From the NCBI RefSeq assembly GCF_018397995.1, contig NZ_BBQH01000027.1, forward strand, positions 1-64,000: DNA of 64,000 nucleotides. The letters run 5' to 3'. The notes beneath the pieces were generated by a model, which worked only from the letters and a program-made list of their open reading frames with translations, did not search any database and was not told the origin of the DNA. This DNA comes from Rhizomonospora bruguierae. Its GTDB lineage: Bacteria > Actinomycetota > Actinomycetes > Mycobacteriales > Micromonosporaceae. Position numbers and translations under genes: made by a program. How positions within the stretch are numbered: the first letter of the stretch is position 1; every line of letters starts with the position of its first letter. Below are positions 1 through 64,000 of the stretch, piece after piece.

Positions 1-44
1 GTGCGTGCGCCACTCGTGCTCGGGCCGCCCAGCGCGAGGGAATC

Positions 45-305
45 TCAGGGTCGCTCGGACTCCCGGACGGTGACGCGCCGCTCCTCCACCAGCAACGGTT
101 TGAATTTCCGCTCCGCGTTGGGCCGCTTCTGCCCGGTGGCGTCAGCGACCTCGGTCCAGGTGGCGGCGTGGCGGCGGGCGTCAGCGACAGCGGTGAGGAT
201 CGCGCGGTCATGCTCGGCCAGTGCCGCGGCCTTGGCGGCGACCGCGGCGCGGACCCGGGCGAGCGCCGCGGCTTTCGGGTCGGTGGGTGGGGTGGTGGTG
301 GGCAT
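45..305 (-). CDS. Small HTH-like protein of the integrated element (86 aa)
   Basis: The family is not recognised with certainty. The N-terminal half is an Ala-rich amphipathic helix. Residues 45-70 read as a short helix-turn-helix (a TWTEVADATGQ-type core), which suggests DNA binding. The C-terminus is Arg/Glu rich. The ATG at 305 follows a weak purine-rich site. It is the last of the leftward gene set and ends 44 bp from the window edge. No membrane segment or Cys motif is seen. A role as an element-borne regulator is inference from the HTH-like core. Confidence 0.55.
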   Translation of the reverse strand: MPTTTPPTDPKAAALARVRAAVAAKAAALAEHDRAILTAVADARRHAATWTEVADATGQKRPNAERKFKPLLVEERRVTVRESERP

Positions 306-380
306 GGTGGTCAGTTTCCCAGGTGTGGGCCCGCCCCGGCGCGCAGCGTGGCGGCCGGGGCGGGGTGTGGCGAGCAGGGA

Positions 381-761
381 TCAGCGGGTAGCCCGGGCCG
401 CGGCGAGCTCGGCGCGCAGGCGCCGGTTCTCCGCCCGCAGCTCGGCGGCCGGGTCCGGGATCTGCACGAAGCCCAGGGCGCGCATCGACCAGCAGCCACG
501 CCGCAGCTCGGTGATGAGGGACGCGAGATGCACGCCGGAGCTGGACAGCTCCGCGGGCTGGCCGGTGAGGTGCTGGGCGACCAGGTCGACGATCGCGCGC
601 TGCGCGTCGTCGTCGTTACCGCGGACCGTGTCGAGGGTGACGTCGACAGTGACGCCGCCGGGCAGGTCGGAGAGGTTGGCGGCCTGGCCCTCGATCAGGT
701 CGGTGATCTCGCGGAGGGCGGCGATGATCTCGTGGATGTCGCTGGTGGTGGTGGCGGTCAT
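381..761 (-). CDS. Hypothetical protein of the integrated element (126 aa)
   Basis: The product is not recognised. It is acidic at the N-terminus, and the C-terminal 25 residues (Ala/Glu/Arg with heptad-like spacing) look like a short coiled coil, suggesting oligomerisation. The ATG at 761 has a good Shine-Dalgarno site (GGAAGGA) about ten bases upstream, which supports this start. It lies 118 bp after the 110-aa gene and 75 bp before the 86-aa gene, all in the same direction, so the three could be co-transcribed. Codon use matches the neighbours. Confidence 0.6.
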   Translation of the reverse strand: MTATTTSDIHEIIAALREITDLIEGQAANLSDLPGGVTVDVTLDTVRGNDDDAQRAIVDLVAQHLTGQPAELSSSGVHLASLITELRRGCWSMRALGFVQIPDPAAELRAENRRLRAELAAARATR

Positions 762-879
762 TGGGTGGGGTCCTTCCGAGAAGTTGACCTTGCGGAGCGG
801 GCTCCCCGGCCTTGCACGCGGGGTGACTGCTGGCAGCCCGAGGGAGAGCGGGGGTGGGGCCCGCGGCCCCCGGCCCGTC

Positions 880-1212
880 TCAGCCGATGATCAGGTAGTG
901 GTTGTCCTCGCCGCCGTACCGCAGGGCGGCGGCACGCATCTCGGGGGTGATCAGCCAGCGCCGGAACTCGTCGGTGACGTCCGCCGTCCGGTTGATCTTC
1001 AGCAGCGCTACCAGCGCCTGGTCCTGCTCGGCCTTGGTGCCGGGGAGCGCGGCCCGCAGCTCCGTCAGGGGCAGCCAGGTGCCGGGCTGGGCGAGGACCG
1101 CGTAGGCGGACCGGATCTTGGCGGGGGTGACCTGGCCGGCGGTGCCGGTGACCCGGTGGCGGCCGCGGTACTCGGTGGTGGTGGCCTGGGTGGTGGTGGT
1201 CTTGGTGGTCAT
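880..1212 (-). CDS. Hypothetical protein of the integrated element (110 aa)
   Basis: The product is not recognised. It begins with a Thr-rich stretch (residues 2-13). The rest is a compact Ala/Leu/Arg region that could fold as small helices and ends in a hydrophobic tail. The ATG at 1212 has a GGGAGA-type ribosome site. Upstream lies an AT-rich segment with a GTATC inverted repeat and a TATGAT box, so this gene probably starts its own transcript separate from the 2003-1388 operon. Confidence 0.6.
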   Translation of the reverse strand: MTTKTTTTQATTTEYRGRHRVTGTAGQVTPAKIRSAYAVLAQPGTWLPLTELRAALPGTKAEQDQALVALLKINRTADVTDEFRRWLITPEMRAAALRYGGEDNHYLIIG

Positions 1213-1237
1213 CTTCTCTGTCTCCCTCTCCCTTGTT

Positions 1238-1271
1238 GTATCTCAATGATACACCAGCATCATAGAGATAC
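1238..1271 (-). promoter_or_regulatory. Promoter/operator before the 110-aa gene
   Basis: On the minus strand a TATGAT box (1264-1259) sits about 47 bp before the ATG. Between the box and the gene is a perfect inverted repeat, GTATC-N5-GATAC (1238-1252), and a further GATAC half-site lies at 1267-1271. This is one of the few AT-rich spots in the element. Reading it as a repressor-controlled promoter is inference. Confidence 0.4.
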
Positions 1272-1299
1272 GCAAGTGGGGAGGGCAGGAAAGTGGACG

Positions 1300-1331
1300 G
1301 TGCCCCACCCCTGGGAGCTGGGGTGGGGCAC
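1300..1331 (-). terminator. Hairpin terminator after the three coupled micro-genes
   Basis: A perfect 12-bp stem (GTGCCCCACCCC at 1300-1311 pairing with 1320-1331) encloses an 8-nt loop. It lies 57 bp beyond the stop codon of the 63-aa gene and upstream of the promoter of the next leftward gene, so it probably separates two transcription units. There is no clear U-tract. Confidence 0.6.
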
Positions 1332-1387
1332 TATCGGGACCGCCCGGGTGTTCCGGGCCCGGGCGGCCGATCAGGAGAGCGCGGGCA

Positions 1388-1579
1388 TCACCACGGCGCC
1401 GGCACCCGCACCCCATGCCGGGCCAGCTCGGTCAGCGCCCACGTCCACGCCGGGCACGTCCGCCGGGTCTGCGGGGTGCAGCTCGGGCACCCCCACGGCC
1501 GGTCGGGCTGCTCGGTGTGCATCCGCAGGTGCTCCCGCGCCACGGTCGGGCTGGGCCCCTCGGCGCGCGGCCCGGTCAC
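1388..1579 (-). CDS. 63-aa protein with CxxC...C motif, translationally coupled
   Basis: This is a tiny protein starting at the GTG at 1579, which overlaps the stop of the preceding gene in a GTGA tetranucleotide. Residues 31-34 are CPSC and another Cys follows at 42, with His at residues 17, 21 and 55, so a small metal-binding (zinc) site is plausible. The family is not recognised. It is the last gene of a three-gene chain (76 aa, 66 aa, 63 aa) that ends at a strong hairpin. The overlap strongly supports this frame over the longer overlapping frames in the same region. Confidence 0.6.
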   Translation of the reverse strand: MTGPRAEGPSPTVAREHLRMHTEQPDRPWGCPSCTPQTRRTCPAWTWALTELARHGVRVPAPW

Positions 1580-1776
1580 AGCGCCGCCTCGATGCCGCCG
1601 CACGCCGCGCAGACACCCTCGACGCCATCGCCGTGGTGGTCCATGCCATCGCCGTCGCACGCCGGGCAGACGGGGGCGTCGTGCTCGGCCCAGTCGCCGT
1701 CGCCCGCGGGGATGACGGTCGGGGCGGCCCGGCGCTGGCCGAGCAGCCGGCGGCGGATGCGGGTCAGGCGGCTCAC
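1576..1776 (-). CDS. 66-aa protein with two CxxC knuckles
   Basis: It starts at the GTG at 1776, inside the GTGA that holds the stop of the upstream 76-aa gene. The C-terminal half has two zinc-ribbon-like knuckles, CPAC and CAAC, each followed by Gly-rich turns, in the style of DnaJ-type CxxCxGxG motifs, with an HH pair between. The basic N-terminal segment could contact nucleic acid. A longer start at 1842 is possible but would overlap the upstream gene by 70 bp. Zinc binding is inferred from the motif; the function is unknown. Confidence 0.6.
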   Translation of the reverse strand: MSRLTRIRRRLLGQRRAAPTVIPAGDGDWAEHDAPVCPACDGDGMDHHGDGVEGVCAACGGIEAAL

Positions 1777-2003
1777 AGGATCGCCCCGCAGGACCAGAGG
1801 GCGACAGCGACCAGGGCGATGGTGACCAGGGGGCTGATCCACCGCCAGGGCGAGGGTCGGCCGGCGGCGGGCACGCGGACGGCCTTGTCGGCGTCCAGCT
1901 CCGCCCAGGTGCGGTGACCGGGCACGGGGACGGTCTGCCCGTCGAAGAGACGGGCGTGGGTCGGGTCGAGCTTTCGCGGGTCTTCACCCGGTAGCCTTCG
2001 CAT
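1773..2003 (-). CDS. 76-aa single-pass membrane protein of the element
   Basis: About 53 polar N-terminal residues are followed by one hydrophobic C-terminal helix (roughly residues 54-76), so this looks like a tail-anchored small membrane protein with a cytoplasmic N-terminus. The ATG at 2003 has a strong GGAGG nine bases upstream. It heads the coupled three-gene chain and is transcribed away from the divergent HTH gene at 2214. The 210 bp between them carries several palindromic sites, which suggests shared control. Its function is unknown. Confidence 0.6.
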   Translation of the reverse strand: MRRLPGEDPRKLDPTHARLFDGQTVPVPGHRTWAELDADKAVRVPAAGRPSPWRWISPLVTIALVAVALWSCGAIL

Positions 2004-2125
2004 GGGTCGGACCTCCAGCGTCCGATCAAGGCCCCTGGTCGGTGTTCGCGCGCCGGCCGGGGGCCGCCTTGTGTGTTGCGACTCTCACTGACCGTAGGGC
2101 TCGGATGCCACACGCACAAGCCCCG

Positions 2126-2163
2126 ATGTGGACCACATATCACGGTGATCATGTGGACCACAC
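2126..2163. promoter_or_regulatory. Paired palindromic operator-like sites between divergent genes
   Basis: Two copies of ATGTGGACCACA(T/C) lie at 2126-2138 and 2151-2163, 25 bp apart. Each is palindromic around a central A. Between them is a third inverted repeat, ATCACGGTGAT (2139-2149). The right part contains GGTGATCATG (2144-2153), which recurs twice downstream of the HTH gene. TGTGTGG and GATGTGGAT half-sites follow at 2176-2196. The position between divergent genes suggests an operator cluster bound by the HTH protein at 2214. Binding is inference. Confidence 0.5.
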
Positions 2164-2213
2164 AAGATCCCAACTGTGTGGCGGTCCGATGTGGATGCAT
2201 AGCCTGACCTGCT

Positions 2214-2468
2214 GTGGCACGCCTCGACGACCTCGCCCGCGCTTTCCGGCGCGCTGAGGCGGCCGTCCCCGAGGCGGAGCGCGACGCCGCCGCGAAGATC
2301 GCAAAAGCCCGGCGAGACAAGGATCTTGCGCGCCAAGCCCTCGCCGCCGGCATCGTCGAGGCGTGGCGGGCGGGCACCAGTCAGGCGGAGATCGCGCGCC
2401 GAACGGGCTACAGCCGCGAGCACATCCGGCGCATCCTTCGCGAGCACGGGGTACAGCCAGGCGAGTAG
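2214..2468 (+). CDS. HTH DNA-binding regulator of the integrated element (84 aa)
   Basis: The N-terminal 45 residues form a charged Ala/Arg/Glu helix, probably a coiled coil. Residues 48-80 are a clear helix-turn-helix (an AGTSQAEIARRTGYS core), similar to resolvase/transposase-type HTH_23 or Psq domains. The start is the GTG at 2214. It is divergent from the 76-aa gene, and palindromic sites flank it on both sides, sharing the decamer GGTGATCATG. This arrangement fits an autoregulated control protein of the element. Specific binding is inferred. Confidence 0.65.
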   Translation: MARLDDLARAFRRAEAAVPEAERDAAAKIAKARRDKDLARQALAAGIVEAWRAGTSQAEIARRTGYSREHIRRILREHGVQPGE

Positions 2469-2470
2469 GC

Positions 2471-2561
2471 GATCATCCGTTCGGGTGATCATGGCGGTGA
2501 CCTCGCACTTTCGGTGTCACCCGTCCGGGTGATCATGCGCCGCGACTTGTCGGAGTGATCA
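2471..2561. repeat. Iteron-like sites downstream of the HTH gene
   Basis: Three related units share (C/G)GG(A/G)TGATCA: CCGTTCGGGTGATCATG (2477-2493), CCGTCCGGGTGATCATG (2521-2537) and a diverged TGTCGGAGTGATCAA (2549-2562). The first forms a near-palindrome with GATCATCCG at 2471. The second contains the perfect CACCCG-TC-CGGGTG (2518-2531). The decamer GGTGATCATG also occurs upstream of the gene at 2144. They could be operators, replication iterons, or in part a terminator for the HTH gene. Confidence 0.5.
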
Positions 2562-2715
2562 ACATCTGCGAATCGCCGGGGCGTAGGCGGGGTAGACGCG
2601 GAACTCCCCCGGGGCCGATGGTAACTCCCTCGTTACCGGCCGGTCACTGAGTGGGGAAGCCCTGACAACGGAGTTGAGGGCAGGCGACCGGCGCGGGGGA
2701 AGGTTCCGCCCGGTC

Positions 2716-3039
2716 ATGCATCAACACGACCATCATGAGGTGCAAGCGATCATCTACGTCCACTCCGACAATCTGAACATCCACACCGAGCGATGCGCCG
2801 ACTACATCCACCGCCTCGGCTACGCCCTGGCCGCCGTCGTCGTCGACGACCAGGACGGCGGCCGATGGCACGAAGCGGCCGGCATGCTCCTCAGTGGCGA
2901 CGCGCAGGTGCTTGTCGTCGCAGAGCGCGATGAGCTACCGCCCGACCGCCTGCCACGGGTAGACGTGGTGGCCGAGGAGCGGCGGCGCCGGCTGTCTCCC
3001 GCTCTCGCCCAGCGGTGCCGTCCTCGCCTAGTCCGCTGA
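2716..3039 (+). CDS. Small protein resembling a degenerate serine-recombinase N-domain (107 aa)
   Basis: From residue 10 the pattern (IIYVHSDNLN, then C-A-D-Y, GYALAAVVVDDQDGG, and LVVAERDEL) resembles the N-terminal nucleotide-fold domain of serine recombinases. It lacks the normal YxRxS catalytic start and has no DNA-binding C-domain. It is therefore probably not an active recombinase by itself. The ATG at 2716 follows a GGGGGAAGG site. Its 3' end overlaps the convergent integrase gene by about 150 bp. The resemblance is my reading of the pattern, and the function is unknown. Confidence 0.5.
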   Translation: MHQHDHHEVQAIIYVHSDNLNIHTERCADYIHRLGYALAAVVVDDQDGGRWHEAAGMLLSGDAQVLVVAERDELPPDRLPRVDVVAEERRRRLSPALAQRCRPRLVR

Positions 3040-3871
3040 ATGGCAGTACGGTGACCGCCTCCTGTAGCCGGGAGGCGGTCACCTGCGTGTACCGCATCGT
3101 GTGTTGCAGCGAGGCGTGTCCCAGCAGTTCCTGAACGGCGCGCACGTCCCGGTACCTCTCGTTGATCATGGTGGCGTAGAAGTGTCGCAGGGGGTACAGC
3201 GTGGTGGGGATGCCGACGCTCTGTAGGTACTCGTTGACCATCCGCGACACCCATTTGCCGTCCGCCGGCTTGGCACGCCGCGTCGGCACAAATAGCGGGC
3301 CGGGTGGCATCGGCTCGACCAGCTCCCATACCCGGGGCACGGTGGGCACGGCGCGGCTCCTGCGGCCCTTGCCTCGGATGACCGCGATGACCTCGCGGGT
3401 CACGTGGGACCGGTCGAGACGTGCGATCTCGAACGGCCGCAGCCCGGCGAGCGCGGCGAGGCGGCAGGCCAGCCGCCAGGGGTCGGCGGTGTCGAAGATG
3501 CACGCCTTGACGACGGGCATCTCTGCGGGGCGGGGTAAGCCGGGCTCGGGGTTGGGGCGGCGCAGTCGGGTCGCCGGGTTGTAGCTCAGCCAGGGGTCGT
3601 CCTCGTCGGTGGCCCACCGGTACAGGCGGACGATGTGCTTGTAGTAGGTGGCCCTGGTTTCGTCCGCCCAGCCGTCGCGGTCGAGCCAGGCGGCGAGCTC
3701 GTCGCCGGTGGATTCGGCCAGCCCGGCGGGTAGCTCCTGGTCGAGGCGGTAGAGGATCTTGCGGGCGCCGTCAACGGTGCTGTTGGCGTAGGTGCCGGCG
3801 CGCATCCACGTCAGATGGGTTTCGATCATGTCAGCGGTGGTGGCCATGCGCTCAGGCTGCTGGATAGGCAT
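2891..3871 (-). CDS. int: Tyrosine-type site-specific recombinase/integrase
   Basis: This enzyme would catalyse integration and excision of the element. The first 110 or so residues are a SAM-like core-binding domain. The catalytic domain shows the first Arg in GLRPFEI (about residue 165), a Lys in a GKG turn, an Arg in YPLRHFYAT (about 232), a His in LLGHAS and the nucleophile Tyr in MRYTQV (about 263). The usual HxxR is YxxR here. The C-terminus has about 50 extra Arg/Ala-rich residues that overlap the opposite gene. ATG starts at 3871 or 3847 both lack a Shine-Dalgarno site. A TATAGG box just upstream of 3871 suggests a leaderless message. Confidence 0.85.
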   Translation of the reverse strand: MPIQQPERMATTADMIETHLTWMRAGTYANSTVDGARKILYRLDQELPAGLAESTGDELAAWLDRDGWADETRATYYKHIVRLYRWATDEDDPWLSYNPATRLRRPNPEPGLPRPAEMPVVKACIFDTADPWRLACRLAALAGLRPFEIARLDRSHVTREVIAVIRGKGRRSRAVPTVPRVWELVEPMPPGPLFVPTRRAKPADGKWVSRMVNEYLQSVGIPTTLYPLRHFYATMINERYRDVRAVQELLGHASLQHTMRYTQVTASRLQEAVTVLPFSGLGEDGTAGRERETAGAAAPRPPRLPVAGGRAVAHRALRRQAPARRH

Positions 3872-4109
3872 CGGCTACGCCTATACGCCGACGGGGCGGG
3901 GGAGCAGGGCTGGGCGGCGGGTGGACGCCTTCGGGCCGCCCCGAACGGGGGAGGTGGCAGCCTTGGGTCGCCTCTTCGTCTGGGGCGGGACGGTCGGCCG
4001 GGCCGTTTGGGTGCGCTGAGCTGGCGTTTCGGGTGTCTGGGCGCACCGAACAGTAGTCCCACCCCTACCGGGGCGGGAATCGCCGTGACAAATCTGTCAG
4101 GGCCGAGGA
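3872..4109. other. Intergenic edge between element and core genome
   Basis: This is 238 bp without a supported gene. It holds a TATAGG box reading toward the integrase, a GC-rich stretch, and a small hairpin-capable CCCCTACCGGGGCGGG near 4064. The element's right attachment site would be expected here. No tRNA 3' end or obvious direct repeat could be recognised, and the matching left site is outside the window. Confidence 0.35.
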
Positions 4110-4886
4110 TCAGGGCCGGGGGGTCGTGATCGAGGCGGCCGTCTCCACCGCGGGCAGCAGGGCGTGCGCCCAGACCCGGTACCCGTCCGCGGAGGGGTGG
4201 TAGCCGTCGTGGCTGAGCGTCCCGGCGTCGGCGCGGAACACCGGACCGGTCTCGGTGCCCAGGTCGACCACGGCGCCACCGGCGTCGAGGACCGCGCGGG
4301 CCTGCGCCCTGGCCGTCCGCCGGCCCAACCAGCCGATCACCTGCCGCAACGGTTGGGCGACGGAGCGGACCGCGCCGAGGTCCGGGCAGGAGCCCACCAC
4401 CACCTCGGTACCGGCCTCGCGCAGCCGCCGGACCGCGGCGGCCAGGTACGCGGCGGACTCGGCCGGGCGGCGCAGCGTGGTGGCGTCGTTGGCGCCGATG
4501 AGGATGACCGCCACGTCCGGACGCTCGCCGAGCAGGGCCCGGGCCACCTGCGTGGACAGGTCGGTGGCCCGGGAGCCGGAGACGCCGACGCTGGACAGGT
4601 GGACCCGGCGGGGCTGGACGCCGTGGGCGAGCAGTTCGGCGAGCTGGCCGCCGACCGTGTCCTGCACCCGGTCCACGCCGACGCCGAGGGCCGCGGAGTC
4701 GCCGAGCAGCACCAGGCGCAGCGGCGGGGCGCCGGTGGGGCCCTTCGACGAGCGCACCGCGAGGCGCATGTCCGGCTGGGCGTACCGGCGGCTGCGGGCG
4801 CGCAGCGCCTGGGCCGCCAGCAGCGCCGCACCGCCGGCGGTACCGGCGACGAGCGTGATCACCGCCGCGCGGCCGAGGTATCTCAT
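4110..4886 (-). CDS. SGNH/GDSL-family hydrolase (258 aa)
   Basis: A membrane-anchored or exported esterase/lipase-like enzyme. An N-terminal hydrophobic segment (residues 5-25) is followed by block I, LLGDSAALG (nucleophile Ser). The block with Gly/Asn is ILIGANDATT, and the C-terminal DGYHPSADGY carries the catalytic His. Together these give the SGNH Ser-Asp-His set. Its ATG overlaps the stop of the upstream paralogue in an ATGA, so the two are translated as a pair. The substrate is unknown; cell-wall or lipid esters are typical for the family. Confidence 0.85.
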   Translation of the reverse strand: MRYLGRAAVITLVAGTAGGAALLAAQALRARSRRYAQPDMRLAVRSSKGPTGAPPLRLVLLGDSAALGVGVDRVQDTVGGQLAELLAHGVQPRRVHLSSVGVSGSRATDLSTQVARALLGERPDVAVILIGANDATTLRRPAESAAYLAAAVRRLREAGTEVVVGSCPDLGAVRSVAQPLRQVIGWLGRRTARAQARAVLDAGGAVVDLGTETGPVFRADAGTLSHDGYHPSADGYRVWAHALLPAVETAASITTPRP

Positions 4887-5935
4887 GTCAGCTCCACCAT
4901 CGTTCGATCCGGCCCCTGCTGCGACAACGGTACGTCGCCCTCGTCGGTTCGCTGGGGGGCGACGACCGCGGTGCCGCCCCGGCGCAGGCGGGCCCAGCGC
5001 CCGTGCGGGCTGCGCTCCCGGCCGGCGACGCGTACGCCGCTGACCTCGGTGCCGGGGCGGCGGGCGGCCTGCCGGGCGGCCACCGGCAGGGCCTGCACCA
5101 CCTCGGTGGCGGCCGGCGCGGCGGCGGGGGCCGCGCCGAGCGCCGCCAGGGCGGTGGGCAGCATGGCGCTGACCGCCGTGGCGTACCCGTCCGCGGAGGG
5201 GTGAAAGTGGTCGGCGCTGAACATCCGGGCCGGCTCGGCGGAGAAGCGCTGGGCCAGCAGGTCGCCCAGGGAGACGGTCCAGCCGCCGGCCTCGACGACC
5301 GCGACCGTCTGCGCCGCGGCCAGTTGCCGGCTCCAGCGGTGCACCAGCCAGCGCAGCGGCGGCTTGATCGGCTGGATGGTGCCCAGGTCCGGGCAGGTGC
5401 CGACGACCACCCGGGCGCCGGCGGCGCGCAGCGCGCGGACCGCGTCCACCAGGTGCCGGACCGCGATCGAGTGGTGGGTGAGCCGGGTCACGTCGTTGCC
5501 GCCGACCAGGATGACGGCCAACTCCGGCCCGAGCTCCACGGCCACCTCGACCTGCGGGCCGAGCCGGTCCGAGGTGGCGCCCACGACCGCCAGGCGGTGC
5601 AGCCGGACCGGGCGGCCGAGCCGTCGCGAGATGCCGGTGGCGAGCAGGGCGCCGGGCGTCTCGCGGGGGCGGCGCACCCCGTAGCCGGCGGCGGACGAGT
5701 CGCCGAGCAGGGCCAGGGTCAGCGGGGGGCCGGGCAGCTTCGCGCCGTAGAGCCCGTCGCCGCGCGGCGGCGGCGCCTCGGCCAGCGGGATCACCTTGCG
5801 CGCCGCCCGGGCCTGGGCCACCAGCAGCGACGTGGCGACCGCGCCGCCGGCCAGCAGGGCGCCTGTGCCGTACGCCAGCGTCCTGACCAACCGCAGCGCG
5901 CCGGACCACCGAGCGCGCGGAGTCCCACCCGTCAT
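4883..5935 (-). CDS. SGNH/GDSL-family hydrolase with C-terminal extension (350 aa)
   Basis: This is a paralogue of the gene that follows it. It has an N-terminal hydrophobic anchor (about residues 17-40), the nucleophile in LLGDSSAAGYG, ILVGGNDVTR for the Gly/Asn blocks, and DHFHPSADGY with Asp and His. After residue 265 it carries a long Ala/Arg/Pro-rich tail absent from the shorter copy, probably disordered. The ATGA overlap with the downstream hydrolase indicates a two-gene operon. Probably an extracytoplasmic esterase; the substrate is not predictable. Confidence 0.85.
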   Translation of the reverse strand: MTGGTPRARWSGALRLVRTLAYGTGALLAGGAVATSLLVAQARAARKVIPLAEAPPPRGDGLYGAKLPGPPLTLALLGDSSAAGYGVRRPRETPGALLATGISRRLGRPVRLHRLAVVGATSDRLGPQVEVAVELGPELAVILVGGNDVTRLTHHSIAVRHLVDAVRALRAAGARVVVGTCPDLGTIQPIKPPLRWLVHRWSRQLAAAQTVAVVEAGGWTVSLGDLLAQRFSAEPARMFSADHFHPSADGYATAVSAMLPTALAALGAAPAAAPAATEVVQALPVAARQAARRPGTEVSGVRVAGRERSPHGRWARLRRGGTAVVAPQRTDEGDVPLSQQGPDRTMVELT

Positions 5936-6019
5936 CGCGCCCTCCGCTGATGCGCTTCCCCCGAGGTCTGAAAGGCTAACGCGGCCGGGTGTCGGTTCCG
6001 CGGCCGGCGCGGGTATCCG

Positions 6020-6430
6020 TCAACCGGCGACGTCGGGGCCGGCTCGCTCCACTGTGACCCGGATCAGCACCCGTCGTTCGCGCTCCATGGCGGCGCGGTA
6101 GTCGTCCCAGTCCGGGTGCTCGCCGCTGATTCGGCGGTAGTAGTCGATCAGCCCGTCCATCGCCGCCGGCAGGTCGACGATCTCGGCGCCGCCGGCCAGC
6201 GAGATCCACCGGCCGAAGAACGCGTCCGGCAGCACGCACAGCCACGCCCGGGGGTCCCGGCGCAGGTTCTTCACCTTGTACGCGGTCTGCCGGCTGCTGA
6301 TGACGGCCCGGCCGGCGTCATCCAGGCCGACGATGACCGGGGTCATGGCGGGCGTGCCGTCCCGGTGGCGGGTGGCTAGAACGGCGCGGTGCTGGGTACG
6401 TAGCAGCGCGCGGGCCTCATCGATGTCCAT
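6020..6430 (-). CDS. PPOX-class (pyridoxamine phosphate oxidase-like) flavin/F420 protein
   Basis: A split-beta-barrel protein of about 136 residues. The N-terminus (RAVLATRHRDGTPAMTPV) is the classic strand pair of F420/FMN-binding PPOX proteins, followed by the YKVKNLRRDPRAWLCVL segment seen in actinobacterial F420-dependent members. Such proteins reduce substrates with F420H2 or bind flavin. A complete F420 pathway in this window makes F420 use reasonable. The start could be the ATG at 6442 or 6430; neither has a strong ribosome site, and 6430 fits the usual family N-terminus. Confidence 0.8.
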   Translation of the reverse strand: MDIDEARALLRTQHRAVLATRHRDGTPAMTPVIVGLDDAGRAVISSRQTAYKVKNLRRDPRAWLCVLPDAFFGRWISLAGGAEIVDLPAAMDGLIDYYRRISGEHPDWDDYRAAMERERRVLIRVTVERAGPDVAG

Positions 6431-6504
6431 GCCGACCATCATGCCGGTGCCCGGCGTTGACGGGTCGGGGCATCCTGGGAGGACCGGCGGAAAGGAGCCC
6501 CCTG

Positions 6505-6897
6505 ATGGCCAGCAGGACGATCCGACGCACGGCCGCCTTCACCGCGCTCGGGCGGGCGCTCACCGCCGGCGCCCGGGGCGGGCCGCCGCTGGGCCGGCGG
6601 CTGGCGGCCCTGCCGCGGATGATCCGGGCGACCATGCGCGGCCAGTACGACGGCGGCCGGCGGCTGGCGCTGATGGCCGCCGGCCTCGCCTACGTGGCCT
6701 CGCCCATCGATCTGATCCCGGAGGGCCTGCTGCTGCTCGTCGGCCTGGCCGACGACGCGGTGATGGTGGCGTGGCTGGCCGGCGCGGTGCTGTCGGAGAC
6801 CGAGCGGTTCCTGGAGTGGGAGCGCCGGGGCGCGACGGTCATCGACGGGCAGGTCGGGGCGCGCGCCGCCGGCGAGCGGGGGCGTTCCCGCCGGTAG
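6505..6897 (+). CDS. YkvA/DUF1232 family membrane protein (130 aa)
   Basis: The core YVASPIDLIPEG is the signature of DUF1232 (YkvA-like). These are short proteins with a hydrophobic helical hairpin and unknown function. Two hydrophobic helices lie around residues 52-95, flanked by Arg-rich ends. The ATG at 6505 has a strong AAGGAG seven bases upstream. It is divergent from the PPOX gene and 81 bp before the cystathionine beta-synthase, with no clear terminator between. Confidence 0.8.
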   Translation: MASRTIRRTAAFTALGRALTAGARGGPPLGRRLAALPRMIRATMRGQYDGGRRLALMAAGLAYVASPIDLIPEGLLLLVGLADDAVMVAWLAGAVLSETERFLEWERRGATVIDGQVGARAAGERGRSRR

Positions 6898-6978
6898 CCG
6901 CCGGGCAGGCCGTAGGCTTGGGCGCTGAACGAGGGTTTGGCGTGCCGCGCTGCGGCGGCCGGCGGGAGAGGGCAGCAC

Positions 6979-8346
6979 GTGCGGTACTACGACAACGTCG
7001 TCGAGTTGATCGGCAACACGCCGCTGGTGCGGCTGCGCAACGTCGTGCCCCCCGGTGGGGCGACCGTGCTGGCCAAGGTGGAGTACGTCAATCCGGGTGG
7101 CTCGGTGAAGGACCGGATCGCGCTGCGCATGGTGGAGGACGCGGAGAAGGCGGGCCTGCTCCGGCCGGGCGGCACGATCGTCGAGCCGACCAGCGGCAAC
7201 ACCGGCGTCGGGCTGGCGCTCGTCGCCCAGCTGCGCGGGTACCGCTGCGTGTTCGTCTGCCCGGACAAGGTCTCCGAGGACAAGCAGAACGTGCTGCGCG
7301 CGTACGGCGCGGAGGTGGTGGTCTGCCCGACGGCCGTGGCGCCGGAGGACCCACGCTCGTACTACACCGTCTCGGACCGGCTGACCCGGGAGATCCCCGG
7401 TGCGTGGAAGCCCGACCAGTACTCGAACCCGGCGAACCCGCGCTCGCACTACGAGACGACCGGGCCGGAGATCTGGGAGCAGACCGAGGGCCGGGTCACC
7501 CACTTCGTGGCGGGCGTCGGCACCGGCGGCACGATCTCGGGCATCGGCCGGTACCTGAAGGAGGCGTCGAACGGCGCGGTGCGGGTCGTCGGCGCGGACC
7601 CGGAGGGCTCGGTCTACTCGGGCGGCACCGGCCGGCCGTACCTGGTCGAGGGGGTGGGCGAGGACTTCTGGCCGGTCACCTACGACCGCCGGGTCGCTGA
7701 CGAGATCATCGAGGTCTCGGACACGGCCTCGTTCGACATGACGCGGCGGCTGGCCCGCGAGGAGGGGCTGCTGGTCGGCGGCTCGTGCGGGATGGCCGTG
7801 GTCGCGGCCGCCGAGGTGGCCCGCCGCGGCACCCCGGACGACGTGGTGGTGGTCCTGCTCCCGGACGGCGGCCGCGGGTACCTGTCCAAGATCTTCAACG
7901 ACGAGTGGATGGCCCGCTACGGCTTCCTGGGCACCTCGCGGGCCGAGGCGACCGTGGCCGACGTGCTGCGCGGCAAGCCGGGCGGGATGCCCGAACTGAT
8001 CCACGCGCACCCCACCGAGACTGTCCGGGACGCGATCGACTACCTGCGCGAGTACGGCGTGTCGCAGCTGCCGGTGCTGAAGGCCGAGCCGCCGGTGGTG
8101 ACCGGCGAGGTGGCCGGCTCGATCGCCGAGCGGGACCTGCTGGACGCCCTGTTCACCGGGCAGGCGCACCTGCACGACACGATCGAGCGGCACATGGGTC
8201 CGCCGCTGCCGATGGTCGGCGGCGGCCAGCCGGTGAGCGAGGCGGTGACCCTGCTGGAGAAGGCCGACGCCGCGATGGTGCTGATCGACGGCAAGCCGGC
8301 CGGGGTGATCACCCGGCAGGACCTCCTCGCCCACCTGAACGCCTGA
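6979..8346 (+). CDS. cbs: Cystathionine beta-synthase with C-terminal CBS pair
   Basis: A PLP enzyme condensing serine (or O-acetylserine) with homocysteine to cystathionine, the first step of reverse transsulfuration. The fold-type II core has the PLP lysine in NPGGSVKDR (K44), the phosphate loop GTGGTISG and the TSGNTG substrate loop. Residues from about 330 to 455 form two CBS domains, the usual regulatory module, so this is not a plain cysteine synthase. The GTG at 6979 follows GGGAGAGGG. A cystathionine gamma-synthase lies 6 kb away, giving both directions of transsulfuration. Confidence 0.9.
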   Translation: MRYYDNVVELIGNTPLVRLRNVVPPGGATVLAKVEYVNPGGSVKDRIALRMVEDAEKAGLLRPGGTIVEPTSGNTGVGLALVAQLRGYRCVFVCPDKVSEDKQNVLRAYGAEVVVCPTAVAPEDPRSYYTVSDRLTREIPGAWKPDQYSNPANPRSHYETTGPEIWEQTEGRVTHFVAGVGTGGTISGIGRYLKEASNGAVRVVGADPEGSVYSGGTGRPYLVEGVGEDFWPVTYDRRVADEIIEVSDTASFDMTRRLAREEGLLVGGSCGMAVVAAAEVARRGTPDDVVVVLLPDGGRGYLSKIFNDEWMARYGFLGTSRAEATVADVLRGKPGGMPELIHAHPTETVRDAIDYLREYGVSQLPVLKAEPPVVTGEVAGSIAERDLLDALFTGQAHLHDTIERHMGPPLPMVGGGQPVSEAVTLLEKADAAMVLIDGKPAGVITRQDLLAHLNA

Positions 8347-8348
8347 GC

Positions 8349-8397
8349 GCCGGCGGGGCTCCCCGACCATTGTGGCCGCCGGGGAGCCCGCGCCGGC
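8349..8397. terminator. Bidirectional terminator between cbs and the serine protease gene
   Basis: A long hairpin of GCCGGC plus GGGCTCCCCG (8349-8365) pairs with CGGGGAGCCC plus GCCGGC (8380-8397), with a small bulge and a 14-nt loop. It occupies almost all of the gap between two convergent genes. Confidence 0.7.
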
Positions 8398-8401
8398 CGG
8401 C

Positions 8402-9343
8402 TCAGGCGGCCGAGGCCGCCAGCTCCACCGGCACGGTGATCACGTCCACGAACGCGCCCTTGCGCAGGACGGTGATCGGTAGCCGGGTGCCGATCGCCGG
8501 GCCGAGCATCAGCCGCAGCAGCGTCTGGACGCTCTCCACCGGGCGGCCGCCGGCGGAGACGATGATGTCGCCCAGGTAGATGCCGGCGCTGCCGGCGGGG
8601 CTGCCCGGCACCACCTCGGCCACCCGCAGCCCGCGCCGCTGGCCGAGCCGCTCGGCGAGCTGGGGCGGGAGCGGCACGGGTACCCCGGCCACGCCCAGCC
8701 AGGCCCGGCGGACCTTGCCGGTGGAGACCAGGTCCCCGATGATCTGCCTGGTGGTGCCGTTGATCGGCACCGCCAGCCCGAGGCCGTACCCGGCGACGGC
8801 GGTGTTGACGCCGACCACGTTGCCGGTGGCGTCGGCCAGCGCGCCGCCGGAGTTGCCGGGGTTGAGCGCGGCGTCGGTCTGGATGACATCGTCGATCAGC
8901 CGGACCACCCGCCCGTCCCGGGCCGGCAGCGAGCGCCGCAGGCCGGAGACGACGCCGGCGGTGACGGAGCCGGCGAGGCCCATCGGGTTGCCGACCGCCA
9001 CCACGAGCTGGCCGATGCGCAACGGGTCCGCGTCGCCCAGGTCGGCCGGGGGCGCGCCGGAGTGCAGCACCCGCAGCACGGCCAGGTCGGAGAGGGGGTC
9101 GGCGCCGACCACGTCGAACCGGCTCTCGCTGCCGTCGGAGAAGGTGACCGTGCCGCTGCGGGCGCCGGCCACGACGTGCGCGCTGGTGAGAAGGAAGCCG
9201 TCGTCGGTGAAGACCACCGCGGAGCCGGCGCCGGCGCCGCGCGGGGTACGCACGGCGACCGCCGCCACGCTGGGCAGCACCTTGTCCGCGACGGACGTGA
9301 CGAGCTCGCTGTACGCGTCGAGCGCGCGCCGTTCGGTGTCCAT
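8402..9343 (-). CDS. DegP/HtrA-like trypsin-family serine protease with PDZ domain (313 aa)
   Basis: A chymotrypsin-fold protease with the catalytic triad visible: His in SAHVV, Asp in DPLSDLAVL and Ser in NPGNSGGAL. Residues from about 225 to the end form a PDZ domain. Family members act in protein quality control or regulated cleavage. Unlike most HtrA proteins this one has no signal peptide or membrane anchor at the N-terminus, so it looks cytoplasmic or the start is mis-set. The ATG at 9343 has only a weak AAGG site. Confidence 0.85.
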   Translation of the reverse strand: MDTERRALDAYSELVTSVADKVLPSVAAVAVRTPRGAGAGSAVVFTDDGFLLTSAHVVAGARSGTVTFSDGSESRFDVVGADPLSDLAVLRVLHSGAPPADLGDADPLRIGQLVVAVGNPMGLAGSVTAGVVSGLRRSLPARDGRVVRLIDDVIQTDAALNPGNSGGALADATGNVVGVNTAVAGYGLGLAVPINGTTRQIIGDLVSTGKVRRAWLGVAGVPVPLPPQLAERLGQRRGLRVAEVVPGSPAGSAGIYLGDIIVSAGGRPVESVQTLLRLMLGPAIGTRLPITVLRKGAFVDVITVPVELAASAA

Positions 9344-9350
9344 GCCTTAC

Positions 9351-9366
9351 GGAACGTGGTCGTTCC
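9351..9366 (-). promoter_or_regulatory. Operator-like inverted repeat at the protease gene start
   Basis: A perfect GGAACG-TGGT-CGTTCC palindrome ends eight bases upstream of the protease ATG, overlapping where the ribosome site should be. It could be a repressor site or an RNA hairpin that limits translation. No binding protein is known from the sequence. Confidence 0.4.
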
Positions 9367-9766
9367 GGTTCTGATGCCCGGCGCGGCTATGCCCAGAGCG
9401 AACAGGGCGTATACCCCACGCCGGTGCCGCCAGGCGGATAACCGGGATAACCATCCGAACGGGGGTATCGCACTGCCTGTGCGACCGGGTCCATTCCGCT
9501 CGGCGTTGACTCCACCGTACGGGGTGCTGACCTTGACAACTGCATCGCGCCAGACCTCCGGGCCCGCGCGCCCCGGCCGTCCATTCCCCGGGCGGACCGC
9601 GGCGGGCGGCGCCCGCGTCCGGCGGTGACTCCCGGGCCGCCCGCCAGCGCCCGGGAGTCCCGCACCGCAAACCCGCCCGGAAGCCGGAGGCCGGCACTTG
9701 CCTCCGCCGGCCTCCACCGGTCGACGCCTCCGGCCAGGCGTCCACTCCGGTTCCTGGCGGGTACGG

Positions 9767-9824
9767 CGGGCGGGAGTACGTGCATCGGTTCCCCCGCCAA
9801 CTCCGGTCCGCGTACTCCCGCCCG
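9767..9824. repeat. Inverted repeat with perfect 14-bp arms
   Basis: CGGGCGGGAGTACG at 9767-9780 is the exact reverse complement of 9811-9824, with a 30-nt loop. It lies in non-coding DNA downstream of the leftward acetyltransferase gene, so it could terminate that transcript, although there is no U-tract. Confidence 0.5.
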
Positions 9825-9870
9825 AGCGGTCTTCCGGCCTCCTCCGCCCACGGCAAGGCTCGCTGTGGCG

Positions 9871-9956
9871 GCGCTCGGCTAAGGCAGGGCTCGGCTAACG
9901 GTGGCGCTCGGCTACGGCAGGGGACGGCTAACGGCAAGCGCTCGGCTACGGCAGGG
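9871..9956. repeat. Three 33-34-bp direct repeats
   Basis: GCGCTCGGCTAmGGCAGGG starts at 9871, 9904 and 9938. Linking sequences also match (CGGCTAACGGy). The third copy overlaps the 3' end of the acetyltransferase gene. Confidence 0.55.
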
Positions 9957-10443
9957 GGCGGGTGTAGCGGAGCTGCATGGTGAGCGCGGGGCCGATCGCC
10001 CCCTCGCGGCGCACGCCGTCCGGCCGCCAGCCACCGCGCTCGTAGAAGCGGCGGGCCCGGTCGTTCCCCTCCAGCACCCAGAGCACCGCGCGGGGCCGGT
10101 CCAGCTCGGCCAACTCCGCCAGGGCGGCGGCCATCAGCACCCGCCCGACCCCGGTCCCGACGCGTTCCGGCGCCACGTGGATCGCATACAACTCGGCGAC
10201 GCCGGGCGTCTCGCTCGGCCCGACGTAGCTGAACCCGGCCACCTCGCCGCCGGCCTCGGCGACCAGCAACCGGTGCGTCTCCCGCTCGTACCGCCAGCGC
10301 TCGGTCCACCAGTCGACCATGCTCGCCACCGGCACGGCGGCGAGCGCCTCCGCCGGTACCAGGTGCGCGTACGCGGACGCCCGCGAGCGGGTGTGCACGT
10401 CGCCGATCGCCGCCAGGTCCTCGGCCGCCGCCGGCCGGATCAT
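9946..10443 (-). CDS. GNAT-family N-acetyltransferase (165 aa)
   Basis: A Gcn5-related acetyltransferase that would use acetyl-CoA. The acetyl-CoA loop is RVGTGVGRVLM (about residues 96-106), and a conserved WVLEGNDRARRFYERGGW motif follows. The acceptor substrate is unknown. The ATG at 10443 is preferred because GAGGG lies ten bases upstream; a GTG at 10452 would have the ribosome site too close. It follows the RNase Z gene by about 18 bp in the same direction, so the two are probably one operon. Confidence 0.8.
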   Translation of the reverse strand: MIRPAAAEDLAAIGDVHTRSRASAYAHLVPAEALAAVPVASMVDWWTERWRYERETHRLLVAEAGGEVAGFSYVGPSETPGVAELYAIHVAPERVGTGVGRVLMAAALAELAELDRPRAVLWVLEGNDRARRFYERGGWRPDGVRREGAIGPALTMQLRYTRPLP

Positions 10444-10461
10444 CGCCCCCACGCCCTCACC

Positions 10462-11358
10462 CTATTGCCGCTTCGGCACCGCCACCCGGGCGAGATCCTC
10501 GGCGACCACGATCTCGCCGTCGAACACCTCCCGCGCCTCCGCCAGGAAGCGCTCCGGCTGCGGGTACCGCTGGGAGAAGTGCGTGAGCACGAGCCGGCGG
10601 ACGCCCGACTCGGCCGCCACCCGCGCGGCCTGCCGCGCCGTCAGGTGCCCGTACCGGTGGGCCAGATCGGCGTCCTCGTGCAGGAAGGTGGCCTCGATGA
10701 CGAGCAGGTCCACGCCGTCGGCCAGGGCGAACACCGCGTCGCAGAGCCGGGTGTCCAGCACGAAGGCGAAGCGCTGCCCCCGCCGCGGCTCGCTCACCTG
10801 GTCCAGGGTGACGCCGTCCAGCCGGCCCAGGGCCCGCAGGCGCCCGATCGCGGGGCCCGCGATGCCGTGCCGCGCCAGCAGGTCCGGGCGCATGCGGCGG
10901 CCGTCCGGCTCCACCAGGCGGTACCCGTACGCCGGGATCACGTGCGCCAGGGGGTACGCCAGGAGCGTGCCGGAGTCGGTCTCGGCGACGACCCCGGGGC
11001 GCTCGATGGGGTGCTCGACCAGCGTCGCCTGCTCGTAGAACGAGGTGGCGTACCGCAACCGGTGGAAGTACTCCAGCCCCTCGGCGGGGAAGTGCGCGTG
11101 CACCGGGTGCGGCACCCGGTCCAGCGAGAGCCGCTGCACGATGCCGGGCAGGCCGAGGCTGTGATCGCCGTGGAAGTGCGTCACGCAGATCCGCGTGACG
11201 TCGGTGGCCGCCACCCCGGCCAGCAGCATCTGCCGCTGGGTGCCCTCGCCCGGGTCGAAGAGGATCCCCTCGCCGTCCCAGCGCAGCAGGTACCCGTTGT
11301 GGCCGCGCCGCCGGGTCGGCACCTGGCTGGCGGTGCCGAGGATGACCAGCTCCCGCAT
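10462..11358 (-). CDS. rnz: Ribonuclease Z (tRNA 3' endonuclease)
   Basis: A metallo-beta-lactamase-fold nuclease that trims the 3' ends of tRNA precursors. The zinc motif HFHGDH is at residues 61-66. Further ligands are seen in [16 protein letters not shown] and LTHFSQRY. At 298 aa it matches the short bacterial form. The start is the ATG at 11358 with AGAGG upstream. The first gene of a probable operon with the acetyltransferase. Confidence 0.88.
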
Positions 11359-11884
11359 ACCCGCCTCTTTGAACACCGCCCGCTCTGAATATGGTCGACC
11401 CCCGGGCTCCGCGCGGACGCGGGCCGGCTGGACAAGGCCGGCATACCCGGGGGTCGGGTGGCTGCCTGGAATTCGCCGAGCCGCCGCCACACGGTCTCGG
11501 TCCCACGCCGCGGGCATCGTGCCCGGCGGCGGTTGAGCCAAGGAACAGCGGCTAGCGGACAGCCACCTCACGAGTCCGATTGCTATACAAAGCTGGACCA
11601 CCTCCCTTCCCGTGTACGGCCAAACTATCCAGCCGTGATCGGGGCCGACAAGTGGTTTCCAGAACCTGGCGGCGGGGCCCGTACGGATCTCCCGGCCGGA
11701 GCCCGCCCCGCCGCCGGGCCGCCGCCGGCCCGCTCGCGTCACCGGGGAAAGGCCGGCTCCACGATCAAGGGCACTGGGCGTCGACCCAGCGGGCGGCCCT
11801 TGACCGCGGAGCCCTGCCGACCCGTGCTGCGACGTCCGGGTCGCTATCCCGAGCGGACGCGGTCCACCCGGGCGGCGTCAGCGC
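11359..11884. other. 526-bp region between rnz and the Lys/Asn-rich gene
   Basis: No gene is supported. It contains a hairpin with 11-bp arms CGACCCCCGGG (11396-11406 with 11446-11456) in the leader of rnz. A nested hairpin near 11767-11800 (AAGGGC...CTGGG...CCCAG...GCCCTT) could end the leftward Lys/Asn-rich transcript. AT-rich boxes sit near 11583 (CTATACAAAG). Confidence 0.4.
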
Positions 11885-12514
11885 TCAGGAATACGCCGGC
11901 CGCTTGTGGTTGTGCTTCTTGTGGTCGTTTTTCTTGTGGTTGTGCTTCTTGTTGTTGTGCTTCTTGTTCTCGCACTTCTTGTGGTTGTTCTTCTTGTTGT
12001 TCTTCTTGTTCTGGTTCTTCTTCTCGTCGTGCTTCTTGTTGTTCTTCTTGTTGTTGTTCTTGTGGTCGCACTTCTTCTTGTTGTCGTGCTTCTTCTTGTT
12101 GTTGTTCTGCTTCTTGTTCTTCTCGTTCTTGTTCTTCTTGTTCTCGTTCTTGTTCTTGTTCTTGTTTTCGTTCTTCTTGTTGTTCTCGTGCTTCTTGTTG
12201 TCGTGCTTCTTGTTGTTGTTGTTCTCGTTCTGGTTGTTGCACTTGTTCTTGTTCTCGTTCTTGTTGTTGTTCTGGTTGTTGTTGTTTTCGTTCTGGTTGT
12301 TCTCGTTCTTGTGGTGCCGGTTGTTCTTCTTCTCGTTGTCGCACTTCTTGTCGTCGTTGCGGCGGTCGTCCCACTTCTGGTGGTGACCGGCCCGCGTGTA
12401 CGCGTGCCAGCCGTAGCCATCGGCCGGGTTGGCGTTCGCCATCGCCGGCGCGACCAGCAACCCGCCGGCGGCCAGCGCGCCGACGATCATCGACTTGCGG
12501 ATCCAGGACCTCAT
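11885..12514 (-). CDS. Secreted, extremely Lys/Asn-rich low-complexity protein (209 aa)
   Basis: A Sec signal peptide (residues 1-28: basic start, hydrophobic core, AMANA cleavage region) precedes a short folded-looking stretch with Trp/Tyr/His (residues 30-50). Residues 57-204 then contain almost only Lys, Asn, His, Asp, Glu, Gln and Arg, about 70% of them Lys plus Asn by my count, with no hydrophobic residue. Four Cys occur at 58, 92, 149 and 181. Asn is AAC and Lys AAG throughout, matching high-GC codon choice, so the frame is used as protein. The ATG at 12514 has GAGAGGA upstream. The mature product would be cationic, disordered and extracellular. I know no characterised family for it. 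Confidence 0.8.
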   Translation of the reverse strand: MRSWIRKSMIVGALAAGGLLVAPAMANANPADGYGWHAYTRAGHHQKWDDRRNDDKKCDNEKKNNRHHKNENNQNENNNNQNNNKNENKNKCNNQNENNNNKKHDNKKHENNKKNENKNKNKNENKKNKNEKNKKQNNNKKKHDNKKKCDHKNNNKKNNKKHDEKKNQNKKNNKKNNHKKCENKKHNNKKHNHKKNDHKKHNHKRPAYS

Positions 12515-12871
12515 CGGGTGTCCTCTCGTGTCTGTTCCGGGAAAGGAATCCATCGCTTCGGGTGTGCACTGGTATCTGGTTGTCCGGAACCCGCGACGGG
12601 TGGCGCGCGAATGCCGCGGCGGCCACGGTCGCGTCGCATCAATGCGGGTACACGCACGGCGGCACCCCGGGGCGGTCGGCCCGGAAAGCGCAATATCCGA
12701 CCATGCCTCGCAGCGTATGGGCGGGGCGGTCCGCGGGTGGCCGGCCGTCGTGCCCCAACCCGGACGGTCGATAGTGGAAGATTCGCCCGAAAGAAAGGCG
12801 AATGGGGGCGCTACCCCGATGGGTTGACCAACGGTCGGGGGAAATGGCGAAAGAACGGGTTGGACAGCAAA
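12515..12871. other. Region between the Lys/Asn-rich gene and the msrA terminator
   Basis: No gene is supported. It must hold the promoter of the Lys/Asn-rich gene, but no clear -10/-35 pair is visible. A 7-bp hairpin ATTCGCC...GGCGAAT lies at 12781-12803. Confidence 0.4.
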
Positions 12872-12902
12872 AAGGCCGGGTGGTTCGACACCACCCGGCC
12901 TT
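12872..12902 (-). terminator. Rho-independent terminator of msrA
   Basis: A perfect 13-bp stem (AAGGCCGGGTGGT with ACCACCCGGCCTT) and a 5-nt loop are followed on the minus strand by a run of five T. It lies just beyond the msrA stop codon. This is the most canonical terminator in the window. Confidence 0.85.
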
Positions 12903-12915
12903 GCCTGTTACGTCG

Positions 12916-13578
<663 letters not shown>

Positions 13579-13643
13579 GGCCGGCTCCTTTCCCGGGGAG
13601 GATCTCTCCCACGAGGAGTCCAACACCGGTACTCCCGTGGACC

Positions 13644-14060
13644 TTACCCACCCAGCGCGGCGGCGATCCGTTCCGCGTACAAGGTTGCCTCGGCGTCGTC
13701 GGCGTACCTGGTGCGGGGCCAGAAGAAGCCGCGCAGGCCGTCGCCCCTGGTCCGGGGGACGACGTGGGTGTGCAGGTGGGCCACCGATTGGGAGACGCGG
13801 TTGTTTATCGCCACGAACGTGCCGCCGGCACCCAGCCCGGCCTCCACGGCGACCGCGACGCGCTGCACCAGGCCGAAGTACGGTGCCAACTCGTCCGGCG
13901 GCACGTCGGCCAGGACGACCTGGTGCTGGCGGGGCACAACCAGCACGTGGCCCTTGAAGACCGGCCGGATGTCGAGGAACGCCACGCCCGCCGGCTCGTC
14001 GGCGACCACGAAGCCCGGGCGGGAGCCGGCGATGATGTCGCAGAACAGGCAGTCGGCCAC
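13644..14060 (-). CDS. HIT-family nucleotide hydrolase/transferase (138 aa)
   Basis: A histidine-triad protein with the motif HLHTHV (about residues 98-103) and an N-terminal CLFCDI that can bind zinc together with a downstream His. HIT proteins cleave nucleoside phosphoramidates or dinucleotides; the exact substrate is not predictable. The start is the GTG at 14060 with no ribosome site, so it may be leaderless. It is divergent from the cystathionine gamma-synthase gene with 45 bp between starts. Confidence 0.88.
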
Positions 14061-14105
14061 CCCGCGAGGGTAGGTCAACGCCCGTCGACCGCTACGCTGG
14101 GCCTG

Positions 14106-15245
14106 GTGACGTACGGGTTCGAGACGCTCGCCATCCACGCCGGCCAGGAGCCGGAGCGCCGCACGGGCGCGGTGGTGCCGCCAATCTTCCAGACTTCCAC
14201 CTACGCGCAGGACGCGGTCGGGGCGCCGAGGCTGGGGTACGAGTACAGCCGCTCGGGCAACCCCACGCGGGACGCCCTGCAGGAGTGCCTGGCGGCGCTC
14301 GAGGGCGGCCGGCGCGGGTTGACGTTCGCCAGCGGGCTGGCCGCGGAGGACACCCTCCTGCGCACGGTGTGCCGGCCGGGCGACCACGTGGTGATCCCGG
14401 ACGACGCGTACGGCGGCTCGTACCGGCTGTTCGCGAAGGTGCTGGAGCGGTGGGGGCTGGCCTACACCCCGGCCCGGATCTCGGACCCGGCCGCGGTGCG
14501 GGCGGCGATGACCGACCGCACCCGGGTCATCTGGGTGGAGACGCCGACGAACCCGCTGCTGGGCATCGCGGACGTCGCGGCCCTGGCGGGCGTGGCGCAC
14601 GAGCGGGACGCGCTTCTCGTGGTGGACAACACCTTCGCCTCGCCGTACCTGCAACAGCCGCTCGCCCTCGGCGCCGACGTGGTGGTGCACTCGACCACCA
14701 AGTACATCGGGGGCCACTCGGACGTGGTCGGCGGCGCCCTGGTCACGACGGACCGGAGCCTCGGCGACGAGTTGGCGTTCCACCAGAACGCGATGGGCGC
14801 CGTGAACGGCCCGTTCGACGCGTGGCTGACCCTGCGCGGGGTCAAGACGCTCGGCGTGCGGATGGACCGGCACTGCGACAACGCGGAGCGGGTCGCCGAA
14901 TACCTGTCGCGGCACCCGAAGGTGTCCCAGGTGCTCTACCCGGGGCTGCCGGACCACCCGGGGCACGAGACCGCGGCGAAGCAGATGCGCCGGTTCGGCG
15001 GGATGATCTCGTTCCGGGCCGCGGGCGGCGAGGCCGCCGCCGTCGAGGTGTGCGACCGGGCCCGGGTGTTCGTGCTCGCCGAGTCGCTCGGCGGGATCGA
15101 GTCGCTGATCGAGCACCCCGGGAGAATGACGCACGCGAGCGCCGCCGGCTCGCCGCTTGAAGTACCGGCGGATCTCGTGCGACTGTCTGTCGGCATCGAG
15201 ACGGTGGACGATCTGCTCGCCGATCTGGAGCAGGCGCTGGGCTAG
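14106..15245 (+). CDS. metB: Cystathionine gamma-synthase
   Basis: A fold-type I PLP enzyme of the Cys/Met metabolism family that joins an activated homoserine with cysteine to form cystathionine. Visible are EYSRSGNPTRDALQ, the FASGLAA region and the PLP lysine in STTKYIGGHSD (about residue 198). At 379 aa it is full length. Cystathionine gamma-lyase and O-acetylhomoserine sulfhydrylase are close relatives and cannot be excluded by motifs alone. GTG start at 14106. The nearby cbs gene supports a cystathionine link. Confidence 0.85.
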   Translation: MTYGFETLAIHAGQEPERRTGAVVPPIFQTSTYAQDAVGAPRLGYEYSRSGNPTRDALQECLAALEGGRRGLTFASGLAAEDTLLRTVCRPGDHVVIPDDAYGGSYRLFAKVLERWGLAYTPARISDPAAVRAAMTDRTRVIWVETPTNPLLGIADVAALAGVAHERDALLVVDNTFASPYLQQPLALGADVVVHSTTKYIGGHSDVVGGALVTTDRSLGDELAFHQNAMGAVNGPFDAWLTLRGVKTLGVRMDRHCDNAERVAEYLSRHPKVSQVLYPGLPDHPGHETAAKQMRRFGGMISFRAAGGEAAAVEVCDRARVFVLAESLGGIESLIEHPGRMTHASAAGSPLEVPADLVRLSVGIETVDDLLADLEQALG

Positions 15246-15292
15246 CGAGCGTGCTCGTACAACGGGAGCAGGGCCTTCAGGGGAGGGTGGCC

Positions 15293-16687
15293 ATGCCGGA
15301 GATCGTGCGGACCTGGGTGGGCGCGACGGCGAAGCAGATCGCCCGCGCGGTGCGCCGGGGCGACGCGTCGGCGACCCAGGTCGTCGCGGACCACCTGGAC
15401 CACATCGCCGCCGCCGACCCGCGGTTGACCGCGTTCCGGGTGGTGCGCGCCGGTGCGGCGATCGCCGAGGCCGAGCAGGTCGACGAGCAGGACGACCTGG
15501 GCAACCTGCCGCTGGCCGGGGTGCCGATCGCGGTCAAGGAGAACACCCCGGTGGCCGGGGTGCCCACCTGGTACGGCTCGGCCGCCGTCCGCACCCCGGT
15601 CGCGGAGGAGGACCACGAGGTGGTCCGGCGGCTGCGCGGCGCGGGCGCGGTGGTGGTCGGCGTGACCCGCATGCCCGAACTGGGGCTCTGGGCGGTCTCC
15701 GACGACGAGTCCGGGGCGGTCCGCAACCCGTGGGACCCGGCCCGCACGCCCGGCGGCTCGTCCGGCGGCGCGGCGGCCGCCGTCGCCGCGGGGCTGGTCC
15801 CGATCGCGCAGGGCAACGACGGGCTGGGTTCGATCCGCATCCCCGCCGCCTGCTGCGGCCTCGTCGGGCTGAAGCCGGGCCGCGAGGTGGTGCCGGCCAA
15901 CCTCGGCGCGAGCGGCTGGTTCGGGCTGGCCGAGAACGGCGTCCTCGCCACCACGGTCGCGGACGCGGCGCTGGGGTTCTCGGTGCTGGCCGGGCGCAGC
16001 CCCGCCAGGCTGGTCGAGCCGCGGGCGCTGCGGGTGGCCGTCTCCACCCGGCCGCCGGCCGCCGGCATCAGGTTGGACGGGCCCAACGCCGACGCCGTCG
16101 CCACGGCCGCCCGGCTGCTCGCCGGCGCCGGACACGCCACGGTCACGGCGGACCCGCCGTACACGGTCGGGCTCGGCCTGCGCACGATGGCCACCTGGTT
16201 CGCCTCGGCGTACGAGGAGGCCCAGGCGGCCGGGCTGGACCGGCGCACCCTCCAGCCGCGCACCCGGCGGCACATCGCGGTCGGCGGGTGGGCCAGCCGG
16301 CGCGGGTATGTGCGGGCCGCCGACCGCGAGGCGTGGCGCACCACCTGCACCGCGTTCTTCGCCGACGGCCCGTACGACGTGCTGCTCACCCCGGCCCTGG
16401 CCGCCACGCCCCCGCGCGCCGAGGGCTGGTACCGCCGATCCTGGTCCGCGAACCTGCTGACCTGCCTGCGGTACGCCCCGTACGCGGCGCCCTGGAACGT
16501 GGCCGGCTTCCCCGCCGTGGTCGTGCCGATCGGCCTGCGCCCGGACGGCCTGCCGGTCGGCGTCCAGGTGGTCGGGCCGCCCGGCAGCGAACTGCTGCTG
16601 CTCGCGGTCGCCGGCCAACTGGAGTTGGCGGCGCCCTGGCAGCGGCACGCGACCGGCTGGCCCCGGGTACCCGCCAGCGCCGGGTGA
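15293..16687 (+). CDS. Amidase-signature family hydrolase (464 aa)
   Basis: An amidase with the Ser-cisSer-Lys triad: Lys in PIAVKENTPV (about 83), cis-Ser in GGSSGGAAAA (about 159) and the nucleophile Ser in GLGSIRIPA (about 182). The family hydrolyses amides, indole-acetamide or Glu-tRNA precursors. There are no GatB/C genes beside it and the specificity is unknown. The ATG at 15293 has GGGAGGG upstream. It starts 47 bp after metB and could be co-transcribed. Confidence 0.85.
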   Translation: MPEIVRTWVGATAKQIARAVRRGDASATQVVADHLDHIAAADPRLTAFRVVRAGAAIAEAEQVDEQDDLGNLPLAGVPIAVKENTPVAGVPTWYGSAAVRTPVAEEDHEVVRRLRGAGAVVVGVTRMPELGLWAVSDDESGAVRNPWDPARTPGGSSGGAAAAVAAGLVPIAQGNDGLGSIRIPAACCGLVGLKPGREVVPANLGASGWFGLAENGVLATTVADAALGFSVLAGRSPARLVEPRALRVAVSTRPPAAGIRLDGPNADAVATAARLLAGAGHATVTADPPYTVGLGLRTMATWFASAYEEAQAAGLDRRTLQPRTRRHIAVGGWASRRGYVRAADREAWRTTCTAFFADGPYDVLLTPALAATPPRAEGWYRRSWSANLLTCLRYAPYAAPWNVAGFPAVVVPIGLRPDGLPVGVQVVGPPGSELLLLAVAGQLELAAPWQRHATGWPRVPASAG

Positions 16688-16795
16688 GCCCGGCACCGCC
16701 GGATCGACCGACGAACCGGCCGGGCACCACGCCCGCGCCGGAAGGGCACTGGGCTGGCCTGAGTAGCCGCCCGGGCTGGTGCGACGATCTGAGGC

Positions 16796-18022
16796 ATGAC
16801 GCGAACGCCGCTGGTGGGCCTGCCCGAGGTGGAGGCGGCGCGCAAGCTGCTCGCCGGCGTGGTCCGGGACACCCCCGTGGAGCACTCCCGCGCGCTCACC
16901 GACCAGCTCGGCGGCCCCGTCTGGCTCAAGTGCGAGAACCTTCAGCGCGCCGGGTCGTACAAGGTCCGCGGTGCCTACGTGCGCATCGCCCGGCTCGAGC
17001 CGCGGGAGCGGGAGCGGGGCGTGGTCGCCGCCAGCGCCGGCAACCACGCGCAGGGCGTGGCGCTCGCCGCCCGGCTGCTCGGCGCCACCGCCACGGTCTT
17101 CATGCCGGTCGGCGCGCCGCTGCCGAAGCTGGAGGCCACCGCCCGGTACGGGGCGCACATCGAACTGGCCGGTGCGACCGTGGACGAGGCGCTGCTCGCG
17201 GCGGGTGAGTACGCCGAGCGGACCGGAGCCGTGCTGATCCACCCGTTCGACCACCCCGACGTGATCGCCGGGCAGGGCACGGTCGCCCTGGAGATCCTCG
17301 AACAGGTACCGGACGTGCGCACCATCGTCGCCGCGGTGGGTGGCGGCGGGCTCATCTCCGGCATCGCCGCCGCGGCGAAGGCGATCCGCCCCGACATCCG
17401 GGTGGTGGGCGTCCAGGCCGCCGGGGCGGCGGCGTTCCCGCTGTCGCTGAAGGTCGGCCGGCCCACCCGCCTGCCGGCGCTGGGCACGATCGCCGACGGC
17501 ATCGCGGTCGGGCTGCCCGGCGAGCTGACCTTCGCGCACGTCAGCAAGCTGGTGGACGACGTGGTCACGGTCACCGAGGAGGACATCTCCCGCGCCCTGC
17601 TGGTCCTGCTGGAACGGCAGAAGCTGGTGGTGGAGGCGGCGGGCGCCGCGGGTGTGGCGGCGCTGCTCGCCGGGGCGGTCCGGGTGGAGACCCCGGCGGT
17701 GGCGGTGCTCACCGGCGGCAACATCGACCCGCTGCTGCTGCTGCGGGTCATCGAGCACGGCCTCGCCGCGGCCGGCCGCTTCCTGCGCTTCACGGTCCGC
17801 TGCGACGACCAGCCGGGCCAGCTCGCCCGCCTGCTGAACCAGATCGCCGAGCAGAAGGCGAACGTGGTGGACGTGGCCCACGTCCGCTACGACCCGGCGC
17901 TGCGGCTCGGCGAGGTCCAGGTGGCGCTGTCCGTCGAGACCCGCGGGCCGGAGCACTCGCAGCGGCTGGTCAGCGCCCTGCGTGTCAGCGGCTACGAGGT
18001 CAGCTTCGCCACCCAGTACTGA
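16796..18022 (+). CDS. ilvA: Threonine ammonia-lyase (biosynthetic type, ACT domain)
   Basis: A PLP enzyme that deaminates threonine to 2-oxobutanoate for isoleucine synthesis. The PLP lysine is in GSYKVRGA (K56). SAGNHAQGV is the substrate loop and GGGGLISG binds the phosphate. Residues from about 325 to 408 form a single ACT domain, the kind linked to amino-acid control. The length of 408 aa matches the actinobacterial short IlvA. It ends at a strong hairpin shared with the convergent gene. Confidence 0.9.
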   Translation: MTRTPLVGLPEVEAARKLLAGVVRDTPVEHSRALTDQLGGPVWLKCENLQRAGSYKVRGAYVRIARLEPRERERGVVAASAGNHAQGVALAARLLGATATVFMPVGAPLPKLEATARYGAHIELAGATVDEALLAAGEYAERTGAVLIHPFDHPDVIAGQGTVALEILEQVPDVRTIVAAVGGGGLISGIAAAAKAIRPDIRVVGVQAAGAAAFPLSLKVGRPTRLPALGTIADGIAVGLPGELTFAHVSKLVDDVVTVTEEDISRALLVLLERQKLVVEAAGAAGVAALLAGAVRVETPAVAVLTGGNIDPLLLLRVIEHGLAAAGRFLRFTVRCDDQPGQLARLLNQIAEQKANVVDVAHVRYDPALRLGEVQVALSVETRGPEHSQRLVSALRVSGYEVSFATQY

Positions 18023-18035
18023 GGGCCGGAACGTG

Positions 18036-18066
18036 CCCGGCCCCGGACCGCGGGTCCGGGGCCGGG
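18036..18066. terminator. Bidirectional terminator between ilvA and the Tat-exported protein gene
   Basis: A perfect 14-bp GC stem (CCCGGCCCCGGACC at 18036-18049 with 18053-18066) and a 3-nt loop lie in the short gap between convergent genes. Confidence 0.75.
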
Positions 18067-18085
18067 TCCGGGCTGCGCGTACCGC

Positions 18086-19000
18086 TCAGGGCTTCGGCGA
18101 GTTCTTCGCGATGAAGGCGCGGCGCTGCTCGGCGAAGGAGCCCGAATTGGCCGCCAGACCGGCGCCCGCCCGACCGGTCGGCAACACCCGGCTGTACGAG
18201 TCGACCACGAAGCCGGAGACGTCGAAGACGATCTGGCACGCGGTCTGCGCGTAGATCGAGATGACGTCGGACGTGTACGGCGTCTCCGGGTCGTTGTCGC
18301 CGCCGAGGGCGACCGTGATGCCGTTCGCGATGGTGACGCCGGCGGTGAAGTTCAGGCTGCTCGTGCCCGGCGTGGTCGAGTCGATGCCCGTGACCCACGG
18401 GACCACGCTCAGGAAACCCGCGGTGGCAGGCGTGACCGCCACCAGGTTGCCGATCATTGCCAGGCCGTAGTTGACCAGGCCGGAGACGTCCACGTGGATC
18501 CACGACTTGGCCTTGACCCGGCCGGAGGTGTCGATGTTGGTCGGGTTGATGACGCTGGCCCGGCCGGCGGCGTTGCGGGTGTCCAGCAGCCGGACCGGGG
18601 TCATCGGCATGAACAGGTTCGAGCTGCGGGTGGTGTGCAGGAAGTTGACTTCGGCGTTCGGCCCGGCGGCCATCCGGTCGCGGACCCAGATGTTGCCGGA
18701 CGTGTCCATGCTGAGCGAGCCCAGGGGCGCCTGCTTGCTGAGCGAGGTGCCGGTCGGGGTGAAGGCGAACTGCGGGCCGGCCGCCTTGAACCCCTCTTCG
18801 GTGACCACGGGGGTGGTGTTCTCCACCTTGACGGCGGGCGTGCCCATCTGGGTGCTGGTGAAGGTCGACGGCGTCGCCGCCTGCGCCGGCGTGGCGGCGA
18901 CCGCGCCGACCACACCCGCTCCCGCGACACCCGCCGCCACCGTGCCGGCCCGGCGCAGCAGCCGCCGACGGCCGATGGACTGGGCCCCGTTGTCCTGCAT
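18086..19000 (-). CDS. Tat-exported protein with RLLDTR-type domain (304 aa)
   Basis: The N-terminus has a twin-arginine signal (RRRLLRRAG, then a hydrophobic Ala/Gly core and AQAA cleavage site), so it is exported folded. The mature part contains PVRLLDTRN (about residue 140), a motif I know from repeated C-terminal domains of secreted actinobacterial proteins, and ends in a beta-rich region with DVSGFVVDSY. No catalytic residues are evident. The ATG at 19000 follows GGGAGGG. A surface or extracellular matrix role is an inference. Confidence 0.65.
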   Translation of the reverse strand: MQDNGAQSIGRRRLLRRAGTVAAGVAGAGVVGAVAATPAQAATPSTFTSTQMGTPAVKVENTTPVVTEEGFKAAGPQFAFTPTGTSLSKQAPLGSLSMDTSGNIWVRDRMAAGPNAEVNFLHTTRSSNLFMPMTPVRLLDTRNAAGRASVINPTNIDTSGRVKAKSWIHVDVSGLVNYGLAMIGNLVAVTPATAGFLSVVPWVTGIDSTTPGTSSLNFTAGVTIANGITVALGGDNDPETPYTSDVISIYAQTACQIVFDVSGFVVDSYSRVLPTGRAGAGLAANSGSFAEQRRAFIAKNSPKP

Positions 19001-19121
19001 GAAGCGTTCCCTCCCGTGATCGACGCCCGCGCGAGCACGCGGGCGCACGGGATCATTCCAGCCGGCGGCGCCGGTCCCACATGGCCCGTTCGGCCAACCC
19101 GCCCCGCTTGTCGCGGTTTGG

Positions 19122-19622
19122 TCAGCCCCCGAACGGCTCCAGTGAGACGATCGTCACCTTGATGTCGGCGCCGCTGGGCGCGGTGTAGGTGACGGTCTGG
19201 CCGGTGCGGGCGTTCAGGATCGCCTGGCCGAGCGCCGACTCGGGACTGTAGACGGTCAGGTCGGTGGTGGAGGCGATCTCCCGGGAGCCGAGCAGGAAGG
19301 TCTCGGTGTCCGCCGGGTCGTCGTCGAAGTGGATGGTCACGACCGTGCCCGGCGCCACCTTGTCGGCCGCGGGCGCCTCGCCCACCTTGGCGGTGCGCAG
19401 CAGCTCCTGCAGGTACCGGATGCGTCCCTCCACCTTGCCCTGCTCCTCGCGGGCCGCGTGGTAGCCGCCGTTCTCGCGCAGGTCGCCCTCCTCGCGGCGG
19501 GCGTTGATCTCGGCGGCGAGGGCCGGGCGGTTGGCGATGTGCTCGTTCAGCTCCGCCTGGAGGCGGTCGTACGCGTCCTGCGAGAGCCAGGTGGTGGGCG
19601 CCTCGTTTCCATTGCTGGACAC
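19122..19622 (-). CDS. greA: Transcription elongation factor GreA
   Basis: Stimulates RNA cleavage in stalled RNA polymerase. The N-terminal coiled-coil hairpin contains the acidic tip EEGDLRENGGYHAAREEQ (about residues 46-63), and the C-terminal FKBP-like domain ends with PSGADIKVTI. At 166 aa it is the usual actinobacterial size. The GTG at 19622 is supported by GAGGAG nine bases upstream. It is preceded at about 220 bp by the DUF4307 gene in the same direction. Confidence 0.93.
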   Translation of the reverse strand: MSSNGNEAPTTWLSQDAYDRLQAELNEHIANRPALAAEINARREEGDLRENGGYHAAREEQGKVEGRIRYLQELLRTAKVGEAPAADKVAPGTVVTIHFDDDPADTETFLLGSREIASTTDLTVYSPESALGQAILNARTGQTVTYTAPSGADIKVTIVSLEPFGG

Positions 19623-19838
19623 TGGACGATCTCCTCGGGTCGGTAACAACACGCGTATCCTCGCCGGCGGCGGCGAGGTCGAACTATCAACGTACCAAGG
19701 TCGCGCCCGGAACCCGGCGCTCCGGCGGGCCGGGGCACCCGTCTGGCGAACCGGGGCCGGCAGCACCGCACGGCGCGGCGGTGACGGTTCGGGCCGGGCG
19801 CGGCGGTGGGGCGGTGAGGGCCTGCGGGGATGGGGGGC

Positions 19839-20270
19839 TCAGGCCGCGGCGCGGCAGTGCGGCACCTCGCCGGTCACCGGGCGCTCGGTGGTGACCAGCC
19901 GGTACACGGTCTGCGCCCGGGTCTGCCCCGGCGCCGCCCGCAGGGTCACCTCGGCGCGGCCCACCTCGGCGCCGGACTGGGAGCGGGCCCGCACCACGCA
20001 GGTCGCGGCGCCACCCGCCGGCACGACCACCCAGAACTCGACCGCGATCTGCCGGTCGGTCACGTCGGTGTACCGGACGACCTGGGCGCCGTAGGTGGGG
20101 TCGCCGTACTGGCCGTACAGCTTGACGGAGATCGCTACGACGGCTACCGCGAGTACGGCACCCAACACCCAGAGCATGGGGCGGCGTCGTCCGGGTTCGC
20201 GGCGGCGCCCGTATCGGCCCGGCGGGAACACCGGTGGCTTCCCCTCGGTTGTAGCGTGCGTTTCGATCAC
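19839..20270 (-). CDS. DUF4307 family membrane protein (143 aa)
   Basis: One N-terminal transmembrane helix (about residues 33-52) is followed by an extracytoplasmic beta-rich domain with VEFWVVVPAGG and a CVVRARSQSGAEVGRAEV segment. These match DUF4307, a conserved actinobacterial family that in many genomes lies between greA and mca, as here. The function is unknown; the conserved position next to mca suggests an envelope role. The GTG at 20270 has GAGGG upstream. Confidence 0.75.
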   Translation of the reverse strand: MIETHATTEGKPPVFPPGRYGRRREPGRRRPMLWVLGAVLAVAVVAISVKLYGQYGDPTYGAQVVRYTDVTDRQIAVEFWVVVPAGGAATCVVRARSQSGAEVGRAEVTLRAAPGQTRAQTVYRLVTTERPVTGEVPHCRAAA

Positions 20271-20387
20271 GCTGATCAGGCCCTCGTGGTTCGTGTCGGT
20301 GGGCTGAGCAAGAATGTCGCCAGTCCATCTTCCCAGCCGGCCACGGTGGGCCGGCGGGGTGGTCACCGCACGGGGTGAGGGAGAGAC

Positions 20388-21281
20388 GTGGCAGGGCAGT
20401 TGCGGCTGATGGCGGTCCACGCGCATCCGGACGACGAGTCCAGCAAGGGTGCCGCCACCATGGCGATGTACGCCAAGCAGGGCGTCGAGGTGCTCGTGGT
20501 GACCTGTACCGGCGGCGAACGCGGCAGCATTCTCAACCCGAAGATGGACCGGCCGGAGGTCCTGGAGCGGATGGCCGAGATCCGCCGCGAGGAGATGGCC
20601 CGGGCCCGCGAGATCCTCGGCGTCCAGCAGGCCTGGCTGGGCTTCGTCGATTCCGGCCTGCCGGAGGGCGACCCGCTGCCCCCGCTGCCCGAGGGGTGCT
20701 TCGCCCTGGCGGACGTGCAACTCGCGGCCAGCCCGCTGGTCCGGCTGATGCGGGAGTTCCGGCCGCACGTGGTGCTCACCTACGACGAGGACGGCGGCTA
20801 CCCGCACCCGGACCACATCATGTGCCACAAGGTCTCGGCGGTGGCCTTCGACGCGGCCGGCGACCCGGACCAGTTCCCCGAGATGGGGCAGCCGTGGCAG
20901 CCGCTGAAGCTCTACTACCACCTGAGCCACACCCGGCAGCGGATCTCGGCGCTGCACGAGGCGATGCTGGCCGGCGGCGGGGAGTCCCCGTACGCCGAAT
21001 GGGTGAAGAACTGGGATACGGACGAGTGGCGGTCCCGGGACAAGGGCCACCGGATGACCACCCGGGTGGAGTGCTCCGAGTACTTCCCGGTGCGCGATGA
21101 CGCGCTGCGGGCGCACGCCACCCAGGTGGACCCGGACGGGGCGTGGTTCCACGTGCCGCTGGAGGTGCAGCAGCGCGCCTGGCCGACCGAGGACTACGAG
21201 CTGGTCCGCTCGCTGGTGGACAGCTCGGTCCCCGAGGACGACCTGTTCGCCGGCATCCGGGAGACGGTGCACGCACGGTAG
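20388..21281 (+). CDS. mca: Mycothiol S-conjugate amidase
   Basis: A zinc amidase that cleaves mycothiol adducts of toxins into mercapturic acids and GlcN-inositol. Zinc ligands are seen in HPDD (residues 13-16) and in the later GYPHPDHIMCH. The length of 297 aa is typical. The relative MshB is possible, but the sequence LKLYYHLSHTRQRI and the DUF4307 neighbour fit Mca. The GTG at 20388 follows GAGGGAGAG. Its presence shows that the organism makes mycothiol. Confidence 0.88.
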   Translation: MAGQLRLMAVHAHPDDESSKGAATMAMYAKQGVEVLVVTCTGGERGSILNPKMDRPEVLERMAEIRREEMARAREILGVQQAWLGFVDSGLPEGDPLPPLPEGCFALADVQLAASPLVRLMREFRPHVVLTYDEDGGYPHPDHIMCHKVSAVAFDAAGDPDQFPEMGQPWQPLKLYYHLSHTRQRISALHEAMLAGGGESPYAEWVKNWDTDEWRSRDKGHRMTTRVECSEYFPVRDDALRAHATQVDPDGAWFHVPLEVQQRAWPTEDYELVRSLVDSSVPEDDLFAGIRETVHAR

Positions 21282-21319
21282 GCGCGTACCGTGGTGGACG
21301 ACTCGTGGAGGTGGGGCGC

Positions 21320-21610
21320 GTGTACGTGCTGGCCCAGAACAACTTCGGCGACACCCGGTCCGGCGGGCTCGCCGGGCCGATGGGCCTGTTCATCATCCTG
21401 CTGCTGGCCGCCGCCACCGTGCTGCTGATCCGCAACATGAACGCGCGCCTGCGCCGGCTGCCCGAGCGCTTCCCCGCCCCGGGCGGGGAGCCGGGCACGC
21501 CGGAGGCGGGCGTGGAGCGGTCGGGGGTCGCCGCCGAGCGCATCGATGTCGCTCGTTCCGATGCGGCGCCGCCGGCGCCCCGGTCGAGCGGTGACGCCGC
21601 GGCATCGTGA
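21320..21610 (+). CDS. Small single-pass membrane protein next to mca (96 aa)
   Basis: The N-terminal 12 residues precede one hydrophobic helix (about residues 22-40, with GLFIILLLAAATVLLI), then a basic stretch with RNMNARLRRLP and a Pro/Ala/Ser-rich tail. Short proteins of this form are common downstream of mca in actinobacteria. The function is not known. The GTG at 21320 has GGAGG upstream. It is 38 bp after mca and likely co-transcribed. Confidence 0.7.
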   Translation: MYVLAQNNFGDTRSGGLAGPMGLFIILLLAAATVLLIRNMNARLRRLPERFPAPGGEPGTPEAGVERSGVAAERIDVARSDAAPPAPRSSGDAAAS

Positions 21611-21660
21611 CAGCGATTACCCGCCGGTCCGTGGAGTGTCAGGAAACGTCCGACCGGTAA

Positions 21661-21780
21661 TCGGCGGGTAAACCGGCGGCTCGACCCCTGTTGCACTTAA
21701 ACGGTTTGGCTTAGCCTTCCCGCCGGGGGGAGTAAACCGCCGGGGATGTCCCCGACCGATCCGCGGAAGGGGGCGCCGTC
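21661..21780 (+). promoter_or_regulatory. Leader of the GGDEF-EAL gene with repeated TAAACCG motifs
   Basis: GGTAAACCGGCGG (21668-21680) and GAGTAAACCGCCGG (21730-21743) resemble each other, with a palindromic AAACGGTTT between. A TTGCAC...TAGCCT pair could be a promoter. I do not recognise a known riboswitch consensus. Confidence 0.3.
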
Positions 21781-24357
21781 GTGAATGCTCGGTCGCGCGC
21801 CCACGCACCGCGGGCCGGGATGATCCGCCGCCTCCTCGCCTGGGCGGGGGTGTCCACGCTGCCCCGTCGCTGCCTCGCCCTGTTCGCCGCGGTGGCCGTC
21901 GCCGCCGCGTTCGCCGCGCTCGTCGGCCTGCGCTCGGTCTTGGTGCCGCCCGCCCCCGAGGCGCTCCGCTCGCTGGTCATCCGCCTCGCCGTCGTGGTCG
22001 CACTGACCGCCGTGGCGGTCCTGGCCCGGCTGCGGGTCCGCATCGGTTCCCGCACCCTGAACGTGGGTTGGGGCGAGGCCGCCCTGATCGTCGGCCTCTG
22101 GCTGGTACCGGCGGGGTGGCTGCCCACCGCGATGCTGGCCGGCGCCACCCTGGGCGGCCTGCTGCTGGCCGTGGTCTCCGACCGGCGGCCGCCGGTGCAC
22201 TGGCTCTACATGATCACCGCGTTCGGCCTCTCCGCCGCGGCGGCGGTGCTGGTCGCCCGGTCGATCGCCGAGACCCACGCCGCCCCGCTCTCCCCGCACG
22301 TCGCCGCCGCCCTGGCCGCCGGCGCGGTGACCCACATCGTCTGCACCGGCACGCTGGTGGCCGGCGCGCTGGCCGTGGAGAACCTCGGCGGCTTCTGGTC
22401 CGTGCTGCTCGGCGCGCTGCGCAGCACCCCGCTGATGGCCGTCGGCAACGTGGTGCTCGGCCTGGTCGTGGTCGCCCTGGACCAGATCGACCGGGCCTGG
22501 CTGGTGGTGGTGCCGTTCGCCCTCTGGCTGCTGCACCAGACCTACGCCCACCGCCTGCGCGCCGACCAGGAGGACCGCACCTGGGAGGCGTTCGCCGCGG
22601 TCACGGGCGGCCTCAACCAGCTGGACGAGCGGGGCGTGGCCGACGCCGGCCTGCGCGGCGCGCTCGCGCTGTTCCCCGCCCGCCACGCCGAACTCGAGGT
22701 GCGCCGCCAGGACGGCGCGCGGCGCCGGTACCGGCTGGACGGCGACGACCGGATCGTCGAGCAGGAGTTAGCGCCGGGCCAGGCCGCGGAGGCGGACGGC
22801 GAGTCCGTGGTGCGTGCGCTGGCCGTCAACGGCCAGCCGGTCGGCGACCTGCGCCTCGGCCTGGCCGGCGGGCAGCAGCTCGCCGACCGGGAGCGGCTGG
22901 TCCTCTCCGCGTTCGGCGACGCGCTCGCCGCCGCCCTGCACGACGCCGCCACCCACCGCGAGCTGCGGATCATGGCGGCGCGCTCCTCCTACGAGGCGGT
23001 GCACGACCCGCTGACCGGCCTGCTGAACCGCTCGGCGCTGCTGGCCAAGGGCGACACGGCGCTGCGGATGCTGGAGCGGGACGCGAACGTGGCCCTCCTG
23101 CTGCTGGACATCAACCAGTTCAAAGAGGTCAACGACACCCTCGGGCACGCGGCCGGCGACCAGTTGCTGGTGACCACGGCGGCGCGGCTGAGCGGCCAGG
23201 CCCGCCCCGGCGAGCTGCTGGCCCGCCTCGGCGGCGACGAGTTCGCCCTGCTGCTGACCGCGCTGCCGCGGATGGGCCAGCTGCCGGCGCTGCCGGAGCG
23301 GCCGACCGCCCTCCCGCAGGCGCTGCGCCGGGCCCGCCAGCTCGCCGACCAGCTCGCGGCGCCGACCGAGGTGGCCGGCGTGACGCTGTCGGTCGAGGCG
23401 TCGATCGGCGTGGTGGTCGCCCCGGCCGGGGGCGCGGACATGACCGAGCTGCTGCGCCGCGCTGACATCGCCATGTACCAGGCGAAGGAGGGCGGCGGGG
23501 CGGTCGCCTGGTACGACAGCGCCCGGGACGCCGCGAGCACCGACCAGCTCGCCCTGCTGGCCGAGATGCGCGAGGCGCTGGCCGCCCCGGACCAGATCGT
23601 CCTGCTGCTCCAGCCGGCGGTGGACCTGTCCACCGGCGAGCCGACCGGCGTCGAGGCGCTGGTCCGCTGGCGGCACCCGCGCCGGGGCATGCTCGGCCCC
23701 GGCGACTTCGTCCGCGCGGTCGAGGGCAGCGAGCTGCTGGCCCCGTTCACCCGGTACGTGATCGACCAGGCGCTGCGGGTCAACGCCGAGTGGGCCGCCG
23801 AGGGCATCGAGGTGCCGATCGCGGTGAACCTGTCCGCCCGCAGCCTGCTCGACCCGCGCCTGCCGGCCGAGATCGCCGAGCTGCTGCGCCGGCACCGGGT
23901 GCCGTCGCACCGGCTGGTCATGGAGATCACCGAGACGGTGGTGATGAGCGAACTGGAGGTCATCGACGAGGTGCTGGCGGGGCTGCGCGCGATGGGCGTC
24001 CGGCTCGCCGTGGACGACTTCGGCACCGGTTACTCGTCGCTCACCTTCCTCACCCGCATCTCGGTGGACGAGCTGAAGGTGGACCGCACGTTCGTCGCCA
24101 AGATGGCCGACTCCGCCCAGGCGGCGGCGATCGTGCGCACGACCGTGGAACTGGCCCGCGAACTGGGCCTGCGGGTGGTGGCCGAGGGCGTGGAGACCGC
24201 CGACCAGCGCAGCGCGCTTGCCGCCCTCGGGTGCAGCGCCGCGCAGGGGTACCACTTCTTCAAGCCGATGCCGGCGGACAAGGTCGGCGCGGTGCTGCGG
24301 TCCCTGGTCGATTCGGCCAGCGCCCGGATCTACCCGCTGCGCGCCGACGGCGCCTGA
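21781..24357 (+). CDS. Membrane GGDEF-EAL protein (c-di-GMP turnover, 858 aa)
   Basis: The first 270 or so residues hold about eight hydrophobic helices forming a membrane sensor domain. A GAF-like linker follows. The diguanylate cyclase domain has an intact RLGGDEF (about residue 480). The EAL phosphodiesterase domain has GVEALVRWRHP (about 620), NLSARS, and DDFGTGYSSL with EGVET later. Both active sites look complete, so it may make and degrade c-di-GMP. The RxxD inhibitory site is RPGE here. GTG start with GGAAGGGG upstream. Confidence 0.9.
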   Translation: MNARSRAHAPRAGMIRRLLAWAGVSTLPRRCLALFAAVAVAAAFAALVGLRSVLVPPAPEALRSLVIRLAVVVALTAVAVLARLRVRIGSRTLNVGWGEAALIVGLWLVPAGWLPTAMLAGATLGGLLLAVVSDRRPPVHWLYMITAFGLSAAAAVLVARSIAETHAAPLSPHVAAALAAGAVTHIVCTGTLVAGALAVENLGGFWSVLLGALRSTPLMAVGNVVLGLVVVALDQIDRAWLVVVPFALWLLHQTYAHRLRADQEDRTWEAFAAVTGGLNQLDERGVADAGLRGALALFPARHAELEVRRQDGARRRYRLDGDDRIVEQELAPGQAAEADGESVVRALAVNGQPVGDLRLGLAGGQQLADRERLVLSAFGDALAAALHDAATHRELRIMAARSSYEAVHDPLTGLLNRSALLAKGDTALRMLERDANVALLLLDINQFKEVNDTLGHAAGDQLLVTTAARLSGQARPGELLARLGGDEFALLLTALPRMGQLPALPERPTALPQALRRARQLADQLAAPTEVAGVTLSVEASIGVVVAPAGGADMTELLRRADIAMYQAKEGGGAVAWYDSARDAASTDQLALLAEMREALAAPDQIVLLLQPAVDLSTGEPTGVEALVRWRHPRRGMLGPGDFVRAVEGSELLAPFTRYVIDQALRVNAEWAAEGIEVPIAVNLSARSLLDPRLPAEIAELLRRHRVPSHRLVMEITETVVMSELEVIDEVLAGLRAMGVRLAVDDFGTGYSSLTFLTRISVDELKVDRTFVAKMADSAQAAAIVRTTVELARELGLRVVAEGVETADQRSALAALGCSAAQGYHFFKPMPADKVGAVLRSLVDSASARIYPLRADGA

Positions 24358-24367
24358 GCGTCAGGCG
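24351..24367. terminator. Hairpin formed by the two facing stop codons
   Basis: CGCCTGA-GCG-TCAGGCG is a perfect 7-bp palindromic stem containing both stop codons of the convergent genes. It is the only possible terminator in the 3-bp gap, so read-through in both directions is likely unless this small hairpin suffices. Confidence 0.4.
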
Positions 24368-25335
24368 ATTCCCGCACCCACCTCGTCGATGACGGCGTCC
24401 ACCCGGCGGGCCAGGTCGATGTCGCGCCGGGTGATCGCGTCCACCCGCGAGGTGCGCACCGCCAGCGTGACGGTGCCCTCGTCGACGCGGCCGATGTGTG
24501 GACCGCGCCCCTCGTCGCGGTGCAGGGCGGCCAGGCGCTGGATCACCCGGTCCAGGTTGGCGCGGGGCAGGCTGAGCGTGCGGCACAGCGCCGAGCCCTC
24601 GCGGGTCCAGTAGGGCAGCGCGGCGAGCGCGGCGCTCACCTCCCCGTCGGTCAGCGGCGCGGTCTGGCCGGTCGGGCCGCTGACGCCGCCGCCGGCCGGC
24701 TCGGCGCCGGTCAGCCCGCGGATGTCGGCCGGCAGGTGCAGGGCATCGATCAGCGCGGCGTCCCGCTCGTCGAGGATCCGCAGGACCGTCTGCGCCTGGT
24801 AGAGCGCCTCCTCCGGCGGCTCCCCGGCGCTGCGCCCCACCTCGCTGACGAAGCGGGTCAGGTCGGGGCGGCCGTCCAGCGGGTCGTCCGTGCCGTCCCC
24901 GTACAGGCCGGGCGGCACCGAGTCCAGCAGCAGTTCCCGCTCCGGCTGCGCGACGATCCGGGCCAGCGTGGTGACGGTCGCGGTGGTGGCGGCCCGGGCC
25001 CGCTCGAAGTCCAGGCCGGCGCGGCGGCCCACCTCGGTGATCACGTCCCGGTAGTTGAGGCCGCCCGGCCCGGCGGCGCCGACCGCCTCCGGGTCCCACT
25101 TCGGCGCGGTCCGGACCGGCCGTGGCGGGCTGGCCGGGATCGGCTGGTCGGGGGTGCGCTTGCGCTGGCCGGCATCGGTCGGCGGACCGCCGCGCCGGGC
25201 GCCGTCCCGGTGCTCTACCTGCTTCGAGGAGCCCAGCGTCGCCCCGCTCGCGCTCGGCGTCACGCCGCGCTCGCGGGCGTCCCGGGCCAGCCGGGCCCGG
25301 CGCTGCTCGTCACCTTCCCGCTTCTTCGCCGTCAT
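24361..25335 (-). CDS. DUF2267 - DUF2267 - pterin-carbinolamine-dehydratase-like fusion (324 aa)
   Basis: A charged, disordered N-terminus (residues 1-85) is followed by two DUF2267-like helical repeats, [15 protein letters not shown] and [16 protein letters not shown]. The C-terminal 95 residues match the 4a-hydroxytetrahydrobiopterin dehydratase (DCoH/PCD) fold: LPYWTREG, then [13 protein letters not shown] and ITRRDIDLA. The usual HHP catalytic motif reads GPHIG here, so dehydratase activity is doubtful. The ATG at 25335 has no strong ribosome site. Both domain calls rest on pattern matching; the role is unknown. Confidence 0.65.
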
Positions 25336-25390
25336 GCCCCACGCTTCCCGCCGCGCCCCCACACAAACGTCGGTGTGGCAGGGTGGTGTG

Positions 25391-27382
<1,992 letters not shown>

Positions 27383-27438
27383 GACGGCCCGACCCACCCG
27401 CGGACCCGCCGCCGGTGGGCCCGTAATCTGGCGGCGCT

Positions 27439-28584
27439 ATGGATGAGCGTACGGGCCTGCCGGTGGTGGGCATGGTCGGCGGCGGGCAACTGGCCCGGAT
27501 GACGCACCAGGCGGCGATCGCCCTCGGGCAGTCCCTGCGGGTACTGGCCGCCTCCCCCGAGGACGGCGCCGCGCTGGTCGCCGCCGACGTGCGGATCGGC
27601 AGCCACACCGACCTGGACGCGCTGCGCGCCTTCGCCAAGGGCTGCGACGTGGTCACCTTCGACCACGAGCACGTGCCCCAGGGCCACATCGAGGCGCTGA
27701 CCGCCGACGGCTTCAGCGTCCACCCGTCCGCCGGTGCCCTCCGGTACGCCCAGGACAAGCGCGCGATGCGCGAACGGCTCACCGAACTCGGCGCACCCGC
27801 CCCGCGCTGGCGGCCGGTCGACAGCGCGGCGGACATCGTCGAGTTCGCGGCCGGGGTCGGCTGGCCGGTGATCGCCAAGGCGGTGCGCGGCGGCTACGAC
27901 GGCCGCGGGGTCTGGCTGCTGGCCGGCGAGGAGGCCGCCGCCGACCTGGTCGCCACCGGCACCCCCCTGATCGTCGAGGAGCGCGTGCCGCTGCGCCGCG
28001 AACTGGCCGCGCTGGTCGCCCGCTCCCCGTTCGGCCAGGTGGCCGCGTACCCGGTGGTGGAGACCGTGCAGCGGGCGGGCATCTGTGTGGAGGTTCTCGC
28101 CCCCGCGCCCGGCCTGGACGAGGATACCGCCGTCGCCGCCCAGCGGCTGGCCATCCGGATCGCTACCGAACTCGACGTGGTCGGTCTGCTCGCCGTCGAG
28201 CTGTTCGAGACCGGTGCCGGCCTGTTCGTCAACGAACTGGCCATGCGCCCGCACAACAGCGGGCACTGGACCATCGAGGGTGCCCGCACCTCCCAGTTCG
28301 AGCAGCACCTGCGCGCCGTCCTGGACTACCCGATGGGCGACACCTCGCTCACCGCCCCGGCGGTGGTCATGGCCAACGTGCTCGGCGGCGAACCCGGCGG
28401 CATGCCCCTGGACGAGCGGGTCCACCACATGTTCGCCCAGGACCCGGGCATCCGCCTGCACCTGTACGGCAAGCAGGTCCGCCCCGGCCGCAAAATCGGC
28501 CACGTGGCCGCGCTCGGCGACACCCTCGACCCGGTACGGGCGCGCGCCGCCCGCGCCGCCCGATGGCTCCAGGAGGGCCGATGA
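27439..28584 (+). CDS. purK: 5-(carboxyamino)imidazole ribonucleotide synthase
   Basis: An ATP-grasp enzyme that carboxylates AIR with bicarbonate in purine synthesis. The N-terminal [11 protein letters not shown], the ATP-grasp loop with [11 protein letters not shown], and [17 protein letters not shown] are typical. At 381 aa it is full length. Its stop overlaps the purE start in an ATGA, so the two consecutive pathway enzymes are coupled in translation. Confidence 0.93.
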
Positions 28585-29075
28585 GCGACCCCGTCGTCGG
28601 AATCATCATGGGCAGCGACTCGGACTGGCCGGTCATGCGCGCGGCCGCCGAGGCGCTGACCGAGTTCGACGTCCCCCACGAGGTGCGGGTCGTCTCCGCC
28701 CACCGCACCCCGCAGGCCATGCTCGACTACGCCACCGCCGCGGCCGGGCGGGGCCTGCGGGCCATCATCGCCGGGGCCGGTGGCGCCGCCCACCTGCCCG
28801 GCATGGTCGCCTCCGTGACCCCGCTGCCGGTCATCGGCGTCCCCGTCCCGCTCAAGCACCTGGAGGGCATGGACAGCCTGCTGTCCATCGTCCAGATGCC
28901 CGCCGGGGTGCCGGTGGCCACCGTCTCCATCGCCGGTGCCCGCAACGCCGGCCTGCTGGCGGTGCGCATCCTCGGCGCGGCCGACCCGGCGCTGCGCGAC
29001 CGGATGGCCGGGTACCAGCGCTCCCTGATCGCCCTGGTCGAGTCCAAGGACGCCGCCCTCCGCGCCACCCTGTAG
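28581..29075 (+). CDS. purE: N5-carboxyaminoimidazole ribonucleotide mutase
   Basis: Converts N5-CAIR to CAIR after PurK. The class I signature [13 protein letters not shown] is at the start, then VVSAHRTP and [10 protein letters not shown]. At 164 aa it is complete. The start within the purK stop (ATGA) is preferred over an in-frame ATG 18 bp upstream. It is convergent with the large membrane protein gene, with an 18-bp gap and no convincing terminator. Confidence 0.93.
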
Positions 29076-29093
29076 CCGGCGCGCCACCGGCGG

Positions 29094-32000
29094 TCAGCGC
29101 ATCTCGTTGAGGCGGCCGCGGAGGCGGCGGAGATCCTGGCGGCGCTTCTCGTAGTTGGCGCCGAGAAACAGCAGCACCAGGCCGACCGGGATGAGCACCA
29201 GCCACGGGCCCACCTGGCGGAGCAGGCTGAGCGCGGCGATGGTGGTCACCAGGCCGCCGACCACGACCGGGGCCCGCTGGCGGCCCATGGAGCCGACGAT
29301 CAGCGTGGCGACGGCGCCGAGGAGCAGCAGGACCTGCCGGACCGGGCTGGTGTCGGTCAGCAGCACCAGCACGGTGATCGGCAGGAACGCGGCGACCAGC
29401 GCCGGGCCGTACGCCGCCCAGCTGCCCAGGTCGGGCCGCTGGCGCAGTTCGATGAGGCCGATCAGCAGGGCCATGGCGGCGAACGGGAGGGTGTACGCCT
29501 CGGGGAGGGCGACGTCGGCGACGCGCATGAGCAGCCACACGGCGACCACCTCGCAGGCGGCCGCGGACCAGTAGAGGACCCGGCGCTCGGCGGGGCGGCG
29601 GTTGGCGCGGGTGGCGGACAGGCCGAGGACGGCACCCCACGCGGCGAGCAGGGCGGCGACGTGGCGGGTGGACTGCATGGCGAGCACGAGGGCGACGAGC
29701 GCGGCGGCGTGGCCGCTCCACTCGACGGCGGCGGTCTCCCGGTAGGCCGCGTCGCGGCGCAGGCGGGGCAGGGTCGCGGCGCAGGCGATGAGGACGGCGG
29801 CGACGGCGAGGACGCCGAGGGAGGACCAGTGTGGACCGACACCGGCGACGAGGCCCGCGGTGTACGCGAACGCCACGCCCATCTGGGCGGCGAACAGCCA
29901 GCCGAGGATGCGGGCGGTCGGGGAGCGGCCGGCCAGCGCCGCGGTGGCGCCGACCGCGACCGCGCCACCCAGCGTGATCAGCGTGGTGGAGCGGGTGGCC
30001 AGCGCGCCGGCGAGCCCCGCGCCCCCGGCGGCCAGGCCGATGGCGAGGACGATGTGGCGGCTGGCCCGCAGGGGGCGGGCGCGCCCGGTGGCGGGCGGTG
30101 GCGGTACCAGGGCCAGCCCGAGCATGGAGATGACGAACACGGTCAGCGCGGCCATGGTCGGCGCCGGCCAGGACCGGTTGAGCGCGACGGGCGCGATGAG
30201 CAGGGTCAGCGCCGCGCTGGGCAGGACCACCGGGAGCGTCTTCCAGCCGCCGCCGAAGCCGATCGCGGCCAGCGCCGCGGTGATGGTGAGCAGCAGGGCG
30301 GCGACCAGGGCGGCGGCGCTCACGCCGGGCTCGGCGGCGGGATGGACCAGGGCGGGCGGCGGCCCCTGCCAGATCCGGGTGAGGGTCTGGTACGGGTCGA
30401 CGAGCGCGGTGAGGAGGGTGGGGGCCACGACGGCGACCGCGATCGCGGCGGGCAGTGCCGAGGCGGCGACCGCGCCGGTGGTGGGGCTGATCTGCCAGCG
30501 GGGCAGCGCGAGGCGCCGCTGCGCGGGCGCGGGCGCGGCGAGGTCGCCCCGGGGCGCGGTGGCGCGGATCAGCTCGGCGAGGACCGCGAGCAGGACCGCC
30601 GCGGCGGCGTAGACGGCGACCTGGCCGCTGCTCGGCAGCGCCGCGAGGGCCGTGATGGTGGCGCCGCCGGCCACCCCGACGGTGCCGTACGGCAGGTACT
30701 CGGGGACCCGGTCCCGCACGGTCGCCAGGACGGCCAGGCAGAGCGCCGTGCCGGCCAGCGCGGCGGTGAGCACCAGGTCGGCGCCGAACTGCCGCTGCGC
30801 GGCGAGGGCGGCGCCGGCGCCGGGCACGGCGAGCAGGGCCCCGGCGAGGGCGGCGCCGCCGATCCGGGTCAGGTGCCCGGGCAGCGGTGGCGGCTCGACG
30901 GCCTCCCCGGGCGGCGGGGCCACGATCGTGGGGGCGAGCGCGGCGATGACGACGCCGAGCACGGCCACGCCGGTGAGCGCGACGGCGGTGGTCCAGGGGC
31001 GTACCAGGCTGGCGCCGACGGCGTACAGGGCCAGGGTGGCGGCCAGCATCACCCGGGCGGTGGCGGCGCGCGGGTCCCGGGCGGCCACGGCGGCGACCCC
31101 GTACGCGGCGGCGACGAGCCCGCCGACCGCCAGCGGCGACCACCACGGCAGCCCGAACGCGACCGGCGCGCCCACGGTGGCCAGGCCCGCGCAGGCGGCG
31201 GCCACGTCGTACCCCCACGGCGGGGGCAGCGCGACGGTGGCCGCGATCGCGAGTAGCACCAGCGCGACCGGCGCCTGCCACCCGGTGCCGGCGGCGGGCC
31301 AGGCGCCCAGGTCCGACGCCCACAGCCGGCCGGGTGCGGCGAGCGCGCGCAGGCCGGCGGCGAGGGCCTGGTACCCGGCGAGGGCGATGAGCACCGCCCC
31401 GCCCGCGCCGACGCCCAGCGCCGGGCCGCGCCGCCACTGCTCCGGCATCGCCCGCACGCCCAGCGCCACCAGCAGGAGCAGCAGCGCGGTGGTGGCCAGC
31501 GCGCCGTCCGGTACGGCGACGATGGCGATCCGGGCCAGGGTGGCGATGGCCGCCAGGGTCACCGCGGCGGTGGCGATGTCGGGGCCGTCCAGCGTCCGGT
31601 CCGGCTGGAGGTTCCGGTCCATCAGGGGCGCGAGCAGCACCAGCGTCGCGGCGGCGACGAGCAGGATGCCGACGGCGAGGTCCATGAGGGAGCCGCTGGG
31701 GATGGCGGCGAGGGTGACCGCGATGGCGCCGAGGCCGGCGCCGAGCGCGAGCGGGACCGGGATGGCCCGCTCGGCGACCTGGCGCAGCCCGGCGTACCCG
31801 AGGGTGGCGCAGGCGGCCAGGAACGCGGCGGTCAGCACCGCGGTCGGGGTGGCGCTGCGCGGGGAGAGTGCCACGACCGCAGCGGCGATCGCGCCCGGGA
31901 AGGCGAACGCGGCGCCGGCGGCCGCCCAGTCGACGACCGGCTCCGCGGTGGCCGGCCCGGTGGCCGGCGCGGGCGCGAGGCGTGGCGTGGCGGCGATCAG

Positions 32001-33836
32001 CATGCCGCCGACGGCGATGACGGTCAGCACGCCGGCGGTGAGGCTCGGGGTGGCGGCGGCGCCCCCGGCGGCGGCGAGCCCGACCGCGCCGGCCGCGGCG
32101 ACGTGCACCACGGCGACCCGGCGGGTCGGCGCGCTGAGCCCGGCGGCGCCGATCGCCAGCGCGGCGCCGGCCAGCAGCCACGGCCCCACGGCCCAGCCGA
32201 GGTGCAGGGACGCGGGCGTGGCGGCGGCGGTCAGCGCGACGCCGACGGTGGCGGACTCGCGGCGCACCTCCGGCGGCAGGGCCAGCGCGGCGGCGACCGT
32301 CAGCAGCAGGGCGCTGGCGGCCAGCTGCCAGCCCGCCGGCCCGACCGCCGCGGTGAGCGTCTCGCCGTACCGGCTCAGGTCCGCGTGCCACGCCGGCAGG
32401 GCGGCCCGGACCGGGGCGATCGCGGCGTGCACCGCGGCGGCGGCCACGACAACGCCGATGGTGACCAGCGCGATCGCGGAGGCGATCTGCGGGCCGCGCT
32501 TGGCCCACTCCGGCAGCGACCGGACCCCCAGCGCGGTGACCGCGGTGACCGCCGCGATTAGCAGCATGCTGCGGGCCGGCAGGGCGAGCGCGGCGACCCG
32601 GCCGAACGAGGTGATCACGGCGAGCGTGAGCAGCCCGGCCGCGATGTCCGGCAGCGGGCGCTGGCGCAGCGACACCGCGCCGACCATCGCCACCACCGAC
32701 ACGATCAGCAGGACCGCGGCCGTGCTCGCGGCGGCGAGGGGCGTGCCGGTCCGGGCGAGCCCCACCCCGCAGAACGCCACCGCGGCGGCGACCGCCACGC
32801 CGTGCAGCAGCCAGGTCAGTTCGCGCAGCCAGAACGCGGACAGCGGCGCCGACCCGGCCGGCATCGGCCAGGTCGCGCGCCCCACGAACCGGCCCAGGCC
32901 CAGGTTCTGCGCGGCCACCGCGGTCAGCGCCAGACCCCACCCGGTCGGCCCGCCGATCGCCTCGTACGCCAGCAGCGGGATCGCCGGTTGCAGGGCCAGG
33001 ATCGTCGCGTACCGGGGGACGCTCAGCCCGGTGACGGTGGCGTAGGTGGCGGCGATGCCGGCGGTCAGGATGCACACCACACCGGCGAACAGGGTGCCGG
33101 GCAGCGCGTTGATGCCCAGTTGCCCGATCGTCCACAGTGCGTAGCCGTCGATCGGGACCAGGATCAGTCCGACGGCGGCGATGGTCTCCGCGGTGGCGGT
33201 CAGGTTCCGCTTGGCGATCGCGGGCGGGGCGAACAGGGTCAGCGCGGTGGCGGCGATCAGGATCGCGGCGCGGCTGATGCTGTCCAGCTCGCTGATCGCG
33301 AACGCCGCGAACACCACCGCCGCGACGCCGAGCAGCAGCGCGCCGAGCGCCAGCATGATGTTCTGTACCGAGCGCTGTGATGCCTCCGGGTGCTCGGCGA
33401 GCGCGTCCGGCGCCTCCGGCGCCTCGACCGGCGGCGGGGCGACCCCGATGTCGGCCTGCTCGTCCCGGGGGGCCTGCGCCTGCCGGGGCACGCGCGGCGG
33501 CGCCTCCTCCGCACCGGTCGGCGCGAACTTGGTGCCGGCCGGTGCGTCGGCCGGGTGCCGGCGGCGGGTGTGCTGCTGCCGCTCCGTCGCCGCGCGTCGC
33601 TGCCGCTGCTCGCCGGCGTGCGCCAGCAGCGCCCGCTGGTGCATCGCCGCCTGGAGTTTCCGGCTGAGTTCGGTGCGCTCCTTCTGGATCGCGATGTCCC
33701 GCGCGTTCAGTTCGGCGATCGCGTGGTCCAGCCGGTCCACGTCGGCCTCGAACGGCGGCTCGCTGCCGCAGTACGGGCAGGGCTCGGCCGGATCGACCAG
33801 CCGGCCGCACGAGGTGCACGGATACGTGGTGGCCAC
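29094..33836 (-). CDS. Giant polytopic membrane protein, SCO7613-like (1580 aa)
   Basis: The N-terminus has a zinc ribbon (CTSCG...CPYCG, residues 7-23), then a charged coiled-coil segment and a disordered Pro/Ala linker to about residue 155. The remaining 1,400 residues are almost entirely hydrophobic helices, several dozen in number. Two or three stretches repeat each other (ALGVRSLPEWAKRGP near residue 440 and ALGVRAMPEQWRRGP near 796, with a weaker match near 1043), each followed by similar WQ...LALPP helices. It resembles proteins annotated SCO7613 C-terminal domain-containing membrane protein. The function is unknown. No transporter or enzyme motif is seen. The ATG at 33836 has GGAGG upstream. 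Confidence 0.8.
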   Translation of the reverse strand: MATTYPCTSCGRLVDPAEPCPYCGSEPPFEADVDRLDHAIAELNARDIAIQKERTELSRKLQAAMHQRALLAHAGEQRQRRAATERQQHTRRRHPADAPAGTKFAPTGAEEAPPRVPRQAQAPRDEQADIGVAPPPVEAPEAPDALAEHPEASQRSVQNIMLALGALLLGVAAVVFAAFAISELDSISRAAILIAATALTLFAPPAIAKRNLTATAETIAAVGLILVPIDGYALWTIGQLGINALPGTLFAGVVCILTAGIAATYATVTGLSVPRYATILALQPAIPLLAYEAIGGPTGWGLALTAVAAQNLGLGRFVGRATWPMPAGSAPLSAFWLRELTWLLHGVAVAAAVAFCGVGLARTGTPLAAASTAAVLLIVSVVAMVGAVSLRQRPLPDIAAGLLTLAVITSFGRVAALALPARSMLLIAAVTAVTALGVRSLPEWAKRGPQIASAIALVTIGVVVAAAAVHAAIAPVRAALPAWHADLSRYGETLTAAVGPAGWQLAASALLLTVAAALALPPEVRRESATVGVALTAAATPASLHLGWAVGPWLLAGAALAIGAAGLSAPTRRVAVVHVAAAGAVGLAAAGGAAATPSLTAGVLTVIAVGGMLIAATPRLAPAPATGPATAEPVVDWAAAGAAFAFPGAIAAAVVALSPRSATPTAVLTAAFLAACATLGYAGLRQVAERAIPVPLALGAGLGAIAVTLAAIPSGSLMDLAVGILLVAAATLVLLAPLMDRNLQPDRTLDGPDIATAAVTLAAIATLARIAIVAVPDGALATTALLLLLVALGVRAMPEQWRRGPALGVGAGGAVLIALAGYQALAAGLRALAAPGRLWASDLGAWPAAGTGWQAPVALVLLAIAATVALPPPWGYDVAAACAGLATVGAPVAFGLPWWSPLAVGGLVAAAYGVAAVAARDPRAATARVMLAATLALYAVGASLVRPWTTAVALTGVAVLGVVIAALAPTIVAPPPGEAVEPPPLPGHLTRIGGAALAGALLAVPGAGAALAAQRQFGADLVLTAALAGTALCLAVLATVRDRVPEYLPYGTVGVAGGATITALAALPSSGQVAVYAAAAVLLAVLAELIRATAPRGDLAAPAPAQRRLALPRWQISPTTGAVAASALPAAIAVAVVAPTLLTALVDPYQTLTRIWQGPPPALVHPAAEPGVSAAALVAALLLTITAALAAIGFGGGWKTLPVVLPSAALTLLIAPVALNRSWPAPTMAALTVFVISMLGLALVPPPPATGRARPLRASRHIVLAIGLAAGGAGLAGALATRSTTLITLGGAVAVGATAALAGRSPTARILGWLFAAQMGVAFAYTAGLVAGVGPHWSSLGVLAVAAVLIACAATLPRLRRDAAYRETAAVEWSGHAAALVALVLAMQSTRHVAALLAAWGAVLGLSATRANRRPAERRVLYWSAAACEVVAVWLLMRVADVALPEAYTLPFAAMALLIGLIELRQRPDLGSWAAYGPALVAAFLPITVLVLLTDTSPVRQVLLLLGAVATLIVGSMGRQRAPVVVGGLVTTIAALSLLRQVGPWLVLIPVGLVLLFLGANYEKRRQDLRRLRGRLNEMR

Positions 33837-33965
33837 GACACCTCCTCGACCCGCCCGGCGGGATGCCGGACATCGACCCGATCGCCCCGCTGTGGAGCAT
33901 TACCGAAGCATGCCGGTCGCGGGGTGTGGTTGCACAGTCCCACGTGGTGAAAGCAAACCCAAACA

Positions 33966-34003
33966 CCTCGGCCGCGTCACCCGTTCGGGTGTCGCGGCCG
34001 AGG
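33966..34003 (-). terminator. Terminator of the UDP-sugar dehydrogenase gene
   Basis: CCTCGGCCGCG (33966-33976) pairs with 33993-34003, continued inward by ACCCG/CGGGT after one T-T mismatch, giving a stem of about 18 bp with a tight loop. On the minus strand it is followed by a T-rich stretch (GTGTTTGGGTTTGC). It lies about 45 bp past the dehydrogenase stop. Confidence 0.7.
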
Positions 34004-34046
34004 CGGTTCGCGCGGGTTCGCCGGCGCCGGGATCGAGGCCGGCGGA

Positions 34047-35477
34047 TCAGGGGCGGCCCATGCCGCGGTACTCCCAGCCGGCCTGTGTCCACAGTGCCGA
34101 GTCGAGGCAGTTCCGGCCGTCGATGACCCGCCGCGCCGTGACCAGTTCGCCCAGGGCCGCCGGGTCGGCGTTGCGGAAATCGGCCCACTCGGTCAGCACG
34201 CAGACCAGGTCGGCGTCGCGGACCGCGTCGGCCATGCCCTGCTCGTACGTGACGTCCGGCAGTGCCTTGGCGGCGTTCTGCATGCCCTGCGGGTCGAAGA
34301 CGTGCACGTCCGCGCCGGCCTTGTGCAGCATCGTCGCCACCGCCAGGGCGGGCGCGTCCCGCACGTCGTCCGAGTTCGGCTTGAACGTGGCGCCCAGCAC
34401 GGCGATCCGGGTGCCGGACAGGTCCGGGCCCGCCGGGCCGGCCTTGCGGTCCAGCAGGTCGGCGGCGAGGTTGAGCACCCGGGTCCGGCGGCGCAGGTTG
34501 ATCAGATCCACCTCGTGCAGGAACCGCAGCGCCTCGCCGGCGCCCAACTCCTGCGCCCGCGCCTGGAACGCGCGGATGTCCTTGGGCAGGCAGCCGCCGC
34601 CGAAGCCGACGCCGGCCTGGAGGAACCGGTTGCCGATCCGCGGGTCGTAGCCGATCGCCCGGGACAGTTGGGTCACGTCGCCGCCGGCCACCTCGCACAC
34701 CTCGGCCATCGCGTTGACGAACGAGATCTTCGTGGCCAGGAACGCGTTCGCGGCCACCTTCACCAGTTCCGCGGTGGCGAAGTCGGTGACCACCACCGGC
34801 ACCTCGCGGTCCTCGGTGGCGGCCAGGTCGAACACGCCCTTGTGCGCGGCGTAGAGCATGGCGTTGGCCCACTCGCTCTTGACCCCGACCACGATCCGGT
34901 TCGGCCGCAGCACGTCCTCGACCGCGAAGCCCTCCTGGAGGAACTCCGGCGACCAGGCCACCTCCACGCCCAGTTCCGCCGGGGTGTGCTTGGCGACCAG
35001 TTGGCTGACCCACTCCGCGGTGCCCACCGGCACCGTCGACTTGCCCACGATCAGCGCTTTGCGGGTCAGGTGCTGCGCGAGGTTCGTGACCGACGCCTCG
35101 ACGTAGGTCAGGTCCGCGCCCAGGCTGCCGTCGGCCCGCTGCGGGGTGCCGACGCAGATGAAGTGCACGTCGCCGAAGTCGGCGGTCTCCGGGTAGCTGG
35201 TGCTGAAGCGCAGCCGGCCCGCGGCGAGGTTGCGGCGCAGCAACTCGTCCAGCCCCGGCTCGTGGAACGGCACCTCGCCGTTGGCCAGCTTCGAAATCTT
35301 CGCCTCGTCGACGTCGAACCCGAGCACCTCGTACCCGAGTTCGGCGAAGCAGATCGCGTACGTAGCGCCGAGATAGCCGGTACCCAGGAACGTCAGCCGG
35401 GGTCGGGGGGCGCCGGACGGCGGTGTCACCGGGCCGATGGCGGGCACACCCTGGCTGCTCGGGTACGGGATCGTCAC
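34047..35477 (-). CDS. ugd: UDP-glucose/GDP-mannose dehydrogenase family enzyme
   Basis: A four-electron NAD-dependent dehydrogenase making a UDP-glucuronate-type sugar acid for envelope glycans. The N-terminal Rossmann motif is LGTGYLGATYA after a 28-residue Pro/Ser-rich leader. The catalytic Cys is in GFGGGCLPKD (about residue 280), and the C-terminal domain has AVLGATFKPNSDDVRD. UDP-glucose is the most likely substrate because of the family, but GDP-mannose cannot be excluded. It stands alone, ends at a strong terminator and is divergent from an acyl-CoA dehydrogenase gene. Confidence 0.88.
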   Translation of the reverse strand: MTIPYPSSQGVPAIGPVTPPSGAPRPRLTFLGTGYLGATYAICFAELGYEVLGFDVDEAKISKLANGEVPFHEPGLDELLRRNLAAGRLRFSTSYPETADFGDVHFICVGTPQRADGSLGADLTYVEASVTNLAQHLTRKALIVGKSTVPVGTAEWVSQLVAKHTPAELGVEVAWSPEFLQEGFAVEDVLRPNRIVVGVKSEWANAMLYAAHKGVFDLAATEDREVPVVVTDFATAELVKVAANAFLATKISFVNAMAEVCEVAGGDVTQLSRAIGYDPRIGNRFLQAGVGFGGGCLPKDIRAFQARAQELGAGEALRFLHEVDLINLRRRTRVLNLAADLLDRKAGPAGPDLSGTRIAVLGATFKPNSDDVRDAPALAVATMLHKAGADVHVFDPQGMQNAAKALPDVTYEQGMADAVRDADLVCVLTEWADFRNADPAALGELVTARRVIDGRNCLDSALWTQAGWEYRGMGRP

Positions 35478-35672
35478 GCTCGTCTCCGCTCAGGTCGGCG
35501 TCGCTGGAATCGCGGCGCCCGGGTAGTCGTCTGCATGCCCCGCCGGAGGGCCCGGGACGCACGTGAGAATAGCCCGTCCGGCCGCCCGCCCGCGTCCAGC
35601 ACTTTAGTACCCGCCGGTAATATCGGGGTGCCGGCGGGGCGCCGGAGACTTTCGCGGCAGGGGGAGACGGGC

Positions 35673-36836
35673 ATGTCCGACGGCGCGGATTTCACGGTCT
35701 ACCAGCTAACGGAGGAGCACCGGGCGGTCCGGGAGGCGGTCCGGGAGGTCTGCGAAGCCCGGGTGGCGCCGCACGCCGCCGAGGCGGACGAAAACGCGGA
35801 GTTTCCCCAAGCTTCATACGACGCTCTCCGTTCCGCCGACTTCCACGCGCCGCACATCCCCGAGGAGTACGGCGGCGCGGGGGCGGATGCCCTGGCCACC
35901 GCCATCGTCATCGAGGAGGTGGCCCGCGCCTGCGCGGCCACGTCGCTGATCCCCGCCGTGAACAAGCTCGGCACTATGCCGCTGCTGCTGGCCGGCTCCA
36001 CCGAGCTCAGGTCCCGCTACCTGCCGCCGGTCGCCCGGGGCGAGGCAATGTTCTCGTACTGCCTGTCGGAGCCCGAGGCCGGCAGCGACGCCGCCGCGAT
36101 GACCACCCGCGCCGTCCGCGACGGCGACCACTACGTGCTCAACGGGGTCAAGCGGTGGATCACTAACGCCGGCGTCTCCGAGTACTACACGGTCTTCGCC
36201 ACCACCGAGCCGGGCGCCGGCGCCCGGGGCATCTCCGCCTTCGTGGTGGAGAAGGGCGACCCCGGGGTCAGCTTCGGCGCCCCCGAGAAGAAGCTCGGCA
36301 TCAAGGGCTCGCCGACCCGCGAGGTCTACCTCGACGACGTCCGCATCCCCGCGGACCGCGTGATCGGCGAGCCGGGCACCGGGTTCCGCACCGCCATGGC
36401 CACCCTGGACCACACCCGCGTCACCATCGCCGCCCAGGCCGTCGGCATCGCCCAGGGCGCCCTCGACCACGCCCGGCGCTACATCACGCAGCGCCGCCAG
36501 TTCGGCCGGCCGGTGGCCGACTTCCAGGGCATCCAGTTCATGCTTGCCGACATGGGCATGAAGCTGGAGGCGGCCCGCCAGCTCACCTACGCCGCGGCCG
36601 CCCGCTCCGAGCGCGGCGACGCCGACCTCACCTACTTCGGCGCCGCCGCCAAGTGCTTCGCCTCCGACGCCGCCATGGAGATCACCACGGATGCGGTGCA
36701 GCTGCTCGGTGGGTACGGCTACACCCGCGACTTCCCGCTGGAGCGCATGATGCGGGACGCCAAGATCACGCAGATCTACGAGGGCACCAACCAGGTCCAG
36801 CGCATCGTGATGGCCCGCCAACTGCTCAAGCGCTGA
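35673..36836 (+). CDS. Acyl-CoA dehydrogenase (387 aa)
   Basis: An FAD enzyme introducing the alpha-beta double bond in acyl-CoA. Signatures include CLSEPEAGSDAAAM, WITNAG, QRRQFGRP and the C-terminal GGYGYTRDFPLERMMRDAK with the catalytic Glu in YEGTNQVQR (about residue 370). The chain length is not predictable; the sequence style is of the short/branched group. The ATG at 35673 follows GGGGAGACGG. The thioesterase and acetoacetyl-CoA synthetase 2-3 kb downstream also act on acyl-CoA, but are in other units. Confidence 0.9.
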   Translation: MSDGADFTVYQLTEEHRAVREAVREVCEARVAPHAAEADENAEFPQASYDALRSADFHAPHIPEEYGGAGADALATAIVIEEVARACAATSLIPAVNKLGTMPLLLAGSTELRSRYLPPVARGEAMFSYCLSEPEAGSDAAAMTTRAVRDGDHYVLNGVKRWITNAGVSEYYTVFATTEPGAGARGISAFVVEKGDPGVSFGAPEKKLGIKGSPTREVYLDDVRIPADRVIGEPGTGFRTAMATLDHTRVTIAAQAVGIAQGALDHARRYITQRRQFGRPVADFQGIQFMLADMGMKLEAARQLTYAAAARSERGDADLTYFGAAAKCFASDAAMEITTDAVQLLGGYGYTRDFPLERMMRDAKITQIYEGTNQVQRIVMARQLLKR

Positions 36837-36888
36837 GTAGGATGCCCGCCCCGGCCGACCACCGGATCGCCGGCTGAGCCGGGGGCAG

Positions 36889-37521
36889 TCAGAACCGGCG
36901 GGTGTCGTCCGGATCCATCGGCGCCGGTGTGGCCCCGGCGTGGCCGGGCGGGGGGTACGCGCGCGGCGCACCGCCGTAGAGGGGCGTGGTGGTCTCGTCC
37001 AGCGTGGGGTCGGGGAGCGGCTGGGGCGCCGGAACGTACCCCGGTTGCTGGTACGGGTAGGCGGCCGGGCCGGAGTACGCGGGCGTGACGGGCTGGGCCG
37101 CGGTGGTTTCGTGGCGACGCCAGCGGCGCGGGCTGAACAGGGTGAGCAGGAGCGGGACCGCCAGCAGCGCGGCGACGCCGCCGGCCGGGACCTCGCCGAC
37201 GCCCGTCAGGCTGCCCAGGTCGGTGGGGACGAGGTCGCGGAACGAGTCGTAGGCGAACATGGCCCAGCCGGTGGCGCCCAGGTAGGCCAGGCCGGCCAGC
37301 ACCGGGCCGACCGGCGAGAGCCGGGCCAGGACCAGCAGGGCGTACAGCAGGCCGGCGGCCAGCAGGACGGCGAGGCCGAACAGGAGCAGCAGCGCGTCCG
37401 GGTGCTGGGGGGTGGCGTTGCCGGTGCGGGCGGCCAGGACGCGGTTGCCGCCGACGCCGACGCCGAGCCAGATGGCCGGCGCCAGGATCAGCGAGACCAG
37501 GAGCGAGAAGAGGTGGCGCAT
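36889..37521 (-). CDS. Four-helix membrane protein with Pro/Tyr-rich tail (210 aa)
   Basis: It begins MRHLFSLLVSLILAP and has about four transmembrane helices up to residue 118, then a cytoplasmic-looking Pro/Tyr/Gly-rich tail. It is a paralogue of the next gene upstream (37624-38511), which starts MRHLWSLLAGVVVAP and shares the LSPVGP/FSPLGP and RRWRR landmarks. The function is unknown. The ATG at 37521 has GGGAGGG. The two genes form a tandem pair 102 bp apart. Confidence 0.75.
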   Translation of the reverse strand: MRHLFSLLVSLILAPAIWLGVGVGGNRVLAARTGNATPQHPDALLLLFGLAVLLAAGLLYALLVLARLSPVGPVLAGLAYLGATGWAMFAYDSFRDLVPTDLGSLTGVGEVPAGGVAALLAVPLLLTLFSPRRWRRHETTAAQPVTPAYSGPAAYPYQQPGYVPAPQPLPDPTLDETTTPLYGGAPRAYPPPGHAGATPAPMDPDDTRRF

Positions 37522-37623
37522 CTGCCCTCCCAGGGTTGCGTGGGCGCACGGTACCCCGCCCACGCAACCCGGGTCAGCGTCTGATCATCCGTCCCCGCGC
37601 GGCCGCGCGGGCGGCCCGCCGGG

Positions 37624-38511
37624 TCAGGCGGGCGACGGGGCGTCCCCGCGGCCGGCGGCGCGGGGCGGGGCGGACCAGGGGGAGCCGCCCGGCGCCGCCT
37701 GGGCGGCGGTGGACGTTTCGCCGGTGGCCGGGGACTGGTCGGATGGCCGGCCCGTCGCGGCCTCGGGCACCACATCGCTGAGCGGCCCGTCGGCCTGGGA
37801 GCGCGGTGCGGGTACCGGCGATGCCGGGGCGGTCGGACCCGGGGCGGGGCGCCGGCGGAACGAGGTGCCCAACCGGCTCACGTCGGCGAGGCGCTCGGTC
37901 GGAGGGGCCTGCTCCCGCGACGTGGTCCCGGGACCGGGTTGCACCGCGTCGCCGGTGGCGGCGGCGCCGACGCCGGCCAGCGCCGGGACGGGCTCCGGCT
38001 CCGCGGCCGGCCGGGGGCCGATGACGTCGGGCTCCGGTTCGGGAACGGGCGCCAGCGGCGTGTCGGTGCTGTCCACCAGGGCGGGGCTCGGCCAGCGGCG
38101 CCAGCGGTGGCGGCTGAACACGGCCATCAGCAGCAGCACGCCGATCACGCCGAGGGTGCCGTTGCGGACCGGCAGCAGCAGCGGCAGATCCTGATTCAGC
38201 ACGGACCAGTTCGCCGGCACCGCGTCGCGCACGGCGAGCGGGTCCACGAACAGGGCGGCGTAGGGCGCGGCGAGCGCGAGGCCGGCGACGGCCGGGCCGA
38301 GGGGGGAGAAGCGCAGCGTGGCCAGTAGGCCCAGGAGGATCGCGGTGGCGCCGAGGTAGCAGGCGGGCCGGATCAGGTCGGCCGTGTCGAAGCGGCCCGT
38401 GTCCAGCCAGCCGTCGACCGTCCGGGTGGACCCGTCCTGGCCCAGGGCCACCAGGGCCCAGGTGAGCGGCGCGACAACGACTCCGGCGAGCAGGCTCCAT
38501 AGATGTCGCAT
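37624..38511 (-). CDS. Membrane protein paralogue with long disordered tail (295 aa)
   Basis: About four N-terminal helices (to residue 130) are followed by 160 residues rich in Pro, Ala, Glu and Thr with no visible fold. The N-terminal part matches the downstream gene helix for helix, so the pair arose by tandem duplication with diverged tails. Not a recognised family beyond actinobacterial hypothetical membrane proteins. It is divergent from the thioesterase gene with 23 bp between starts. Confidence 0.75.
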   Translation of the reverse strand: MRHLWSLLAGVVVAPLTWALVALGQDGSTRTVDGWLDTGRFDTADLIRPACYLGATAILLGLLATLRFSPLGPAVAGLALAAPYAALFVDPLAVRDAVPANWSVLNQDLPLLLPVRNGTLGVIGVLLLMAVFSRHRWRRWPSPALVDSTDTPLAPVPEPEPDVIGPRPAAEPEPVPALAGVGAAATGDAVQPGPGTTSREQAPPTERLADVSRLGTSFRRRPAPGPTAPASPVPAPRSQADGPLSDVVPEAATGRPSDQSPATGETSTAAQAAPGGSPWSAPPRAAGRGDAPSPA

Positions 38512-38534
38512 GCGCGCACCGTACCGTTTCCGGC

Positions 38535-39074
38535 ATGACGGAGCACAGCGCTGATCTCGGACCGCAGGTCACGGCGCCGGCGGGCCGGCCGACCTCCTAT
38601 TCGAGGGTCACGCTGAGTCGCATCATGACTGCGGTCGATGTCAATCTGTACGGGACCGTGCACGGCGGCGTCCTGATGAAGTTCGTGGACGACGTGGCCG
38701 GTGCGGCGGCGGCGCGGCACAGCGGCGGCACGGCGGTGACCGCCGCGATCGACGAGATCGTGTTCATCGAGCCGGTGCGGGTGGGCGACCTGGTGCACTC
38801 GCACGCCCAGGTGAACTGGACCGGCACCACCTCCATGGAGGTGGGCGTGAAGGTCGTCGCGGAGCGCTGGGACACGGTGGACGAGCGGCCCGTGGCGGTG
38901 GTCACGGCGTACCTGGTGTTCGTGGCGGTGGACGCGGCGGGCAACCCCCGGCAGGCGCGCCCGGTGCTGCCGGAGAGCCCGGACGACGCGCGCCGGTTCC
39001 GGGAGGCGGAGATCCGGCGGGCGCACCGGCTGGCCCGGCGGCGGGCGATCCAGGACCACCGCACCCGTGGGTAG
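38535..39074 (+). CDS. Hotdog-fold acyl-CoA thioesterase (179 aa)
   Basis: Hydrolyses acyl-CoA to free acid and CoA. The motif NLYGTVHGGVLMKFVDDVA (about residues 37-55) is the BFIT/BACH/YciA-type core with the catalytic Asp. DEIVFIEPVRVGDLV follows. A basic tail of 30 residues is extra. The narrow gap to the divergent membrane gene means the promoters overlap. Next downstream (50 bp) is acetoacetyl-CoA synthetase, perhaps the same transcript. Confidence 0.85.
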   Translation: MTEHSADLGPQVTAPAGRPTSYSRVTLSRIMTAVDVNLYGTVHGGVLMKFVDDVAGAAAARHSGGTAVTAAIDEIVFIEPVRVGDLVHSHAQVNWTGTTSMEVGVKVVAERWDTVDERPVAVVTAYLVFVAVDAAGNPRQARPVLPESPDDARRFREAEIRRAHRLARRRAIQDHRTRG

Positions 39075-39124
39075 CCGATGTGACCGCAGCAGCCCATGTG
39101 AACGGTCGGTAAGAGTGAGGCAGG

Positions 39125-41107
39125 ATGGCCGGCGTGGATGACGTGCTCTGGACCCCGCCCGCCGACGTGCGCACCCGGTCCCGGATCGGCCGCTACCTGA
39201 CCGACCTGGGCCGCCCCGGAGAGGACTACGCCGCCCTCTGGGAGTGGTCGGTCACCGACCTGCCCGGGTTCTGGCGCTCGGTCTGGAACCACTTCGGGGT
39301 CATCGCGCACGACCAGCCGACCGCCGTGCTCAGCGGCGCGGCGATGCCGGGCGTGCGGTGGTTCCCCGGCGCCACGCTGAACTACGCCGAGAACGTCCTG
39401 CGGGTGCCCGGGGTGGCCGACGACGAGCCGGTGGTGCTCGCGTACGGCCAGACCCGGGCGGCGAGCCGCCTGACCAAGGCGGAGCTGCGCGAGCAGGTGC
39501 GCCGGGTGCGGGCCGGGCTGCGGCGGCTGGGCGTCGGGCGGGGCGACCGGGTCGCCGCCTACGCGCCCAACATCCCCGAGACGTACGTGCTCATGCTCGC
39601 CACGGCCAGCCTGGGTGCGGTGTTCTCGTCCTGCGCGCCCGAGTTCGGCACCCGGAGCGTGACCGACCGCTGGCGGCAGATCGAGCCGGTGGTGCTGGTG
39701 GCGGTGGACGGGTACCGGTACGGCACCCGGTCGGTGGACCGGCGCGAGGAGGTCGCCGCGATCACCGCCGCGCTGCCGTCCCTGCGCCACGTGGTGCGCA
39801 TCCCCTACCTGAACGCCGAGGTGGAGGGCGCACAGAGCGCCGGGGTGGAGGCCACGACCTGGGCCGGGTTGGCGGGGAACACCGACGAGCCGCTGGCGTT
39901 CGACCCGGTCCCGTTCGACCACCCGCTGTACGTGCTGTACTCCTCCGGCACCACCGGGCTGCCGAAGCCGATCGTCCACGGGCACGGCGGCATCCTGCTG
40001 GAGCACCTGAAGATGCTGGCCCTGCACCACGACCTGGGCCCCGGGGACCGCTTCTTCTGGTACAGCACCACCGGCTGGATGATGTGGAACTTCCTGGCCT
40101 CCGCGCCGGCCGTGGGCGCGGCGATCGTCCTGTACGACGGCGCACCCGACCTGGAGGGGACGTGGCGGCTGGCGCAGGAGTCCGGCATGACGTACCTCGG
40201 CACGTCGGCGCCGTTCCTGCTCGCCTGCCGCAAGGCGGGCGTCGTGCCGCGGGAGCTGGCGGACCTGTCCCGGCTGCGGGGCGTCGGCTCGACCGGTGCG
40301 CCGCTGCCCGACGAGGGCTTCGACTGGGTGTACCGGGCGGTCAGCGACACGGCGCAGTTGCAGTCCCTGTCCGGCGGTACGGACGTGTGCACCGGCTTCG
40401 TCGGCGGCTCCCCGCTGGTCCCGGTGTACCGGGGGCAGATCTCGTGCCGGGCGCTGGGCGCCAGGGTGGCGGCGTACGACCCGTCGGGCAGCCCGGTCGT
40501 GGGCCGGTTGGGCGAGTTGGTGATCACCGCGCCGATGCCCTCGATGCCGGTCGGCTTCTGGAACGACCCGGACGGGTCCCGGTACCGGGAGGCGTACTTC
40601 GACGTCTATCCGGGCGTGTGGCGGCACGGCGACTGGATCACCATCAGCGAGCGCGGCACCTGCGTGATTACCGGGCGCTCGGACGCCACGCTGAACCGGG
40701 GCGGCGTGCGCCTGGGCACCGCCGAGTTCTACTCGGTGGTCGAGGGCCTGCCCGAGGTGGTCGAGTCGGTGGTGATCCACCTGGAGGACCCGGCCGGCGG
40801 CCCGGGCGAGCTGCTGCTGTTCGTGGCGCTCGGCGAGGGCCTGGAGCTGGACGACGCGCTGCGCGCGAAGATCGTGGCCGAGTTGCGCACCGGCCTGTCC
40901 CCGCGGCACGTGCCCGACGAGATCTACCAGGTCCGCGCGGTGCCGCGCACGCTGTCGGCGAAGAAGCTCGAGGTCCCGGTGAAGAAGATCCTTACCGGGA
41001 CGCCGGTCGCCGCGGCGGCCTCGGCCGGCGCGCTGGCGAACCCGGAGTCGCTGGTGGCCTTCGCGGAACTGGCGAAGAAGCGGGCCGCGAACACCGGGCC
41101 CGACTGA
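39125..41107 (+). CDS. Acetoacetyl-CoA synthetase
   Basis: An AMP-forming ligase activating acetoacetate to acetoacetyl-CoA. The P-loop-like motif YSSGTTGLPKPIVHGHGG (about residue 275) and the later RSDATLNRGGVRLGTAE are typical. The N-terminal LWTPPADV...YAALWEWSV and the length of 660 aa fit this subfamily rather than acetyl-CoA synthetase. The catalytic Lys is in TLSAKKLEVPVKK near the end. The ATG at 39125 is used; in-frame GTG at 39134 and ATG at 39137 are alternatives. Confidence 0.88.
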   Translation: MAGVDDVLWTPPADVRTRSRIGRYLTDLGRPGEDYAALWEWSVTDLPGFWRSVWNHFGVIAHDQPTAVLSGAAMPGVRWFPGATLNYAENVLRVPGVADDEPVVLAYGQTRAASRLTKAELREQVRRVRAGLRRLGVGRGDRVAAYAPNIPETYVLMLATASLGAVFSSCAPEFGTRSVTDRWRQIEPVVLVAVDGYRYGTRSVDRREEVAAITAALPSLRHVVRIPYLNAEVEGAQSAGVEATTWAGLAGNTDEPLAFDPVPFDHPLYVLYSSGTTGLPKPIVHGHGGILLEHLKMLALHHDLGPGDRFFWYSTTGWMMWNFLASAPAVGAAIVLYDGAPDLEGTWRLAQESGMTYLGTSAPFLLACRKAGVVPRELADLSRLRGVGSTGAPLPDEGFDWVYRAVSDTAQLQSLSGGTDVCTGFVGGSPLVPVYRGQISCRALGARVAAYDPSGSPVVGRLGELVITAPMPSMPVGFWNDPDGSRYREAYFDVYPGVWRHGDWITISERGTCVITGRSDATLNRGGVRLGTAEFYSVVEGLPEVVESVVIHLEDPAGGPGELLLFVALGEGLELDDALRAKIVAELRTGLSPRHVPDEIYQVRAVPRTLSAKKLEVPVKKILTGTPVAAAASAGALANPESLVAFAELAKKRAANTGPD

Positions 41108-41142
41108 CCGGGCCGTGTCCGGCCCGGTGACCGACCGGGCCG

Positions 41143-41826
41143 CTAACTGACCACCGTGGCCCGCTCGACCTCCGCCAGCTTCGCGAGCCGGGCGGGGTCG
41201 GCGTGCGCGCACAGCACGATCGAGGCGCGGGCGGCCAGCGGGGCGAGCAGCCAGTCCAGCGGGTCGGGGTGGGCGGCGGCGTCGAACAGCAGGCGCGTAC
41301 CGGGTGCGTGCCCGGCCGCCGCCGCCCGGGCCAGCAGCTCCGCCTGGGAGACGTCCGGCAGCGCCGGCCCCACCGTCCCCATCGGCGTGAAGTGGTCGCC
41401 GAAGGCGCGCACCTCCAGCACGTAGTCGAGGACCCCGGGGGGTGCGTCCCGCATCGGGAGCGCCATCGGCGCGAGGGCCAACCCGTAGATGTCACCCGCC
41501 CCGCCCGCGTGGCCGGCGGCGCGATCCTGGGTGGCGAACGCCACCTCCGCGGGGGGTTCGCCGGCCACCGTCAGGCCCGCGGACCAGCAGCCGAGCAGCA
41601 CGGCGGCGGTCTGCCAGTGCGGCGGGAGGTCCACCAGGGCGGCGTCGCCCTCGCCCAGGCCCAGCCCGTCCACGAGCAGGTTGGCCGTCTTGGCGACCCA
41701 GTTGGCGAGCGTGGCGCCGGACAGTTCGGTGCGCTCGCCGGTGCCGTCGTCGTAGAACGTCAGCAGCGGCCGGGCCGGGTCGGCGGCGACCGCGGCGGCG
41801 AGCGCCGCACCGATCGTGGCAGCCAT
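41143..41826 (-). CDS. TIGR03089-type, AMP-binding-like protein (227 aa)
   Basis: The N-terminal half resembles the start of acyl-CoA synthetases (LLTFYDDGTGERTELSGATLANWVAKTANLL), but it stops before the ATP-binding signature, so it is not a full enzyme. Proteins of this length form the actinobacterial family TIGR03089, whose role is unknown. The ATG at 41826 has GAGGTGAA. It is convergent with acetoacetyl-CoA synthetase and divergent from the glycosyltransferase. Confidence 0.75.
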   Translation of the reverse strand: MAATIGAALAAAVAADPARPLLTFYDDGTGERTELSGATLANWVAKTANLLVDGLGLGEGDAALVDLPPHWQTAAVLLGCWSAGLTVAGEPPAEVAFATQDRAAGHAGGAGDIYGLALAPMALPMRDAPPGVLDYVLEVRAFGDHFTPMGTVGPALPDVSQAELLARAAAAGHAPGTRLLFDAAAHPDPLDWLLAPLAARASIVLCAHADPARLAKLAEVERATVVS

Positions 41827-41973
41827 TTCACCTCGCGTGACGTCGGGCGACTGTCGTAGATCTTCGCACGTGCGGCGCCGCGTCGCGGACATCGGGCGGC
41901 CGGCCGCTGGGCGTAGTCTTGCGCTCAGTGGTGCACGCCACAGTTACGCCCCAACAGACCGAGGAGCCGCCCC

Positions 41974-43119
41974 GTGACCGCCGGTAGTCCGCCTCGCATA
42001 CTCGTCGATGCCACGAGTGTCCCCGCCGACCGGGGAGGCGTGGGAAGGTACGTCGACGGCCTGTTGGGCGCGCTGGGCCGGCACACCGGCACCACGGTGG
42101 ATCTCTCCGTGGTCGCGCAGCGCACGGACCTGGAGCGGTACTCCCGGATGCTGCCCGGCGCGGACGTGATCGCGGCGCCCGCCGCGGTGGCGCACCGCCC
42201 CGCCCGGCTGGCCTGGGAGCAGACCGGCCTGCCGCTGCTGGCCCAGCAGGTCGGCGCGCGGGTGTTGCACTCGCCGTTCTACACCTGTCCGCTTCGGGTG
42301 GGATGCCCGGTCACCGTCACCGTGCACGACGCGACCTTCTTCACCGAGCCGGAGCACTACGACAAGTCCCGCCGGACCTTCTTCCGCAGCGCGATCAAGA
42401 CCTCGCTGCGCCGGGCCGCCCGGGTGATCGTGCCGAGCAAGGCCACCCGGGACGAGTTGATCCGGCTGCTGGACGCCGACCCGACCACGATCGACGTGGC
42501 GTACCACGGGGTGGACCACGCGGCGTTCCACGCCCCGTCGGACGACGAGAAGGCGCGGGTGCGGGCCCGGCTGGGCCTCGGCGACACGCCGTACGTGGCG
42601 TTTCTGGGCGCCAAGGAGCCCCGCAAGAACGTGCCGAACCTGATCCGCGGCTGGGTCCGGGCGGTCCGGGAACGCCAGCAGCCGCCGGCCCTGGTGATCG
42701 CCGGCGGGCAGAGCCACGACGACGAGATCGACCGCGCCGCCGCCGAGGTACCGCAGCACCTGCGCCTGCTGCGCCCGGGATACCTGCGGTACGCGGACCT
42801 GCCCGGCTTCCTCGGCGGCGCGCTGGTCTCGGCGTACCCGTCCTACGGGGAGGGCTTTGGCCTGCCGATCCTGGAGGCGATGGCGTGCGCCGCGCCGGTG
42901 CTGACCACGCCCCGGCTGTCCCTGCCCGAGGTGGGCGGCGACGCGGTCGCGTACACCAGCGAGGCGCCGGAGCAGATCGCCGCGGACCTGGCCGCGCTGC
43001 TGGACGACGAGCCGCGCCGGCTGGCCCTGGCCAAGGCGGGCTTCGACCGGGCCAAGGAGTTCACCTGGGATTCCAGCGCCGAGGTGCACATCTCGGCCTG
43101 GAACCGCGCTACGGCGTGA
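41974..43119 (+). CDS. Glycosyltransferase family 1-type (GT-B), 381 aa
   Basis: A retaining GT-B glycosyltransferase. The N-terminal RGGVGRYVDGLL binds the acceptor side. The C-terminal FLGAKEPRKNVPNLI and EGFGLPILEAMACAAPV with the EX7E glutamates are classic. The likely donor is GDP-mannose because the next gene makes it (54 bp downstream). Comparable genes near manC in mycobacteria act in cell-wall glycan synthesis; that link is inference. The GTG at 41974 follows GAGGAG. Confidence 0.85.
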   Translation: MTAGSPPRILVDATSVPADRGGVGRYVDGLLGALGRHTGTTVDLSVVAQRTDLERYSRMLPGADVIAAPAAVAHRPARLAWEQTGLPLLAQQVGARVLHSPFYTCPLRVGCPVTVTVHDATFFTEPEHYDKSRRTFFRSAIKTSLRRAARVIVPSKATRDELIRLLDADPTTIDVAYHGVDHAAFHAPSDDEKARVRARLGLGDTPYVAFLGAKEPRKNVPNLIRGWVRAVRERQQPPALVIAGGQSHDDEIDRAAAEVPQHLRLLRPGYLRYADLPGFLGGALVSAYPSYGEGFGLPILEAMACAAPVLTTPRLSLPEVGGDAVAYTSEAPEQIAADLAALLDDEPRRLALAKAGFDRAKEFTWDSSAEVHISAWNRATA

Positions 43120-43172
43120 CGGTTCCCGGCGGTCCGCCACGGCCGGGTGGGGCGCTCGGGCAGAATGGTCCG

Positions 43173-44309
43173 ATGCTCTACGCCGTGATCCCCGCCGGCG
43201 GCAGCGGTACCCGCCTGTGGCCGCTGTCCCGGGCGACCAACCCGAAGTTCCTGCACCCGCTGACGGGTACGGCGTCCTCGCTGCTCCAGGCCACCGTGCG
43301 CCGGCTGGAGCCGCTGGTCGTGCCGGCTCGCACGTTCGTGGTGACCGGCGTGGCGCACGCCGCCGCCGTGGCCCGCCAGCTACCCGCCCTGCCCGAGCCG
43401 AACATCCTGGTCGAGCCGTCCCCCCGGGATTCGTGCGCGGCGATCGGGCTGGCCGCGGCGGTGATTGCCCGGCGGGATCCGGACGCGATCATGGGGTCGT
43501 TCGCCGCCGACCACCTGATCGGCGACGGCGAGCGGTACGTGGAGACGATCCGGCGCGCGGTGGCCGGTGCCGAGCGTGGCCTGCTCATGACCGTCGGGAT
43601 CAAGCCGACCGTGCCGGAGACCGGCTACGGGTACCTGGAGTGCGGCGAGTCGATCGACGGCGGGCCGGTGCGCCGGGTGGCCCAGTTCCGGGAGAAGCCG
43701 TCCCGGGACGTGGCGGTGGAGTACGTCCGCGACGGCCTGCACCTGTGGAACGCCAGCATGTTCGTGTGGCGGGTGGGGGTGTTCCTGGCCGAGTTGGCCC
43801 GCCAGCAACCGGAGCTGCACGCCGGGCTGGTCGAGATCGCCGCCGCCTGGCAGACGCCGGCGCAGGAGGCGGTGCTCGGCGAGGTCTGGCCGAAGCTGCC
43901 GAAGATCTCGGTGGACTACGCGGTGATGGAGGGCGCGGCGACGGCCGGCCTGGTCGCCACCGTCCCGGGCGACTTCGGCTGGAACGACGTCGGCGACTTC
44001 CACACGCTCGGCGACGTGCTCCCCCCGGACGAGCGCGGCAATGTCGTGCTCGGCGCGAGCCCGGTCGCCGAGGCGGCGGTGGTCGCGACGGAGGAGCCCG
44101 GCGAGCCGAAGCCGGGCGTCCTGCTGTACGACTCGACCGGCCTGGTCGTGGTCCCCTACTCGGGGCGGCTGGTCGCCGCGCTCGGGGTCAAGGATCTGAT
44201 CGTCGTGGACACGCCGGACGCGGTGCTGGTCTGCCCGCGCGAGCGGGCCCAGGACGTCAAGAAGCTGGTCGATGAGCTGAAGGCGCGCGGGGACCTCAGC
44301 CTGGTCTGA
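43173..44309 (+). CDS. manC: Mannose-1-phosphate guanylyltransferase
   Basis: Makes GDP-mannose from mannose-1-phosphate and GTP. The nucleotide-binding start is AVIPAGGSGTRLWPLSR, and the family signature FREKPSRDVAVEY with WNASMFVW follows. The length of 378 aa is the actinobacterial single-domain type, without the isomerase domain of the long form. It is operonic with the glycosyltransferase. manB and a SIS-type isomerase 18 kb away complete the route from fructose-6-phosphate. Confidence 0.9.
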   Translation: MLYAVIPAGGSGTRLWPLSRATNPKFLHPLTGTASSLLQATVRRLEPLVVPARTFVVTGVAHAAAVARQLPALPEPNILVEPSPRDSCAAIGLAAAVIARRDPDAIMGSFAADHLIGDGERYVETIRRAVAGAERGLLMTVGIKPTVPETGYGYLECGESIDGGPVRRVAQFREKPSRDVAVEYVRDGLHLWNASMFVWRVGVFLAELARQQPELHAGLVEIAAAWQTPAQEAVLGEVWPKLPKISVDYAVMEGAATAGLVATVPGDFGWNDVGDFHTLGDVLPPDERGNVVLGASPVAEAAVVATEEPGEPKPGVLLYDSTGLVVVPYSGRLVAALGVKDLIVVDTPDAVLVCPRERAQDVKKLVDELKARGDLSLV

Positions 44310-44341
44310 CCGCCGCCGGCCGGGGAGGGGTCCGGCGGCGG
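44310..44341 (+). terminator. Terminator after manC
   Basis: CCGCCGCCGG directly after the stop pairs with CCGGCGGCGG (44332-44341), leaving a 12-nt loop. GC-rich, with no U-tract. Confidence 0.6.
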
Positions 44342-44578
44342 GCGGCACCTCCACGGCCGTGGCCGTGAACCCTCGTGGCGACCGCCCGGGCGTGGCATTC
44401 CCCGCCGGACCCCGTTCCCGGAACCCTCCCGGGTCCGGCGCGCCCAGCATGCCCAATGCGCCGCCGGCCGTCGAGCAATTTCAGCGAGCGCCGAAAGTGG
44501 CAGGCCGTGCGGGTGCGAGCGGCCGGTACAGTGCGCATGGCGGCGGCTGCCGGTGGTCGTGCGCGTGGGAGAGCGAGG

Positions 44579-45604
44579 ATGCTGAGGATCGTCTTCACGG
44601 GCGACGACCTGGCCCGCACCAGGGTCGCGGCCGCGCCCGACCCGGTCTGGGAGTTGATCCTCAGCCTGCACCAGTTGCAGGGCCGCAGCCGGGACCCGAT
44701 CGCCGCCGGCTGGCGGCGCGAGGTGACCGGCCGGCTGCGCCGGGACCAGCTGCTCGGCCCGTTCCGGCTGCTGTTCGCGCTGAACCCGCCGCGCGGCTAC
44801 TTCCCCGACTTCCTCACCCCCGCGGCGAGCCGGGAGGGGTTCGAGGCGGGCCTGGAGGCGGTGCGCTCGACGCCGACCCGCCTGGTGCGCCGGGACCTGT
44901 CCGTGCTGGTGGCGCAGAACCCGCCGGGCGGGCCGCTGCACGGCACGCTCGCCACCGGCGAGGCCACCGCGCTGGTGCGCGGCGGGGCGCAGGCGCTGCG
45001 CGACCTGACCGATTCGATGACCCGCTACCGCCGGGTCGCCGTCGACCCGTACTGGACCCGCATGCTGGCCGCCGTGGAGGCGGACCGGCGGCGCCGGGCC
45101 CGGGCGGTCCTGGACGGCGGCGTGGAGGGGCTGCTGACCAGCTTCCCCCCGCAGATGCTCTGGGTGCCGGGCGGCGGCGCGGGCGTGCTGGAGGTGCCCG
45201 GCTACCCGTCCAGCCGTGAACTGCACCTGAACGGGCGCGGCCTGCTACTGGTGCCGTCGTTCTTCTGCAACCCGGTACCGGTGGCCCTGCTCGACCCGGA
45301 ACTGCCCCCGGTGCTGGTCTACCCGGTGGACCGGCTCGGCGGCGCGCTGGACCGCCCCGCCACCGACCAGCCCGCGGTCGCCCTGGCGGCGCTGCTCGGC
45401 CGGACCCGGGCGGCGGTGCTGGCGGTCGTCGGCGAGGGCTGCTCCACCGGCGAGTTGGCCCGCCGGCTGCACATCTCGCCCGCCGCCGCCAGCCAGCACG
45501 CCACCGTGCTGCGCAACGCCGGGCTGCTCAGCACCCAGCGGGACCGCAACACCGTGCTGCACACGCTGACCCCGCTGGGCCGGGCGATCCTCGAGGCCAG
45601 CTAG
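44579..45604 (+). CDS. ArsR-like winged-helix regulator with DUF5937-type N-domain (341 aa)
   Basis: The N-terminal 250 residues start MLRIVFTGDDLARTRVA and match the DUF5937-type domain found on actinobacterial ArsR-family regulators. The last 85 residues are a winged helix (STGELARRLHISPAAASQHATVLRNAGLL). No metal-binding Cys motif is seen, so it is probably not a metal sensor. The target is unknown. Its TAG stop shares the palindrome CTAG with the stop of the convergent F420 gene. Confidence 0.8.
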   Translation: MLRIVFTGDDLARTRVAAAPDPVWELILSLHQLQGRSRDPIAAGWRREVTGRLRRDQLLGPFRLLFALNPPRGYFPDFLTPAASREGFEAGLEAVRSTPTRLVRRDLSVLVAQNPPGGPLHGTLATGEATALVRGGAQALRDLTDSMTRYRRVAVDPYWTRMLAAVEADRRRRARAVLDGGVEGLLTSFPPQMLWVPGGGAGVLEVPGYPSSRELHLNGRGLLLVPSFFCNPVPVALLDPELPPVLVYPVDRLGGALDRPATDQPAVALAALLGRTRAAVLAVVGEGCSTGELARRLHISPAAASQHATVLRNAGLLSTQRDRNTVLHTLTPLGRAILEAS

Positions 45605-46728
45605 CCGATCGCGACCACCACGGCGGTGACGTCGTGCTCGGCAGGGCGCACCCACGAGGCCACGCCCTCGGCGGCCAGCGCCGCGCGGAGCCGGTGCGCG
45701 TCCGCCCCGAGCCGGATCAGCGCCGCCGGGCCGGCGGTCTGCGGCACGGCGCAGCGCACGCCGCCCGGCTCGGACGCGAGCACCGTGTCCGGGCCGAGCG
45801 CGGCCGTCACCGCGCCGATCGCCCGGTTCACCGCCATGGCGTCCACTTCGGCCGGTGGCGACGCCTGCGCCGGGGCGTCGGGAAGCCCGGCGGCGGCGCG
45901 CAGCCCGGCGGCCCGCGCCTCGGCGGTGCCGAGCGAGAACAGATCCTGCGCCGCGCCGCGGATCAGGGCGGCGACCCCGCCGTCCGGCGCGTCCACCGGC
46001 GTCGCCGGCGGTACCGGGTAGCCGCGCACCACCGCCACCGGTACCCGGTCGCGCTTGCCCTTGACCAGCTCCGCCGCCCCCGCCAGCTGGTCCACCACGG
46101 CCATCTGGGTCAGGTGCAGCTCGTTGCCGTACGGGTCGACCTGGCCGCGGTGGTCGCGCAGCGCGCCGATGCCGGCGGCGCCGAGCGCCACGTCGGTGAG
46201 GCCGAGCCGCCACGGGCGGCCCATCGTGTCCGAGACGACCACCGCGACGTCCAGCCCGTACCGCTCGCGCAGCTCGGTACGCAGGTGCCGGGCGGACGCG
46301 TCCGGGTCCTTCGGGAGCAGCACCACCCGGTCGGGCTCCACATTGGAGGAGTCGATGCCCGCGTTGGCCATGACGAACCCGTGGTGGGTCTGCACGATCC
46401 GGGTGCCGCCGCGGGCGGCGACCGTGCGGGCGGTCTCGGCGGCCAGCACGTCCCGGCGGGCGGCGTCGCGCGCCGGACCGGCCGGCGGCAGGTCCACCAG
46501 CCGCCCCTCGGCCTTCGACACGATCTTGCTGGTCACCACCAGCACGTCGCCGTCGCGCAGCCACGGCGCCGCCGCCGTGATCAGCGCCGGCAGGTCGTCG
46601 CCCGGCCCCACCTCGCCGATGCCCTCGACCGGCAGGATCTCCAGGGCCTTCGGCGTGCCCTGCGGCTGGCCCCCCGGCTGGTCGCCGGCCCGGCTCCCCG
46701 GCCGGCTCCCGTCGTGGCCCCCACTCAT
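45601..46728 (-). CDS. fbiB: Coenzyme F420-0:L-glutamate ligase with C-terminal extension
   Basis: Adds glutamates to F420-0. Residues 25-265 or so are the CofE domain: LEILPVEGIGEV, VVTSKIVSKAEGR, the metal-binding HHGFVMANAGIDSSN and VVVSDTMGRPWR. After that about 110 residues follow that do not look like the nitroreductase domain of mycobacterial FbiB and contain no flavin motif. The total is 375 aa instead of about 450. The ATG overlaps the fbiA stop (ATGA), so the two are coupled. Confidence 0.88.
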   Translation of the reverse strand: MSGGHDGSRPGSRAGDQPGGQPQGTPKALEILPVEGIGEVGPGDDLPALITAAAPWLRDGDVLVVTSKIVSKAEGRLVDLPPAGPARDAARRDVLAAETARTVAARGGTRIVQTHHGFVMANAGIDSSNVEPDRVVLLPKDPDASARHLRTELRERYGLDVAVVVSDTMGRPWRLGLTDVALGAAGIGALRDHRGQVDPYGNELHLTQMAVVDQLAGAAELVKGKRDRVPVAVVRGYPVPPATPVDAPDGGVAALIRGAAQDLFSLGTAEARAAGLRAAAGLPDAPAQASPPAEVDAMAVNRAIGAVTAALGPDTVLASEPGGVRCAVPQTAGPAALIRLGADAHRLRAALAAEGVASWVRPAEHDVTAVVVAIG

Positions 46729-47684
46729 CCGCGCGCTCCCGCCAGATCCACCGCCGCGGCGACCATCGCCGCCGTGGCCCGCTCGTCCGTCATCCACAAG
46801 GGTGCCGCCCGCACCGCCAGGCCGGGAACCCTGGCGCCCTCGTCCGAGGAGTCCACCAGGTACGCGTCCAGGATGCCGCCCTCCGCCCGGGCGCCGTAAA
46901 GGCCGCCGACCCCCTCCGCCGTGCACGGGACACCGACCACCGCCAGGCACTTGTCGGCCATCCCGCGCACCGGGGCGCCGCCGATGATCGGCGACACGCC
47001 GACCACCGGGGCGGCCGCCGCGGTCAGCGCGTCCCGCAGGCCCGGCACGGCCAGGATCGGCGCGATGCTCACCACCGGGTTGCTCGGCGCCACCAGCACC
47101 AGGTCCGCGCCGGCCAGCGCGTCCAGCACGCCCGGCGCCGGCTTCGCCGACTCCGCGCCGACGAACACGAACCGCTCGGTCGGCACCTCGGCCCGGTACC
47201 GGACCCACCACTCCTGGAAGTGGACCGCCCGCCGGCCGTCCGGCAGCTCGGCCACCGCGTGCGTCTCCAGGCGGTCGTCGGTCGCCGGCAGCAGGCGTAC
47301 CCCGGGCTGCCAGCGGGCGCACAGCGCCTCGGTGACCGCGGACAACGGGTACCCGGCGTTCAGCATCCTCGTGCGGACCAGGTGCGTGGCGAGATCCTTG
47401 TCGCCCAGGCCGAACCAGGTCGGCTCCGCGCCGTAGGCGGCCAGTTCGGACTTGACCGTCCACGACTCGCCGGCCCGGCCCCAGCCGCGCTCCGGGTCGG
47501 CCGCGCCGCCGAGTGTGTACATCACGCTGTCCAGGTCGGGGCAGATCCGCACACCGTGCATCCACGCGTCGTCGCCGACGTTCACCACGGCGGTGATGTC
47601 CGCGCCCACCTCGGCGGCATGGGCGCGCACTCCCAGCAGGAAGCGGGCCCCGCCGATCCCGCCGGCCAGCACCACGATGCGCAT
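46725..47684 (-). CDS. fbiA: 2-phospho-L-lactate transferase (F420 pathway)
   Basis: Transfers the phospholactyl/PEP-derived group to the deazaflavin Fo, giving (dehydro) F420-0. Signatures are VVLAGGIGGARFL at the start, VNVGDDAWMHGVRICPDLDSVMY, and LVAPSNPVVSIAPIL. At 319 aa it is complete. The ATG at 47684 is the conserved N-terminus; a GTG 18 bp upstream is possible. First gene of the fbiA-fbiB operon and divergent from the membrane protein gene at 47828. Confidence 0.92.
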   Translation of the reverse strand: MRIVVLAGGIGGARFLLGVRAHAAEVGADITAVVNVGDDAWMHGVRICPDLDSVMYTLGGAADPERGWGRAGESWTVKSELAAYGAEPTWFGLGDKDLATHLVRTRMLNAGYPLSAVTEALCARWQPGVRLLPATDDRLETHAVAELPDGRRAVHFQEWWVRYRAEVPTERFVFVGAESAKPAPGVLDALAGADLVLVAPSNPVVSIAPILAVPGLRDALTAAAAPVVGVSPIIGGAPVRGMADKCLAVVGVPCTAEGVGGLYGARAEGGILDAYLVDSSDEGARVPGLAVRAAPLWMTDERATAAMVAAAVDLAGARG

Positions 47685-47827
47685 CCGCCCATCCTCGCTC
47701 ACCCGGTCGGGTCCGGGGTCGGCGGGTTTCCCCGGATGGCGGATCGGAAACAAGCCACACCGTGGCGGGGGACTAGAGTCACGGACGATTCAGGCAACTG
47801 ACCGCAGATGACGCGACAGGGGGAAGT

Positions 47828-48784
47828 GTGACCACCCAACCCGAGCCCGGCCCCGGCGGCGACCGGTCCGCCAGCCAGCTCACCCGGCCGCTGCGCGAAC
47901 TCGCCGCGCTGGTCCTGCTCGGCGCGACGGCGGTGTTCCTGTTCGTCGCGCTGCTCGACCTGCTGATCCCCAACGACTTCGGCGCCAACGACTTCGGCGG
48001 GCGCTCCGCCAGCAGCTTCGGCGGCTTCGGCGGCGGCTTCATCAACCTGGTGACGATCGGCTTCCCGTTCCTCGCGGTGCTGCTGGCGACCCACCTGACG
48101 CCGCCCGTACCGCGGGCCAAGCTGATCGTCCTCGCCGCGCTGATCGAGTACGGCGTGATGGCCCTGTTCGGGGTCCTGTTCGGCTTCATCGTGGGCCTGG
48201 TGAACATCGTCGGGTTCAGCTTCCGGCAGGCGTTCGAGCAGCTGCTGGCCCGGGCCGCCTGGCTGGCCGTGCTGGCGCTGGTCGGGTTCGCCGTCTACAA
48301 GATCTGGCGCACGCTGTACTACGTGCCGAAGCCGGCCGCGCCTGCCCCGCCGGCCGGGTATCCGCAGGGCTACGGCCAGCCCGGCTACGGCCAGCAGCCG
48401 GGGTACGGCCAGCAGCCGGGGTACTACCCGGGTCAGCCGGGGCAGCAGCCCCCGTACGGGCAGTCGCAGGGGTACGAGCAGCCCGGCATGTTCGGTGGGG
48501 CCGGCGCGACGCAGCAGGTGCCGCAGTACGGGCAGCAGCCCGGGTACGGGCAGCAGCCGGGCCAGCAGGGCTACCAGCCGTACGGTGCGCCGTCGATGCC
48601 GCCCGCGCCGAACGTCCCGGGCACCCCGTCGTCCGCGCCGCCGGCCGGTAGCCCCGGCAAGGAGGAGAACCGCACGCAGCACATCAACCCCGGCAGCCAG
48701 CAGCCGTCCGCCGGTTCCCCGCCGCCCCAGCAGTACGGCGAGGGGTACGGCGATCAGGGGTACGGCGACCAGCCGCGACACTGA
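47828..48784 (+). CDS. Membrane protein with Tyr/Gly/Gln/Pro repeat tail (318 aa)
   Basis: Four transmembrane helices occupy residues 20-165, with a Phe/Gly-rich loop after the first. The C-terminal 150 residues are a repetitive [13 protein letters not shown]-like tail without fold. Such tails may form cytoplasmic condensates or be scaffolds, which is inference. Unrecognised family. The GTG at 47828 has GGGG upstream. It lies between the F420 genes; a terminator separates it from fbiC. Confidence 0.75.
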
Positions 48785-48796
48785 CGCGCGAGCGAT

Positions 48797-48832
48797 GGGC
48801 TCCCCGCTGCGCCTGGGTGGAGCGGGGAGCCC
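48797..48832 (+). terminator. Terminator between the membrane gene and fbiC
   Basis: A perfect 12-bp stem GGGCTCCCCGCT/AGCGGGGAGCCC with a 12-nt loop lies 13 bp past the stop codon. Confidence 0.75.
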
Positions 48833-48888
48833 GTTCGTGTGCGGGCCTTCAGGATCGACTGTCGGTGCTGGGGCCTAGGCTGGCAGGC

Positions 48889-51408
48889 GTGCCGGGAATC
48901 GCTGAACCGACCGAGGCGAGCGTGCGGCGGGCGCTGCACCGGGCCGCCACCGGGCGCCCGCTGGATCTGGCCGAGGCGGCCGCGCTGCTGTCGGCCCGCG
49001 GCGCCGGCCTGGAGGAGTTACTGGCCCTCGCCGGCGCGGTCCGCGACGCCGGGCTGCGCGACGCGGGTCGCCCCGGCGTCGTCACGTACAGCCGCAAGGT
49101 CTTCATCCCGCTGACCCGGCTCTGCCGCGACCGCTGCCACTACTGCACGTTCGCCACCGTGCCGCACCGGCTGCCCGCCGCGTTCCTGGAGCGCGAGGAG
49201 GTCCTCGCGATCGCCCGCGCCGGCGCCGCCCAGGGCTGCAAGGAGGCGCTGTTCACCCTGGGGGACCGGCCGGAGCAGCGGTGGCCGGCCGCCCGCGCCT
49301 GGCTGGACGAGCGCGGCTACGACTCCACACTGGACTACCTGCGCGCCTGCGCGATCGCGGTCCTGGAGGAGACCGGGCTGCTGCCGCACCTGAACCCGGG
49401 CGTGCTGAGCTGGGCCGAATTGCAGCGGCTCAGGCCGGTCGCGCCGAGCATGGGCATGATGCTGGAGACCACGGCGAGCCGGCTGTGGTCCGAGCCGGGC
49501 GGCCCGCACTACGGCTCGCCGGACAAGGAGCCCGCCGTCCGGCTGCGGGTGGTGGCCGACGCGGGGCGCGTCGCGGTGCCGTTCACCACCGGCATCCTCA
49601 TCGGCATCGGCGAGACGCCCGAGGAGCGGGTCGACGCCCTGTTCGAGATCCGCCGGGCGGCCCGCGAGCACGGCCACGTCCAGGAAGTGATCGTGCAGAA
49701 CTTCCGCGCCAAGCCGGACACGGCGATGCGCGGCATGCCCGACGCCGAACTGCACGACCTGGCCGCCACGGTCGCGGTGGCACGCCTGGTGCTCGGCCCG
49801 CGCGCCCGGGTCCAGGCCCCGCCGAATCTGATCGCCGGCGAGTACGACCTGCTGCTGCGGGCCGGCATCGACGACTGGGGCGGCGTCTCGCCGGTCACCC
49901 CGGACCACGTGAACCCGGAGCGGCCGTGGCCGCAGATCGAGGAACTGGCCGAGCGCAGCGCGGCGGCCGGCTTCACGCTGCGCGAGCGGCTCACCATCTA
50001 CCCCGAGTACGTCAACCGCGGCGAGCAGTGGCTGGACCCGCGGCTCGCCGCGCACGTCGCCGCGCTGGCCGACCCGGCGACCGGGCTGGCGGACGGCTCC
50101 GCCCGCCCGGTGGGCCGGCCCTGGCAGGAGCCGGAGACCCCGTTCGTGGCCGCCGGCCGCACCGACCTGCACGCCTCGATCGACACCGAGGGACGGGCCG
50201 GCGACCGGCGCGGCGACTTCGACTCCGTCTACGGTGACTGGTCCGCGATCGCCGAGCACGCCGCCCGCACCGCAAGCCCGGCGGGGGAGCGCACCGGGTC
50301 CGATGTGCTCGCCGGGCTGCGCCTGGCGGCCACCGAGCCCGCGGCCCTGCTGGAGCCCCGGCACGAGGCCACCGCGCTGGCCCTGTTCGGCGCGGCCGGC
50401 TCCGCGCTGGAGGAGCTGTGCCGCATCGCCGACGACCTGCGCCGGGACGCGGTCGGCGAGGACGTCACCTACGTGGTCAACCGGAACATCAACTTCACCA
50501 ATGTCTGCTACGTCGGCTGCCGGTTCTGCGCCTTCGCCCAGCGGGAACGGGACGCTGACGCGTACCGGCTCTCGCTGGAGCAGGTCGCGGACCGTGCGCA
50601 GCAGGCGTGGGCGGCCGGCGCCACCGAGGTCTGCATGCAGGGCGGCATCGACCCGAAGCTGCCGCCCACCGCGTACGCGGACCTGGTCCGCGCCGTGAAG
50701 CAGCGGGTACCGGGCATGCACGTGCACGCCTTCTCCCCGATGGAGATCGTCACCGCGGCCAGCAGGGCGAACCTGCCCATCCGGGAGTGGCTCGCGATGG
50801 TCCGGGAGGCGGGGCTGGACACGATCCCGGGCACCGCCGCCGAGATCCTCGACGACGACGTGCGCTGGGTCCTCACCAAGGGCAAGCTCCCCGCGGCGAC
50901 CTGGGTCGAGGTGGTCACCGCCGCGCACGAGGTTGGCCTGCGCTCCAGCTCCACGATGATGTACGGGCACGTGGACCACCCGCGGCACTGGCTCGGGCAC
51001 TTCCGCGTGCTGGCCGGCATCCAGGACCGCACCGGCGGCTTGACCGAGTTCGTGGCGCTGCCGTTCGTGTACACCAACGCCCCGATCTACCTGGCCGGCA
51101 TCGCCCGCCCGGGGCCGACCTGGCGGGAGAACCGGGTGGTGCACGCCATGGCCCGGGTGCTGTTGCACGGCCGCGTCGCGAACATCCAGTGCTCGTGGGT
51201 CAAGCTCGGCGACGAGGGGACCGCGGCGATGCTCCGCGGCGGCTGCAACGACCTGGGCGGCACGCTGATGGAGGAGACCATCTCCCGGATGGCGGGTTCG
51301 GAGCATGGTTCCGCCCGTACCGTGGCGCAGTTGACCGCCCTGGCCGCCGCCGCCGGCCGCCCGGCGCGGCAGCGGACCACCGTCTACAGCGGTCCGATAG
51401 CCGACTGA
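48889..51408 (+). CDS. fbiC: FO synthase (CofG-CofH fusion)
   Basis: Makes the deazaflavin Fo from tyrosine and a flavin precursor with two radical-SAM halves. The CofG half has its cluster motif at C79, C83 and C86 (CRDRCHYC). The CofH half has CYVGCRFC near residue 540. The length of 839 aa matches FbiC. The GTG at 48889 follows the terminator of the previous gene. fbiC sits next to fbiA and fbiB here, so the F420 pathway is nearly complete in one place; only the guanylyltransferase FbiD/CofC is not seen. Confidence 0.95.
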
Positions 51409-51418
51409 GAACGGCCCC

Positions 51419-51457
51419 ACCCGGCGCGCCGCGATTAACTCCGGCGACGCGCCGGGT
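51419..51457 (+). terminator. Terminator after fbiC
   Basis: Ten-bp arms ACCCGGCGCG and CGCGCCGGGT with a 19-nt loop start 11 bp beyond the fbiC stop. Confidence 0.6.
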
Positions 51458-51570
51458 AGGGCGTTACCCGCGTGGGGTCTGGATCGATAGCCAGTCAGCG
51501 GTAGCCCGAGAGCCGTCCCCGCGAGTCGCGTACAAAGCGCCGGAAGGCCACCCCATTTATCAGGTTCGGC

Positions 51571-51600
51571 TTGACGACGCACGCATTACACGCGTGTAAT
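51571..51600 (+). promoter_or_regulatory. whiB promoter with overlapping 16-bp palindrome
   Basis: A TTGACG box (51571-51576) and a TGTAAT box (51595-51600) are 18 bp apart. The right half of a perfect palindrome ATTACACGCGTGTAAT (51585-51600) covers the -10 box. The transcript would have a leader of about 115 bases before whiB. This is the best supported operator/promoter in the window. WhiB-type genes are often tightly regulated during development, so a regulator site here is plausible. The rest of the 312-bp gap from 51409 shows only the fbiC terminator. Confidence 0.65.
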
Positions 51601-51720
51601 TTCACCGGGGTGGTTCGAACGGCGCCTGGGTAAAGCGTTCGTATTCGGACCAATGCCACGCCTGCCGCGTGGGGGGTCACCAACCGGCACCGCTGCCGGT
51701 CTGGGAAAAGGAGGCAGCAG

Positions 51721-51978
51721 ATGGATGGTCGGACGGTCGGCGCCGACCTGCTCGGGGATGCGCCCGAGTGGCAGGAGCGGGCCCTGTGCTCGCAGACCGA
51801 CCCGGAGGCGTTCTTCCCGGAGAAGGGGGGATCCACCCGGGAAGCCAAGCGGATCTGCTCCCGGTGCGAGGTCAAGACCGAGTGCCTGGAGTACGCGCTC
51901 GGCCACGACGAGCGCTTCGGCATCTGGGGCGGACTGTCCGAACGGGAGCGCCGCAAGCTCAAGCGCCGCGTGGCCTGA
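51721..51978 (+). CDS. whiB: WhiB-family iron-sulfur transcription factor, WhiB/WhiB2 type
   Basis: A small 4Fe-4S protein that binds sigma factor and controls cell division or sporulation genes. Cluster Cys are C23, C46, C49 and C55, followed by the GIWGGL turn and a basic C-terminus. The core WQERALC, then FFPEKGGSTREAKRIC is the WhiB/WhiB2 (WhmD) type, not WhiB1 or WhiB7. The length is 85 aa. The ATG at 51721 has AAGGAGG. Its position near F420 and mannose genes matches M. tuberculosis whiB2 and Streptomyces whiB as I know them. Confidence 0.93.
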   Translation: MDGRTVGADLLGDAPEWQERALCSQTDPEAFFPEKGGSTREAKRICSRCEVKTECLEYALGHDERFGIWGGLSERERRKLKRRVA

Positions 51979-51990
51979 CGGGCTCGCTGG

Positions 51991-52012
51991 CGACCGGTCG
52001 GGGGGCCGGTCG
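51991..52012. terminator. Short hairpin between whiB and the convergent gene
   Basis: CGACCGG (51991-51997) pairs with CCGGTCG (52006-52012) around a G-rich loop, in the 34-bp gap between convergent genes. Confidence 0.5.
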
Positions 52013-52462
52013 TCAGTCCAGCTCGTCGGGGTCCACGCCGAGCAGGTTCGCCACCTGCTCGATGATCACGTCGTGTACCAGGTCCGCCAGGTCCTCCCGG
52101 TCCATCGCCCGGAACTCCAGCGGCCGCCGGTACAGCACGATGCGGGGCGGCATCTGGGAGCGCCCGGGCCGCCCGGGCAGCAGCCGCGCCAGCGGCACCT
52201 CGCCGTCCTCCAGCACGTCCGAGTCGTAGACGTTCAGGTCCGGGGGAACGTCCTCGACGGCGAACTCCACGCCGGCCAGTTCCTTGGCGTACCGGCGCTC
52301 GAGCGCCTCCACGGCGTCCAGTACCAGGTCGTCGAAGATCTCCGCCTTGGTCCGGGACAGCGGCACGGATGCCGGTACCAGCCGCCCGCGCAGGCCACGC
52401 CCGTGGCGGTCGCGGTGCGGACGGGGGTCGGGGCGGCGGCGGTCGGCGGTGCTCACGGGCAC
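52013..52462 (-). CDS. Metallopeptidase-family (PF06262-like) protein, degenerate motif (149 aa)
   Basis: A basic leader of 35 residues precedes a domain that begins SRTKAEIFDDLVLDAVEALERRY and contains VEDVPPD, then PPRIVLYRRPLEFRA. The C-terminus, where HExxH is found in the metallopeptidase family, reads VHDVIIEQVANLLG, so zinc ligands are largely lost. It is probably a non-catalytic actinobacterial branch conserved beside whiB. The function is unknown. The GTG at 52462 is used; an in-frame GTG at 52456 is equally possible. Confidence 0.7.
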   Translation of the reverse strand: MPVSTADRRRPDPRPHRDRHGRGLRGRLVPASVPLSRTKAEIFDDLVLDAVEALERRYAKELAGVEFAVEDVPPDLNVYDSDVLEDGEVPLARLLPGRPGRSQMPPRIVLYRRPLEFRAMDREDLADLVHDVIIEQVANLLGVDPDELD

Positions 52463-52591
52463 AGATTAGCGCCGGCCGGGCTACGATGTCGGTGGCCCGC
52501 CGGGCTTCGCCCTCGCTGTGATCGGCACTGCCCGGCGTGTCGTGTTAACAACCGGATAGGGTCAGGCGGTAGAAGGGATACGGTCCACCGC

Positions 52592-52954
52592 GTGAGGTCA
52601 CCACGGCGCTGCTCCCGCAACGGCTGCCCCCGCCAGGCGGTCGCCACGCTGACCTATGTCTATGCCGAATCCACCGCCGTCGTCGGGCCGTTGGCCGCGT
52701 TCTCCGAGCCGCACACGTACGACCTGTGCGAGCCGCACGCGCGCAGCCTCACCGCACCGCGCGGCTGGCAGGTCGTCCGGCATGAGGGGGAGTTCCGCCC
52801 ACCGCCGCCGACCCCCGACGACCTGGTCGCCCTCGCCGAGGCCGTCCGTGAGGCCGCCCGCCCGGCGCCCCGTCACGCCGACGACACCGGCGACATCACC
52901 CAGAGCACCGGCCGCCGCGGCCACCTGCGCGTCATCCCGCCCAACGCCTCCTGA
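52592..52954 (+). CDS. DUF3499 family protein (120 aa)
   Basis: Conserved actinobacterial family of unknown function. The N-terminus CSRNGCPRQAVATLTYVY with a later CEPHAR could hold a small zinc site. The C-terminal half is charged and probably flexible. In other actinobacteria it lies between the whiB-metallopeptidase pair and manB, as it would here without the putrescine insert. The start is the GTG at 52592 with GAAGGGA some 14 bases upstream. Divergent from the metallopeptidase gene. Confidence 0.8.
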   Translation: MRSPRRCSRNGCPRQAVATLTYVYAESTAVVGPLAAFSEPHTYDLCEPHARSLTAPRGWQVVRHEGEFRPPPPTPDDLVALAEAVREAARPAPRHADDTGDITQSTGRRGHLRVIPPNAS

Positions 52955-53020
52955 CGCCCGCGCCCAACGCCCCGCGCCGCGCCTGCTCCCGTCCTGCGCG
53001 CGCCCGCGCCGCGCCGGCCC

Positions 53021-53147
53021 GCCCCCGTTCCCGCGTCTGCCTGCGTCGGTCGACCTGCTCCCGTGCCCGCGTCTGCGCCGGGTCTGCCCGCTCCCGTGCC
53101 CGCGTCTGCGCCGGGTCTGCCCGCTCCCGTTCCTGCGTCAGCGCTCC
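53021..53147. repeat. 33-bp tandem repeats downstream of DUF3499
   Basis: Copies starting with GCTCCCGTGCCCGCGTCTG lie at 53057 and 53090 and are identical over 33 bp. A partial copy begins at 53123 and a diverged 36-bp copy at 53021. On the minus strand they read as ADAGTGAGRPG repeats in an open frame (52873-53307) that I do not consider a gene. The whole gap 52955-53474 holds no supported gene. Confidence 0.7.
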
Positions 53148-53201
53148 CTCCAGGGCTCGGTGGCGGCGTTCCCCGCCGGGTACGGGTACCTTGTCGCGTC
53201 G

Positions 53202-53385
53202 CTTTGCTCTGCTTCCGCATGGGAAACAGCACCCTTACCCGTACTGTCGGTGATAGATAGTGAGATCTTGGTATAGACACGCCCATTATGTGGCTGATTC
53301 GTACCAAGATCTGCGTCCGGGTGCCGGCGCGGGAAGGCTCGCGCCCGGTAAGGGGTGGCGTGTCCTATGCGGAAGCAGAGCAAGG
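53202..53385. repeat. Nested 180-bp inverted-repeat structure
   Basis: Outer arms TTGCTCTGCTTCCGCAT (53204-53220) and 53367-53383 are perfect complements (17 bp, extended by GGGA/TCCT with one wobble). Middle arms ACCCTTACC (53231-53239) pair with GGTAAGGGGT (53347-53356, one bulge). Inner arms AGATCTTGGTA (53263-53273) and 53302-53312 are perfect. The 28-bp centre is AT-rich with a TATAGA box. All three arm pairs are concentric around about 53290. It is not a simple terminator. It could be a miniature mobile element, a regulatory RNA or a large protein-binding site. Confidence 0.7.
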
Positions 53386-53474
53386 CGGGTGGACGAGACA
53401 GTGTCGACCCGCAACCTGGCGTAGGGGCACCAAGCGGGCCGCCGCTGCGGCCGGCCCGGTTCAGCAGTACGGCG

Positions 53475-54821
53475 TCACAGGCGGTTCCACGCCTCCGTGA
53501 GTACGGCGCGCAGGATCCGCTCGATCTCGTCGAAGTGCGCCTGGTCGCAGACCAGCGGCGGGGCGAGCTGGACCACCGGGTCGCCCCGGTCGTCGGCCCG
53601 GCAGTAGAGGCCGGCCTCGAACAGGGCGGTGGACAGGAAGCCGCGCAGCAGCCGCTCCGACTCGTCGTCGTCGAAGGTCTCCCGGGTGGCCTTGTCCTTG
53701 ACCAGTTCGATGCCGAAGAAGAAACCATCGCCCCGGACGTCCCCGACGATCGGCAGGTCACCGAGTTTGTCCAGGGTGGCCCGGAAGCCGGCGGAGCTGG
53801 CGCGCACGTGGCCGACCAGGTCCTCGCGGGCGAACAGGTCGAGATTGGCGAGGGCCACCGCGCAGGAGACCGGGTGGCCGCCGAACGTGATGCCGTGCGC
53901 GAACATGTCGGTCCCGTCGAGGAACGGCTCGATCAGGCGGTCGTCCGCGATCATCGCGCCGAGCGGGGCGTAGCCGGACGTGATGCCCTTGGCGGTGGTG
54001 ATGATGTCCGGCCGGTACCCGTAGCGCTGCGCGCCGAAGTACTCGCCGAGCCGGCCCCAGGCGCAGATCACCTCGTCCGAGACGAGCAGCACGTCGTACT
54101 CGTCGCAGACCTCGCGGACCCGCTGGAAGTACCCGGGCGGCGGCGGGAAGCAGCCGCCGGAGTTCTGTACCGGCTCGAGGAAGACCGCGGCGACGGTGTC
54201 CGGGCCCTCCCGTTCGACGGCGCGGGCGATCTCGTCGGCGGCCCACCGGCCGAAGTCGGCAAGGGAGTCGCCGTGCTCGGGCGCCCGGTAGAAATTGGTG
54301 TTCGGGACCTTGATGCCGCCGGGGACCAGCGGCTCGAAGTCGCTCTTGATGCCGGGCAGCCCGGTGATCGACAGCGCGCCCATCGACGTGCCGTGGTAGG
54401 CGATGAAGCGGCTGACCACCTTGTGCTTGGTGGGCTTGCCGACCCGCTTGTAGTAGGCGCGGGCCAGCTTCCACGCGGACTCCACGGCCTCCGAGCCGCC
54501 GGTGGTGAAGAAGACCCGGTTGAGGTCGCCGGGGGCGAGCGCCGCGATTCGCTCGGCCAGTTCCACGGCGGTGGGGTGGGCGTAGGACCAGAGGGGGAAG
54601 TAGGCCAGTTCGGCGGCCTGCTTCGCGGCGGCCTCGGCCAGTTCGGTGCGTCCGTGCCCGGCGTTGACGACGAACAGGCCGGAGAGCCCGTCGAGGTAGC
54701 GGCGACCCTGCGCGTCCCATATGTAGGCCCCCTCGCCGCGGACGATCGTGGGCACGTCGCCGGATCGGTACGCGGACATCCGGGTGAAGTGCATCCAGAG
54801 GTGGTCGGTGGGGTTCGCCAT
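53475..54821 (-). CDS. Class III aminotransferase, putrescine/diamine--pyruvate type
   Basis: A PLP transaminase removing a terminal amino group. Landmarks are GLFVVNAGHGR, GGSEAVESAWKLAR, SDEVICAWGRLG and the PLP lysine in TTAKGITSGY (about residue 275). The length of 448 aa is normal. Omega-amino-acid and putrescine transaminases share this sequence. Agmatinase and a GABA-aldehyde dehydrogenase nearby make putrescine the likely substrate. The ATG at 54821 has no Shine-Dalgarno site and may be leaderless (GATAAC box 8-13 bp upstream). Confidence 0.83.
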   Translation of the reverse strand: MANPTDHLWMHFTRMSAYRSGDVPTIVRGEGAYIWDAQGRRYLDGLSGLFVVNAGHGRTELAEAAAKQAAELAYFPLWSYAHPTAVELAERIAALAPGDLNRVFFTTGGSEAVESAWKLARAYYKRVGKPTKHKVVSRFIAYHGTSMGALSITGLPGIKSDFEPLVPGGIKVPNTNFYRAPEHGDSLADFGRWAADEIARAVEREGPDTVAAVFLEPVQNSGGCFPPPPGYFQRVREVCDEYDVLLVSDEVICAWGRLGEYFGAQRYGYRPDIITTAKGITSGYAPLGAMIADDRLIEPFLDGTDMFAHGITFGGHPVSCAVALANLDLFAREDLVGHVRASSAGFRATLDKLGDLPIVGDVRGDGFFFGIELVKDKATRETFDDDESERLLRGFLSTALFEAGLYCRADDRGDPVVQLAPPLVCDQAHFDEIERILRAVLTEAWNRL

Positions 54822-54931
54822 GCCGTCGGTTATCGCACACCCGGAGGCGGCTGGCAAGAGGGAACCGTCGCTTGGAAGCTAAGTTACCGCGAAATCCGTA
54901 GCTGTCGTTGTAACTAGCGACGGATTCCGTA

Positions 54932-55441
54932 TCAGGGTGTTCCCCAGGTGTAGGTCTGCTTGCGCAGCTTGAGGTACACGAACGCCTCGGTCGCGACCAC
55001 GCCCGGCACCTCCCGCAACCGCTGCAGGATCTGGAGCAGGTGGTCGTCGTTGCGGCAGACCACCTCGGTGAGCAGGTCGAACGAGCCGGCCGTGATCACC
55101 ACGTAGTCCACCTCGTCCAGTTCGGCGAGGCGGTCGGCCACCTCTGCCAGGTCCCCGCTGGCCCGGATGCCGATCATGGCCTGGCGGGGAAAGCCGAGTT
55201 GGAGCGGGTCGGTGACCGCGACGATCTGCATGACGCCCGCGTCCAGCAGCCGCTGCACCCGCTGCCGGACCGCCGCCTCGGACAGGCCGACCGCCTTGCC
55301 GATGGTCGCGTAGGGGCGCCGGCCGTCCTCCTGAAGCTGCTCGATGATCTGCTTCGCCACGTCGTCGAGCAGGGCACTCGGCGCCGGCGCCGGGCCGGTG
55401 CCGCCCGCCGGGCCGCTGTGGCGCCGCCTGGAACTGGCCAT
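54932..55441 (-). CDS. Lrp/AsnC-family transcriptional regulator (169 aa)
   Basis: An N-terminal winged helix-turn-helix (ATIGKAVGLSEAAVRQRVQRLLDAG) and a C-terminal ligand-binding RAM domain (AMIGIRASGDLAEVADRLAELDEVDYVVITAG) define the family. The first 22 residues are a flexible extension. It lies between the aminotransferase and the divergent saccharopine-dehydrogenase-like gene, the usual place for a regulator of a polyamine/amino-acid catabolic set, responding to an amino acid or polyamine. The target is inferred. Confidence 0.87.
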   Translation of the reverse strand: MASSRRRHSGPAGGTGPAPAPSALLDDVAKQIIEQLQEDGRRPYATIGKAVGLSEAAVRQRVQRLLDAGVMQIVAVTDPLQLGFPRQAMIGIRASGDLAEVADRLAELDEVDYVVITAGSFDLLTEVVCRNDDHLLQILQRLREVPGVVATEAFVYLKLRKQTYTWGTP

Positions 55442-55534
55442 CTCGCTCCTCCCGGTGACCCGCCTGAGGTCACGATCATGAATTATTCCGGCCGGTTTCC
55501 GGTGTCGCTGCCCGGGCCCACGCTAGAAAGATCC

Positions 55535-56294
55535 ATGCGCCTGTTGATCGTCGGCGCCGGAGGCGTCGGCTCCGCCGCCGCCGCCATCGCCGCCCGCCGC
55601 CAGTTCTTCGACGCGTGCGTCGTCGCCGACCACGACCCCGCGCGGGCCGCCCGGGCGGTGGCCGGCGCGGACCGGCGCTTCGTCGCCGCCCGGGTGGACG
55701 CCGCCGACCCGGCCGCCGTCACCGCGCTGTGCGCGGAGCACGGCATCACGCACGTGCTCAACGCGGTCGATCCGCGGTTCGTGCTGCCGGTCTTCGACGG
55801 CGCCTTCGCCGCCGGCGCGCACTACCTGGACATGGCCATGTCGCTCTCCCGGCCGCACGCCACCAACCCGTACGCCGATCGACGTGCTGCGCACGCTGCA
55901 CAAGCTTGGCCTGGACTCCACCACCCCGCTCACGGTGGGCGGGGTCCGCGTCTCGCCGCGCGACGTGGTCGCCGCCTGCCTGCCCGACCCGGCCACCATC
56001 GGAGGCAGGATGCGCGGCAAGACCTGCGCCGCCACCTGGGTCCGCGGCACGGGTGTTGACGGCGCCGCCCGGGAGGTCTACCTCTATCACGTGGTCGACA
56101 ACGAGTGGTCGATGGCGGAGTACGGCCACCAGGCCGTGGTCTGGCAGACGGCGATCAACCCGGTCATCGCGCTGGAACTGCTCGCCTCCGGCGAGTGGTC
56201 CGGCGCGGGCGTGCTCGGCCCCGAGGCCCTGCCGCCCCGCCCGTTCCTGAACAAGCTGACCGAGTACGGCTCGCCCTGGGGGGTGCGCGAATGA
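55535..56294 (+). pseudogene. Saccharopine dehydrogenase-like gene with internal deletion and frameshift
   Basis: The first part, from the ATG at 55535, encodes a normal NAD-binding domain (LIVGAGGVGSAAAAIAARR to DMAMSLSRPHATNPYA). At about 55877 the homology jumps to the family C-terminus in the +1 frame (IDVLRTLHKLGLD to TEYGSPWGVRE), which runs to 56294. Roughly 150 central residues, including most of the catalytic domain, are missing compared with the usual length of about 400. The fragments together cover about 250 residues. Neither can be a working dehydrogenase. An assembly or sequencing artefact is possible but less likely because both ends are clean. Confidence 0.8.
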
Positions 56295-57289
56295 CCCGCT
56301 ACGGCGCCATGTTCGGCCCGGACATCACCTTCCTCGGCGTGCCACCCTGCGATCTGTCGGCGCTTGATGGTCGCGCCGACGTCATCATCCTCGGCGCACC
56401 GTTCGACGGCGGGACCTCGCACCGCCCCGGTACCCGCTTCGGCCCGCAGGCGATCCGCCAGGCGTGCTACCTGCCGCACGACGGTTCCCGCCCGTCGCTG
56501 GCGATGCGGGTGGACGGACTGAAGGACCTGCGCGTCTACGACGCGGGCGACGTGGAGATGTTCGCGGGCGACATCGAGCGCTCGCTCGGCGCACTGGAGG
56601 CGGCGGTGTTCACGGTCGCCGCCGCCGGCGCCATCCCGATCGTCCTCGGCGGCGACCACTCCATCGCCCTCCCCGACGCCACCGGTGTCGCCCGCCACCA
56701 CGGACTCGGCCGGGTCAGCCTGGTCCACTTCGACGCGCACGCCGACACCGGGGACGTCGAATTCGGTTCCCTGTACGGCCACGGGCAGCCCATGCGGCGG
56801 CTGATCGAGTCCGGCGCGGTCCGCGGCGACCGGTTCCTCCAAATAGGACTGCGAGGCTACTGGCCCGGCCCGCAGACGCTGGACTGGATGGCCGGCCAGC
56901 GGATGCGCTCGTACGAGATGACCGAGATCGTGGCCCGCGGCCTGGACGAGTGCCTCACCGAGTCGTTCGGCATCGCCACCGACGAGTGCGAGGGCGTCTT
57001 CCTCTCGGTCGACGTGGACGTGGTGGATCCGGGCATGGCCCCCGGCACCGGGACGCCGGAGCCGGGCGGGCTGACGGCGCGGCAGTTGCTCGACGCGGTC
57101 CGCCGCTGCTGCTACGAACTCCCGATCGTCGGGGTGGACGTGGTGGAGGTGGCGCCCCCGTACGACCACGCGGAGATCACCGCGTACCTGGGCAACCGCG
57201 TCGTCCTCGAAGCCCTGTCGGCGATCGCCCGCCGCCGCTCCTCCCTGCCACCCTGGACCCCCACCCAACCCCTCCTCGACAACCGCTAG
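56291..57289 (+). CDS. speB: Agmatinase (ureohydrolase family)
   Basis: Hydrolyses agmatine to putrescine and urea using two Mn ions. Metal motifs are GGDHS (about residue 121), DAHAD (about 145) and SVDVDVVDP (about 240). The length of 332 aa fits. Its ATG overlaps the stop of the broken upstream gene (ATGA), showing they were once coupled; ribosomes now terminate the first frame at about 56059, so translation of speB may have been affected. Arginase-like substrates (guanidinobutyrate) are alternatives. Confidence 0.88.
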   Translation: MTRYGAMFGPDITFLGVPPCDLSALDGRADVIILGAPFDGGTSHRPGTRFGPQAIRQACYLPHDGSRPSLAMRVDGLKDLRVYDAGDVEMFAGDIERSLGALEAAVFTVAAAGAIPIVLGGDHSIALPDATGVARHHGLGRVSLVHFDAHADTGDVEFGSLYGHGQPMRRLIESGAVRGDRFLQIGLRGYWPGPQTLDWMAGQRMRSYEMTEIVARGLDECLTESFGIATDECEGVFLSVDVDVVDPGMAPGTGTPEPGGLTARQLLDAVRRCCYELPIVGVDVVEVAPPYDHAEITAYLGNRVVLEALSAIARRRSSLPPWTPTQPLLDNR

Positions 57290-57349
57290 CCCCTCTCCCC
57301 GGTGGGGTGACCGCGGTGCGGCGCTTCGCCAACTCCGCCGAGGTGCTCG

Positions 57350-58786
57350 TCACGCGTCGATCGCGTGCATCACGTGCTTGATCCGGGTGTAGTCCTCCAG
57401 CGAGTACACCGAGAGGTCCTTGCCGTGGCCCGAGTGCTTGAACCCGCCGTGCGGCATCTCCGAGACGAACGGGATGTGCGTGTTCACCCAGACGCAGCCG
57501 AAGTCGAGCTTGCGGGTCATCCGCATGGCGCGCCCGTGGTCCCTCGTCCAGACCGACGCGGCGAGGCCGTACTCGACCCCGTTGGCCCAGCGGACCGCCT
57601 CCTCCTCGTCGGTGAACCTCTGCACGGTGATGACCGGGCCGAAGACCTCCCGCTGGATGATCTCGTCCTGCTGGCGGAGCCCGGAGACGACCGTCGGCGC
57701 GTAGAAGTACCCCCGCTCGCCGACCCGGGCGCCGCCGGTGTGCAACTCGGCGTGGTCGGGCAGCCGGTCCACGAAGCCGCTGACCCGGGCGAGTTGGGTG
57801 GCGTTGTTGAGCGGGCCGTACCGCACGTCCTCGTCGTCAGGGGCGCCGGTGCGGGTGTTGCGCGCCTGCTCGGTCAGCGCCGCGACGAGGTCGTCGTACA
57901 GGCCGGGCGCGGCCAGGACCCGGGTGGCGGCGGTGCAGTCCTGCCCGGCGTTGAAGTACCCGCCGACCGCCAGCGCCTCGGCGGCGGCGGCGAGGTCGGC
58001 GTCGTCGAAGATCACCGCGGGCGCCTTGCCGCCCAGTTCGAGGTGGGTGCGCTTGAGGTCGGGCGCGGCGGCGGCCGCCACCGCCATGCCGGCCCGGGTG
58101 GAACCGGTGATCGAGACGAGCTGCGGGGTCGGGTGCGCGACCAGGGAGCGGCCGGTGTCCCGGTCCCCGCACACCACGTTGAACACGCCCGGCGGCAGGA
58201 ACTCGGCGGCGATCTCCGCGAGCAGCAGCGTCGACACCGGCGTGGTGTCGGACGGCTTGAGTACCACGGTGTTGCCGGCGGCGAGCGCGGGGGCGATCTT
58301 CCAGATCGCCATCATCAGCGGGTAGTTCCACGGCGTGACCTGGGCGCAGACGCCGATCGGCTCGCGCCGCACGTAGGACTCGTGCCCCGCCAGGTAGCCG
58401 CCGGCGGAGCGGCCCTCGAGCAGGCGGGCGGCGCCGGCGAAGAAGCGCAGTTCGTCCACGCAGGGCGGCAGTTCCTCGTCCGCGGTCAGCCGCCGCGGCT
58501 TGCCGGTGTTGCGCACCTCCGCGTCGACCAGGTCGGCGGCGCGCGCCTCCACCGCGTCGGCGAACTTCAGCAGCACTCGCTGCCGCTCCGCGGGGGTCGC
58601 GCCGGCCCAGCCCTCGAACGCCGCGCCGGCCGCGCGCATGGCCGAATCGACGTCCCGTGGACCGGACACCGGCGCGCTGGCGAACACCTCGCCGGTGGAC
58701 GGGTCGATGAGGTCGGCGTACCCGCCGTCCACCGGCGCCACGAAATCACCGTTCACGAAGTTGCGCAGGGCCTGCTTCTCGCCCAT
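57350..58786 (-). CDS. Aldehyde dehydrogenase, gamma-aminobutyraldehyde type
   Basis: An NAD(P)-dependent dehydrogenase. Catalytic Glu is in LELGGKAP and Cys in NAGQDCTA. VTPWNYPLMMAIWKIAPALAAGNTVVLKPS is the usual cofactor region, and the C-terminus has MPHGGFKHSGHGKD. The PatD/gamma-aminobutyraldehyde type is the best fit by context, since it follows putrescine transamination. The ATG at 58786 has GGGGGA upstream. Convergent with speB with a 60-bp gap. Confidence 0.87.
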   Translation of the reverse strand: MGEKQALRNFVNGDFVAPVDGGYADLIDPSTGEVFASAPVSGPRDVDSAMRAAGAAFEGWAGATPAERQRVLLKFADAVEARAADLVDAEVRNTGKPRRLTADEELPPCVDELRFFAGAARLLEGRSAGGYLAGHESYVRREPIGVCAQVTPWNYPLMMAIWKIAPALAAGNTVVLKPSDTTPVSTLLLAEIAAEFLPPGVFNVVCGDRDTGRSLVAHPTPQLVSITGSTRAGMAVAAAAAPDLKRTHLELGGKAPAVIFDDADLAAAAEALAVGGYFNAGQDCTAATRVLAAPGLYDDLVAALTEQARNTRTGAPDDEDVRYGPLNNATQLARVSGFVDRLPDHAELHTGGARVGERGYFYAPTVVSGLRQQDEIIQREVFGPVITVQRFTDEEEAVRWANGVEYGLAASVWTRDHGRAMRMTRKLDFGCVWVNTHIPFVSEMPHGGFKHSGHGKDLSVYSLEDYTRIKHVMHAIDA

Positions 58787-58884
58787 CAACGTCCCCCTGT
58801 ACCACCGTGGTCCTCGGTAACGGGCCATCCTCGCCACTAAATCCGTACGACACAAGGCCGAGTGCGACGGTTTACGCTGCGTGT

Positions 58885-60306
58885 ATGGAGACCACCCCCT
58901 TCTGGCTCGCGGGTGAACCCGCGCACGGCGAGGACGCCGTCAGGGTGACCCACCCGTCCGACGGCTCTCTAGTCGGCACCACCACCAACGCGACCGAAGC
59001 GCAGGTCGAGCGCGCCGTCGCGGCGGCGCACGCCGCCGCGCCCGGGTTCGCCGCGCTGCCCGCCAGCGCCCGCGCCGCCGCCCTGGACCACGTCTCCCGC
59101 CGCCTCGCCGAGCGGGCCGGCGAGATCGCCCGGCTCATCACCGGCGAGAACGGCAAGCCGCCCCGCTGGGCCGCCGCCGAGGTGGCCCGGGCCGCCTCCA
59201 CGTTCCGCTGGGCGGCCGAGGAGGCGCGCCGCTTCTCCGGCGACCTCCAGCGCCTCGACACCGACCCGGCCGCCGCCGGCCGGATCGCCGTGGTGCGCCG
59301 CTTCCCGCGCGGCCCCGTCCTCGGCATCAGCCCATTCAACTTCCCGCTGAACCTGGTCGCGCACAAGGTCGCGCCGGCCGTCGCGGTGGGCGCGCCGATC
59401 ATCGTCAAGCCGGCGCCCGCCACCCCGCTGACCGCGCTGCTGCTCGGCGGGATCCTGGCCGAGACCGACCTGCCGCCCGGCGCCTTCTCCGTCCTTCCGC
59501 TGCCGAACGACCGCGCCGCCGCGCTGGTCCGGGAGCCCCGCCTGCCGGTGGTCTCGTTCACCGGCTCCGGGCCGGTCGGCGCCGCCATCCGGGCCGCCGT
59601 CCCGCACAAGCACGTCACGCTCGAACTCGGCGGCAACGCCGCCGCCCTGCTCTGCGCCGACTGGTCCAGCCCCGAGGATCTCGCGTTCGCCGCGGCGCGC
59701 ATCGCCACCTTCGCCAACTACCAGGCCGGCCAGAGTTGCATCGCGGTCCAGCGGGTGTACGTGCACCAGTCGCTGTACGACGAGTTTCTGCCGCGCCTGG
59801 TGGCGGCGGTCGAGGCGCTGGACCCGGCGGGCGACGTCGGCCCGCTGATCTCGGCGGCGGCGGCCGAGCGGGTCCGGTCCTGGGTGGACGAGGCGGTCGC
59901 CGCCGGCGCGCGCGTGGCGACCGGCGGCCACCGGGCGGGCTCCACCTACCGGCCCACGGTGCTGACCGGGGTGCCGCCCACCGCCAAGGTGGTCACCGAG
60001 GAGGTCTTCGGCCCGGTCCTGGCCGTCTCGCCGGTCTCCGACGACACCGCCGGTCTCGCCGCGATCAACGACTCGGCGTACGGGCTCCAGGCGGGCGTGT
60101 TCACCCACCGGCTGGACGTGGCGTTCACCGCGCACCGCACGCTGGAGGTCGGCGGCGTCATCGTCGGGGACGTGCCCTCGTACCGGGCCGACCAGATGCC
60201 GTACGGCGGCGTGAAGGGCTCCGGCGCCGGCCGGGAGGGGGTCCGCAGCGCCATGGAGGACTACACCGAACCCCGCGTCCTGGTCCTGACCGGCCTGGAG
60301 CTGTAG
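58885..60306 (+). CDS. Second aldehyde dehydrogenase (473 aa)
   Basis: An ALDH-superfamily enzyme with Glu in LELGGNAAAL and Cys in YQAGQSCIAVQR. It differs from the neighbouring ALDH by having FPRGPVLGISPFNFPLNLVAHK, which is closer to the succinate-semialdehyde/glyceraldehyde-3-phosphate (non-phosphorylating) and lactaldehyde groups. It could oxidise succinic semialdehyde in the GABA route, which is inference. The ATG at 58885 lacks a ribosome site and may be leaderless (TACGCT box). Divergent from the first ALDH with 98 bp between. Confidence 0.85.
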   Translation: METTPFWLAGEPAHGEDAVRVTHPSDGSLVGTTTNATEAQVERAVAAAHAAAPGFAALPASARAAALDHVSRRLAERAGEIARLITGENGKPPRWAAAEVARAASTFRWAAEEARRFSGDLQRLDTDPAAAGRIAVVRRFPRGPVLGISPFNFPLNLVAHKVAPAVAVGAPIIVKPAPATPLTALLLGGILAETDLPPGAFSVLPLPNDRAAALVREPRLPVVSFTGSGPVGAAIRAAVPHKHVTLELGGNAAALLCADWSSPEDLAFAAARIATFANYQAGQSCIAVQRVYVHQSLYDEFLPRLVAAVEALDPAGDVGPLISAAAAERVRSWVDEAVAAGARVATGGHRAGSTYRPTVLTGVPPTAKVVTEEVFGPVLAVSPVSDDTAGLAAINDSAYGLQAGVFTHRLDVAFTAHRTLEVGGVIVGDVPSYRADQMPYGGVKGSGAGREGVRSAMEDYTEPRVLVLTGLEL

Positions 60307-60493
60307 CGGCGGACCCCGGCGGGACGCCACCGGCCCGGCTCCTGGGGCCGCTGAGGGCCCTGTCGGGTCGCGGTACCGGTGAGGGCGTCAAGTCGACGTT
60401 TCCGTGCTTCTCGATCTAGCCTGACGCGGACGAACGACGACGATGCCGGGCGGGTACGCGGCGGCCGGGCGCGGCGAGGACGGCGAGGTGGGC

Positions 60494-61594
60494 ATGGCGG
60501 CGAGGCGGGCGGTGGCCTGGTGTGCGGCGGTGTTGCTGCCGGTGGCCGGCATCGTGGGGCTGGCCGCGGGGCCGGCGGCGGCGGACGGGGACGAGGTGCG
60601 CCTGCGGGCGCCGGGCAGTTTCACCGCCGGCGGGTCGCCGGGTTCGGTGACGGTGACCATCAAGCGCAAGTCCCGGGGCTGCGTGCTGGCGCAGGCCACG
60701 CTCGTGCTGGCGAAGCCCGGATTGACCGCGGAGCAGGTGCGGGTCGAGGTGGCGCGCAACGGCCGATGGCAGTCGACGGGGGCGCGGCAGGCCGGCGACG
60801 GCACGGTGGCGGCCGGTCCGATCGGCACCGAGCGGGAGCCGCTGTGCAAGGGCGACGCCTCGATCCGGTTCCGGGTGGCACTGGCGGGTGGCGTGACGAA
60901 CGGGCAGGTGAGGCTGACCGGCGCGGCGGCCGGCAGCGGCGCGGTCCTGGGGCAGGATTCCAGGACGGCGCGGGTGCGCGGCGGTGCCGCCGCCGAGGCC
61001 ACGAGCCCGCCCGCGCCGACGCTGTCGCCGACCCCCGAGGTGGAGGAGCCGGCGCCGGCGCCGGCGGAAACGCCGCCCGCGGTGACGGCGCCGGCCGCGG
61101 GGCCCTCGAACGGGTCGTCCAGCGGGGGGTTCGGCCTCGTGGGCGCGCTGGTGATGGTGCTCGGCGGCGTGCTGGTGGCGCTTGGCGTGGCGATCCTGCT
61201 CTTCCTCCTCCGTCGCTCCCGGCGCGAGGGCGGCGATAACTCAGACAACAAGGCTGCCGGCACGGTTTACGGCACCCCGGCCACCTACGGTGCCGCCGCG
61301 GACTACGGCCCCACCCCCGGCTACAACACCAAACACGGCCACGGCGCCACCCCGGGCTACGACACCACCCCGGGCTACAACACCACGCAGGTGTACGGCG
61401 GCACGCAAGGCGGCGGCAATTCGGGCTACAACGCCGCCCCGGGCCGCCACGACGCCACGCAGGTGTACGGCGGCGGCGGCCGCGACGCCGGGGAGACCAC
61501 GAGCCTGCCCGGCTACCCCGGCGCCGAGGGGAACCCGCCGCCCCCGCCAGCGGGCACCGACCACACGCGACCCTTTCCGATCCACCGCGACTGA
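60494..61594 (+). CDS. Secreted/membrane protein with C-terminal Tyr-Gly-Thr repeats (366 aa)
   Basis: Sec signal peptide (residues 1-31 with PAAA), an Ig-like beta domain with two Cys (about 40-165), a Pro/Ala-rich spacer, one transmembrane helix (about 215-240), basic stop-transfer RRSRR, then a cytoplasmic tail with TPGYDTTPGYNTTQVYGG-type repeats. The topology puts the beta domain outside. The family is not recognised. The start at 60494 is chosen for the signal peptide and GAGG upstream; an in-frame ATG at 60443 would hide the signal. Confidence 0.7.
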   Translation: MAARRAVAWCAAVLLPVAGIVGLAAGPAAADGDEVRLRAPGSFTAGGSPGSVTVTIKRKSRGCVLAQATLVLAKPGLTAEQVRVEVARNGRWQSTGARQAGDGTVAAGPIGTEREPLCKGDASIRFRVALAGGVTNGQVRLTGAAAGSGAVLGQDSRTARVRGGAAAEATSPPAPTLSPTPEVEEPAPAPAETPPAVTAPAAGPSNGSSSGGFGLVGALVMVLGGVLVALGVAILLFLLRRSRREGGDNSDNKAAGTVYGTPATYGAAADYGPTPGYNTKHGHGATPGYDTTPGYNTTQVYGGTQGGGNSGYNAAPGRHDATQVYGGGGRDAGETTSLPGYPGAEGNPPPPPAGTDHTRPFPIHRD

Positions 61595-61723
61595 ACCGGG
61601 ACCAGCCCGGATGGGCGCTGGGCACCGTCACCGGGTGCGCCCCGGCGGCTCGCTTGTAGTCTGAGCGTGACCGGCCGGCGGGTTGCGGTCGACGGCTGAC
61701 CTGTGCGTGAGGAGAGCGGACCA

Positions 61724-63115
61724 GTGGCAGACCTGTCCGGGATCGTGAAGGCGTACGACGTCCGCGGTACCGTCCCCGACGAGCTGAACGACGACGTGGC
61801 GAAGGCGCTCGGCGCCGCGTTCGTGGCCACGCTGCGGGGCGGTGGCGAGGACGTCGGCCGGATCGTGGTGGCGCACGACATGCGGGAGTCGTCGCCGGTG
61901 CTGGTCGAGTCGTTCATCGCCGGCGCCAACGCGGCCGGCGCCACGGTGCTGAACGCCGCACTGGGCTCCACCGACATGCTGTACTACGCGTCCGGCGCGC
62001 TGGACCTGCCGGGCGCCATGTTCACCGCCAGCCACAACCCGGCCCAGTACAACGGCATCAAGCTGTGCCGGGCGGGTGCCCGCCCGATCGGGCAGGACAG
62101 CGGGCTGGCGGAGATCCGGTCCCGGGCGGAGGCGCTGCTGGACAGCGGCGAGCTGGCCGACGCCCGCCCCGCGGAGGGCAACGAGAAGCACGAGTTGCTG
62201 GCCGACTACGCGGCACACCTGCGCACGCTGGTGGATCTGTCCGGCATCCGACACCTGAAGGTGGTGGTGGACGCCGGCAACGGGATGGGCGGGTACACGG
62301 TGCCGACCGTGCTGGGCGACGCGAAGCTGCCGGCCCTGCCGCTGGAGATCGTCCCGATGTACTTCGAACTGGACGGCTCGTTCCCGAACCACGAGGCCAA
62401 CCCGCTGGACCCGAAGAACATCGCGGACCTGCAGCGCGCGGTCCGCGAGCACGGCGCGGACATCGGCCTGGCCTTCGACGGCGACGCGGACCGCTGCTTC
62501 GTGATCGACGAGCGGGGCGAGGCGGTGTCGCCGTCGGCGATCACGGCGCTGGTGGCGACCCGCGAGCTGGGCAAGCACCCCAACTCCGTGGTGATCCACA
62601 ACCTGATCACCTCGCGCGCGGTCCCCGAGATCATCGCCGAGGCGGGTGGCGAGCCGGTCCGCAGCCGGGTCGGGCACTCGTTCATCAAGGCGGAGATGGC
62701 CCGCACGAACGCGGTGTTCGGCGGGGAGCACTCGGCGCACTACTACTTCCGGGACTTCTGGTTCGCCGACACGGGCATGCTCGCGGCGATCCACGTGCTG
62801 GCCGCGCTGGGCTCGCAGGAGCGGCCGCTGTCCGAACTGGTCGACCTGTACGAGCGGTACGTCGCCTCCGGCGAGATCAACACCCCGGTCTCGGATCAGG
62901 GCGGCAAGCTGGCGCAGGTCAAGTCGCAGCTCGGCGGGGCGGACGGCGCCGAGGTGGACGAGTTGGACGGGCTGACCGTCAGCTTCTCGGACGGCGCCTG
63001 GCTGAACATCCGCCCGTCCAACACTGAGCCGCTGCTGCGGCTGAACGTCGAAGGCCCCAGCCAGGAGCGGATGGCCGAACTGCGGGACCGGGCCCTGGCC
63101 GTCATCCGGGACTGA
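61724..63115 (+). CDS. manB: Phosphomannomutase/phosphoglucomutase
   Basis: Interconverts mannose-6-P and mannose-1-P for GDP-mannose. The phosphoserine loop is FTASHNPAQYNGIK (about residues 102-115), the metal loop DGDADRC (about 248-254), the sugar loop GGEHSAHYYF and the phosphate loop RPSNTEPLLR. The length of 463 aa is normal. The GTG at 61724 follows GAGGAG. It precedes the Trm112-like and SIS genes, matching the order I know in Streptomyces and mycobacteria. Confidence 0.92.
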   Translation: MADLSGIVKAYDVRGTVPDELNDDVAKALGAAFVATLRGGGEDVGRIVVAHDMRESSPVLVESFIAGANAAGATVLNAALGSTDMLYYASGALDLPGAMFTASHNPAQYNGIKLCRAGARPIGQDSGLAEIRSRAEALLDSGELADARPAEGNEKHELLADYAAHLRTLVDLSGIRHLKVVVDAGNGMGGYTVPTVLGDAKLPALPLEIVPMYFELDGSFPNHEANPLDPKNIADLQRAVREHGADIGLAFDGDADRCFVIDERGEAVSPSAITALVATRELGKHPNSVVIHNLITSRAVPEIIAEAGGEPVRSRVGHSFIKAEMARTNAVFGGEHSAHYYFRDFWFADTGMLAAIHVLAALGSQERPLSELVDLYERYVASGEINTPVSDQGGKLAQVKSQLGGADGAEVDELDGLTVSFSDGAWLNIRPSNTEPLLRLNVEGPSQERMAELRDRALAVIRD

Positions 63116-63231
63116 CCGGCACCGCTCCCCGTATTCGTTAAGATCAGCCCCGCCGCCGCGCTGAGCCGCGGGGCGCCGGCGGCGTGACAGGGCCGGCAGC
63201 TTCGAGCCCGCCGGTAGGAAAGGAGTACCCC

Positions 63232-63414
63232 GTGTCCCTGGATCCGCAACTGCTGGAGATCCTCGCGTGCCCGGACACCCACCACGCGCCGCTGACCTAC
63301 GACCCGGCCGCGCAGGCGCTCACCTGCACCGAGTGCGGCCTGATCTTCGAGGTCCGGGACGGCATCCCGGTGCTGCTGCTGGATGAGGCGAGGCGGCCGG
63401 AGGAGCGCGTCTGA
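63232..63414 (+). CDS. Trm112-family small protein (60 aa)
   Basis: The fold signature LLEILACPDTHHAPL...LTCTECGLIFEVRDGIPVLL defines the Trm112/YcaR family, which stabilises methyltransferases in eukaryotes and archaea; the bacterial role is unclear. Zinc Cys are C13, C32 and C35, while the usual second Cys of the first pair is Thr here. The GTG at 63232 has a strong AAGGAG. Its stop shares a base with the next ATG (TGATG), so the pair is translationally coupled. Confidence 0.85.
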   Translation: MSLDPQLLEILACPDTHHAPLTYDPAAQALTCTECGLIFEVRDGIPVLLLDEARRPEERV

Positions 63415-64000
63415 TGGCGAACCCGGTGGACGGGACCGCCGGCCTGCGCGGGCACCGGGAGATCGACGAGCGCCTGCTGGACGAACCGGCGGCGCTTGAG
63501 GCCAGCGACCCGGGCGGGATGCTGCGGGCCACCGCGTCGGCCGGTGCGCAGGTGCGGGAGAGCGCGGCGCTGGCCGCCGAGGCGAGCCTGACCTCCCTGG
63601 TCGACGAGGGCCGTCCGCGCGCCGTGGTGATCGCGGGCGTGGGCACCGCCGCGCGCACCGGCGACGTGCTGGCGACGGTCGCGGGTCCCCGCTGCCCGGT
63701 ACCCGTGATCGCGCATCGCAGCGCGGGCGTACCCGGTTGGGTGACGGCCGCGGACGTGGTGATCGCCGTGTCCGCGAGCGGGCGCAGCCCGGAGGCGCTG
63801 GGCGCCGCCGAGGCCGCCGCCCGGCGCGGCGCCCGGCTGGTCGCGGTCGGCGCCCCGGACTCCCCGTTGCAGTCGGTGGCGGAGCGCGCCCGCGCGCCGT
63901 TCATCCCGGTGCCGCGCCGCGCTCCGGCCCGCGCGAGCCTGTGGAGCCTGATCCCGCCGGTGCTGCTGGCCGGCCGCACGCTCGGACTGCTGAAGGTCAA
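63414..64000 (+). CDS. SIS-domain sugar isomerase (partial, runs off the window)
   Basis: Begins at the ATG at 63414 and continues past the right edge (195 codons visible). The start MANPVDGTAGLRGHREIDERLL and the SIS motifs VVIAGVGTAARTGDV and VIAVSASGRSPEALGAA are typical of the actinobacterial bifunctional phosphoglucose/phosphomannose isomerase-type protein that follows manB. It would supply mannose-6-phosphate from fructose-6-phosphate. The rest of the enzyme, including the second SIS half, lies outside the window. Confidence 0.8.
   Translation, partial: MANPVDGTAGLRGHREIDERLLDEPAALEASDPGGMLRATASAGAQVRESAALAAEASLTSLVDEGRPRAVVIAGVGTAARTGDVLATVAGPRCPVPVIAHRSAGVPGWVTAADVVIAVSASGRSPEALGAAEAAARRGARLVAVGAPDSPLQSVAERARAPFIPVPRRAPARASLWSLIPPVLLAGRTLGLLKV

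Follow-up and report, generated by a model that had tools for sequence, protein, structure and literature searches.

A putative exported Lys/Asn-rich protein, apparently lineage-restricted, with a chaplin-type signal peptide in Rhizomonospora bruguierae

Within a 64,000-nucleotide stretch of the genome of Rhizomonospora bruguierae (contig NZ_BBQH01000027.1, positions 1 to 64,000; here called the window), one reading frame is translated into a protein made almost entirely of lysine, asparagine and other polar or charged residues. In DNA with a mean G+C content of 0.74 such a frame raises three questions: whether it is a selected gene or a simple-sequence expansion, where it came from, and what its product might do.

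The gene and its product

The frame occupies 11885..12514 on the minus strand and encodes 209 amino acids plus a stop codon; its assignment as a gene rests on the sequence and on the codon-phase test given below. Read from the sequence, the ATG lies at 12514 and the stop codon ends at 11885, so that coordinates, strand and start were correct in the preliminary description. Upstream of the ATG there is a ribosome-binding-type sequence, GAGAGGA (12521..12527, minus strand). The protein starts with a Sec-type signal peptide (residues 1-28; 12431..12514, minus strand), of the chaplin type, with its cleavage after Ala-28 placed by eye. Then follow a short aromatic stretch, a long polar tail (residues 57-204) and the residues RPAYS, the C-terminus as a whole reading HNHKRPAYS. 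The aromatic stretch, residues 29-56 (12347..12430, minus strand), is the start of the mature part and contains GYGWHAY and the majority of the mature part's aromatic residues. Three blocks can be distinguished in the tail, all on the minus strand: an Asn-rich block at residues 69-101 (12212..12310; Asn plus Gln 24/33, net charge 0), a Lys/Asn block at residues 102-177 (11984..12211; net charge +23) and a Lys/His block at residues 178-204 (11903..11983; 7 His in 27 residues, net charge +9).

The composition of the tail is extreme. It comprises 57 Asn, 50 Lys, 14 His, 11 Glu, 6 Asp, 5 Gln, 4 Cys and 1 Arg. Lysine and asparagine thus account for 107 of 148 residues (72%), close to the 70% noticed at first reading, and aliphatic and aromatic residues are absent, as had also been stated. 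The four widely spaced cysteines were found at positions 58, 92, 149 and 181. Half of the histidines (7/14) fall within the final 27 tail residues, with a hypergeometric p of 0.0045 that is post hoc, since this block was picked after inspection. A sharp drop in G+C content had been attributed to this gene alone, and it proved to be the deepest dip of the window: the five lowest 300-base values (0.41-0.46) all overlap the gene, and the next-lowest dip outside it reaches 0.63. None of 95 other stop-to-stop frames (at least 100 amino acids, third-position G+C of at least 0.85) exceeded 11 Lys plus Asn per 80 residues; the gene's own stop-to-stop frame failed this filter and is therefore outside the list. 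Opposite the tail, a Leu/Val-rich plus-strand frame of 357 amino acids (11906-12979) is a by-product of the T-rich complement and might be annotated in error as encoding a membrane protein.

The mature part is nearly devoid of order-promoting residues and has a pI of 10.1 and a net charge of +35. Its mean scaled hydropathy of 0.145 compares with a disorder boundary of 0.48 in a charge-hydropathy plot. A single-sequence AlphaFold2 model, which is weak evidence, had a mean pLDDT of 55 and one helix at residues 46-63. By its composition and this model the mature chain is predicted to be disordered.

Selection on the tail and distribution of the gene

An open frame of this length is no evidence for a gene, because the coding strand of the tail contains less than 1% T (0.9%). 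None of the three minus-strand frames of the tail is interrupted, and base shuffling left the tail frame open in 915 of 2000 cases. Third codon positions are G or C in 145 of the 148 tail codons. This was the observation from which selection on the protein had been argued, and the observation stands; the argument does not, for any AAC/AAG expansion would show such third positions even if neutral, and they are weak evidence. The claim of selection itself found support elsewhere, in a contrast between the first and second codon positions. In this codon-phase test, which treats changes as independent and uses one gene without homologues, AAC/AAG (AAS) was assumed as the ground state and departures from it were compared at the two positions. 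Over all 148 tail codons, position 1 departed in 41 and position 2 in 5 (p 4e-8), figures that became 37 and 1 when the four Cys codons were set aside (p 3e-10). When distinct three-codon contexts were counted once, which allows for copied repeats, 21 departures stood against 1 (p 1e-5). The changes at position 1 yield His, Gln, Asp and Glu, while changes at position 2 would yield mainly Ser, Thr, Arg, Ile or Met. The contrast is predicted by selection for a strongly polar chain and not by drift, and the protein therefore looks selected. The second codon positions are constrained, in keeping with such selection, and the frame probably encodes a real, selected and exported protein. The comparison of positions 1 and 2 is a homologue-free test of selection for low-complexity orphan genes and can be applied elsewhere.

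The tail is loosely repetitive. Identities at a lag of five residues numbered 62 against 39.5 expected (z 4.6), a value reached by none of 5000 shuffles, and the tail DNA has a period of 15 nt with 70% matches. The longest exact repeat within the gene is 21 nt, which gives no sign of very recent slippage or of a collapsed assembly. These features bear on the suggestion that the tail is a neutral or slightly harmful AAC/AAG triplet expansion joined to a signal peptide acquired from elsewhere, in drift and due to disappear before long. Such an expansion would account for the loose 15-nt period, for the open frame and G/C third positions that arise without selection, and for the lack of a relative in 353 other genomes of the family (see below). 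It would not be expected to give such an excess of first-position changes (37, with 1 at position 2, or 21 against 1 by context), and the shortness of the longest exact repeat also speaks against it. Neutral expansion is accordingly disfavoured and we consider it quite improbable.

The genus is represented by a single genome, that of the window. Searched against 61 genomes, the whole protein matched two at E 0.001, its own genome and one other with a match to the signal peptide. Among 300 genomes of the family 103 matched at E 0.1, its own included, and most matches lay within residues 1-35. The Lys/Asn tail was absent from the 16 whole-protein match places read, out of 18 retrieved, which were mostly the farther-reaching matches. 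At the two remaining places, L038 and L044, tblastn found nothing in that reading; the former was also read as L127, and L044 had no frame of at least 60 residues with at least 18 Lys plus Asn in 60. The tail alone matched 4 of the 300 family genomes at E 1, including its own, and the three other matches were rejected (12-21% identity and internal stops; one frame of each was read). The mature part matched 2 of 354 family genomes at E 0.1, again including its own; a match in genome G184 (E 0.063, 18% identity) was rejected because it lies in Arg-rich sequence where long frames overlap. No credible relative of the mature part was thus left among the 353 other family genomes. At the level of the class, five of 394 genomes matched at E 0.01 with the gene's own counted, and the other four matches (15-52% identity over 29-173 residues) were discarded for their unlike frames.

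A pattern search of a genome-contig collection returned 53 stretches, none of which was confirmed, and a pattern back-translated from GYGWHAYT found nothing in the same collection. Plasmids gave no match with the low-complexity filter on, and none of ten stretches from viral contigs was confirmed. Owing to the composition correction of HMMER, compositional analogues lacking a match to the signal peptide could escape. Pfam, PHROGs and PDB sequences gave no match to the protein at E 1 and NCBIfam three composition-type matches far below cut-off, in agreement with the earlier remark that no described family resembles it. In the titles and opening lines of abstracts that were consulted, no Lys/Asn-rich exported actinobacterial protein was described. 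No homologue with the tail was found in the relatives' genomes, an outcome which the preliminary description would have taken as a mark of neutral trinucleotide expansion. The absence of homologues points to a lineage-restricted gene; neutrality is not thereby demonstrated. As far as the genomes searched show, the gene appears to be restricted to its lineage.

The chaplin-type signal peptide and the origin of the gene

The signal peptide noticed at first reading was supported by further searches and turned out to be of a type carried by chaplins. Residues 1-43 were compared with the gene's own genome and with seven relatives, chosen among genomes already matching the whole protein in the search of 300. 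In each of the eight genomes a single chaplin-like ORF stood out as the clear match apart from the gene itself (E 6.6e-6 to 3.4e-4), with runner-up matches at E 0.056 or worse. The matching ORFs begin MKTWVRK. The Pfam chaplin model PF03777 scored above its cut-off in seven of them and reached 19.3 against a cut-off of 21 in the eighth. By a crude motif count, 24 of the 29 loci first retrieved for a signal-peptide match were chaplin-like, and a match in genome G077 was again a chaplin-like ORF. The whole protein had no match at E 0.1 in 197 of the 300 family genomes. A match to the signal peptide, where there is one, is thus a chaplin's; a signal peptide of this type occurs on the chaplins of this family and does not define chaplins generally.

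The chaplin-like gene of the same genome (locus L049, also L003; approximately 3070-4178, minus strand) is the single place of all three PF03777 matches over cut-off in that genome. Its signal peptide has 14 of 29 residues in common with that of the Lys/Asn protein, and most of the others compared have 17 of 29. The likeness ends there: the chaplin domain is absent from the Lys/Asn protein (no Pfam match at E 1), and the mature part of chaplins is hydrophobic whereas its own is polar and charged. No intermediate between the two was seen among 33 ORFs of chaplin type that share the signal peptide, in which Lys plus Asn per 60 residues was 19 in L017 and at most 13 in all others. The protein at L017 has a Lys-rich repeat tail of KPVKTGYG units, unlike the Lys/Asn tail. 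Upstream DNA of the gene and of the chaplin gene in the same genome is not alike (local score 16; best of 200 shuffles 23), so that shared regulation lacks support. The signal peptide may have descended from a chaplin gene or may be convergent, either being possible.

Chaplins are functional amyloids, and Gln/Asn-rich prion-like domains are recognised by the rule of at least 30 Gln plus Asn in 80 residues. The Lys/Asn protein reaches 43 in 80, above this threshold, and has a chaplin-type signal peptide. It might therefore be a prion-like partner of chaplins, its neutral Asn-rich block at residues 69-101 assembling, alone or together, with chaplin fibres while the charged remainder hydrates them. 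We regard this as very unlikely: a high net charge across most of the tail opposes amyloid formation, the neutral block has just 33 residues, and no mature sequence is held in common with chaplins.

More can be said of the site at which the gene lies. On the minus strand the order is a HIT-type protein gene, msrA, a terminator-like hairpin (12872..12902, minus strand; 13 pairs and a T run), the Lys/Asn gene, the Rfam small RNA Ms_IGR-5 (11390-11615, minus strand; 89.8 bits) and rnz. The neighbours read, whose names were assigned by eye from translations, were msrA, rnz, the HIT-type protein and sulfur-amino-acid enzymes. Two terminator-like sites were found against 3.6 expected in shuffles, and it is the strength of the hairpin and its place that suggest a separate transcription unit. 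No sigma-70-type promoter site was found for the gene. An equation of Ms_IGR-5 with Ms1 was dropped, as other flanking genes are named for Ms1 in the portion of the source available (PMC9130861).

msrA was present in 37 of 37 genomes. No gene of this kind was seen within 1.5 kb on either side of msrA at 29 loci of relatives, a comparison covering the first 70 residues of frames with third-position G+C above 0.85, of which L055 and L071 gave none. In most of these 29 loci rnz does not lie beside msrA, and in the 16 that were compared with Rfam, Ms_IGR-5 was kept in one, L061. L061 comes from a different genus of this family; there msrA, Ms_IGR-5 and rnz are consecutive without the Lys/Asn gene, and the aligned pieces lie 83 nt apart, compared with 1.3 kb in the window. 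The arrangement agrees with birth or insertion of the gene at the msrA/Ms_IGR-5 site, the alternative being its loss in L061. The first 96 nt or so of Ms_IGR-5 are 98% identical in L061, an unusually strong conservation. A check for mobile elements found no direct repeats outside the tail. An imperfect, G+C-rich inverted pair of 17 nt (11696-11712 / 12720-12736, 82%), a raw match, spans the gene.

A possible origin, although not a probable one, is that of a newly born gene in which a chaplin-type signal peptide was joined to an AAC/AAG expansion, the tail then being moulded by selection almost exclusively through its first codon positions. With A kept at the second position, the product would be an exported polyelectrolyte of residues with A-middle codons, plus four Cys and one Arg. 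If this is true, the locus would be a snapshot of a 74% G+C actinomycete turning simple-sequence DNA into a new polymer for its surface.

Proposed function and comparison with known proteins

For the function of the protein we favour, tentatively and at somewhat less than even chances, that of a lineage-restricted, secreted and disordered polycation which binds anionic surface polymers. The chaplin-type signal peptide would direct Sec export of the mature chain, as we infer from its sequence. On inspection the protein has no hydrophobic C-terminal segment usable as a sorting signal, and neither NCBIfam nor Pfam matched it to a sorting model; it is thus probably not covalently anchored. Outside the cell the chain would act as a flexible polyelectrolyte held by charge, with its Lys/Asn repeats binding wall polymer, matrix polysaccharide or extracellular DNA. 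The Lys/His end might make this binding responsive to pH or metal ions, and the four lone cysteines may cross-link chains. The signal peptide in common with chaplins hints at the same surface destination. That binding of anionic polymers is the main job of the protein is likewise put forward at a little under an even chance. If so, bacteria with 74% G+C can build and keep an exported polycation from compositionally disfavoured residues.

The histidines and cysteines could instead be the point of the protein. As an extracellular buffer of metals or protons it would bind Cu, Ni or Zn through its His-rich end and its Cys, the Lys and Asn serving solubility and proximity to the wall. Such a role is favoured by the 4 Cys of the tail and by the 7 His among its final 27 residues, but the His are scattered singly without a fixed ligand motif and are few across most of the tail, and no metal transporter or sensor was recognised by eye among the neighbours read. 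A metal or proton buffer therefore seems unlikely.

Exported disordered surface proteins are increasingly found to be important for development in this group. According to the available part of its description, SspA of Actinoplanes missouriensis is a disordered spore-surface protein required for sporangium strength (PMC13293333). As there described, it resembles the Lys/Asn protein in its export by the general secretory pathway, in a mature part predicted to be wholly disordered and in its small size (191 amino acids). Compared by description, the two differ at the C-terminus, where SspA has a sortase signal (PMC13293333) and none was seen in the Lys/Asn protein.

Two further proteins are analogues, for which homology is not claimed. 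One, encoded at L034 (approximately 2150-3100, plus strand) in another genus of the family, is likewise of the exported type, of low complexity and with a five-residue period (z 12.6), but its chemistry is that of Asp, Lys, Gly and Arg, and its C-terminal segment resembles a GVDTG sorting domain (26.2 bits against an NCBIfam cut-off of 29). The other, in genome G097 (L035, the same place as L129), combines a signal peptide with a stretch rich in Lys and His that contains DHKK units, Lys plus Asn reaching at most 26 in 60. It differs in that its tail follows curlin-like repeats (judged by eye) and contains Pro, Val and Ile. It matched the whole Lys/Asn protein at E 0.0027 and its mature part not at all at E 0.1. 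The place lies at the end of contig G097:C216, which truncates the ORF. The MAP_0585 family (NCBIfam NF043060) also combines a signal peptide with a low-complexity middle. The Lys/Asn protein scores 21.2 bits against this model, whose curated cut-off is 170, and the two members out of four for which the frame was recovered (L120 and L121) have a middle rich in Pro, Gly, Gln and Asn and an aromatic C-terminus. If the favoured reading is true, an unanchored Lys/Asn/His type would join the exported disordered surface proteins of which SspA is an example.
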